A program made the translations under genes and the position numbers. This document shows positions 1-42,831 of a stretch of 42,831 bases of DNA, in pieces; position 1 is the first letter of the stretch, and each line of letters opens with the position of its first letter. The stretch lies in NCBI GenBank assembly GCA_902579065.1, contig CACHFI010000008.1, positions 1 through 42,831 of the forward strand, written 5' to 3'. This DNA comes from an uncultured Bacteroidota bacterium. GTDB taxonomy: Bacteria > Bacteroidota > Bacteroidia > Flavobacteriales > BACL11. The notes below the pieces were generated by a model. That model did no database searches. It worked only from the letters and a program-made list of their open reading frames with translations, and was not told the DNA's origin.

Positions 1-661
1 TCCCATCTAAAATTCCTCTTGCGCTACCACAAATAAGTTGTAAACTCCCTTCCGGTAATATTTTTGAATTAATAATTTCTTCAAACATCACATTTGTAAG
101 ATATGATGTTATAGTTGCAGGTTTAATAATTGCTGGCATTCCTGCCATTAAATTAACAGCAATTTTTTCTAGCATGCCCCAAATAGGGAAATTGAATGCA
201 TTAATATGTATGGCGACTCCTTGTTTTGGAACCATAATACGGTGTCCTATAAATGAACCATTTTTTGAAAGTCCAGCTGCATTACCTTCAACATGAAAAG
301 GTAAGTCAGGAAATTGTCTACGAAGAGAGGCATTTGCAAAAAGATTTCCTATACCGCCTTCTATATCTATCCATGAATCTATCTTAGTAGCTCCTGTCAA
401 GTAACTAATTGGATAGAACATATCTTTTTTTGAATGTAAATGAAGAGCAAGTTTTTTAAGCATAATACCTCTTTCTTGAAATGTCATTTTTCTTAATTTG
501 TAACCACCTGTTTTCCTTGCATAGTTCATTACTTCATTAAAGTCTAATCCTTTTGATGAGGCAAATCCTATTTCATCACCGTTAACAGCATTGTATAGTG
601 GAGTAAAATCACCGTCTCCTTTAATCCAACTACCTAAAACATAATTCTCGTAATTTTTCAT
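1..661 (-). CDS. paaZ: PaaZ-like bifunctional aldehyde dehydrogenase/enoyl-CoA hydratase (phenylacetate ring-cleavage enzyme), N-terminal part only, truncated by window edge
   Basis: Minus-strand reading from ATG at 659-661 gives MKNYENYVLGSWIKGDGDFTPLYNAVNGDEIGFASSKGLDFNEVMNYARKTGGYKLRKMTFQERG...INAFNFPIWGMLEKIAVNLMAGMPAIIKPATITSYLT..., typical of the PaaZ aldehyde dehydrogenase domain. Open to position 1. First gene beyond the rest of a paa cluster. Confidence 0.88.
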   Translation of the reverse strand, partial: MKNYENYVLGSWIKGDGDFTPLYNAVNGDEIGFASSKGLDFNEVMNYARKTGGYKLRKMTFQERGIMLKKLALHLHSKKDMFYPISYLTGATKIDSWIDIEGGIGNLFANASLRRQFPDLPFHVEGNAAGLSKNGSFIGHRIMVPKQGVAIHINAFNFPIWGMLEKIAVNLMAGMPAIIKPATITSYLTNVMFEEIINSKILPEGSLQLICGSARGILDG

Positions 662-1251
662 TTTGTTTTTTTCCAAGTTTGAAAAGTTATTTTTTGCTTT
701 TCTTTTCTGTTTTTCTCTAATTCTACCAGAGGATCACATTCCTTCATTAATTCTCTACATTCTTTTGGAAGATTTTGATAAAGTTCAGTTCCCTTTTTTT
801 TCCATTTAATCATATCATCTGTAACTTCTCCTTTAATTTGAGCTGGGTTACCTACAACTATTTTTCTTTTAGGAATCTTCATTTCACCCTTTACAAAACA
901 TAATGCACCCACAATACATTCTTCACCAATAATTGCATCATCCATAATAACAGAATTCATGCCAATTAGTGAGTTCTTTCCAATATGACTTCCATGAATA
1001 ATAGCTCCATGACCAATGTGTACATTTTCTTCAAGTATAACATCTTTTCCAGGAAAGATATGAATAGTGCAGTTATCTTGAATATTACATCCATTTTTAA
1101 TTGTAATCTTACCCCAATCACCTCTAATTGATGCTCCAGGACCTACATATACATCTTTTCCAATAATAACATTTCCAATTATTGTAGCTTCTTTATGTAT
1201 GTAAGAAGAGGGGTCTATTACAGGAATATATCCATTAAATTCATAAATCAT
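658..1251 (-). CDS. paaY: PaaY-like gamma-carbonic anhydrase / hexapeptide-repeat transferase family protein
   Basis: 197 aa left-handed beta-helix hexapeptide pattern (IIGNVIIGKDVYVGPGASIRGDWGKI...IHIFPGKDVILEENVHIGHGAIIHG); located in the paa cluster. Confidence 0.85.
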   Translation of the reverse strand: MIYEFNGYIPVIDPSSYIHKEATIIGNVIIGKDVYVGPGASIRGDWGKITIKNGCNIQDNCTIHIFPGKDVILEENVHIGHGAIIHGSHIGKNSLIGMNSVIMDDAIIGEECIVGALCFVKGEMKIPKRKIVVGNPAQIKGEVTDDMIKWKKKGTELYQNLPKECRELMKECDPLVELEKNRKEKQKITFQTWKKTK

Positions 1252-1252
1252 T

Positions 1253-2455
1253 TTAGACCTTTTCTATTATTGTAGCATAACCTTGACCTACACCAATGCA
1301 CATTGTAACAAGTGCATACTTTTTATTTTGTTTATGTAGTTCAATAGCTGCAGTTTGTATTATTCTAGTTCCGCTAACACCAAGAGGGTGACCTAGCGCA
1401 ATTGCTCCTCCATTGGGATTGATTCTTGGATCATCATCATTAATTCCCCAAGATCTTATACAAGCTAGTGCTTGAGCAGAGAAGGCCTCATTTAATTCAA
1501 TTATGTCAATATCATTTAATTTTAATCCTGCTTTTTTCAAAGCAAGATTAGATGCTTCTACTGGACCAATTCCCATAATTCTTGGTTCAACTCCAATAAC
1601 TGCTGAACTTACAATTTTTGCAATGGGATTAAGATTATTTTCTGTAACTCCATTTTCAGAAGCTAATAACATAGCAGCAGCTCCATCATTTAAACCGGAT
1701 GCATTTCCAGCAGTTATAGTTCCCCCATCTTTCTTAAAAGCAGTTCTCAGTTTTGATAAAATTTCAATTGATGTATTTCCTTTAATAAACTCATCATGTT
1801 CAAATAAAATGGGATCTTTCTTTTTCTGTGGTATTGAAATTGGAATAATTTCTTCAGAAAATCTTCCAGATTTTTGAGCTTTATAAGCCTTTTGTTGAGA
1901 ATTGAATGCAAATTTATCTTGATCTTCTCTAGAAATATCATATAATTCAGCAAGGTTTTCAGCCGTTGTTCCCATCCCATCAACACCATAAATTTCCTTC
2001 ATTTTTGGATTAATAAATCTCCATCCAAATGATGAATCATGCATTTGTGCGTCTCTTCCGAAAGCTTTTGAAACTTTTGAAATTACCCAAGGCCCTCTAG
2101 TCATATTTTCAATACCTCCAGAAATAAATAAATCGCCGTCTCCAGCCTTTATCGCTCTATGTGCATTTATTATTGCTGACATTCCTGAAGCACATAATCT
2201 ATTAACTGTTTCACCAGGGACACTAAATGGGATCCCTGCTAGCAGTAATGCCATTCTAGCTATATTTCTATTGTCTTCTCCAGCTTGGTTAGCACATCCT
2301 AAAATAACATCATTAATCTTTGTAGGATCAATTTTATTTCTAGAAACTAATTCTCTTATTGGAATAGCTGCTAAGTCATCTGTTCTTATGTCTTTGAGTG
2401 TTCCACCAAAATTTCCAATCGGTGTTCTTATTGCATCTATTATATAGGTATTCAT
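1253..2455 (-). CDS. paaJ: 3-oxoadipyl-CoA / acetyl-CoA acetyltransferase family thiolase
   Basis: 400 aa, thiolase motifs NRLCASGMSAI, NEAFSAQALA, NPNGGAIALGHPLGVSGTRI; paa cluster context. Confidence 0.9.
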   Translation of the reverse strand: MNTYIIDAIRTPIGNFGGTLKDIRTDDLAAIPIRELVSRNKIDPTKINDVILGCANQAGEDNRNIARMALLLAGIPFSVPGETVNRLCASGMSAIINAHRAIKAGDGDLFISGGIENMTRGPWVISKVSKAFGRDAQMHDSSFGWRFINPKMKEIYGVDGMGTTAENLAELYDISREDQDKFAFNSQQKAYKAQKSGRFSEEIIPISIPQKKKDPILFEHDEFIKGNTSIEILSKLRTAFKKDGGTITAGNASGLNDGAAAMLLASENGVTENNLNPIAKIVSSAVIGVEPRIMGIGPVEASNLALKKAGLKLNDIDIIELNEAFSAQALACIRSWGINDDDPRINPNGGAIALGHPLGVSGTRIIQTAAIELHKQNKKYALVTMCIGVGQGYATIIEKV

Positions 2456-2462
2456 TTAATTT

Positions 2463-2876
2463 TTATTTCCAAATTTTATCAGAGAAAAAAACAGTTCCTT
2501 TAAAGAAAGCAATTTCATCTGAATTTTGATTTGTTATCCTAATATTATAAAGTCCAGTTTTTGGATTTATATTTAATTCCTCTGTTTCAGCTGTTAAAGT
2601 ATCGTCAATATTAACTTTTTTAGTATGTGAAATTGAAGTTTCAATTGAAAGAGCCATTTTGCCATGAGAGTTGGATGCAAATGCAAGTGCGCTATCTGCA
2701 AGAGAATAGCATATTCCACCGTGAGCTATATCAAAACCATTTGTCATTTCTTTTACAACCTTCATTTCTAATTTACAATATCCCTTTTCAAGTTTTAAAA
2801 TATTTATGCCTAACCATTTACTAAAGGCATCATTACTTATCATTTTACTAACAATTTCTTTTGGAGAAAGCATCAA
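2463..2876 (-). CDS. paaI: Hydroxyphenylacetyl-CoA thioesterase PaaI (hotdog fold)
   Basis: 137 aa hotdog thioesterase pattern (GFDIAHGGICYSLADSALAFASNSHG); paa cluster context. Confidence 0.88.
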   Translation of the reverse strand: MMLSPKEIVSKMISNDAFSKWLGINILKLEKGYCKLEMKVVKEMTNGFDIAHGGICYSLADSALAFASNSHGKMALSIETSISHTKKVNIDDTLTAETEELNINPKTGLYNIRITNQNSDEIAFFKGTVFFSDKIWK

Positions 2877-4024
2877 TAGAATTTTTTGTCTTTTTCTATC
2901 ATCATCTGAAATATAGGAGAAGGTCTATACCGATCTTCATTATATCTATTTTTTAGTGATATTAAAGTTTCGTTAATTGTCTGAATACCAATTTCATCTG
3001 CCCAATAGAGTAGTCCTTTTGGATAGTTTACACCCTTTGTCATTGCTAAGTCAATATCTTCTTTTGATGCTATATTCAAATACAATGCATCTGCAGCTTC
3101 ATTAATAAGCATAGATAAAATTCTTAAAACAATTTCTTTTCCTAATTCTCTGTTTTTATTGATTTCATCAGATTTATTTTTATTATAATCATAGAAACCT
3201 TTACCACTTTTTTTACCATAATATCCTGCTTCCATCAATTTTTTTTGTGTAAATGAAGGTTTGTATCTTGGGTCAAAATAAAATTCTTTAAATACAGTTT
3301 CTGTTACAGTATAATTGATGTCATTACCAATAAAATCCATTAATTCAAATGGCCCCATTCGAAATCCACCAATTTCCTTCATAGACCAATCTATAGTAGG
3401 GATACTTGCAATACCTTCTTCATATATTCTAATTGCTTCCCCATAAAATGGCCTAGCAACTCTATTTACTATAAAGCCTGGTGTATCTTTTGCTATTACA
3501 ACTTCTTTCCCCAAACTTTTTAAAAAATCTATTGACTTTTCAATGGTATTATTTGATGTTTGTATTGCAGGTATTACTTCTACCAGAGGCATTAAATTTG
3601 CTGGATTAAAAAAATGTAAACCAATAAATCTATTATTTATTTCAATTGAACTTGCAAGAGCAGTTATTGATAACGAGGATGTATTTGTAGCTATAATACA
3701 TTCTTTATTTACAATTTTTTCTAATTTAGAAAAAACCTCTTTTTTAATATCTAAATCCTCAATAATAGCTTCAATTATTAGCTCAGAATTAGAAAGATCT
3801 TTAATTTGTGAAGTGAATTTTATATTATTCTTTATTCTTAAAACATCATCTTTTGAGTATTTGTTTTTACTTTCTAATTTGTTTACTAGTTGTAATAAAT
3901 TTTCTTCAGCTTTTTTTAATGTTTTTTTTGAATTGTCATAAATTATAGTAGGACTATCTTTTAAGCACATAAAATGTGCTATACTTATTCCCATTGTGCC
4001 TGATCCTATTATACCTATTTTCAT
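2873..4024 (-). CDS. paaH: 3-hydroxyacyl-CoA dehydrogenase (PaaH-type)
   Basis: 383 aa, N-terminal Rossmann IGIIGSGTMGISIAHF, HFFNPANLMPLVEVI, GFIVNRVARPFYGEA; paa cluster context. Confidence 0.88.
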   Translation of the reverse strand: MKIGIIGSGTMGISIAHFMCLKDSPTIIYDNSKKTLKKAEENLLQLVNKLESKNKYSKDDVLRIKNNIKFTSQIKDLSNSELIIEAIIEDLDIKKEVFSKLEKIVNKECIIATNTSSLSITALASSIEINNRFIGLHFFNPANLMPLVEVIPAIQTSNNTIEKSIDFLKSLGKEVVIAKDTPGFIVNRVARPFYGEAIRIYEEGIASIPTIDWSMKEIGGFRMGPFELMDFIGNDINYTVTETVFKEFYFDPRYKPSFTQKKLMEAGYYGKKSGKGFYDYNKNKSDEINKNRELGKEIVLRILSMLINEAADALYLNIASKEDIDLAMTKGVNYPKGLLYWADEIGIQTINETLISLKNRYNEDRYRPSPIFQMMIEKDKKFY

Positions 4025-4795
4025 CTAATTTCCTTTAAAATTTGGTTTTCTCTTTTCTAAAAAAGCATTAACACCTTCGTTAAAGTCATTTGTATTACCA
4101 GCAATTATTTGAGCATTTAATTCTTCATTTAATTGGTTTTCTAAGTCATTGGTTAAAGAAAGATTTAATAATTTTTTTGTTAATCCAAGACCTTTTGTAG
4201 GCATTTGACTTAGTTTTTCAGCAAGTTTTAAAACTTCATTTTCAAAATCGTTGTCATCATAAACCTTATATATCATGCCAATATTAAAAGCATCATCAGC
4301 AGAAATCGGATCAGCTGTCATCATTAATCCAGCAGCTTTTTGTAATCCAATAAGTCTAGGAAGGAAAAAGGTAGCAGCACTATCTGGAATTAATCCAATT
4401 TTACTAAAAGCTTGAACAAAAACAGCACTTTTTTTAGCAACTACAATATCACAGCATAAAGCTATAGAGGCACCAGCTCCAGCTGCTACTCCATTTACCG
4501 CAGCAATTATGGGTTTTTCAATACTTCTGATTTTTCTAATTATAGGATTATAATGATCTTTTACTATTTTTTCTAGTCCTGGACTATTTTCGTCAATTGC
4601 TTCTGATAAATCTTGACCTGCACAGAAAGCCTTTCCAGTTGCCGTAATTAGGATGCATCTAATATTTTCATCATTCTCGCATTCATCAAGCTTTAACTGA
4701 AGATCTAATGCCATCTCTTTAACAAAAGAATGATACTTATCAGGTCTATCTAATGTTAGAATTGCAATTTGATTATTTATTTCTTTTTTAATCAT
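4025..4795 (-). CDS. paaG: Enoyl-CoA hydratase/isomerase family, PaaG-type (ring 1,2-epoxyphenylacetyl-CoA isomerase)
   Basis: 256 aa crotonase fold; GKAFCAGQDLSE and FVQAFSKIGLIPDSAATFFLPRLIGLQKA resemble PaaG rather than PaaF. Confidence 0.82.
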   Translation of the reverse strand: MIKKEINNQIAILTLDRPDKYHSFVKEMALDLQLKLDECENDENIRCILITATGKAFCAGQDLSEAIDENSPGLEKIVKDHYNPIIRKIRSIEKPIIAAVNGVAAGAGASIALCCDIVVAKKSAVFVQAFSKIGLIPDSAATFFLPRLIGLQKAAGLMMTADPISADDAFNIGMIYKVYDDNDFENEVLKLAEKLSQMPTKGLGLTKKLLNLSLTNDLENQLNEELNAQIIAGNTNDFNEGVNAFLEKRKPNFKGN

Positions 4796-4845
4796 TTATT
4801 AGATATAATCCATTGTAAAAATAATAAATGAGCAGTAAACAAGTC

Positions 4846-5298
4846 TTATATACATTTGAAATGTTCAAAAGGTTCTAAGCATTCGGTACATTTATGCATT
4901 GATTTACAAGCAGTTGCGCCAAACTCACTTATTAATTCAATTTTTTTTGAGTTACACTGAGGACATTCAATTATTTTTTCTGGTGGAGCTATACCGTATT
5001 TTTTTAGTTTTTGCTTGGTTTCTTTGGTCATCCAATCAGTTGTCCACGCAGGCTTGTAAACGATATCTATTTTAAAATTATCAATATCATTTTTTTTAAG
5101 TTGTGTCTTAATGTCATCTTGAAAAGTCTTTACTGCAGGGCATCCAGAATATGTTGGGGTAACAGAAATAATATATTCATTTTCAATGTATTCTACATTT
5201 CTAATTACACCAAGCTCTACTACAGAAATAACAGGTATTTCAGGATCAGGAACTGATCCTAAAATATTCCATATTTTTTCTATTTTACCACTTCGCAT
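4846..5298 (-). CDS. paaD: PaaD (1,2-phenylacetyl-CoA epoxidase subunit; MIP18/DUF59 family with C-terminal zinc ribbon)
   Basis: DUF59 motif VPDPEIPVISVVELGVIRNV, CPQCNSKK...CTECLEPFEHFKC. Start trimmed from the ORF-track start (5331) to MRSGKIEKIWN at 5298, which leaves a short overlap with paaC. Confidence 0.87.
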   Translation of the reverse strand: MRSGKIEKIWNILGSVPDPEIPVISVVELGVIRNVEYIENEYIISVTPTYSGCPAVKTFQDDIKTQLKKNDIDNFKIDIVYKPAWTTDWMTKETKQKLKKYGIAPPEKIIECPQCNSKKIELISEFGATACKSMHKCTECLEPFEHFKCI

Positions 5299-6031
5299 CA
5301 GGATAAGCTCTTGGGATATATTGCATTTCACTTAGAATTTTTCCTAAAAGTTCTGTATGTATGCCATTTTTGCTTCCTGTCATCATAAAACCGTCTTCAG
5401 GTCTGTTTAATTTTGCTTTTTTTAGTGTATCATTAACAATAATATCCCATTCTTTTTTTAATTGATTGTTGTTTACACCTATTTTTAAATCTAGCATCTT
5501 AAGATCAAGCTGATCCATTTCAAAAAACTCACCAGTATATTTCCAAATCTTATTAAATGAATTTTGAATTTTTTCTTTACTTGTAGCAGTTCCATCTCCC
5601 AGTCTAAGAACCCAATTGCTTGAATGTCTTAAATGATAATTAATTTCTTTAATTGACTTTAAAGCAATTGCACTTAATATTTCATCTTTGCTTTCACTAA
5701 GTTTTTTAAAAAATAATAGTGTGAAACTATCAAAAAGAAACTGTCTGGCGATAGTATCTCCAAAATGTCCATTTTCTTGTTCACAGATTTGAAAATTAAA
5801 AAATTCTCGTTCTCCTCTTTTAAAGGCTAGATCATCAGCAGTTTTTGTGCCATTAATTTTACCACAATATTCCAAAAGAGAGTTCGCTTGACCAAGTAAG
5901 TCTAATGATATGTTTGAAAGAGCAATATCTTCTTCAAGAGATGGTCCTTTTGAACACCACTCAGAAAGTCTATGGGATAAAATCAAAGAACTATCAGCAA
6001 TTCTTAGTATGTATTTCTCTAAGTCTTGCAT
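5285..6031 (-). CDS. paaC: PaaC (1,2-phenylacetyl-CoA epoxidase structural subunit)
   Basis: 248 aa; SSLILSHRLSEWCSKGPSLEEDIALSNISLDLLGQANSLL and EINYHLRHSSNWVLRLGDGT are PaaC-like; cluster order. Confidence 0.92.
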   Translation of the reverse strand: MQDLEKYILRIADSSLILSHRLSEWCSKGPSLEEDIALSNISLDLLGQANSLLEYCGKINGTKTADDLAFKRGEREFFNFQICEQENGHFGDTIARQFLFDSFTLLFFKKLSESKDEILSAIALKSIKEINYHLRHSSNWVLRLGDGTATSKEKIQNSFNKIWKYTGEFFEMDQLDLKMLDLKIGVNNNQLKKEWDIIVNDTLKKAKLNRPEDGFMMTGSKNGIHTELLGKILSEMQYIPRAYPDAKW

Positions 6032-6316
6032 TTAAATATGTTTTGCACCATCAGGGAGATCATAGAATGTAGGGTGTCTATATACCTTATCATTTGCTGG
6101 ATCAAAAAATGATTCTTCATCTTCAGGTACAGAAGAAACAATATGTTCAGATTTAACTACCCAAATACACGACCCCTCATTTCTTCTTGTATAAAGGTCA
6201 CGAGCATTTTGAAGAGCCATTTCTTTATCTTCTGCATGAACGTTTCCAACGTGCTTATGTGGTAAACCATTTTTACTTTGTATAAAAACCTCCCAAATTG
6301 TAGCTGCTTTATTCAT
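6032..6316 (-). CDS. paaB: PaaB (1,2-phenylacetyl-CoA epoxidase subunit B)
   Basis: [41 protein letters not shown] is PaaB-like. Start trimmed to [11 protein letters not shown] at 6316. Confidence 0.93.
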
Positions 6317-7229
6317 TGTGAGTTTGTTTTTTAGCATATGCCTTTGCTGCTTCACGTACCCATTCTCCTTCAGTATGTGCCTTTTTATGGTGTTCTAATC
6401 TTTGCTCATTACATGGTCCATTTCCATTAACAACGTTCCAGAATTCCTCCCAATCAATTTCTCCAAAGTCATATGATCCTCTTTCTTCATTCCATTTTAA
6501 ATCTGGATCGGGTATTTTTAAACCAATTAGCTCAGCTTGGGCTACTGTCTTATCTATGAAATTTTGCCTAAGTTCATCATTTGTTTTTCTTTTTATTTTC
6601 CATTTCATAGCATTACCAGTTCTTGGGGAATCTGAGTCCTGAGGACCAAACATCATAATAGAAGGCCACCAGAATCTATTTAGAGCATCTTGAGCCATTT
6701 CTTTTTGTTCTTTAGTTCCATTAGCCATATGAGCCATAATTTCATATCCTTGTCTTTGATGAAAACTTTCTTCTTTACAAATTTTAATCATACCTCTAGA
6801 ATAGGGACCATATGATGTTTTTTGTAGTGAAACTTGATTAACAATAGCTGCTCCATCCACTAACCAACCTATTGCACCCATGTCAGCCCAGCTTAGTGTA
6901 GGATAATTAAAGATACTAGAGTATTTTGCTTTTCCTTCATGAAGTTGTTTGTTAAGCTCATCTCTTGTGACGCCTAATGTTTCACATGCACTGTACAAAT
7001 AAAGACCATGACCAGCCTCATCTTGAACCTTCGCTAAAAGTATCATTTTTGCCCTTAGTGATGGAGCTCTAGTAATCCAATTACCCTCAGGTTGCATACC
7101 AATAATTTCTGAGTGTGCATGTTGAGATATTTGTCTAATTAAATGGCTTCTGTAGCCATCAGGCATCCAATCTTTTGGTTCGATTTTCTTTTCTGCATTA
7201 ATTTTATCTTGGAAAATTTCTTCTTGCAT
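6309..7229 (-). CDS. paaA: PaaA (1,2-phenylacetyl-CoA epoxidase catalytic subunit)
   Basis: [59 protein letters not shown] is diagnostic of PaaA. Start placed at [15 protein letters not shown] (7229) rather than ORF-track 7280, because a promoter-like element occupies 7251-7280. Confidence 0.93.
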
Positions 7230-7250
7230 ATTAAGATAATTGTGTTTTTG

Positions 7251-7280
7251 CAAATTTATTGAAAATATGTCATTTTTCAA
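7251..7280 (-). promoter_or_regulatory. Predicted Bacteroidota housekeeping promoter for the paaABCD... operon (TTG-N19-TAAATTTG)
   Basis: On the minus strand: TTG (complement of caa 7278-7280), exactly 19 nt, then TAAATTTG (complement of caaattta 7251-7258), matching the Bacteroidota TTG-N19-TAnnTTTG consensus; 21 nt upstream of the proposed paaA ATG. Confidence 0.6.
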
Positions 7281-7339
7281 TTTAATATTTTTTAGCTCAG
7301 AAAAAAGTTTTCAATATCCTATTTTTGCAAAAAAAAAAT

Positions 7340-8401
7340 ATGAATAAGTTTTTTTTAGTTCCTGTTAAATCAATTAAAAATCTAACTACAGACTCAGTAA
7401 ATATTGAATTTGATTTATCATCTTTAGATTCTAATTTATTTAGTTTTAAATCAGGTCAGTATATAACAATAGAACATCAAATAAATAATGATAGTGTTAG
7501 ACGTTCTTATTCGATTTCTTCTTCACCTGAAACAGGAATTGAAATTGGAGTTAAGTTAGTTCCTAATGGTTTAATGTCAACTTTTTTAACAACTCAATTA
7601 AAAGAGGGTGATAAGTTAAGCATTATGCCTCCAACTGGTAATTTTTTATTAGATACTGATGAATCAAATAATAATCATTATGTTGGAATAGCTGCTGGAA
7701 GTGGTATTACTCCAATTATGTCAATGATTAAAAATGTTTTAATAAACGAACCATTAAGTACATTTACTTTGATTTACGGAAATAAAACTAAATCATCTAT
7801 TATGTATTCAGATGAAATAAATTTATTTAAGGAGAATTATAATGATCGCTTTTCATTATATAATATTTATTCTCAAGAAAAAATTAACGATTCTTTGTTT
7901 GGAAGAATATCTGGTGAGTTACTCAAGAATTTATTTGATCAAGATTCAAAAATTTCAAATGCTAATTCATTTTTTATTTGTGGCCCTGGAAATATGATAG
8001 AAAATGTAAGAGATTTTTTAGATCTTCTTGAAATAGAAGATAACAAAATTAAATATGAGTTATTTTCTGCACCAACTTTACAAAAAGATGAGCCAAAAGA
8101 AGGTTCAGAATCATTTCTTATTTCAAATGTTACTGTTTGTGTTGATGGTGATGATTTTGAATTTAAATTACCACAAAATGGACAATCAATTTTAGATGCT
8201 GCAATGGAAGCAGGAGCAGACGTTCCTTTTTCATGTAAAGGAGGTGTATGTTCAGTTTGTAAAGCAAAAATTATTGAAGGTACTGCTAAAATGGATATGA
8301 ATTATTCTCTATCTGAAGATGATGTAGAAGAAGGTTTTGTTTTAACCTGTCAAGCTCACCCAACATCTGAAAATATCTATATTGATTATGATGAAATGTA
8401 A
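7340..8401 (+). CDS. paaE: PaaE-type FAD/NAD(P) reductase with C-terminal 2Fe-2S ferredoxin domain (phenylacetyl-CoA epoxidase reductase)
   Basis: RRSYSISSSPETG (FAD), AAGSGITPIMSMIKNVL (NAD-binding), CKGGVCSVCKAKIIEG...CQAHP (2Fe-2S). Start trimmed to ATG at 7340 (MNKFFLVPVKS). Confidence 0.9.
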   Translation: MNKFFLVPVKSIKNLTTDSVNIEFDLSSLDSNLFSFKSGQYITIEHQINNDSVRRSYSISSSPETGIEIGVKLVPNGLMSTFLTTQLKEGDKLSIMPPTGNFLLDTDESNNNHYVGIAAGSGITPIMSMIKNVLINEPLSTFTLIYGNKTKSSIMYSDEINLFKENYNDRFSLYNIYSQEKINDSLFGRISGELLKNLFDQDSKISNANSFFICGPGNMIENVRDFLDLLEIEDNKIKYELFSAPTLQKDEPKEGSESFLISNVTVCVDGDDFEFKLPQNGQSILDAAMEAGADVPFSCKGGVCSVCKAKIIEGTAKMDMNYSLSEDDVEEGFVLTCQAHPTSENIYIDYDEM

Positions 8402-8405
8402 TATT

Positions 8406-8762
8406 TTAAATATTATATAAATTATATAATAAAAGTAACCATCCAGAAATAAAAAGAAGTCCACCAACTGGTGTAATAACACCTACAAAACTTATCTTAA
8501 ATATAGAAATTAAATATAAAGATCCAGAAAATAATATTATTCCAAATATTAATAAGTAAGCAACCAAATTTAAATCAAGAGAATATGATTTAGCAATTAA
8601 ACCGATCATGATTAAAGCTAATGAATGAAAAATTTGATATTGTACAGCCGTTTTAAAGACTTCTATTTTATCGGAAATAATATTTTCTAATGCATGAGCT
8701 CCAAATGCTCCTATAACTATTGATAAAATAGAAAAGATTACACCTATTTTTAATATCCACAT
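8406..8762 (-). CDS. DUF423 family small membrane protein
   Basis: 118 aa, 4 hydrophobic segments; ILSIVIGAFGAHALE... and VQYQIFHSLALIMIGL match the DUF423 (YgdD-like) pattern. Confidence 0.85.
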   Translation of the reverse strand: MWILKIGVIFSILSIVIGAFGAHALENIISDKIEVFKTAVQYQIFHSLALIMIGLIAKSYSLDLNLVAYLLIFGIILFSGSLYLISIFKISFVGVITPVGGLLFISGWLLLLYNLYNI

Positions 8763-8848
8763 ATTTTTAAAATTAATTAAATAATATATAAAGCTAGTAA
8801 AAGAGAAATTAGTTATACATTGTTTTTGAATATTTTTATTTTCGTATT

Positions 8849-11125
8849 GTGAAAAAATTATTATTTATTATTTTTTTTCCTTTTTCTATTTTTTCTCAAT
8901 CAATAGATCATTGGGAAACTGTAGTTTTTGAAAATGATTTTTGGAAGTATTATGTTGGAATAAGTGAACCAGATTCAAATTGGCGAACTGTATCTTTTAA
9001 TGATTCTTTATGGCAAAATGGACAAGGTGGTTTTGGATACGGAGATGGAGATGATTCTACAATTATAAGCCCAACAATATCATTATATCTAAGAAAAGAG
9101 TTTTTAATTATTGATACTTCAGAAATTGGTGCTTTAGTTTTAGATATTGACTTTGATGATGGATTTGTTGCTTATCTAAATGATGTTGAAATAGCTAGAT
9201 CTAATATTGGTATTATTGGTGATCATCCATCATACAATCAAGTTGCAAATACCTATAAGGAGGCACAAATGTACCAAGGAGGTTCCCCTGATCAATTTAT
9301 AATTGATCCACATTTAATTGATACTGTTTTAAATCAAGGGGTTAATGTTTTATCTGTTCAAATTCATAACCAAGATATTTCTTCATCAGATTTGACAGCT
9401 CGTATTTTTTTATCATTGGGAATTACATCAACAACTTTAAACTATTTATCAACTCCTTCATGGTTTGTTCCTCCATTGATTTTTACATCATCAAATCTTC
9501 CTATTGTAATAATTAATACAAATAATCAAAATATATTAGATAGTGCTAGGATAATTTGTGACATGGGAATAATTGATAATGGTTTTGGTAATTTAAATAC
9601 AATCGGCGATATATTTAATGGGTATGATGGAAAAATTAGTATTGAATATAGAGGTAGTTCTTCTCAATTATTTCCAAAAAAATCATATGGTTTTGAGACA
9701 CAAGATTCTTTAGGTAATAATAATAATGTATCATTACTAGGTATGCCCTTTGAGAATGATTGGATATTATATGCGCCCTATACAGATAAAAGCCTAATGC
9801 GTAATTTTTTAACCTTCGATTTAGGTCGTAAGATGGGAAAATATTGTTCTAGAACTGCTTATTGTGAACTTGTAATTAATGGAGATTATCAAGGGGTTTA
9901 TATTCTAATGGAAAAAATAAAAAGAGATAAAAATAGAGTAGATATTGCTCGTTTAGATTCAGATGATTTAAATGGAGATAGTTTAACTGGTGGTTATATA
10001 GTTAAGATTGATAAATTTACTGGTTCAGGAGGTGGTAGTTGGTTGTCAAATTTTCCTAATTTGGGAGGAGGCTCTACTTTTATTCAGTATCATTATCCCG
10101 AAGGAGCCACACTACATCCTTTGCAAAAAAATTATATAGAAAACTTTGTTGATAGTTTTGAATATGCACTTGCTGGCCCTAACTTTAATGATTCTTTAAT
10201 AGGGTACTCAAAGTATATTGATGTAAATTCTTTTATAGACTTATATATTATTAATGAGCTTTCTAGAAATATTGATGGATACAGACTTAGTACTTATATG
10301 TATAAAGATAGAGATGATAATGGTGGTAAACTTTCAATGGGGCCTTTATGGGATTATAATTTAGCTTTTGGAAATGCAAACTTTTGTAATGGAGGTATTA
10401 CTTCTGGATGGGAAATTGATGATGGTGGACAAGGATGTGCCTGGAATAATGTTTTCTGGTTTGAAAGGCTTTTAGATGATACTAATTATGTAAATAAGTT
10501 AAAATGCAGATGGGAATATTTAAGAGATAATAGTTTTCATGAAGATTCTATTTTTAATTTTATTGATAGCACGGCTCTTTATATAGATCATGCTAGCCAA
10601 AGAAATTTTCAGAAATGGGATATTTTAGGCACATATGTTTGGCCTAATTATTATGTTGGAAACACATATCAAGACGAAATTAATTTTTTAAAAAATTGGA
10701 TAGGAGATAGGCTAGTATGGATAGATACAAATTTATTAGGAAACTGTTATGGTATTGTTGGCTGTACAGATCCTATTGCATGTAATTTTAATCAATTTGC
10801 TAATTATGATGATGGAAGTTGTATTTATGATTCTTACTCATATGACACATTGGTCTCAAATAGTAATATAAATTGGAATGGGATAGTATTATATGTTTCA
10901 GGAGATTATTCTATTGTATTAACTAATTCTTTGGGATGTGATAGTATAGCTAATATTAATTTTACTCTTGATCTAATGTCATTTAACACATTTAATAATT
11001 TTAATCAAAGTAATGTTGTTAAGATAACTAATGTGCTTGGAAAAGAGATTTCATTTGAATATGATAAAATATTGTTTTTTCATTTTGATGATGGTAGGAT
11101 AGAAAAAAAAATAATATTTAAATAA
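8849..11125 (+). CDS. Secreted CotH-kinase-family protein with Cys-containing 'GCTDPxACNFNxxANYDDGSC' module and degenerate T9SS-type C-terminal tail
   Basis: 758 aa, signal peptide MKKLLFIIFFPFSIFSQS; CotH-like core (GVYILMEKIKRDKNRVDIARLDSDDLNGDSLTGGYIVKIDK; KLSMGPLWDYNLAFGNANF); GCTDPIACNFNQFANYDDGSC; end VLGKEISFEYDKILFFHFDDGRIEKKIIFK. GTG start. Confidence 0.87.
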   Translation: MKKLLFIIFFPFSIFSQSIDHWETVVFENDFWKYYVGISEPDSNWRTVSFNDSLWQNGQGGFGYGDGDDSTIISPTISLYLRKEFLIIDTSEIGALVLDIDFDDGFVAYLNDVEIARSNIGIIGDHPSYNQVANTYKEAQMYQGGSPDQFIIDPHLIDTVLNQGVNVLSVQIHNQDISSSDLTARIFLSLGITSTTLNYLSTPSWFVPPLIFTSSNLPIVIINTNNQNILDSARIICDMGIIDNGFGNLNTIGDIFNGYDGKISIEYRGSSSQLFPKKSYGFETQDSLGNNNNVSLLGMPFENDWILYAPYTDKSLMRNFLTFDLGRKMGKYCSRTAYCELVINGDYQGVYILMEKIKRDKNRVDIARLDSDDLNGDSLTGGYIVKIDKFTGSGGGSWLSNFPNLGGGSTFIQYHYPEGATLHPLQKNYIENFVDSFEYALAGPNFNDSLIGYSKYIDVNSFIDLYIINELSRNIDGYRLSTYMYKDRDDNGGKLSMGPLWDYNLAFGNANFCNGGITSGWEIDDGGQGCAWNNVFWFERLLDDTNYVNKLKCRWEYLRDNSFHEDSIFNFIDSTALYIDHASQRNFQKWDILGTYVWPNYYVGNTYQDEINFLKNWIGDRLVWIDTNLLGNCYGIVGCTDPIACNFNQFANYDDGSCIYDSYSYDTLVSNSNINWNGIVLYVSGDYSIVLTNSLGCDSIANINFTLDLMSFNTFNNFNQSNVVKITNVLGKEISFEYDKILFFHFDDGRIEKKIIFK

Positions 11126-11126
11126 A

Positions 11127-11834
11127 TTAAATTTCCTTTATGACTAAATTATCATCTATTCTAAATCTGTCACCGTAAATACCATTTTTATCAGCTTCTC
11201 CAATTCCAAAAATCATAACTACATGTGATTGCCAATTGAGCTTTAATATTTTTTTTATTCTTTTTTCATCAAATCCCTCCATTGGACATGAATCAAATCC
11301 TTCAGCTACAAGAGCCATCATAAAATTTTGACAGGCTAATGCGGTTGATTTACTTACTGTTTCAAATAATTGATGTTTGTATATAGGACCTCTAATAATT
11401 GGTCTGTAAAAACCAACAAAATTGAAAAAAACATAAAAAATTCTTTTTAAGATCCCATAAATACCAAATCTATCATGTGAATATGCAAAAGGAATTAGTC
11501 TTTGATAGTATTTGTTGACCAAAGGAATTAACTTATCTCTTTTTTTATAATCTTCAATTATTAAATCTCGATTTCTTTTCCATGTATCAATTCTTGCTAC
11601 TGCAATTACAATTTCTTTAGCTGTTTTTGCAGCATTTTGTGAAAAGCAAGCTTCGACAACCTTATTTTTATTTTTAGAATTTCGTACCCAATAAAATTCC
11701 CAAGGTTGTAAATTAGATGAATTAGGAGCAAGAGTAGCAGCTTTCAAGCATTTTCTCATGATTTCTTCGGGAACTTCCTTATCTGTAAACTTTCTTACTG
11801 ATCTCCTATTCTCTACCGCTTCAAAAAAATCCAT
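11127..11834 (-). CDS. Nitroreductase family protein
   Basis: 235 aa; AVENRRSVRKFTDKEVPEEIMRKCLKAATLAPNSSNLQPWEFYWV is the FMN-binding nitroreductase N-terminus. Confidence 0.9.
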   Translation of the reverse strand: MDFFEAVENRRSVRKFTDKEVPEEIMRKCLKAATLAPNSSNLQPWEFYWVRNSKNKNKVVEACFSQNAAKTAKEIVIAVARIDTWKRNRDLIIEDYKKRDKLIPLVNKYYQRLIPFAYSHDRFGIYGILKRIFYVFFNFVGFYRPIIRGPIYKHQLFETVSKSTALACQNFMMALVAEGFDSCPMEGFDEKRIKKILKLNWQSHVVMIFGIGEADKNGIYGDRFRIDDNLVIKEI

Positions 11835-11870
11835 TTCTTAAAAAATTATAAAATTTTCTGTAAAAATACG

Positions 11871-11895
11871 AAACCCACTCAAAATGAGTGGGTTT
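11871..11895 (-). terminator. Rho-independent terminator downstream of tmRNA
   Basis: Perfect 11-bp stem aaacccactca/tgagtgggttt with a 3-nt loop (aaa), located immediately 3' of the tmRNA CCA end. Confidence 0.75.
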
Positions 11896-11900
11896 GTTTT

Positions 11901-12267
11901 TGGTGGAGCTGGTGGGTTTCGAACCCACGTCCTAACAAGGTGTTAAATAACTTTCTACATGCTTATCTACTATTAATTTTCGAAATAAGTCTGGTAAATA
12001 GCACCCAATTCTTATCCTTATCTTCTAAGTTTTCATTTGTTTAACGAAGCATTAAACAAACTATCCTGATATTAATGATGCCTCATTATTAAAGGATTCA
12101 GGAATTCCTTTAAAAGAGACAAAAGCTATTCTAATTTATAAATTAGGCAGCTAAAGCGTAATTATTTTCGCCAATTAAAAAATTGAATTTTAAATTTAAC
12201 GAGCCAAAATACAAAGCTCGACATGCTTATTAATCAACTAGACTTGCAGTCAAATCCAGTCAGCCCC
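11901..12267 (-). ncRNA. ssrA: tmRNA (transfer-messenger RNA); tag peptide GENNYALAA
   Basis: Minus strand begins GGGGCTGACTGGATTTGACTGC and ends ...GGACGTGGGTTCGAAACCCACCAGCTCCACCA (T-arm plus CCA). Internal tag ORF ggcgaaaataattacgctttagctgcctaa = G-E-N-N-Y-A-L-A-A-stop. Confidence 0.96.
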
Positions 12268-12291
12268 ATGAAATAATGAACTTTTTTTTAG

Positions 12292-12299
12292 CAAAATTA
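12292..12299 (-). promoter_or_regulatory. Possible -7 element (TAATTTTG) for tmRNA
   Basis: Complement of caaaatta gives TAATTTTG, about 25 nt upstream of the mature tmRNA 5' end; no well-spaced TTG -33 element found. Confidence 0.35.
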
Positions 12300-12355
12300 G
12301 CAAATTCAATTGCTTTCGCCCTTTCAATGTTTACTTTTGTTTAAAAAAAGGAAAA

Positions 12356-13549
12356 ATGAATATTGGTATTTTAAGAGAAGAAAAAGTCCCTGCAGATAAA
12401 AGAGTGCCGTTTTCTCCTTCTCAGTGTAAACAAATTATAACAGAGTTTCCGGAACTTAAAATTTTTGTTCAAAGTAGTGATATTAGATGTTTTTCAGATG
12501 AAGACTATTTAAAAAATGGTATTCCTATTGTTGATAGCTTAGAATCCTGTGATATCCTTTTTGGAATAAAAGAAGTGCCTAAAGATAAATTAATTGCCAA
12601 TAAAACATATTTGTTTTTTTCTCACACAATAAAAAAACAAGAATACAACAGAGAGCTGCTAAAAAAGATGATTAAGCTGAATATCAGAATGATTGATTAT
12701 GAGGTTTTAAAATACAATAATGGAAGTAGAATACTAGGTTTTGGTAGGTATGCTGGAATAATAGGTGCATATAATGGTTTATTAACCTATGGCTTAAAGC
12801 ATGGTTTTTATTCATTAAAACCTGCCAATAAGTGTATCGATCGAAATGAAATGGATAATTATTTAAATGATGTTAAATTATCTAATGAAAAATTTCTAAT
12901 TACAGGAAAGGGTAGAGTAGGTTCGGGAATTTTAGAAACAATTAAGAAGCTTAATATTGAAGAAGTTAATATTGATGATTATTTAAATAAAATATTTGAT
13001 CATCCAGTATATTTAAATATAGATGTTTTGGATTATAATGCAAGAATTGATGGTAAAGAATCAACTTTCTCTGATTTTTTAAATGATTCATCTTTATATA
13101 AATCTACATTTATGAAATATGCTGCAAAAACTGATTTGTATTTTGCTGGTCATTTTTATGCAACTGGAGCTCCTTATTTATTCACAAGAAAAGACGTAAA
13201 ATCACCTGATTTTAATATTTCAGTAGTTGCAGATATTTCTTGTGATATTGATGGTCCCGTCGCTACAACAATTAAACCATCAACCATTGATAATCCAATT
13301 TATGGTTACAATAGAAATACTGAAAAAGAAGATGATTTTATGACTAATGATATAATTGCAGTAATGGCAGTAGATAATTTACCGTGTGAATTACCAAAAG
13401 ACTCTTCTGAAGATTTTGGAGAGCATTTGATTAATCATATTATTCCAATTATTAATTCAGATAATAAAATAATAGAGGGAGCAACAATATGTAAAGATGG
13501 TGATCTAACTAAAAATTACGAGTATTTAAGAGATTATGTTAATTCCTAA
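12356..13549 (+). CDS. NAD(P)-dependent dehydrogenase of the alanine dehydrogenase/PNT and lysine-forming saccharopine dehydrogenase (LYS1-like) family
   Basis: 397 aa; N-terminal MNIGILREEKVPADKRVPFSPSQ, FSHTIKKQEYN, GFGRYAGIIGAYNGLLTYG, ITGKGRVGSGI, VVADISCDIDGPVATTIKPSTIDNPIYGYN. Confidence 0.75.
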   Translation: MNIGILREEKVPADKRVPFSPSQCKQIITEFPELKIFVQSSDIRCFSDEDYLKNGIPIVDSLESCDILFGIKEVPKDKLIANKTYLFFSHTIKKQEYNRELLKKMIKLNIRMIDYEVLKYNNGSRILGFGRYAGIIGAYNGLLTYGLKHGFYSLKPANKCIDRNEMDNYLNDVKLSNEKFLITGKGRVGSGILETIKKLNIEEVNIDDYLNKIFDHPVYLNIDVLDYNARIDGKESTFSDFLNDSSLYKSTFMKYAAKTDLYFAGHFYATGAPYLFTRKDVKSPDFNISVVADISCDIDGPVATTIKPSTIDNPIYGYNRNTEKEDDFMTNDIIAVMAVDNLPCELPKDSSEDFGEHLINHIIPIINSDNKIIEGATICKDGDLTKNYEYLRDYVNS

Positions 13550-14196
13550 ATTGATTTCAAATCAGATATGGTTTGTGTAGGGTTTTCTGATCTAAATACA
13601 AAGCTACCGGCAACTAATACATCAGCTCCAGCATCAATTAATTTTTTTGCATTATTAATATTAACTCCACCATCAATTTCTATATGAGTTTTTAAACCTC
13701 TGTCATCAATCATTTTTCTTAGTTTTTTTACTTTATCATATGTCATATCTTCAAGTTTTTGTCCTCCAAAACCTGGATTTATAGACATTATAAGAACCAT
13801 AAAACATTTTGGTAGAATATCTTCAAGTACACTTACAGGTGTGGTTAAATTTAAAACTACACCAGCTTTACAACCAGCATCATTAATTTGAGATAATGTT
13901 CTGTCAAGATGTATTGTTGATTCATAATGAACAGTAATAATATCAGCACCAACGTTTGCAAATTCTTCAATGTATCTTTCAGGCTTTTCAATCATAAGAT
14001 GAACATCTAGAGGTTTGGTAGCATGTTTTTTAATGGCCTTGATTATAGGCATTCCATAAGAGATATTTGGCACAAAATGACCATCCATTACATCAATATG
14101 AAACCAATCAGCCTCACTATTATTTACCATTTCGCAATCTCTTTGAAGATTTCCAAAATCTGCTGCTAACATCGATGGTGCAATTAAATGTTTCAT
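13546..14196 (-). CDS. rpe: Ribulose-phosphate 3-epimerase
   Basis: APSMLAADFGNLQRDCEMVNNSEADWFHIDVMDGHFVPNISYG; VLIMSINPGFGGQKLE; IEIDGGVN. Confidence 0.96.
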   Translation of the reverse strand: MKHLIAPSMLAADFGNLQRDCEMVNNSEADWFHIDVMDGHFVPNISYGMPIIKAIKKHATKPLDVHLMIEKPERYIEEFANVGADIITVHYESTIHLDRTLSQINDAGCKAGVVLNLTTPVSVLEDILPKCFMVLIMSINPGFGGQKLEDMTYDKVKKLRKMIDDRGLKTHIEIDGGVNINNAKKLIDAGADVLVAGSFVFRSENPTQTISDLKSI

Positions 14197-14214
14197 AATT
14201 ATAAAATTAAAAAA

Positions 14215-14236
14215 AAAGAGGTCAATAGACCTCTTT
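14215..14236 (-). terminator. Rho-independent terminator after the sigma factor gene
   Basis: aaagaggtc-aata-gacctcttt perfect 9-bp stem followed on the minus strand by a long T tract; just 3' of the stop at 14240. Confidence 0.85.
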
Positions 14237-14239
14237 AGA

Positions 14240-15103
14240 TTAACCTAAATATGTTTTAAGAATTTTACTTCTAGTTGTATGTTTAAGTCTTCTAACAGCT
14301 TTTTCTTTTATTTGCCTCACTCTTTCCCTAGTTAAATCAAACTTTTCTCCTATTTCTTCAAGTGTCATTGCATGTCCTGCATTCAAACCAAAGTATGATG
14401 AAACAACATCAGCTTCTCTTGGAGTAAGAGTATCTAATGCTCTTCTAATCTCTTCTCTAAGTGAGTCAAGCATTAATTGAGTATCAGGACTTGGGCTTTC
14501 ATCACTTCCCATTACATCATATAAATTACTGTCTTCACCTTCAATTAATGGAGCATCCATTGATACGTGTCTACCAGTATTTTTTAATGATTGCTTCACT
14601 TCAGTGAGAGAAAGATCAACTAAATCAGCTATTTCTTCAGCAGTTGGAGGTCTTTCAAACTTTTGCTCTAATTGAGCATAGGCTTTATTAATTTTATTTA
14701 TTGATCCAATTTTATTTAAAGGAAGCCTAACAATTCTTGATTGTTCAGCTAATGCTTGTAAGATAGATTGTCTAATCCACCATACAGCATATGAAATAAA
14801 TTTAAAACCTCTTGTTTCATCAAATCTTTTTGCAGCTTTAATTAAACCAAGATTTCCTTCATTAATTAAATCAGGTAATGTTAAACCTTGATTTTGATAT
14901 TGCTTAGCAACTGAAACTACAAACCTAAGATTGGCTTTTGTCATTTTATCTAAAGCTTTTTCATCACCAGCTTTGATTTTTTGAGCTAATTCTACTTCTT
15001 CTTCAGCAGTAATTAAATCAACTCTTCCAATTTCTTGTAAATATTTGTCTAGAGAAGCAGTTTCTCTATTGGTTACCTGTTTTGTAATTTTCAGTTGTCT
15101 CAT
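14240..15103 (-). CDS. rpoD: RNA polymerase primary sigma factor (short Bacteroidota RpoD/SigA type)
   Basis: 287 aa; [80 protein letters not shown]. Confidence 0.96.
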
Positions 15104-15135
15104 ATTGTATTGTTTTATGAAAAATTAAAAATAAA

Positions 15136-17265
15136 TTATTTTTTCTTTTCTGGTTTAGGAAGTAAAACTTTTCTAGATAATTTAAGTTTTCCACTTCTTT
15201 CGTCAATATCAATCAATTTAACTTCAATTTCTTGACCTTCTTTAAGTACATCTTCAACATTTTCTACTCTTTCCCAAGAAATTTCTGAAACATGTAAAAG
15301 ACCATCAGTATTTGATGAGATACCAATAAATGCTCCATATGGCATTATTGATTTAACTTTTCCTTTATATGTTTTTCCTTTCTCAGGAATAAATGCAATT
15401 GATCTAATTTTTTCAATAGCTAAATCAATTTTTTCTTGATTTGTTCCTAAAATTTCTACAACTCCTTTTTCATCAACTTCTTCAATAGAAATAACAGTTT
15501 CTGTTGTTGCCTGCATTTCTTGAATAATTTTTCCTCCAGGGCCAATTATACCACCTATTGTTGATTTTGGAACTTCAAGTTTTATAATTTTTGGAGTATG
15601 ATCTTTAAGTTGTACTCTTGGCTCACTAATAGTGTCAGTTAGTTTTTCTAGGATGTGTAATCTTCCATCTCTTGCTTGATTTAAGGCTTTCTCTAAAATA
15701 TCATATGAAAGACCTTGTATTTTTATATCCATTTGACAAGCAGTTATTCCATCTACAGTTCCGGTTACTTTGAAATCCATATCTCCTAAATGATCTTCAT
15801 CACCAAGAATATCAGACAGAACAGCAAATTTGCTTGTATCCTCATAGTCTGAAATTAATCCCATTGCAATTCCTGAAACAGGTTTTTTAATTTTGACTCC
15901 TGCATCCATTAGAGCTAGTGTACCAGCGCATACTGTAGCCATTGATGAAGAACCATTTGATTCTAATATATCTGAAACAATCCTCACAGTGTAAGGATTA
16001 TCACTAGGAATCATTTTTTTAAGAGCTCTTTGTGCTAGATTACCGTGACCTATTTCTCTTCTACTGGTTCCTCTAAGCATTCTTGCTTCTCCAGTTGAAA
16101 ATGGTGGGAAGTTGTAATGTAAATAAAAATCTTCATGTCCTTGATAAGTTACACCATCTAATCTATTTACATCAGTACTTGATCCCAAGGTAACTGTTGT
16201 TAATGATTGTGTCTCACCTCTAGTGAAGACAGCTGACCCATGAGGAGAAGATAAGTAATCTATTTCACACCAAATTGGTCTTATTTCATCAGTTTTTCTT
16301 CCATCTAATCTAATTCCTTCATTTAAAACTAGATTACGAACTGCTTCTTTTTCAACATCGTGATAGTATACTCCAATAAGATAAGCATTTTCAGTTGCCT
16401 CTTCTTCATCTAGTGTACTTATATATTCTTCTTTTACAGCTCTAAACTTTTCAGATCTTTCCTCTTTAGAAAGAGCTTGTTTTGCAACTTCGTATACTTT
16501 GTCATATGTTGCTTCTCTAATATTTTTTCTTAACTCTTCATCATGAGTTTCATGACAATATTCTCTTTTAGGAGAAGATTTTTCAATTTTCTTTGCAAGA
16601 TTAAGTTGAGCTTGGCATTGAACTTTGATAGCTTCGTGAGCAATCTTAATAGCTTCAATCATTTCATTTTCTGAAACTTCGTTCATTTCTCCCTCTACCA
16701 TTGCAACACTATCAGCAGATGCACCAACCATTAAGTCAATATCTGCAGATTCTAAATCTTGAGATGAAGGATTTATTACGTATTCATTGTTAATTCTTGC
16801 TACTCTTACTTCAGAAATAGGTCCGTTAAAAGGAATATCTGATACTGCAATAGCAGTTGATGCTGCTAGAGCAGCAAGAGTATCTGGTTTTACATTTTCA
16901 TCATGAGAGTTTAGTGAAATCATTATTTGTACTTCTGCATGATAATCACTTGGAAACATAGGTCTAAGAATTCTATCAACTAATCTCATTACCAATATTT
17001 CTTGATCAGTTGGTCTTGCTTCTCTTTTAAGGAATCCTCCTGGAAATCTACCATCAGCAGCAAATTTTTCTCTATAGTCAACTGTTAATGGTAAAAAATC
17101 AACCCCTTCTCTTGCTTCTTTGTTTGAAACTACAGTAGCCAATAAATGGGTTTTTCCCATTCTAACTTCTACTGAACCGTGTGCTTGTTTAGCTAATTTT
17201 CCTGTTGTTAGAATGATTTCTCTTCCATCATCTAACTTAATTATTTCTTTTTCTTCTTTAATCAT
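15136..17265 (-). CDS. pnp: Polyribonucleotide nucleotidyltransferase (PNPase)
   Basis: 709 aa; RNase PH domains, KH ([13 protein letters not shown]) and S1 ([15 protein letters not shown]) domains. Confidence 0.97.
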
Positions 17266-17288
17266 TGTGTTTGTGTGTATAAAATAAA

Positions 17289-17310
17289 GAAGGCAATTTT
17301 AGTTGCCTTC
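17289..17310 (-). promoter_or_regulatory. rpsO-pnp intergenic hairpin (terminator/attenuator or processing site)
   Basis: gaaggcaa...ttgccttc 8-bp stem in the 58-bp gap between rpsO and pnp; T-rich after the stem on the minus strand. Confidence 0.55.
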
Positions 17311-17323
17311 ATTCAGATTGATA

Positions 17324-17587
17324 TTATCTTCTTAAGCCGAGATCCTTAACCAGTTCTCTGTATTTGATAATGTCTTTTTTCATTAGATAATCAAGTAATT
17401 TTCTTCTTTTACCTACCATTATTTGAAGTGATTTTTGAGTTCCAAAATCTTTTTTATTGTTCTTTAGATGATCAGTTAGGTGTTTAATTCTAGAAGTAAA
17501 AAGAGCAACTTGGCTGTAAACAGAACCAGTATCTGTTTCATTACTTCCATATTTCTTAAAAATTTCTTGTTTATTTATATTACTCAT
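17324..17587 (-). CDS. rpsO: 30S ribosomal protein S15
   Basis: 87 aa; SNETDTGSVYSQVALFTSRIKHLTDHLKNNKKDFGTQKSLQIMVGKRRKLLDYL. Confidence 0.97.
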   Translation of the reverse strand: MSNINKQEIFKKYGSNETDTGSVYSQVALFTSRIKHLTDHLKNNKKDFGTQKSLQIMVGKRRKLLDYLMKKDIIKYRELVKDLGLRR

Positions 17588-17617
17588 TATTTAATTTTCA
17601 TTATGTAATTCGGGCTG

Positions 17618-17625
17618 CAAATTTA
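17618..17625 (-). promoter_or_regulatory. Possible -7 element (TAAATTTG) for rpsO
   Basis: Complement of caaattta in the accD-rpsO intergenic gap; matches TAnnTTTG. Confidence 0.45.
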
Positions 17626-17665
17626 GTAAAAACTTTTTGCTTTACATGATTATTTATGGAAATAA

Positions 17666-18511
17666 TTAAGATTTGATCATTCTCAGTAATTGACTAATTT
17701 TCTCTTTTAAGTCTTTTCTGTGGACAATGAAGTCAATAAAACCATGTTCTTTAAGAAACTCAGAGGTTTGAAACCCTTCAGGTAAATCTTTTCCAATAGT
17801 TTCCTTTACAACTCTTGGTCCTGCAAATCCAATAAGTGCATTTGGCTCAGCAATGTTCATATCCCCAAGCATAGAAAATGATGCTGTGGCACCACCAAAC
17901 GTTGGATCAGTTAAAAGAGATATATATGGAACTTTTAATTCGTCTAATTGAGCTAATTTTGCTGAAGTTTTTGCAAGCTGCATTAAAGAAATTGCTGCTT
18001 CCATCATTCTTGCTCCACCGGATTTAGAGATGATTAAAAGAGGGTATTTTTTCTTTTTTGCGAAATCAATAGCTCGAGAAATTTTTTCACCAACTACAGA
18101 ACCCATTGAACCACCAATAAAACTAAAATCCATGGATGCAATTACAATATCTTGTTTTTCCATTTTGCCAAAAGCACATCTAATGGCATCATTTAAGCCT
18201 GTTTTCTTTTTAATTGATTTTAATCTGTCAGAATATTTTTTTGTGTCTTCAAATTTCAAAGGATCTGCAGATTCTAAATTTTTATCTAATTCGTTATATT
18301 TATTATTGTCAAATAGAATTGCAAAGTATTCCTCTGAACCTATTCTATGATGATAATCACAGTTATGACAAACATGTAAATTGCTGATTAAATCATCTCT
18401 TGAAGTAATAACTTTACACTTTGGACATTTTATCCAAAGTCCATCTGCCATTTCCTTCTTTTGAGAAGTTTTGGTAGTAATCCCTTCTTTTATTCTTTTA
18501 AACCAATCCAA
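17666..18511 (-). CDS. accD: Acetyl-CoA carboxylase carboxyltransferase subunit beta
   Basis: Zn ribbon [66 protein letters not shown]. Confidence 0.96.
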
Positions 18512-18516
18512 CTTAT

Positions 18517-19581
18517 TTAGTTTCTATTCATGTTATTTAAATCTTCAAAAGATTTGATTAATCTTTTTTTGAATGTTAATTCACCTTCTCTTATCCACTT
18601 TCTTGGGTCGTAATATTTTTTATTTGGCAAGTCATCTCCTTCAGGATTTCCAATTTGAGTTTTAACATATTCACCATATTTATCAAAATAATCTCTAACT
18701 CCTGTAGTAAAACCCCATTGTAAATCAGTATCTATGTTCATTTTGATTGCTCCATATGATATAGCCTCTCTAATTTCATTAAAAGAAGATCCCGATCCAC
18801 CGTGAAATACAAAATTAATTGGCTTTTCATCAGTATTAAATTTATCTTCAACAAATTTTTGAGAATTATCAAGAATTACGGGAGTTAATTTAACATTTCC
18901 TGGTCTGTAAACACCATGAACATTACCAAAAGCAGCAGCTACCGTAAATTGATCACTTACTTTCATTAATTCTTCATAGGCATAAGCTACTTCTTCTGGC
19001 TGAGTGTAAAGCTTACTACTATCAATGTCAGTATTATCAACTCCATCTTCTTCACCTCCTGTTACCCCTAATTCTATTTCTAAAGTCATACCAATTTTAC
19101 TCATTCTCTCTAAGTATAATTTACATGTTTCTATGTTGTCAATAATTGGTTCATCTGAAAGATCAATCATGTGAGAGCTATAAAGTGGAGTTCCATGTGT
19201 TTTAAAATGTTCTTCACTTGCTAAAAGAAGACCATCAACCCATGGAAGTAATTTTCTAGCACAATGATCAGTATGAAGAATAACACTGACTCCGTAAAGT
19301 TTTGCCATTTCATGTACATGCTTGGCACCAGAAATTCCACCTGCAATTGCTGCACTTTGATTTTCATTATTTAATCCTTTTCCTGCAAAAAACTGACATC
19401 CTCCAGCTGAAAATTGAATAATTACAGGAGAACTTACTTCAGCGGCAGCTTCTAGAACAGCATTAACCGTACTTGTATTCGTGACATTAACAGCTGGAAG
19501 TGCATACTGATTAACTTTTGCATCATTAAATACATCTTGAACTTGTTTTCCGGTTAAAACACCGTGTGGAAATTTTGACAT
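18517..19581 (-). CDS. fbaA: Class II fructose-bisphosphate aldolase
   Basis: 354 aa; [39 protein letters not shown]. Confidence 0.96.
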
Positions 19582-19605
19582 TTTTATATTATTTTATGTT
19601 TTGAG

Positions 19606-19613
19606 CAAAATTA
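19606..19613 (-). promoter_or_regulatory. Possible -7 element (TAATTTTG) for fbaA
   Basis: Complement of caaaatta, 24 nt upstream of the fbaA ATG; matches TAnnTTTG. Confidence 0.4.
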
Positions 19614-19681
19614 GAATAATGTTCTAAATGAAACACCTTTTTGTTTATATATTTTCTTATAATTGGCTTAAAATTTTTTTT

Positions 19682-20422
19682 ATGTTAAAAAGCAATGAAA
19701 TTAAATTTATAAAATCACTTTATTTAAAAAAAAATAGGGATGAAAAATCATTGTTTATTGTTGAGGGTGAGAAGATATTATCTGAACTTATTAATTCTGA
19801 TTTTGTTATTGATAAAGTATATGCCACTGAAGCTTGTTATGATCTATATAGTTCAAAAATTAAAGAAGAAATACTATTTAAAATTACTCAAAAGGAACTT
19901 TCAAGAATTAGTAATTTAAAATCTCCAAATAATGTTTTAGCTATTGTAAAGAAAAAAAATATTGCATTAGATTACGATAAAATTCAAGGGCTTACATTAG
20001 TTTTAGATAATATTAATGATCCTGGAAATTTTGGAACAATAATAAGATCTTGTAATTGGTTTAATATAAAGAGTATCATATGTTCTGATAACACAGTTGA
20101 TTTATATAATTCAAAAGTTATTCAATCTTCAATGGGATCACTTTTTAGAGTTGATATTTTTTATACAAATCTTGTTGATTTTTTTGAAAAATGTAGTGAT
20201 AACTTTCATGTGTATGGTGCTGTATTAGAAGGACAGGATTCCAAAACAGTCAATGTCAAACCAAATTCTCTTCTTATAATTGGAAATGAATCACATGGAA
20301 TATCTGATGCTTTAAAACAATTTATTGATACAAAAATTACAATCAAAAAGTTTTCAGATCAAATTGATTCATTAAATGCAGCTACTGCTACTAGTATTTT
20401 GCTTTATGAATTTTCAAAGTAG
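19682..20422 (+). CDS. SpoU/TrmH-family RNA 2'-O-methyltransferase
   Basis: MLKSNEIKFIKSLYLKKNRDEKSLFIVEGEKIL; VLDNINDPGNFGTIIRSCNWF; LLIIGNESHGIS; SLNAATATSILLYE (SPOUT motifs). Start trimmed to MLKSNEIKF. Confidence 0.9.
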   Translation: MLKSNEIKFIKSLYLKKNRDEKSLFIVEGEKILSELINSDFVIDKVYATEACYDLYSSKIKEEILFKITQKELSRISNLKSPNNVLAIVKKKNIALDYDKIQGLTLVLDNINDPGNFGTIIRSCNWFNIKSIICSDNTVDLYNSKVIQSSMGSLFRVDIFYTNLVDFFEKCSDNFHVYGAVLEGQDSKTVNVKPNSLLIIGNESHGISDALKQFIDTKITIKKFSDQIDSLNAATATSILLYEFSK

Positions 20423-20424
20423 TT

Positions 20425-21135
20425 TTATTCAAAAGTAAATGAAATCATCCAACTACTAGTTTTAAGATTCTTTATTGCTTCTGTATATAATGTGCTATCC
20501 TTTGTGAGTATATTAATGATACCATGAGATAGTTTGATTTGTGGGGAGAATTTAAAATATTGTAAATAAAAATCAATACCAAATCCACCTTCAATCATGA
20601 GATCATGATTATTTAATTTTACTAATTCTTGACCTTCATCATCTATTTCTGATTGAGATGCAATATCAAGACTATATTTTATACCACACATTACATATGT
20701 TCTGAAGTTATTATATCTTTCTGATTTATATTTTAAAGAAAATGGAAAATCAATCATTGTAGATTCAATTCTTTTTTCTTGTGATGGCAAATTACTTTGA
20801 TTATTGAAACTATAATTCAATATTCTTTCTCCAAAAACAAGTGTTGGAATAAATCTTAGATCAGTGTATTTTCCTAATCTTAAATTAGATACAATACCTA
20901 GATTAAATCCTTTCTGATCTTCTGATAACATACTAAGTAATGTGTCATTATTTAGAAAATTATTATTCTTATTTATGTTAAAGTTTAGTGAGTTAATACC
21001 TAAAGTAAATCCAAAATGAATCTTTTTAAAATCATACCTGGGAAGATTTTGAGGTTTTTTATGTCTTTGTCCAAAAGAATTAAAACTAACACATAAAAGT
21101 AATGCTATTAAAAAAAATATGTTTGGTGATTTCAC
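20425..21135 (-). CDS. porT: PorT-family outer-membrane beta-barrel protein (T9SS-associated)
   Basis: 236 aa; signal peptide, KKPQNLPRYDFKKIHFGFTLGINSLNF, beta-strand-rich; position next to ubiE as commonly seen in Bacteroidota. Confidence 0.82.
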   Translation of the reverse strand: MKSPNIFFLIALLLCVSFNSFGQRHKKPQNLPRYDFKKIHFGFTLGINSLNFNINKNNNFLNNDTLLSMLSEDQKGFNLGIVSNLRLGKYTDLRFIPTLVFGERILNYSFNNQSNLPSQEKRIESTMIDFPFSLKYKSERYNNFRTYVMCGIKYSLDIASQSEIDDEGQELVKLNNHDLMIEGGFGIDFYLQYFKFSPQIKLSHGIINILTKDSTLYTEAIKNLKTSSWMISFTFE

Positions 21136-21156
21136 TTTTTGGAAACGTTTGATATA

Positions 21157-21882
21157 TTATTTTATTGCAATATACAATGATACTACTCCAAATGTTAGGG
21201 AGTAATGATTACATTTTGAAAAACCAATTTGTTTTAATTGATCTATAAAATTATTACTAGAAGGAAAATTTTTTACAGATTTTGAAAGATAACTATATGC
21301 TTTGTAGTCTTTGGAAATTAGATTTCCAATAATTGGAGTTAGAGTCTCAAAATAAAAATTAAACAACTGTTTTAAAGGAAATTTTTCTGGATATGATGGT
21401 TCAAGTATTGCAACATAACCTCCTTCTTTTATTACTCTATAAATTTCGTTTAGCCCTTTTTCTAGATTTTCAAAGTTTCTAACTCCAAAACCAACAGTAA
21501 TCGCATCAAAGGTTTCATTATTAAATGATAAATTTTCAGCATCACCATTAATTAATTTGATCCTGCTTTTCAGGTTTTTATTAGTTATTTTTTCTTTAGC
21601 TACTTTTAACATTTGATCAGAAATGTCTAATCCGATAATTTCTGCATTAGTATATTTTGCTGTTATTATTGCTAAATCAGCAGTACCTGTTGCAATATCA
21701 AGAACATTTTTGGGATTGTTCTTAATTTTTTTTACTGCTATTGTTCTCCATATATTATCAATCCCAAATGTTAGGAAACGGTTCAAAAAATCATATTGAC
21801 CAGCAATTTTGTTAAACATTTGTTTAACTTGATTTTTTTTGTTTTGTGAGTTATTGTAGGGTTTGACAATTTTAGACATCAA
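21157..21882 (-). CDS. ubiE: Demethylmenaquinone/ubiquinone methyltransferase UbiE/MenG
   Basis: FNKIAGQYDFLNRFLTFGIDNIWR; NVLDIATGTADLAI; DAITVGFGVRNFENLEKGLNEIYRV. Confidence 0.94.
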   Translation of the reverse strand: MMSKIVKPYNNSQNKKNQVKQMFNKIAGQYDFLNRFLTFGIDNIWRTIAVKKIKNNPKNVLDIATGTADLAIITAKYTNAEIIGLDISDQMLKVAKEKITNKNLKSRIKLINGDAENLSFNNETFDAITVGFGVRNFENLEKGLNEIYRVIKEGGYVAILEPSYPEKFPLKQLFNFYFETLTPIIGNLISKDYKAYSYLSKSVKNFPSSNNFIDQLKQIGFSKCNHYSLTFGVVSLYIAIK

Positions 21883-22861
21883 GAATTTCTTTTGCTCTCT
21901 CTAATAATTCTTGATTAGTTATTGGAACTACACCAACTTTTTCACAGACTATACCACCAGCAATATTTGCAAGTAATGCAATTTCTTCAAAATCTATGTT
22001 ACAAGCCATACAAATTGCTGCAACAGAAACTACAGTGTCACCTGCGCCAGAAACATCAATTACATTTGATGTTGTTGAGCTTTCTATTATAAAGTTATTT
22101 TTAGTGTTTAGACAAATTCCTTTGCTTGATAATGTTAAGAGAATTGCTTTTGCAGAGATAAGCTCTCTTAATTCTGTTGTTTTCTTAGTTATTTCATTTT
22201 TATTTTCAATATCAATGCTTGTTTTTAAACCATCTTTAATTTCATTAAAATTTGGTTTAAATAAAGTGCAATTTTTATATAATAAAAAATTCTGTTTTTT
22301 TGGATCAACAATCGTTGGAATATTTTTTTTATTAGCTAAACAAATTATTTTTTCAATAATATTTTCTGTTAGAACTCCTTTATTATAATCTTGTAGAATA
22401 ATGGCATCAATATTATGAGTTAATTTTTCAATTAGATTATAAAACTGCTTTTCTATTTTTATTGGATAAGTATCCTCTTCGTCAATTCTTAGTTGATGTT
22501 TATTGTTTGCAATAACTCGGGTTTTAGTGGTAGTTTTTCTACCGTTAGAAATTAACATACCTTCTAAGGTTAAGCCTTGTTCCTGCATTAATTCTTCAAA
22601 CAATATCCCTCTATTATCATTTCCAATTACAGTGCATAGAATTGATTCCGCACCTAATTCTTTTAAATTTAAAGCTACATTAGCAGCTCCGCCAAGTCTA
22701 CTATCGTTTTGATTAACTGCAACATCTACAACAGGTACAGGAGCTTCTGGAGACATTCTATTTATTTCCCCCCATAGGTAAGTGTCGATAATTGCATCTC
22801 CAACAATTAGAATTCTTTTAGATTTGAAATCGTGAAAATATTTATTGAGATTCATTTTCAC
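21872..22861 (-). CDS. PfkB-family kinase, D-glycero-beta-D-manno-heptose-7-phosphate kinase (RfaE1/HldE N-terminal domain type)
   Basis: ILIVGDAIIDTYLWGEINRMSPEAPVPVVDV; RLGGAANVALNLKELGA; VDVSGAGDTVVS. Confidence 0.88.
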   Translation of the reverse strand: MKMNLNKYFHDFKSKRILIVGDAIIDTYLWGEINRMSPEAPVPVVDVAVNQNDSRLGGAANVALNLKELGAESILCTVIGNDNRGILFEELMQEQGLTLEGMLISNGRKTTTKTRVIANNKHQLRIDEEDTYPIKIEKQFYNLIEKLTHNIDAIILQDYNKGVLTENIIEKIICLANKKNIPTIVDPKKQNFLLYKNCTLFKPNFNEIKDGLKTSIDIENKNEITKKTTELRELISAKAILLTLSSKGICLNTKNNFIIESSTTSNVIDVSGAGDTVVSVAAICMACNIDFEEIALLANIAGGIVCEKVGVVPITNQELLERAKEILDV

Positions 22862-24054
22862 TTTAGTTTTTCTAATTGAATTTGTATTCTCTTAGCAGCT
22901 TCCAATAGATTATTTTCAGAAGCAGCATATGATATTCTAACACATTCCGGATTGCCAAAAGGAGCTCCAGAAACAAGTGCTACATAACATGAGTTTAATA
23001 AATACATACATAAATCATCTGCATTTTTAATTACTTTGTCTCCATCTGACTTCCCAAAAAAGTATGATACATCTGGAAAAATATAAAAGGCTCCATCGGG
23101 AATATTACATTTAATTCCTTTAATGCTATTTAATTTTTCAAGTAATAAATCTCTTCTTTTAAGAAAAGAACTTTTCATTTCATTAGTAACAATTTTGGGA
23201 TCAGCATTCATTGCTTCCTCAGTTGCTTTTTGAGCAATTGCACATGTTGCTGAAGTTACTTGACCTTGTATTTTATTACATGCTTTTGCAATCCACAATG
23301 GAGCACCTATAAATCCTACTCTCCACCCTGTCATTGCAAAACCCTTAGAAACTCCATTAACAGTAATTACTCTATCTTTTAAACTGTCAATTGTTCCTAT
23401 GCTAAAATGTTTATCAGTAAAATTTATATGCTCATAAATTTCATCAGAAACAATATAAATATTTGGGTATTTTTTAAAAATTTCTGCAATTTCTCTTAGC
23501 TCATCTTCAGTATAAACTGATCCGCTAGGATTACATGGAGAACTAAACATAAACATTCTTGTTTTATCAGTTATTGCATTTTCAATTTGTTTTGGGCTAA
23601 CTTTAAAATTTTTTGTAACTGATGAAGAAATTTCAACAGGTATTCCTTCTGCAAGCTTAATAATTTCAGCATAAGACACCCAGTATGGACAAGGCAAGAG
23701 AACTTCATCACCAGGGTCTAAAAGACTTAAACAAATATTTGCCAATGATTGTTTAGCTCCAGTTGAAACAACAATTTCATCTTTTGTAAATTCAAGTTTA
23801 TTGTCTCTTTTAAATTTTTTTGCAATAGAATTTCTTAATTCATCTAGCCCGGGTACTGGAGTATAGTGAGAATAGTTGTTTGTAATTGCTTCTTTTGCTG
23901 CATCTTTAATAAATTCAGGTGTATTAAAGTCTGGTTCTCCTAGACTTAATGCAATTACATCTTTTCCTTCTGCTTTTAATTCTCTGCTCATTCTAGCCAT
24001 TGCAAGAGTTGCACTTTCTGCTAGTCTATTTATTCTTTCTGATAACTTTTGCAT
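22858..24054 (-). CDS. PLP-dependent aspartate aminotransferase family
   Basis: 398 aa; IALSLGEPDFNTPEFI, GAKQSLANICLSLLDPGDEVLLPCPYW, VNGVSKGFAMTGWRVGF. Confidence 0.93.
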   Translation of the reverse strand: MQKLSERINRLAESATLAMARMSRELKAEGKDVIALSLGEPDFNTPEFIKDAAKEAITNNYSHYTPVPGLDELRNSIAKKFKRDNKLEFTKDEIVVSTGAKQSLANICLSLLDPGDEVLLPCPYWVSYAEIIKLAEGIPVEISSSVTKNFKVSPKQIENAITDKTRMFMFSSPCNPSGSVYTEDELREIAEIFKKYPNIYIVSDEIYEHINFTDKHFSIGTIDSLKDRVITVNGVSKGFAMTGWRVGFIGAPLWIAKACNKIQGQVTSATCAIAQKATEEAMNADPKIVTNEMKSSFLKRRDLLLEKLNSIKGIKCNIPDGAFYIFPDVSYFFGKSDGDKVIKNADDLCMYLLNSCYVALVSGAPFGNPECVRISYAASENNLLEAAKRIQIQLEKLK

Positions 24055-24072
24055 ATTTATTTTTAAGGGCTA

Positions 24073-24080
24073 CAAATATA
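24073..24080 (-). promoter_or_regulatory. -7 element TATATTTG for the aminotransferase operon
   Basis: Complement of caaatata; TATATTTG matches TAnnTTTG; 18 nt upstream of the ATG; forms one arm of an inverted repeat with 24098-24107. Confidence 0.45.
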
Positions 24081-24097
24081 AGAATATTGAAATGATA

Positions 24098-24105
24098 TAT
24101 ATTTG
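24098..24105 (+). promoter_or_regulatory. -7 element TATATTTG for the small repeat protein gene
   Basis: TATATTTG directly in sequence, 19 nt before ATG 24125; no well-spaced TTG seen. Confidence 0.45.
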
Positions 24106-24124
24106 TAACTTCAGATTTAAAAGT

Positions 24125-24469
24125 ATGTATTTATATAAGATTATTTTGTTTTTGTTTTTTACTTTTTTTTGCTTGAAAACCTCATATTCTCAAAAAGTTT
24201 TCGCTGTTGATTATGCTAGTTATGCTGATATTAAAGTTTTTGTTACTAAGTATGCTAGTCAAGCTGATCTTCTTGTTTTTAAAGTTAAATTTTCTTCTCA
24301 GTCATCTGATAATGTTGGTAATTGGTATTTTGTAGAATATGCCAGTCAAGCGGACAAAAAAATATATTATTGTAAATATGCTAGTGAGGCGGATTTAAAA
24401 ATATATTTTGTTGATTATGAAAGTCAATCTAAATGGAAAAAAAATGAAAAAAGACATATGTTTTTTTAA
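24125..24469 (+). CDS. Secreted DUF6150-like repeat protein ('7(1) septoil knot' domain type)
   Basis: Signal peptide MYLYKIILFLFFTFFCLKTSYSQ, then six ~13-aa beta repeats KVFAVDYASYADI/KVFVTKYASQADL/LVFKVKFSSQSSD-NVGN-WYFVEYASQADK/KIYYCKYASEADL/KIYFVDYESQSKW. Start trimmed from the ORF-track 23876, which lies inside the aminotransferase. Confidence 0.8.
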   Translation: MYLYKIILFLFFTFFCLKTSYSQKVFAVDYASYADIKVFVTKYASQADLLVFKVKFSSQSSDNVGNWYFVEYASQADKKIYYCKYASEADLKIYFVDYESQSKWKKNEKRHMFF

Positions 24470-25407
24470 TATTCTTGAATTATATTAAATAAATCATCTT
24501 TTCCAGAGATTATATTTTTAATTATATCCTCTAATTTTTTGGATTCTTTTAGCTTTGAATATTTTTTATTTCCAAGTTCATCTTTTAAAACTTTTTTTAG
24601 CCAGAATATTTCTTGTTTTTTTCTTTTTTTAATGAAAGAATCTTCTCTACGAGCTATATTGTTAAATTGATTAACAATGGTGTTAATTTCGTCAATACCA
24701 TTATTATTTATTGAAGAGCATTTTAATACTTTTGGTAACCAAATTTCATCGACAGGTGGGTTAATTGAAATAATATTTCTAAACTCAATTAATGTTTGCT
24801 TGGCTTTCATTTGATTATCACCATCATCTTTTGTAACAATAATTAAATGGGCTAATTCAATAATACCTCTCTTAATTGCTTGTAATTGATCACCAGCACC
24901 AGTGATTGTTAATAATAGCATAATATCAACTAATTTACTAACTGTGGTTTCAGATTGCCCAACACCAACAGTTTCAATAATAATTATATCATAACCAGCT
25001 GCTTCACATAGAAGAATACAGTCTCTAGTTTTATTAGACACACCACCTAAAACACCATTATTTGCACTGGGTCTGATAAAAGCATTTTTTTCTAATGAAA
25101 GTTTTTCCATTCTACTTTTATCTCCTAAAATACTGCCACTTGTTTTTTCACTTGAAGGATCAATTGCAAGAACGGCAACACTTTTTCCTTGATTAATAAA
25201 AGTTTGACCAAATTTTTCAATAAATGAGCTTTTTCCTACACCAGGAATTCCAGTAACTCCGATTCTAATTGTATTTTGTTTTTCAGGAAATTTTGAAAGA
25301 AGGTTGCTGATAAAACGTTGATCGTTTTCTAATGTGCTTTCAGCAAGTGTAATAGCCTTACTTAATGCTTTGTTATTTTTATTTTTTAATTCGTTATATA
25401 TATTCAT
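24466..25407 (-). CDS. meaB: MeaB/ArgK-family P-loop GTPase (methylmalonyl-CoA mutase-associated)
   Basis: 313 aa; IGVTGIPGVGKSSFIEKFG; LAIDPSSEKTSGSILGDKSRM; IIIETVGVGQSE; VTKDDGDN. Confidence 0.92.
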   Translation of the reverse strand: MNIYNELKNKNNKALSKAITLAESTLENDQRFISNLLSKFPEKQNTIRIGVTGIPGVGKSSFIEKFGQTFINQGKSVAVLAIDPSSEKTSGSILGDKSRMEKLSLEKNAFIRPSANNGVLGGVSNKTRDCILLCEAAGYDIIIIETVGVGQSETTVSKLVDIMLLLTITGAGDQLQAIKRGIIELAHLIIVTKDDGDNQMKAKQTLIEFRNIISINPPVDEIWLPKVLKCSSINNNGIDEINTIVNQFNNIARREDSFIKKRKKQEIFWLKKVLKDELGNKKYSKLKESKKLEDIIKNIISGKDDLFNIIQEY

Positions 25408-25781
25408 TACTTACAAGCTATGATAGAAATTTCAATATTTACATCTTTTGGTAATCTTGAAACTTCAACTGTTTCTCTAGCAGGAGGGTTGGTGTCAAAG
25501 AATTTTCCATAAATTTCATTTACAGTATTAAAATCATTCATGTTTTTAAGAAAGATTGTTGATTTTACAACATTAGAAAAATCCATATTAACCTGCTTTA
25601 AAATAGCATTTAAATTTTCAAATATTTGATTAATTTCATCGGAAATATTTTGGTTGTTTAATGTTCCATTTTTATCTAAAGCTATTTGACCAGAGCAATA
25701 TAATGTGTCATTAGAAAAAACAGCTTGACTATAAGGGCCAATAGCTTTTGGAGCATTTTCTGTGAATATAATTTTTTTCAT
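25407..25781 (-). CDS. ridA: RidA family (YjgF/YER057c/UK114) deaminase
   Basis: 124 aa; AIGPYSQAVFSNDTLYCSGQIALD; NPPARETVEVSRLPKDVNIEISIIA. Confidence 0.94.
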   Translation of the reverse strand: MKKIIFTENAPKAIGPYSQAVFSNDTLYCSGQIALDKNGTLNNQNISDEINQIFENLNAILKQVNMDFSNVVKSTIFLKNMNDFNTVNEIYGKFFDTNPPARETVEVSRLPKDVNIEISIIACK

Positions 25782-25783
25782 AA

Positions 25784-26425
25784 TTAATTTCTTTTACCAA
25801 ATATAATACTTCCTAACCTTATCATATTACTTCCTTTATCAATTGCAATATTAAAATCATTGCTCATTCCCATAGATAAGATTCTAAAATTTTCGGATTT
25901 TCTTTTATTAAAAGCTTTACTCAATATAGTAAATTCACTTTCAATGATCTTTTGATTTTTTGTAAAAGTTGACATCCCCATTAATCCAACTATATTAATG
26001 TTTTCCAAAGTTTTTGAATATTTCATCACATCATCTAATTCATTAATATTAAAGCCTGATTTGTTATCTTCCTGTGCAATTTTAATTTGAATTAAACAGT
26101 CTATAACTCGACTTACATTTTTTGCTCTTTTATTTATCTCATCTAATAATTTAAAATTATCTACTGAATGAATTAAATAAACAAAGGGAACTATGTTTTT
26201 TACCTTATTTCTTTGAAGATTCCCTATAAAATGCCATTTAATATTTTTTGGTAAAATGCTATGTTTTTCAACTAGTTCTTGAACTTTATTTTCTCCAAAT
26301 TCTTTATGGCCATAGTTGTAAGCTTCTAATATTTTATCTTTTGATTGGGTTTTGGATACAACAACAATGTTAACATTTTTTGAAATTTGATTTCTTAATT
26401 TATCTAAATTATTTTGGATATTCAT
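25784..26425 (-). CDS. YggS-family pyridoxal phosphate homeostasis protein
   Basis: 213 aa; VVVSKTQSKDKILEAYNYGHKEFGENKVQEL, KWHFIGNLQRNKVK, ILSMGMSNDFNIAIDKGSNMIRLGSIIFG. Confidence 0.94.
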   Translation of the reverse strand: MNIQNNLDKLRNQISKNVNIVVVSKTQSKDKILEAYNYGHKEFGENKVQELVEKHSILPKNIKWHFIGNLQRNKVKNIVPFVYLIHSVDNFKLLDEINKRAKNVSRVIDCLIQIKIAQEDNKSGFNINELDDVMKYSKTLENINIVGLMGMSTFTKNQKIIESEFTILSKAFNKRKSENFRILSMGMSNDFNIAIDKGSNMIRLGSIIFGKRN

Positions 26426-27618
26426 TATAAATCTAAGATAGTAATACCGGATCTAAGCTTTGGGTCTATATAAGTGCTCTTTGGTGGAAGTGTTTGATTT
26501 TTATCTGCTATTTCTTTTATGGTTTCTAATTTAATTGGGTTTAAAATAAAAGCGATTGAGCTTGAATCATTATCTATAATTTTTATAATGTTATCGATTT
26601 TTTCTTTTCCGCTGTAATATTTAATTTTTTTACTGTTACTGTCAATTTTAAATATTTCATTAAATATTTTTTTATTCAAAATAGAGTAGGAGAGCCTAGA
26701 AAGACTGTCTGAAGAAATCATATCTTTTTTAGCTACAATACTTAAAAAAGTTTTATTAAAATAAATAATTATTTCATTACTATTTTTAGTTTGAAATTTT
26801 GGTCCACTTATTTTTTTAACATCGAAGTTTTTCGATAATTTTTGTAAAAATAAATTCCTGTCAATTTCTTTTTGAAATTTTAATACTCTGTTAAAACCGT
26901 ATATCTTAAGATCATTTTCATCAATTAATAAACTCATAAAATGTTTTATGCCATTACTCTTACTAAGTTGATATGATGATTCTGTTCTATGATGACCATC
27001 TGCTATATAAAGAGAATTTACTTTTTTAAATTCATTCTGAATATCAAGAATGTCTTTGGAGTTTGATATTATCCATAATTTATGAAGAGCTTTATTTGAT
27101 GTTGTAAATTCATATTCGGCTCTACCATTACTGAGTTTATCTATCAAAGTACTTATCTTTTTGTTTGATTTATAAGACAATAATACTGGATCAGCATTAA
27201 ATTTTATTTTTGATAGATATTCAGTAAATAAAGCTTCTCTTTTTTTTAATGTTTTTTCGTGTTTTTTAATTACTCCTTTTTCATATTCTTCGGTTGATGC
27301 AGAAGCAATTATTCCTTTGTACTTGTTTCCTTCATGATTTAAATAGTAAATATAAAATGCTCTTTCCTTGTCTTTATTAATTATTTCTTGATCTAAAAAA
27401 GATTTATATTTCTTTTTAATTAACTCAAATTTTTGATTTCCTTCTAATGTTTTCTTTTGATTAAAATCAGGATTGATAATTTGAAGAAACGTAAATGGAT
27501 TATTTAATAATTTTTCAGATAATCCTTTTTTTGAATAGCTTAAATATGTTCTTGTTGCAAAAAGTCCAACTTTATCCCTAGTAGGCCTCACAGCTTTAAA
27601 AGGTAAAATTGTTGCCAT
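26425..27618 (-). CDS. DUF1015 family protein
   Basis: 397 aa; MATILPFKAVRPTRDKVGLFATRTYL, YIADGHHRTESSYQL, characteristic of DUF1015; adjacent to serA/serC. Confidence 0.88.
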   Translation of the reverse strand: MATILPFKAVRPTRDKVGLFATRTYLSYSKKGLSEKLLNNPFTFLQIINPDFNQKKTLEGNQKFELIKKKYKSFLDQEIINKDKERAFYIYYLNHEGNKYKGIIASASTEEYEKGVIKKHEKTLKKREALFTEYLSKIKFNADPVLLSYKSNKKISTLIDKLSNGRAEYEFTTSNKALHKLWIISNSKDILDIQNEFKKVNSLYIADGHHRTESSYQLSKSNGIKHFMSLLIDENDLKIYGFNRVLKFQKEIDRNLFLQKLSKNFDVKKISGPKFQTKNSNEIIIYFNKTFLSIVAKKDMISSDSLSRLSYSILNKKIFNEIFKIDSNSKKIKYYSGKEKIDNIIKIIDNDSSSIAFILNPIKLETIKEIADKNQTLPPKSTYIDPKLRSGITILDL

Positions 27619-27619
27619 T

Positions 27620-28579
27620 TTATTTTTTGAAAATTGAAATTATTTGTTCTGCTAGTTCACTACCTATTCTATCTTGTGCTTCTAAAGTTGCTGCTCCTAT
27701 ATGTGGAGTCATAGAAATTGCATTGTGCATTAGTAAATGAATACTTGGATTAGGTTCATTTTCAAAAACATCTAGACCAGCATAAGCTAATTTTTCTTTA
27801 TCCAATGCAAACATAAGTGCAGTTTCATCAATATTTCCACCCCGAGAGGTATTTACAATTCCAGCTCCTGTCTTCATTAAGCCAATCTCTTCAGCTCCAA
27901 TCAAAGCCTCATCATCAATTTTTGGAACATGTATTGTTATGAAATCCGAATTTTTTAATAAATCATTTAATTCACATGTTTCTATTGTAAAAGTTTTCTT
28001 ATCACCGTTGTAAAAGTTTAAAGTTATGTTTTCTTCTTTTATGAATTTATCATGAGCCATAATATTCATACCAAGACCTATTCCTCTTTTCGCTACTTCT
28101 TGACCAATTCTTCCAAAACCAATTATTCCAAGTGTTTTTCCACTCAATTCTTTTCCAGAAGAGTACGATTTTTTAAGATTTTTAAAGTTTGTATCGCCTT
28201 CCATTGGCATTTGTCTATTAGAAATATATAAATATCTAACCATTCCAAATAAGTGTGCAAAAACTAATTCAGCTACAGATGATGAAGATGCAGCAGGAGT
28301 ATTAATAACATGAATATTTTTTTCTTTTGCATATGATACATCAATATTATCCATCCCTACACCACCACGACCAATTATTTTAATGCCAGGGCACTGGTCA
28401 ATTATGTCTTTTCTTACCTTAGTAGCACTTCTTACTAATATAACTTCATAATTTTCTTCGTTAATTTTTTGAATTAAGTCTTCTTGATCAATTTTTTTTG
28501 TATTTACCTCAAACCCATTTTCTTTTAATATTTGAACTCCTAGTTCAGAAATTCCATCATTTGCTAGTACTTTTATCAT
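27620..28579 (-). CDS. serA: D-3-phosphoglycerate dehydrogenase (short form without ACT domain)
   Basis: 319 aa; GRGGVGMDNIDVSYAKEKNIHVINTPAASSSSVAEL; LGIIGFGRIGQEVAKR; NTSRGGNIDETALM; MTPHIGAAT. Confidence 0.92.
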   Translation of the reverse strand: MIKVLANDGISELGVQILKENGFEVNTKKIDQEDLIQKINEENYEVILVRSATKVRKDIIDQCPGIKIIGRGGVGMDNIDVSYAKEKNIHVINTPAASSSSVAELVFAHLFGMVRYLYISNRQMPMEGDTNFKNLKKSYSSGKELSGKTLGIIGFGRIGQEVAKRGIGLGMNIMAHDKFIKEENITLNFYNGDKKTFTIETCELNDLLKNSDFITIHVPKIDDEALIGAEEIGLMKTGAGIVNTSRGGNIDETALMFALDKEKLAYAGLDVFENEPNPSIHLLMHNAISMTPHIGAATLEAQDRIGSELAEQIISIFKK

Positions 28580-29643
28580 ATCTCTTTTTCAAATTTTTGC
28601 ATTAAATTAATTAAATGTTCAACACTAGAAAGAGGTAGTGCATTATATAATGAAGCTCTATATCCTCCAACTGATCTGTGTCCTTTTAGACCATTGATTC
28701 CATTATTATTACATAAAAGATCAAATTTTTCTTGTAGATCTTGGTTTACTAAATTAAATGTAACGTTCATAGTTGATCTATCTTCTTTTTCAGCAAACCC
28801 AATAAACAATGGATTTCTGTCTATTTCTTCGTATAAAATCTTTGCCTTAGTATTATTAATTTTCTCAATTTCTTCAACTCCACCATTATTTTGTAGCCAT
28901 TCAAGAGTTAGCATAGAAACATATATAGAAAAAACTGGAGGTGTGTTAAACATACTATCTTTACTAATATGTGTTTGATAGTCAAGCATAGTAGGAATAT
29001 CTCTATTGGTTTTTCCTAAAATATCTTTATTTACAATTACTAATGTCGTACCAGCAGGACCCATGTTTTTTTGAGCTCCAGCATAAATTAAACCATATTT
29101 ACTTACATCAATTTTTTTACTAAAAATATCAGATGACATATCACAAACAAGGGTGTTATTAGTTTCTGGATATGCTTTAAATTGAGTTCCATATATGGTA
29201 TTGTTTGATGTGTAATGAAGATAATCAAGATTTTCAGGAATAATTAAATTCTTAGGAATATAGTTGTAATTTTTATCTGAAGAATCCCCAACAATTAATG
29301 CTTCACCAAGTTTTTTAGCTTCTTTTAAAGCCTTTTCAGACCATGCTCCTGTATTTATATATCCACATTTTCCTTCTAATGATAAAAGGTTGTAAGGTGT
29401 CATTAAAAATTCTAAACTTGCTCCACCCTGCAAGAAAAGAATTGCATAATTTTTAGGTACATTTAAAAGATTTCGTACTAGTTTTATAGCTTTTTCCATA
29501 ACTTCAACAAAAGGTTTACTTCTATGGGAAATTTCAATTAAGGATAAATTATCATTATTAAAATTTAATACTGATTCTGAAGCCCCTTTAAGTACTTCTT
29601 CAGGTAAAATGCATGGTCCGGCACTAAAATTGTGTTTTTTCAT
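28576..29643 (-). CDS. serC: 3-phosphoserine/phosphohydroxythreonine transaminase
   Basis: MKKHNFSAGPCILPEEVL; LFLQGGASLEFLMTPYNLL; YAGAQKNMGPAGTTLVIV; GHRSVGGYRASLYNALP. Confidence 0.95.
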   Translation of the reverse strand: MKKHNFSAGPCILPEEVLKGASESVLNFNNDNLSLIEISHRSKPFVEVMEKAIKLVRNLLNVPKNYAILFLQGGASLEFLMTPYNLLSLEGKCGYINTGAWSEKALKEAKKLGEALIVGDSSDKNYNYIPKNLIIPENLDYLHYTSNNTIYGTQFKAYPETNNTLVCDMSSDIFSKKIDVSKYGLIYAGAQKNMGPAGTTLVIVNKDILGKTNRDIPTMLDYQTHISKDSMFNTPPVFSIYVSMLTLEWLQNNGGVEEIEKINNTKAKILYEEIDRNPLFIGFAEKEDRSTMNVTFNLVNQDLQEKFDLLCNNNGINGLKGHRSVGGYRASLYNALPLSSVEHLINLMQKFEKEI

Positions 29644-29664
29644 TCTTCTTATGTAATTAAAATG

Positions 29665-30228
29665 TTATTTAATTCTTTCTATATATGACCCTTTTGAAGT
29701 ATCAATTTTTATTTTATCACCTTCATTAATGAATAAAGGTACTTGAATAGGGGCGCCAGTTTCTGTTGTTGCAGGTTTAAAGGTATTTGTTGCTGTATTT
29801 CCTTTTACACCTGGCTCTGTATGTTGAATTTCTAGAATTATATGTGCAGGTAATGATGCTGAAAGAGGCATTCCTTGGTCTGCGTGGAATAATACTTCAA
29901 CAGTTTCTCCTTCTTTTAAAAAATGTGAATTTTCAATAAAATCTTTTTGAAGTGTAATCTGCTCATAATCATCAGTATTCATTAAATGGAAATCATTATT
30001 TTCTGCATATAAAAACTGATACTTTCTATTCTCAACTCTTATAATATCAATTTTTACACCAGAAGTAAAAGTGTTTTCAAGTAATCTTCCTGAATTTAGA
30101 TTTCTAATTTTAGTTCTTACAAAAGCAGGTCCTTTTCCTGGTTTTACATGCTGAAAGCTTTCTATCTTCCAAGGTTCTCCATTATGTTGTATACATAAAC
30201 CGTTTCTAAAATCTGCTGTTGTTGCCAT
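29665..30228 (-). CDS. efp: Translation elongation factor P
   Basis: 187 aa; KPGKGPAFVRTKIRNLNSGRLLENTF; ILEIQHTEPGVKGNTATNTFKPATTETGAPIQVPLFINEGDKIKIDT. Confidence 0.97.
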   Translation of the reverse strand: MATTADFRNGLCIQHNGEPWKIESFQHVKPGKGPAFVRTKIRNLNSGRLLENTFTSGVKIDIIRVENRKYQFLYAENNDFHLMNTDDYEQITLQKDFIENSHFLKEGETVEVLFHADQGMPLSASLPAHIILEIQHTEPGVKGNTATNTFKPATTETGAPIQVPLFINEGDKIKIDTSKGSYIERIK

Positions 30229-30236
30229 ATAACTAT

Positions 30237-31019
30237 TTATTTTTGATTATAACCTCTCATAATTCCTCTACCTGAGTTTTTTACAAAATCAATTATTTCA
30301 TCTCTGTTTTTTGATACTTTAAAATCGATTTCAATTTTATTTATTGCTTGAGTGTTATTATAATTTTTTTGATAAAGTACTCTGTATATTTCCTGAATTT
30401 CTCCAATTTCTTCATCTGAAAATGATCTTCTTCTTAATCCTATAGAATTGATACCAACAAAAGACAATGGTTCTCTACCTGCTTTAACAAATGGCGGGAC
30501 ATCTTTTCTAACCAATGATCCACCTGAAATCATAGTATGATTTCCAATTTTTACGAATTGGTGTATTGCGCTTAATCCACCAATAATTGCAAAATCTCCA
30601 ATTTTAACATGTCCTCCTAAGGCAACATTATTAACAATTATTGAATTATTTCCCACTTTACAATCATGTGCAATATGAGCATATGCCATTATTAAACAAT
30701 TATCACCTACTACAGTTTTTCCAGTAGCTTTTGTTGCTCTATTTATAGTAGCACATTCTCTTATGACAGTATTGTCGCCTATAATAGCCAAACTTTCTTC
30801 ACCTTCAAATTTTAAATCTTGTGGTATTGCAGAGATTACTGCACCTGGAAAAATTTCACAGTTTTTTCCAATTCGGGCACCTTCCATAATTGTAACATTT
30901 GAACCAATCCATGTGCCACTCCCAATTTCAACATTTTTTTCAATTGTAACAAAAGGTTCAACTACAACATTCTTGGCTAATTTAGCTTGTGAATCAATAT
31001 ATGAAAGGGAACGATGCAT
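30237..31019 (-). CDS. lpxA: Acyl-ACP--UDP-N-acetylglucosamine O-acyltransferase
   Basis: 260 aa hexapeptide beta-helix; VIRECATINRATKATGKTVVGDNCLIMAYAHIAHDCKVGN. Confidence 0.95.
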   Translation of the reverse strand: MHRSLSYIDSQAKLAKNVVVEPFVTIEKNVEIGSGTWIGSNVTIMEGARIGKNCEIFPGAVISAIPQDLKFEGEESLAIIGDNTVIRECATINRATKATGKTVVGDNCLIMAYAHIAHDCKVGNNSIIVNNVALGGHVKIGDFAIIGGLSAIHQFVKIGNHTMISGGSLVRKDVPPFVKAGREPLSFVGINSIGLRRRSFSDEEIGEIQEIYRVLYQKNYNNTQAINKIEIDFKVSKNRDEIIDFVKNSGRGIMRGYNQK

Positions 31020-31022
31020 TAA

Positions 31023-32405
31023 TTATTTTTTGGCTATTTGTGCTAATAGATCAGCTTCAACAACTATATCTCCATTTACGAAACCTTTTCCATGCATATG
31101 ACAAAGACCTCTTCTGATTGGAGAAATTAAATTAAGTCTAAATATTATTGTATCTCCAGGAATAACCTTTTTCTTAAATTTTGCATTATCTATTTTCATA
31201 AAAAAGGTTAGGTAATCTTGCGGATTTTCAACAGTTTTTAGAATTAATACACCACCGGCTTGAGCCATAGTTTCTAACTGGAGAACTCCAGGCATTACGG
31301 GTTCAGCTGGGAAATGTCCTCTAAAATAATCTTCATCTTTTTTAACGTACTTAACCCCGACAATATAGTCTTCACCAAGATCTCTTATCTCATCTATAAA
31401 AATAAATGGTTCTCTATGAGGAAGAATTTTTTTTATATCATCGATATTATAAAATGGTTTTTCATTGAAATCAACTACTGGAGCAATTTTTCTGTTATCT
31501 TCATTCATGATTTTGTTTAATTTTTTTACAAATTCTAAATTACTTTTGTGACCAGGTTTAAAGCAGGTAATTTTCGCTTTAATGTTAGATCCTATTAAAA
31601 AAGAATCACCTATAAAATCAAGTAATTTGTGTCTAGCTGGCTCATTGTCAAATCTTAGATTTTTTTTATTGAGAAGTTTACCTGCTTCAAATGATAAATT
31701 TTCTTTTCCAAATTTGTTAATTAAATAAACTTTAATGTCCTCACTCACTTTTTCATTGACAATTATTACAGAATTGTCAAGATTCCCTCCTTTAATAAGA
31801 TCATCCTTAATTAGATGCTCTACTTCGCTAAGAAAACTAAATGTTCTTGCAGAAGAAATTTCAGTTTCAAATTTATTAATATCTTCTAATACTGCAATTT
31901 GATTTTTTAAAAATCTTTTATCATAATCCAACCTTACTTCAATACTTAATCTTTCAGCAGGTTCTACTAGATAAAAAGAATCTGTTTCTTCACAGTTAAT
32001 TGTATGTTTTTTATTGACTTTTATATATTTTTTGACTTTTGATTGTGATGTTATTTTACAATCTTTTAATAATTTGGTAAAACCTTTTGAAGAACCATCT
32101 AGAATAGGCACCTCAATATTATCTATTTTTATAAGTAAATTATTTATTTCTAAAGCAGAAATAGAAGCCATTAGGTGTTCTATTGTATGAACTTCAGCCT
32201 TGTTGTTTTTAATATTTGTACTTCTATTAGTTGAAATTACATTTGAAAATATAGCTTTAACAATTGGCTTTTCTTTTAAATCAATTCTTTGAAAATTGAT
32301 TCCAGAATCTACTTCAGCTGGACAAATTGTTATTTGAGATTTTAGTCCTGAGTGTATTCCAATTCCTGAAATACTAATTTCTTTTGAAATTGTTTTTTGT
32401 CTCAT
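31023..32405 (-). CDS. lpxC/fabZ: Bifunctional UDP-3-O-acyl-N-acetylglucosamine deacetylase / 3-hydroxyacyl-ACP dehydratase (LpxC-FabZ fusion)
   Basis: 460 aa; LpxC N-part (GIGIHSGLKSQITICPAEVDSGINFQRID, HTIEHLMASISALEI, HKLLDFIGD) fused to FabZ (ILPHREPFIFIDEI, GHFPAEPVMPGVLQLETMAQAGG). Confidence 0.96.
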   Translation of the reverse strand: MRQKTISKEISISGIGIHSGLKSQITICPAEVDSGINFQRIDLKEKPIVKAIFSNVISTNRSTNIKNNKAEVHTIEHLMASISALEINNLLIKIDNIEVPILDGSSKGFTKLLKDCKITSQSKVKKYIKVNKKHTINCEETDSFYLVEPAERLSIEVRLDYDKRFLKNQIAVLEDINKFETEISSARTFSFLSEVEHLIKDDLIKGGNLDNSVIIVNEKVSEDIKVYLINKFGKENLSFEAGKLLNKKNLRFDNEPARHKLLDFIGDSFLIGSNIKAKITCFKPGHKSNLEFVKKLNKIMNEDNRKIAPVVDFNEKPFYNIDDIKKILPHREPFIFIDEIRDLGEDYIVGVKYVKKDEDYFRGHFPAEPVMPGVLQLETMAQAGGVLILKTVENPQDYLTFFMKIDNAKFKKKVIPGDTIIFRLNLISPIRRGLCHMHGKGFVNGDIVVEADLLAQIAKK

Positions 32406-33424
32406 TAATTTTTGAGATCCTTTTTTATTTGGTCAAGTTGATCAACAATTTTAGGTAATCTTTTAAATAAAATGTAAGATCGTTGGAAATCTTGCTTATT
32501 AAATGCATAGATTCCTTGTACTGTTAAATTATCTTTTATGTTGCCGCCTATTCCACTATTACCTGCAATTCTGACATTATTTCCAATTTTTATGTGTCCC
32601 GTTATTGCACATTGACCGCCAATAAGACAATTTTCACCAATGATAGTTGATCCTGCAATTGCCGTTAAACCTGCAATAGCAGTATTTTTTCCAATTTTTA
32701 CGTTATGACCAATTTGAATAAGATTATCTAGCTTAACACCCTCTTCAATAATTGTTGAGCCTAATGAGGCTTTGTCAATTGTGGTATTTGCACCTATTTC
32801 AACATTTTTCTTTGTGATTACATTTCCTAAATGCTTGATTTTCTCTAAATAATTTTCATTTGGAGCAAATCCAAAGCCATCTGATCCAATAACTGCTCCT
32901 GAATGAATAATATTATTTTCTCCGATTATACAATTATTTTTAATGTTAACCTGAGAGTAAATTATCGTATTGTCTTTAATTGTTACATTATTTCCAATAA
33001 CACAATTGTTATGAATTGTTACATTATTACCAATTTCGCAATTTTCTCCTATAATAGAAAAATGCCCAATATTAAAATTATTTTCAACTTTAGAACTTTT
33101 ATCGATAATTGCATGTTTTGAAATTGATTTAATTTTAGACTTTTGAATATTAAATATCTCTGTTAATTGAGATAATGCAAAATATGCATCCTTAACTACT
33201 ATTAGATTTGTTTTAATTTTGTCATTCAACTGAAAATTATTGCTAACCAAAACACAAGATGCTTTAGTGTTGAATAAATGTTTTTCATATTTTGGATTAG
33301 CTATAAAACTAATTTCTCCATTTTTGGCATCTTCAATTGTATTAATTTTTTCAATAATAACACTTGATTCTCCAATAACCTTTCCATCTAAAAGTTTTGC
33401 GATTTTTTCAATACTAATTTTCAT
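32405..33424 (-). CDS. lpxD: UDP-3-O-(3-hydroxyacyl)glucosamine N-acyltransferase
   Basis: 339 aa; [19 protein letters not shown], extensive hexapeptide repeats, [46 protein letters not shown]. Confidence 0.95.
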
Positions 33425-33442
33425 TTCACAAATGTATAATGA

Positions 33443-34684
33443 TTAACTATTAATGTAGTCAATAGGTGAACAAAAAAAATATTTATTTATTGTTTTATTA
33501 ATTATTTTATTATCAAATTGTTCGGAACACTTATTAAAATTATCAACTTTACCATTTTTGAACAAAATTTTAATGTCTGAATCATCATCTGTATACATAC
33601 TGTTACTAACCTTATCAGAAAAAATAAAGTAATTTGCTTCTTCTTTACTTATATTTTCATTTTTCATCATAAGATTAATTGATTTTGCAATAATTTCTGA
33701 TTTAAATTGATCTTTTTGAATTTTAATTTTTAATAAATCTCTATTAAGAATTTTTTTGGATAGATTGGATAATACATAATCATTTTCTTTTGTCCAATAT
33801 TTCAAACAGGTAAAAATTTCATAATCATCAATCTTTGAAAATTTTTCAAGAATGATTTTGTCATTTTCTAAATCTTTAAGTGAAAACTTGTTCTTTAAAA
33901 AGAAATCAATTTCAGGAGAAAGATATATTTTTTTGTTACTATTGGTTAGGTATAGTGCACGTTGTATTAGTTTTATTAACATCATTTCTGATGACAACAC
34001 AGTTTTATGCAGATATACCTGCCAATACATTAATCTTCTAGCAAGTAAAAATTTTTCAATTGAATAGATTCCTTTTTCTTCAATAACAATTTGGTCATTT
34101 TTTATATCAATCATGTTAATAATCCTATCTACACCTATGTTTCCTTCAGTAACACCAGTAAAAAAACTATCTCTTTTTAAATAATCTAGCCTGTCAAGAT
34201 CAAGCTGAGATGAAACTAGTTGGTAAAGAAATTTTTTATGATAGTTATTAGTGAATATTTTTATTGCAATTGATAATTTTCCATTGAAAATTTCGTTAAA
34301 TCTATGCATGTACATGAGAGTTATTTCTTCATGACTAATATTTTTAATTAATGTTCTTTCTAATGCATGAGAAAAAGGAGAGTGACCAATATCGTGAAGT
34401 AGTATTGCAATTTGTACTCCTTCTTTTTCTTCTTTTGTAATGATATGACCTTTATTTTCGAGCTGCAGTAATGCTTTTTTCATTAAAAAAAGACATCCAA
34501 GTGCATGTTGGAATCTTGTATGTTGTGCTCCCGGGTAAACTAAGTACGAAAGTCCTAATTGAGATATTCTTCTTAATCTTTGAAAATATTCATGGTTAAT
34601 AAGATCATTTATTATACCTTTATCTATCTCAATGAAGCCATAAATAGGGTCATTAATTATTTTTGCTCTTTCATTAGAATGCAT
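33443..34684 (-). CDS. HD-domain metal-dependent phosphohydrolase
   Basis: 413 aa; INHEYFQRLRRISQLGLSYLVYPGAQHTRFQHALGCL; LLHDIGHSPFSHALE; SSQLDLDRLDYLKRDSF. Confidence 0.92.
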   Translation of the reverse strand: MHSNERAKIINDPIYGFIEIDKGIINDLINHEYFQRLRRISQLGLSYLVYPGAQHTRFQHALGCLFLMKKALLQLENKGHIITKEEKEGVQIAILLHDIGHSPFSHALERTLIKNISHEEITLMYMHRFNEIFNGKLSIAIKIFTNNYHKKFLYQLVSSQLDLDRLDYLKRDSFFTGVTEGNIGVDRIINMIDIKNDQIVIEEKGIYSIEKFLLARRLMYWQVYLHKTVLSSEMMLIKLIQRALYLTNSNKKIYLSPEIDFFLKNKFSLKDLENDKIILEKFSKIDDYEIFTCLKYWTKENDYVLSNLSKKILNRDLLKIKIQKDQFKSEIIAKSINLMMKNENISKEEANYFIFSDKVSNSMYTDDDSDIKILFKNGKVDNFNKCSEQFDNKIINKTINKYFFCSPIDYINS

Positions 34685-34733
34685 AATCTAAAATAGATGT
34701 TTTTTTTTAATTTTTGTATAAATTTTTTTAAAG

Positions 34734-36278
34734 ATGAAAAATATACTTTGGGTAGATGATGAAATTGAATTATTGAAACCTCATATAATCTATTTACAGT
34801 CTAAAGGATATAATTTAACTACTGCTAAAAGCGGAGATGAAGCTCTTGATATTATTGAGAATGCTTCTTTTAATTTAATATTTTTAGATGAAAATATGCC
34901 AGGTCTTTCAGGTCTTGAAACTTTAAATATCATTAAAGATAAATATCAAAATATTCCAGTTGTAATGATTACTAAAAGTGAAGAGGAAAGTATTATGGAG
35001 GAAGCTATTGGTTCAAAAATATCTGACTATTTAATTAAGCCAGTTAATCCTAGTCAAATTCTTCTTTCAATTAAAAAAAATTTAGATTCTAATAGATTAG
35101 TAGATGAAAAAATAACAAGAAGCTATCAACAAGAATTTAGAAATATTTCATTACAACTATCTTCAAATTTATCATTTGATGAATGGTGCGATGTGTACAA
35201 GAAAATTATTTATTGGGAATTAGAACTTGAAAAATCAAATGACAATAGTATAGATGAAATTATATCTATGCAAAAAACAGAAGCAAATTCACAATTTTTT
35301 AGGTTTATTTCCAATAATTATGAAAATTGGATTAATGATAATGATTCTCCCTTATTGTCACACAATTTAATAAAAGAAAAGGTTTTTCCTCATTTAAATA
35401 AAAACGAATCACTTTATCTTTTATTAATTGATAATTTAAGATATGATCAGTGGAAAGTTATCGAAGATAAAATTTTAAAAAAATTTAATGTTATCTCCGA
35501 TGAAATGTATATGAGTATTTTGCCAACATCAACGCAATATTCAAGAAATTCTATTTTTTCTGGATTAAAGCCGTCTGAAATAGCAGCTAATTATCCTGAT
35601 AAATGGCTTAATGATGAAGATGAGGGAGGTAAGAATATGCATGAAGAAGAATTTCTTTTGGATCAATTAAGACGTAATAATTTAGAAGATTATAAATTGT
35701 CTTATACCAAGATTACTAATATAGATTTTGGAAGAAAAGTAATTAATAGAATTGATAATCTTAAGCATAATCATCTAAATGTAATTGTCTATAATTTTGT
35801 AGACATGCTTTCACATGCAAGAACTGAAATGAAAGTAATAAAAGAATTAGCGGATGATGATTCTGCTTACAGGTCATTAACCTCATCATGGTTTGAACAT
35901 TCTCCATTAATTGATATAATTTCAAAAATTGCACTACAAGGATCAAAAATTGTAATTACTACTGATCATGGTACAATTAATGTAAATAAACCCTCAAAAG
36001 TCATTGGAGATAAAAGAGTCAATCCTAATTTAAGATATAAGCAAGGTAAAAATTTAAATTATAATTCTACTGATGTTTTTGAAATGGCTGATCCTTCAAA
36101 GTTCTATTTGCCAAAACAAAATATAAGTAGTAAATATATTTTTGCTAAGGAAGATTTGTATTTTGTTTATCAAAACAATTATAATAAATATGTTAATTTT
36201 TATAAAAACACTTATCAGCACGGAGGTATTTCTTTAGAAGAAATGCTTTTGCCAATAATCATTATTGAGCCAAAATAA
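34734..36278 (+). CDS. porX: PorX: response-regulator receiver domain fused to PglZ domain (T9SS regulator)
   Basis: 514 aa; receiver MKNILWVDDEIELLKPHIIYL...LIFLDENMPGLSG; PglZ part LLIDNLRYDQWKVI, SILPTSTQYSRNSIFSGLKP, VITTDHGTI. Architecture diagnostic of PorX. Confidence 0.93.
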   Translation: MKNILWVDDEIELLKPHIIYLQSKGYNLTTAKSGDEALDIIENASFNLIFLDENMPGLSGLETLNIIKDKYQNIPVVMITKSEEESIMEEAIGSKISDYLIKPVNPSQILLSIKKNLDSNRLVDEKITRSYQQEFRNISLQLSSNLSFDEWCDVYKKIIYWELELEKSNDNSIDEIISMQKTEANSQFFRFISNNYENWINDNDSPLLSHNLIKEKVFPHLNKNESLYLLLIDNLRYDQWKVIEDKILKKFNVISDEMYMSILPTSTQYSRNSIFSGLKPSEIAANYPDKWLNDEDEGGKNMHEEEFLLDQLRRNNLEDYKLSYTKITNIDFGRKVINRIDNLKHNHLNVIVYNFVDMLSHARTEMKVIKELADDDSAYRSLTSSWFEHSPLIDIISKIALQGSKIVITTDHGTINVNKPSKVIGDKRVNPNLRYKQGKNLNYNSTDVFEMADPSKFYLPKQNISSKYIFAKEDLYFVYQNNYNKYVNFYKNTYQHGGISLEEMLLPIIIIEPK

Positions 36279-36703
36279 TGGAGTTGAATTTTGAAATTAA
36301 TAATGAAAACGAATTGGATTTTATATCTAATGAAATTATTGAAAAATTTAAATCTAAAGTTTTTCTCTTTTATGGAGAAATGGGAGTTGGAAAAACTACT
36401 TTTATTAAAAGAATATGTAAACATTTAAATGTTATAGATGTTGTTTCTAGTCCAACCTTCTCAATAGTTAATCAATATGTTAATGATCAAGATGAGTTTA
36501 TGTATCACTTTGATTTTTATAGAACTAATAAAAATGAAATTTTTGATATTGGCTATGAGGAATATTTATTTAGTGATTCATTTTGTTTTATAGAATGGCC
36601 TGAAAGATTAGAGAACTTATTACCAAATAAATATTTAGAGATAAAAATGAAATTAAGAGATGGTAATAGAGTAATAAGAATTAAAGAAATAAATAAATTA
36701 TAA
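36278..36703 (+). CDS. tsaE: tRNA threonylcarbamoyladenosine biosynthesis ATPase TsaE
   Basis: 141 aa; FLFYGEMGVGKTTFIKRICKHL; VSSPTFSIVNQY; HFDFYRTN; FIEWPERLENLLP. Confidence 0.95.
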   Translation: MELNFEINNENELDFISNEIIEKFKSKVFLFYGEMGVGKTTFIKRICKHLNVIDVVSSPTFSIVNQYVNDQDEFMYHFDFYRTNKNEIFDIGYEEYLFSDSFCFIEWPERLENLLPNKYLEIKMKLRDGNRVIRIKEINKL

Positions 36704-36705
36704 AT

Positions 36706-37119
36706 ATGGTAAAGAGAATAGTTTTATTTGGTTTTGGTGCATTAATTAGTATATTTTTTCTTTCACTTGGACCAGAGAATAGATTGAAAAATACTTTTTA
36801 TGCATATCTAGATTATTTTAATTTAGATAAAAGGGTAATTTATCATCTGTCAAAAGAAGACCCATTTTTTTCTACAAAATCTGAATGCCAAATAGTTTAT
36901 TATAATTTAGACAAATCAAAAATTCTTTCTGTTTTAGATGGGGGTGAGGTTAATTTTTCTAAGAGTAATAAAAAACAAGATCCATGTCCTATATATGTTG
37001 TTGAAAATGTACTTGAAGATAATTTTATTGAGGTTGCTTTTCAGTATTGTTCAGAAGATAAGAAAGTAACAATTTTAGATTTTTCTATAAATAACGAAGA
37101 AGCTATTTGTGAATTTTAG
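36706..37119 (+). CDS. Small single-TM/signal-anchored protein of unknown function, co-directional with porX-tsaE
   Basis: 137 aa; N-terminal hydrophobic segment VLFGFGALISIFFLSLG; 4 Cys; no family I can name with confidence. Confidence 0.65.
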   Translation: MVKRIVLFGFGALISIFFLSLGPENRLKNTFYAYLDYFNLDKRVIYHLSKEDPFFSTKSECQIVYYNLDKSKILSVLDGGEVNFSKSNKKQDPCPIYVVENVLEDNFIEVAFQYCSEDKKVTILDFSINNEEAICEF

Positions 37120-38279
37120 AGTTTTTTTCTTCTTTTCTTTTCTTCTACGATATTAATTAATTCTCTACTCATTTGTCCTGCTATTGATCTATTTTCTTCA
37201 GCTCTCCTTATCAAGTAAGGAATGACATCTTTAACAGGTCCATAAGGAACATATTTACATGCATTATATCCAGTTAATGCTAAATTGTATGAGATGTTAT
37301 CACTCATTCCAAGAAGTTGCGAAGAATATATTCTTTCGTCATCTTTTAATATTCCATTTTCATTCATTAGTTTAACTAAATATTCTGAACTTTCAATATT
37401 ATGTGTTCCAGAACAAAGAGAAATAAGGTCAATATTTTTAATACAGATTTCAAGAGATTTATTAAAGTCATTATCAGTTAATTTTTTGTCAAGATGAACA
37501 GGTATATCATATTCATTTCTTTTAGCCCTCTCTATTTCTTTCTCATGATATGCTCCCCTTACAATTTTCAACCCAATTTTAAATTTATTTTCTTTTGCTG
37601 TATCAATTAAAAAATTTAGGTATTTAATTCTATCATTTCTATACATCTGTAAAGTATTATAGATCAATACCTTTTTTTTGTTATATTTTTTCATTAGATC
37701 TAAGACAATATGATCTATAGCATCCTGTATCCAGCTTTCTTCAGCATCAATAAAAATAGGGGTGTTGATTTCTCTGGCTTTTTCACAAATCATTTTCAAC
37801 CTTTTTTGGAAATTAGTAAAAACTAAATTTTCTTCTTTATTAAGGTTAATTTTATTTGATTTTTTGTTTAGTAATTCAAATGGAACTAATCCTGTTAATT
37901 TGAATACTACAAATGGAATCTTTTTATTGTTTCGTGATTCCTCAAGTATTTGAATTCCTTGTTCGTATACATTTTTAAAGTCACTTTCGTTTTTTTTACC
38001 TTCTGCAGAATAATCTAAAATCGACCCTATTTTAGATGACCATAATTTATTTACAGTTTTTTTACTTTCTTCAATTGTTTCCCCTCCGCAAAACTGCTTG
38101 AATATAGTGGCTTTTACTAAGAATTTAATTGGGAGTTTAAGATTAAGTGCTAATTGAAGTAAAGAGGTAAGTGCCCTTGAAATGAATGGATTACTTATTA
38201 ATTTAAATAATAACCATGCTCTATTTAATTCATAATTCGATTTATCTTTTAATGCATTTGTGTTATTTTTTAAATTCAT
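37116..38279 (-). CDS. Proline dehydrogenase (monofunctional)
   Basis: 387 aa; FIDAEESWIQDAIDHIVLDLMKKYN, YNTLQMYRNDRIKYL, IGLKIVRGAYHEKE, SGTHN, QLLGMSDNISYNLA, YVPYGPVKDVIPYLIRRAEEN. Confidence 0.93.
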   Translation of the reverse strand: MNLKNNTNALKDKSNYELNRAWLLFKLISNPFISRALTSLLQLALNLKLPIKFLVKATIFKQFCGGETIEESKKTVNKLWSSKIGSILDYSAEGKKNESDFKNVYEQGIQILEESRNNKKIPFVVFKLTGLVPFELLNKKSNKINLNKEENLVFTNFQKRLKMICEKAREINTPIFIDAEESWIQDAIDHIVLDLMKKYNKKKVLIYNTLQMYRNDRIKYLNFLIDTAKENKFKIGLKIVRGAYHEKEIERAKRNEYDIPVHLDKKLTDNDFNKSLEICIKNIDLISLCSGTHNIESSEYLVKLMNENGILKDDERIYSSQLLGMSDNISYNLALTGYNACKYVPYGPVKDVIPYLIRRAEENRSIAGQMSRELINIVEEKKRRKKL

Positions 38280-38284
38280 AATGT

Positions 38285-38923
38285 TTATGTAACTTTTCTA
38301 CAAATCATAAGTCCATCTCTAATAGAAAGTAAAACATTTTCTACTCTTTTGTCTTTCATTATTTTTTTGTTGTACAAATCTAATTGTTTGGTTTCAAAAT
38401 CTTTATTTTCTTTAATCACTTTTCCATTCCATAATACATTGTCAGCTATAATTATTCCATTTTTATCAATTTTATCAATTATAAGATCAAAATAATTAGA
38501 ATAATTCTCTTTGTCAGCATCAATAAATGCAAGTTGAAATTTTTTATTGATTTTTGGTATAATCTCAATTCCACTTCCTATGTGCTGAATTATATTATTT
38601 GAGTATTTAGATTTCTTGAAGTATTTATCTGCAATTACTGCATGTTCTTCGTTAATCTCTATTGTATGTAGCTCACCATTACTCTCAAGCCCTTCTGCTA
38701 GACATAGTGCTGAATATCCAGTATAAGTTCCGATTTCAATAATGTTTTTAGGTTTTATTATACTACTAAATAAACTTAAAACTCTTCCTTGAATATGTCC
38801 TGATAGCATTCGTGGCATCAAAACTTTAGACCATGTTTCTCTGTTTAAATCTTTTAAAATATCAGATTCTATACTTGTGTTTAATTCGATGTATTCTTCA
38901 ATTTTTTTATCTAAAAATTCCAT
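38285..38923 (-). CDS. Class I SAM-dependent O-methyltransferase (caffeoyl-CoA OMT-like)
   Basis: 212 aa; IIEIGTYTGYSALCLAEGL, LAFIDADKENYSNYFDLI, IIIADNVLWNGKVI. Confidence 0.92.
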   Translation of the reverse strand: MEFLDKKIEEYIELNTSIESDILKDLNRETWSKVLMPRMLSGHIQGRVLSLFSSIIKPKNIIEIGTYTGYSALCLAEGLESNGELHTIEINEEHAVIADKYFKKSKYSNNIIQHIGSGIEIIPKINKKFQLAFIDADKENYSNYFDLIIDKIDKNGIIIADNVLWNGKVIKENKDFETKQLDLYNKKIMKDKRVENVLLSIRDGLMICRKVT

Positions 38924-38934
38924 ATTGAATAAAA

Positions 38935-38959
38935 AAAGCCACTTTAAAAGTGGCTTTAA
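38935..38959 (-). terminator. Terminator hairpin downstream of the Cys/Lys-rich protein gene
   Basis: aaaagccacttt/aaagtggcttt stem flanked by A/T tracts, 19 nt 3' of the stop of the 38978..39430 gene. Confidence 0.75.
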
Positions 38960-38977
38960 TTTTTTAAAAAAGATTAA

Positions 38978-39430
38978 TTATTTTTTATTGTTTTGTAATC
39001 TAGAAAGTCTAGCATTTCCTTGTTCTGGAGTAATCTCTCCTTTAGCAATTGCTTGTCTTACTTTTGCAGCAGCATCTCTGTTTGATGCTTTAGCTGTTTT
39101 AGAACAACATGATTGTTTTTTTACTGATTTAGAATCACAAGAAGCTTTTTTAGCTTTTGAATCGCAAGAAGCTTTTTCGGCTTTAGAAGCACAGGATGCT
39201 TTTTGTGCAGTTGCTTTGTTGTTTTCAGATTTACAACAACCATCAGACTTTGATTTTTTAGAAAAGAAACTAAATCCTTTATTTGTTTTAGTACATTCTT
39301 TTTCTTGCTTATCTACACATTCTTTTTCAGTAGATTTTTTAGAGTTAATTGCAGCAGTTTGAGCATTAATTGAATAAGAAATAAAAAATGCTAAAATAAA
39401 TGCAGTAATAATTGATGTTGATTTTTTCAT
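38978..39430 (-). CDS. Secreted Cys/Lys-rich repeat protein, unknown function
   Basis: 150 aa; signal peptide MKKSTSIITAFILAFFISYSINAQ; 9 Cys in the mature region, repeats KASCASKAE/KASCDSKAK/KASCDSKSV, two CC pairs, tail AAAKVRQAIAKGEITPEQGNARLSRLQNNKK. Own promoter-like and terminator signals. Confidence 0.8.
   Translation of the reverse strand: MKKSTSIITAFILAFFISYSINAQTAAINSKKSTEKECVDKQEKECTKTNKGFSFFSKKSKSDGCCKSENNKATAQKASCASKAEKASCDSKAKKASCDSKSVKKQSCCSKTAKASNRDAAAKVRQAIAKGEITPEQGNARLSRLQNNKK
39132..39212 (-). repeat. Three tandem imperfect 27-nt coding repeats (9-aa KASC[A/D]SK units)
   Basis: 39132-39158 gaatcacaagaagcttttttagctttt; 39159-39185 gaatcgcaagaagctttttcggcttta; 39186-39212 gaagcacaggatgctttttgtgcagtt. 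Confidence 0.85.
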
Positions 39431-39453
39431 AATATCTTTGTTTTGTTACTATA

Positions 39454-39482
39454 CAAATATATTAAATTTTAATAAGTTCCAA
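39454..39482 (-). promoter_or_regulatory. Predicted promoter of the Cys/Lys-rich protein gene (TTG-N18-TATATTTG)
   Basis: Minus strand TTG (complement of caa 39480-39482), 18 nt, TATATTTG (complement of caaatata 39454-39461), upstream of the ATG at 39430. Confidence 0.55.
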
Positions 39483-40110
39483 TTACACTTACTCCACCTT
39501 TTACATTATCATTAATTTTAGTTGTAATTCTAGTTCCTTCAGGTAAAAATATATCAACCCTTGATCCAAACTTTATAAACCCTAGTTCTTGACATGCATT
39601 TATATTATTGTCTTTTTCTGCATAGCAAACTATTCTTCTAGCTAAGAATCCAGCTATTTGTCTACATAGAATTTCAATTTTTTGATTTTTAATAACAACA
39701 GTATTTCTTTCATTTTCAGTAGATGATTTAGGATTCCATGCAAATAAGTACTTTCCTGGATGATACTGAACATATTCAATGGAACCAGAAATTGGATATA
39801 AATTATTATGGACATTAAGTGGAGACATGAAAATAGAAACCTGAATTCTTTTATCATTAAAGTATTCGTTTTCCTGCGTTTCCTCAATTACTACAACTTT
39901 ACCATCACATGGTGATAATATTTTTCCGTCTTCAATAATGAATTTTCTTTTTGGTACTCTAAAAAAATAAACTGAAAATAAAATAAAAAACAAAAAGATT
40001 GGTAATGTATATGTTATAAAGTTTGAATTAAAATTTGATATAATCCCTACAATAAATAGTAGAATAAATTGATAAATAATAATTGATCTTCCTTCTTTGT
40101 GAATTTTCAT
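39469..40110 (-). CDS. psd: Phosphatidylserine decarboxylase family protein
   Basis: 213 aa; SPCDGKVVVIEE, SIFMSPLNVHNNLYPISG, GFIKFGSRVDIFLPEGTRI (GS processing site). Confidence 0.92.
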   Translation of the reverse strand: MKIHKEGRSIIIYQFILLFIVGIISNFNSNFITYTLPIFLFFILFSVYFFRVPKRKFIIEDGKILSPCDGKVVVIEETQENEYFNDKRIQVSIFMSPLNVHNNLYPISGSIEYVQYHPGKYLFAWNPKSSTENERNTVVIKNQKIEILCRQIAGFLARRIVCYAEKDNNINACQELGFIKFGSRVDIFLPEGTRITTKINDNVKGGVSVIGTY

Positions 40111-40754
40111 GTTCCTATTATTATGATTAAGCTAATTACTGATATTGAAATTAATAATGAATCCATTCTGTCAAGCATTCCTCCATGACCTGGAATTATA
40201 TTGCCTGAATCTTTTGCCATTGCTTTCCTTTTATAGTATGATTCAATAAAATCACCTACAGTTGCTGAAATTGGTATTAGAACTGAATACATGAGTATTT
40301 TATTAATATTTTCACCAAATATAAAAATTGCAAGTATTGTTGTGAAAATTAATCCCCCAATAAATCCTTCCCATGATTTCTTTGGAGATATTGAGGGTAA
40401 AATTTTATGTTTTCCAAATTTTACACCAAAAATATAGGCAAAAGTATCAAAAGTCCATGTTAGTGCAAACAAGTGTAAAATTACTTCTGGTATCCATACA
40501 ATATTATCATAGATTTTAATACTCAGATATTTCCAAATTAGAATTTGTATCAAAATAAATGGAGTGATTATATAAACTAAAGGGATTAATTTTGTTTTCC
40601 CTATTCTTAATTGATACATTTCATAAATACAAATTAGTCCAATAATGCTGAAAAGAATAGAGCAGCTAGCTACAGAATAAAGTGTGGCGAACCATAGAAT
40701 TGAAATAAAAATAAATCCAAAAATTAATCTTTTTTTGTTTTCTATTGATATCAT
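40107..40754 (-). CDS. cdsA: Phosphatidate cytidylyltransferase
   Basis: 215 aa multi-TM; LPSISPKKSWEGFIGGLIFT; VGDFIESYYKRKAMAKDSGNIIPGHGGMLDRMDSLL. Confidence 0.95.
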   Translation of the reverse strand: MISIENKKRLIFGFIFISILWFATLYSVASCSILFSIIGLICIYEMYQLRIGKTKLIPLVYIITPFILIQILIWKYLSIKIYDNIVWIPEVILHLFALTWTFDTFAYIFGVKFGKHKILPSISPKKSWEGFIGGLIFTTILAIFIFGENINKILMYSVLIPISATVGDFIESYYKRKAMAKDSGNIIPGHGGMLDRMDSLLISISVISLIIIIGT

Positions 40755-40945
40755 TCTGAAATTATTTTCTTTGCTTTACTAACATGTATATCTTTCGTAT
40801 ATATTTCAGCAAATCCAAAATGATATGATGAGTCTTTTTGATTCATTACTACAGCTTCTATGTCATTTGACAATAGCATTTGTTTTATAATCTCTGCTTT
40901 GAAGATGTCTGTGGTGGAGTAAACTTTTACCCAATCATTGTTCAT
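40751..40945 (-). CDS. DUF2007-family small protein
   Basis: 64 aa; WVKVYSTTDIFKAEIIKQMLLSNDIEAVVMNQKDSSYHFGFAEIYTKDIHVSKAKKII. Confidence 0.8.
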   Translation of the reverse strand: MNNDWVKVYSTTDIFKAEIIKQMLLSNDIEAVVMNQKDSSYHFGFAEIYTKDIHVSKAKKIISE

Positions 40946-40957
40946 TAGATGTTAATC

Positions 40958-42831
40958 TTATTTTTCTTTTTTTGATTTATTATCTAATTCTTCAAGTTTT
41001 TCCTCTTCATAAGATTTCCATTTTCTTGCTCCAAATATTGAAATTAGGTTGTCTTTAAAAATAACTTCATTCTTTAATAGAGCATTTGCTAATTCTTCAA
41101 CTTTCTTTTTATTGTCTTTTAAAACTTTTAATGCTCTATTGTACTGTTCTTCAATTAAAGAACTTACTTCAGAATCAATTAGTTTAGCTCTTTCTTCAGA
41201 ATATGGTTTTGTAAAACCAGAATTTTGTCCACTAGAATCATAATATGAAATATTTCCCAATTTAGGACTTAATCCATATATACTTACCATAGCATAAGCT
41301 TGTTTAGTTACTTTTTCTAAATCTGATAAAGCTCCTGTAGATACTTTATCAAAAAATATACTTTCGGCAGCTCTTCCTCCAAGTGCAGCACAAATTTCAT
41401 CTTTCATTTGTTCTGTAGTAGTTAGCTGTCTTTCTTCTGGAAGATACCAAGCAGCTCCTAAGGATCTTCCTCTTGGAACAATAGTTACTTTAACTAATGG
41501 AGAAGCATGCTCTAACATCCAACTTACCGTTGCGTGACCAGCTTCGTGAAATGCAATTGTTTTCTTTTCAGTAGGAGAAATGATTTTTGATTTTTTTTCT
41601 AGTCCACCAACAATTCTATCAACAGCATCTAGGAAATCTTGTTTCCCTACTGTTTTCTTTGAAGTTCTAGCTGCAATTAACGCCGCCTCATTACAAACAT
41701 TTGCGATATCAGCTCCAGAAAATCCAGGTGTTTGTCTTGCTAAGAAATTGATGTCAATATTTTTTGCTAATCTAATAGGTTTAAGATGTACTTTAAAAAT
41801 CTCTTTTCTTTCTACCAAATCAGGTAAGTCAACATAAATTTGTCTATCAAATCTACCAGCTCTTGTTAATGCTTTATCTAAAATATCAGCTCTATTGGTT
41901 GCAGCCATTACAATAACTCCAGTGTTTGTGCCAAAGCCATCCATTTCAGTTAATAGTTGATTTAAAGTGTTTTCTCTTTCATCATTACTACCTGTCATAG
42001 CATTTTTTCCTCGAGCTCGTCCTATAGCATCAATTTCATCTATGAAAATAATTGATGGTGCTTTTTCTTTTGCTTGCTTAAATAAATCTCTTACTCTTGA
42101 TGCACCAACACCGACAAACATTTCAACAAAATCAGAACCTGAAAGAGAAAAGAAAGGAACTTTTGCTTCCCCAGCAACAGCTTTTGCTAATAATGTTTTA
42201 CCTGTGCCTGGAGGTCCAATTAACATAGCTCCTCTAGGAATTTTACCTCCAAGTTTTGTGTATTTTTCTGGTTTTTTTAAGAAATCTACTATTTCACTAA
42301 TTTCTTCTTTTGCACCTTCCAAACCAGCAACATCTTTAAAAGTTACTTTAATGTTTGATTTGTCAACAAGTTTTCCTTTTGCTTTTCCAATGCTAAATAT
42401 TTGACCACCACCTGCACCACCACCACTCATTCTTCTCATAATAAAAATCCAAATACCAATGAAAAAAACAAGTGGTAAAATCCAGCCTAAAATATCTCCA
42501 AAAACATCTTTTTTTGTTTCATAGGTTGGTGATAATTGATCTTCGTAATCAAAATTCTTTTGTGCTTCTTTAAGATCACTATTAAATGTTTCTACTGATC
42601 CAATTTCGAAAAAATAATGTGGTCCATAATTGACAGAATTTCCAAATGGTTGTTTATATACCTCTTTAAATTGATCTTCGGAAAGATTTTCTTTTTTGAT
42701 ATAAACAAAAACTTTTTCTTTATTAACAATAGTTATTCTTTCAACTTTTTGCTGTTGAAGCATATTATTATTAAAATCTTTGAAATTTGTTTTTTTAGTT
42801 AAATCTGAACCAAAAAATTGTAATCCAATAA
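40958..42831 (-). CDS. ftsH: ATP-dependent zinc metalloprotease FtsH, N-terminus cut by window edge
   Basis: [69 protein letters not shown]. Frame is open past the ORF-track start: [27 protein letters not shown]..., so the gene continues beyond 42831. Confidence 0.97.

Follow-up and report, generated by a model that had tools for sequence, protein, structure and literature searches.

The window, that is, the whole stretch of 42,831 nucleotides which was analysed, contains on its plus strand an open reading frame (24125–24469; ATG at 24125, TAA at 24467–24469) whose product is read as 114 amino acids and which, by its Pfam match, is an entire DUF6150 (PF19647) gene. Both neighbours lie on the minus strand: an aspC-type aminotransferase gene (22858–24054) is divergent from it across a spacer of 70 bp (24055–24124), and meaB (24466–25407) is convergent, the two genes overlapping tail to tail by 4 bp. 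The first-pass annotation had presented a single gene facing meaB and sharing a 70-bp intergenic region with an aminotransferase; coordinates, frame and neighbours all agree with this. The sequence TAnnTTTG is the −7 box of the Bacteroidota, a promoter motif. A motif scan of the spacer revealed one box per strand (TATATTTG, 24098–24105, plus; TATATTTG, 24080–24073, minus) where the frequency of such boxes across the window predicts 0.09 per 70 bp for the two strands together. Elsewhere in the window, by reading alone, we noted a phenylacetate-degradation cluster of the paa type (4025–8401), a PorX-like response regulator (34734–36278) and a PorT-like protein (20425–21135). The last two suggest a host with a type IX secretion system; on reading the sequence of the DUF6150 protein no obvious type IX sorting domain was seen.

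The protein is composed of a 22-residue leader, six repeats of 13 residues, the third and fourth separated by an insert of three residues, and a C-terminal tail of basic character. The putative signal sequence MYLYKIILFLFFTFFCLKTSYS (24125–24190), with a presumed cut before Q23, was placed from sequence features and relatives. Repeat analysis put repeat 1 (KVFAVDYASYADI) at 24194–24232, repeat 2 (KVFVTKYASQADL) at 24233–24271 and repeat 3 (LVFKVKFSSQSSD) at 24272–24310; then follow, from the repeat register, the insert NVG (24311–24319), repeat 4 (NWYFVEYASQADK, 24320–24358), repeat 5 (KIYYCKYASEADL, 24359–24397) and repeat 6 (KIYFVDYESQSKW, 24398–24436). The tail KKNEKRHMFF (24437–24466) corresponds in the family alignment to the pattern K-x-H-L-x-Y. 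Over the 15 repeat pairs 78 of 195 positions are identical, far beyond chance since 20,000 shuffles gave 16.3 ± 3.7 with a maximum of 35. The six units which the first-pass annotation had described are therefore real, while its register around the third has to be amended: all units are of 13 residues and the insert is NVG.

Membership in DUF6150, which the first-pass annotation had proposed as likely, was borne out by the profile search (65.2 bits against a cut-off of 27, E = 5.6e-18), the match covering profile positions 6–97 of 98 and spanning the whole mature domain. A match to the NCBIfam XkdX model (15 bits, cut-off 28) was rejected. The six-repeat mature domain (about 92 residues, two conserved Trp) aligns almost without gaps with 43 relatives. 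Certain conserved residues are specific to one repeat, namely the Trp of repeat 4 and the Trp closing repeat 6, both invariant in the 44 proteins compared, and a Lys in repeat 3.

The window leader, MYLYKIILFLFFTFFCLKTSYS followed by QK, is hydrophobic and signal-like as judged by eye and from relatives. Among the 115 Bacteroidota relatives which can be divided into six repeats, 114 possess a hydrophobic leader; around the presumed cut, position −1 is A, S or G in 108 and position +1 is Q in 108. The sole leaderless one (L135) has an open frame beginning close upstream of the repeats. The conservation of leader and A/S/G|Q pattern upholds the signal peptide claimed for this protein. Since the window leader lacks a twin-arginine, export is likely to be by Sec with a cleavable N-terminal signal sequence. 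The description of the protein as an exported member stands with respect to the leader, but not as an exception: from the leader found in 114 of 115 relatives, the exported form would be the rule in Bacteroidota DUF6150. Leaderless members do exist (L034, L129, L053, L132). L053 (982–1701) and L132 have leaderless YxYEAD repeats, behind which come a linker rich in Ser, a transmembrane segment and a domain resembling bacterial SH3; the SH3_3 match of the former, at 24 bits, is slightly below the Pfam cut-off of 27.

A DUF6150 gene occurs in 25 of 60 relatives, in 25 of the 32 genomes of the host's family with completeness of at least 80% and in 13 of the 16 best-quality ones, and more sparsely in the class (74 of 395) and phylum-wide (21 of 398). 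Within the host's family, where the locus extends far enough to tell, the order in most members is aspC-DUF6150-meaB, and the gene of the window is a normal, inherited one. Outside the host's family the neighbours are scattered, and no recurring one was found. Phage and plasmid collections gave no match at E 0.01; a hit on a Chryseobacterium plasmid (E = 0.04) was dropped, being a different tandem repeat in a frame other than that of its annotated gene. One divergent DUF6150 gene (L049) lies beside genes which by eye resemble phage morphogenesis genes. Tandem paralogues are seen at L083 (two ORFs) and G534:C18, where a regular YESQA copy stands beside a copy with six unlike words. A further subfamily (L127, L130, L131, L133, L134, L135), mostly from large-genome Bacteroidia, is marked by Cys residues on either side of the domain and by words that end in -FAD.

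The first-pass annotation had also taken the protein to be a likely member of the "7(1) septoil knot" family. That name for DUF6150 was not found in the literature searched, the Pfam copy saying simply DUF6150, while the link to a 7_1 knot itself could be traced by a path through sequence. Published knot predictions give 7_1 for Q9PR55 (89 residues) and 5_1 for P73136, a probable homolog with 48% identity (PMC9278004); the 7_1 knot of Q9PR55 was confirmed crystallographically as PDB 8iwa (PMC13352647; PMC11223836). Neither the window protein nor the family profiles retrieved 8iwa when run against PDB sequences (E 0.51 in one comparison), and weak matches to nanobodies and ExbD were set aside as noise. 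L129, a leaderless protein of 87 residues which is a DUF6150 member by profile (35.3 bits) and 33% identical to the window protein over 85 residues, does find 8iwa (UU089.1 = Q9PR55; E = 3.4e-6). An ordered alignment of L129 with residues 22–80 of 8iwa, containing one gap of about one repeat, scores 13.6 SD above shuffles, the link passing through this single intermediate, rich in the common short S-F-P-D repeat. Because L129 matches both, DUF6150 and the 7_1 protein Q9PR55 probably form one superfamily with a common fold, although the match to 8iwa draws on that short repeat. Homologs in this superfamily differ in predicted knot and in repeat number, which precludes naming the knot type of the window protein; since Q9PR55 is seemingly about one repeat short of L129, the knot type may differ. 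AlphaFold2 with a nine-sequence alignment gave pLDDT values of 40.4 for the full-length protein and 33.7 for the mature chain only, too low for either model to be usable.

Unexpected in this family is the behaviour of residues 7–11 of each repeat, here called the word, which tends to be alike across the six repeats of one protein and to differ between proteins. Ten words (YASQA, YESQA, YENQA, YESRA, YKSEA, SKYDA, SKSDA, NQAYA, RESYA and YDYQA) occupy at least five of the six repeats in some protein, with WKSDA and ADYKA near that form. Eleven distinct residue pairs at positions 9–10 are found in all six repeats, which implies at least ten switches of all six irrespective of the tree. When the set was dereplicated to 48 proteins, repeats taken from a single protein agreed at positions 9 and 10 with identities of 0.82 and 0.77, compared with 0.42 and 0.30 for the same repeat of different proteins (permuted maximum 0.46 and 0.34); the permutations do not fully remove relatedness, of which the count of distinct all-six words is independent. 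In the same set positions 2, 12 and 13 remain repeat-specific (z −0.4, −0.3 and 1.6). In a tree from which the words had been left out, position 9 changes to one and the same residue in at least four repeats on 17 branches, where independent placement predicts 2.7; two of the 17 are a deep change and its reversal and may be reconstruction noise. Identity among a protein's own repeats exceeds that with the same repeat of a fairly close relative in 57 proteins and falls below it in 52, which indicates that the signal stems from lineages with a switched word. One instance is a pair of paralogues in one genome (L076 and L098) in which 44 of 48 residues outside the words are kept while all six words differ at three positions, NQA versus RES. 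In imperfect proteins the strongest co-variation is between repeats 1–5, 2–6 and 1–4, as would fit a two-turn torus on which repeats three or four places apart lie side by side, but this is only a hint as one clade dominates the sample.

Within the literature searched, such coordinated change of words across repeats, which points to the copies being closely coupled, has not been described before. The window protein itself reads YASYA, YASQA, FSSQS, YASQA, YASEA and YESQS from repeat 1 to repeat 6. Compared with the PF19647 family at large it counts among the more worn copies, its own word identity (0.59) ranking twelfth from the bottom of the 115 relatives divisible into repeats. The trait is thus displayed weakly here, and it is chiefly the family that is of interest.

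The most economical reading is that the six words are selected to match each other, either through mutual contact or through joint binding to a repeating partner. Recombination between repeats, by gene conversion or unequal crossing-over, could instead keep words alike with no selection on structure or binding, and concerted evolution by these routes is known for protein repeats (PMC5120217). Codon identity within words does exceed slightly the expectation from local codon usage (0.528 versus 0.480, a mean excess per gene of 0.048 ± 0.014). Against this, the same word is written with different codons in nearly every repeat, L002 having six DNA words for six YASQA and the L076/L098 pair six different spellings of its six RES words. 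Serine columns mix TCN and AGY codons in 50 of 77 cases, arginine codons in words mix CGN and AGR, and the repeat-specific positions 2, 12 and 13, close to the words, are not homogenised. As the spellings are nearly as varied as local usage predicts, gene conversion of recent date is unlikely; older conversion, since overlaid by synonymous drift, may have been the source of the words, and we judge recombination as the general explanation improbable.

If selection is responsible, the words could form the surface by which a ring or ladder with six sites binds its target, either a repeating polymer or a second molecule of the same protein; all six sites would then need the same residues, and the word would change with the target. 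The proteins are exported, their words switch sixfold on a constant frame (44 of 48 residues in L076/L098), and genomes with two well-kept copies (G663, G706, G551, G033) carry unlike words, although in paralogues this could merely reflect age. Neither a ligand or partner nor a recurring neighbour gene came to light, and we consider this account rather unlikely, if still the strongest rival. Far less credible is a precursor from which six copies of a short peptide would be released in the manner of multi-core RiPP precursors, the words being the product. A leader and identical, lineage-specific short words amid conserved flanks have that appearance, but the Trp of repeat 4, the Trp ending repeat 6 and the Lys of repeat 3 suit a folded domain, no recurring processing gene was found among the neighbours, and the homolog 8iwa is a folded, crystallised protein. 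Between the two forms of matching by selection, contact inside the fold is favoured because the 7_1 homolog likewise repeats a word of its own (S-F-P-D).

We would therefore put the chances at about even that this is an exported DUF6150 protein with a compact, torus-like fold resembling that of Q9PR55, that its words touch their counterparts and that it serves as a scaffold or binding ring. The mature chain of 92 residues would be exported by Sec, cleaved, and folded in the periplasm or outside the cell. It would adopt a compact torus-like beta fold with the six repeats arranged around a pseudo-symmetry axis, placing residues 7–11 (YxSQA here) at equivalent points in each repeat and in contact with one another; a change in one repeat would then favour the same change in the others, and the six words would switch together. 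Most likely it would act not as an enzyme but as a scaffold or binding ring, passive and very stable, given that there is no obvious invariant catalytic set and that the repeated word is the most variable part. We hold somewhat more tentatively the broader proposal that the six repeats of a knot-family protein evolve as a unit, one five-residue word being selected to be alike in all six and giving way to a new one in all six at once, and that exported members are knotted after passage through Sec. The reason would be that the words come together at the central axis of the knotted ring, or else that they bind a single symmetric partner in concert.

The family probably includes, by its sequence relationship to Q9PR55, the most knotted solved protein. 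If the window protein is knotted, it follows that it folds after Sec export, and if the fold is common, an entire family of Bacteroidota proteins forms a complex torus knot once outside the cytoplasm, beyond the reach of cytoplasmic chaperones and of any help from the ribosome in tying it. The switching of words would in addition constitute a natural large-scale record of residues which must match across repeats, against which ideas on the formation of the fold can be tested. The usual trend is for the repeats of a protein to diverge fast from one another and to be conserved from species to species (PMC5120217); the words of DUF6150 run opposite to it.

Among the closest known systems is Q9PR55/UU089.1 of Ureaplasma urealyticum (8iwa), which has repeats of the K-V-x-F-V-x-S-F-P-D type and is reached from DUF6150 via L129; it differs in its 89 residues, apparently about one repeat fewer than L129, and its partly 11-residue spacing. 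P73136 is alike as the published probable homolog of Q9PR55, and since its predicted knot (5_1) is different, knot type is not transferable between such proteins. The Knotted Solenoid fold (3_1) is likewise a bacterial knotted repeat protein (PMC13123833), but, compared by description, it consists of beta-solenoid coils with a trefoil and half its members are in Caulobacteraceae. Designed knotted tandem-repeat proteins also form torus knots from equal repeats around an axis (PMC10598012), though these are alpha-helical and the product of design.
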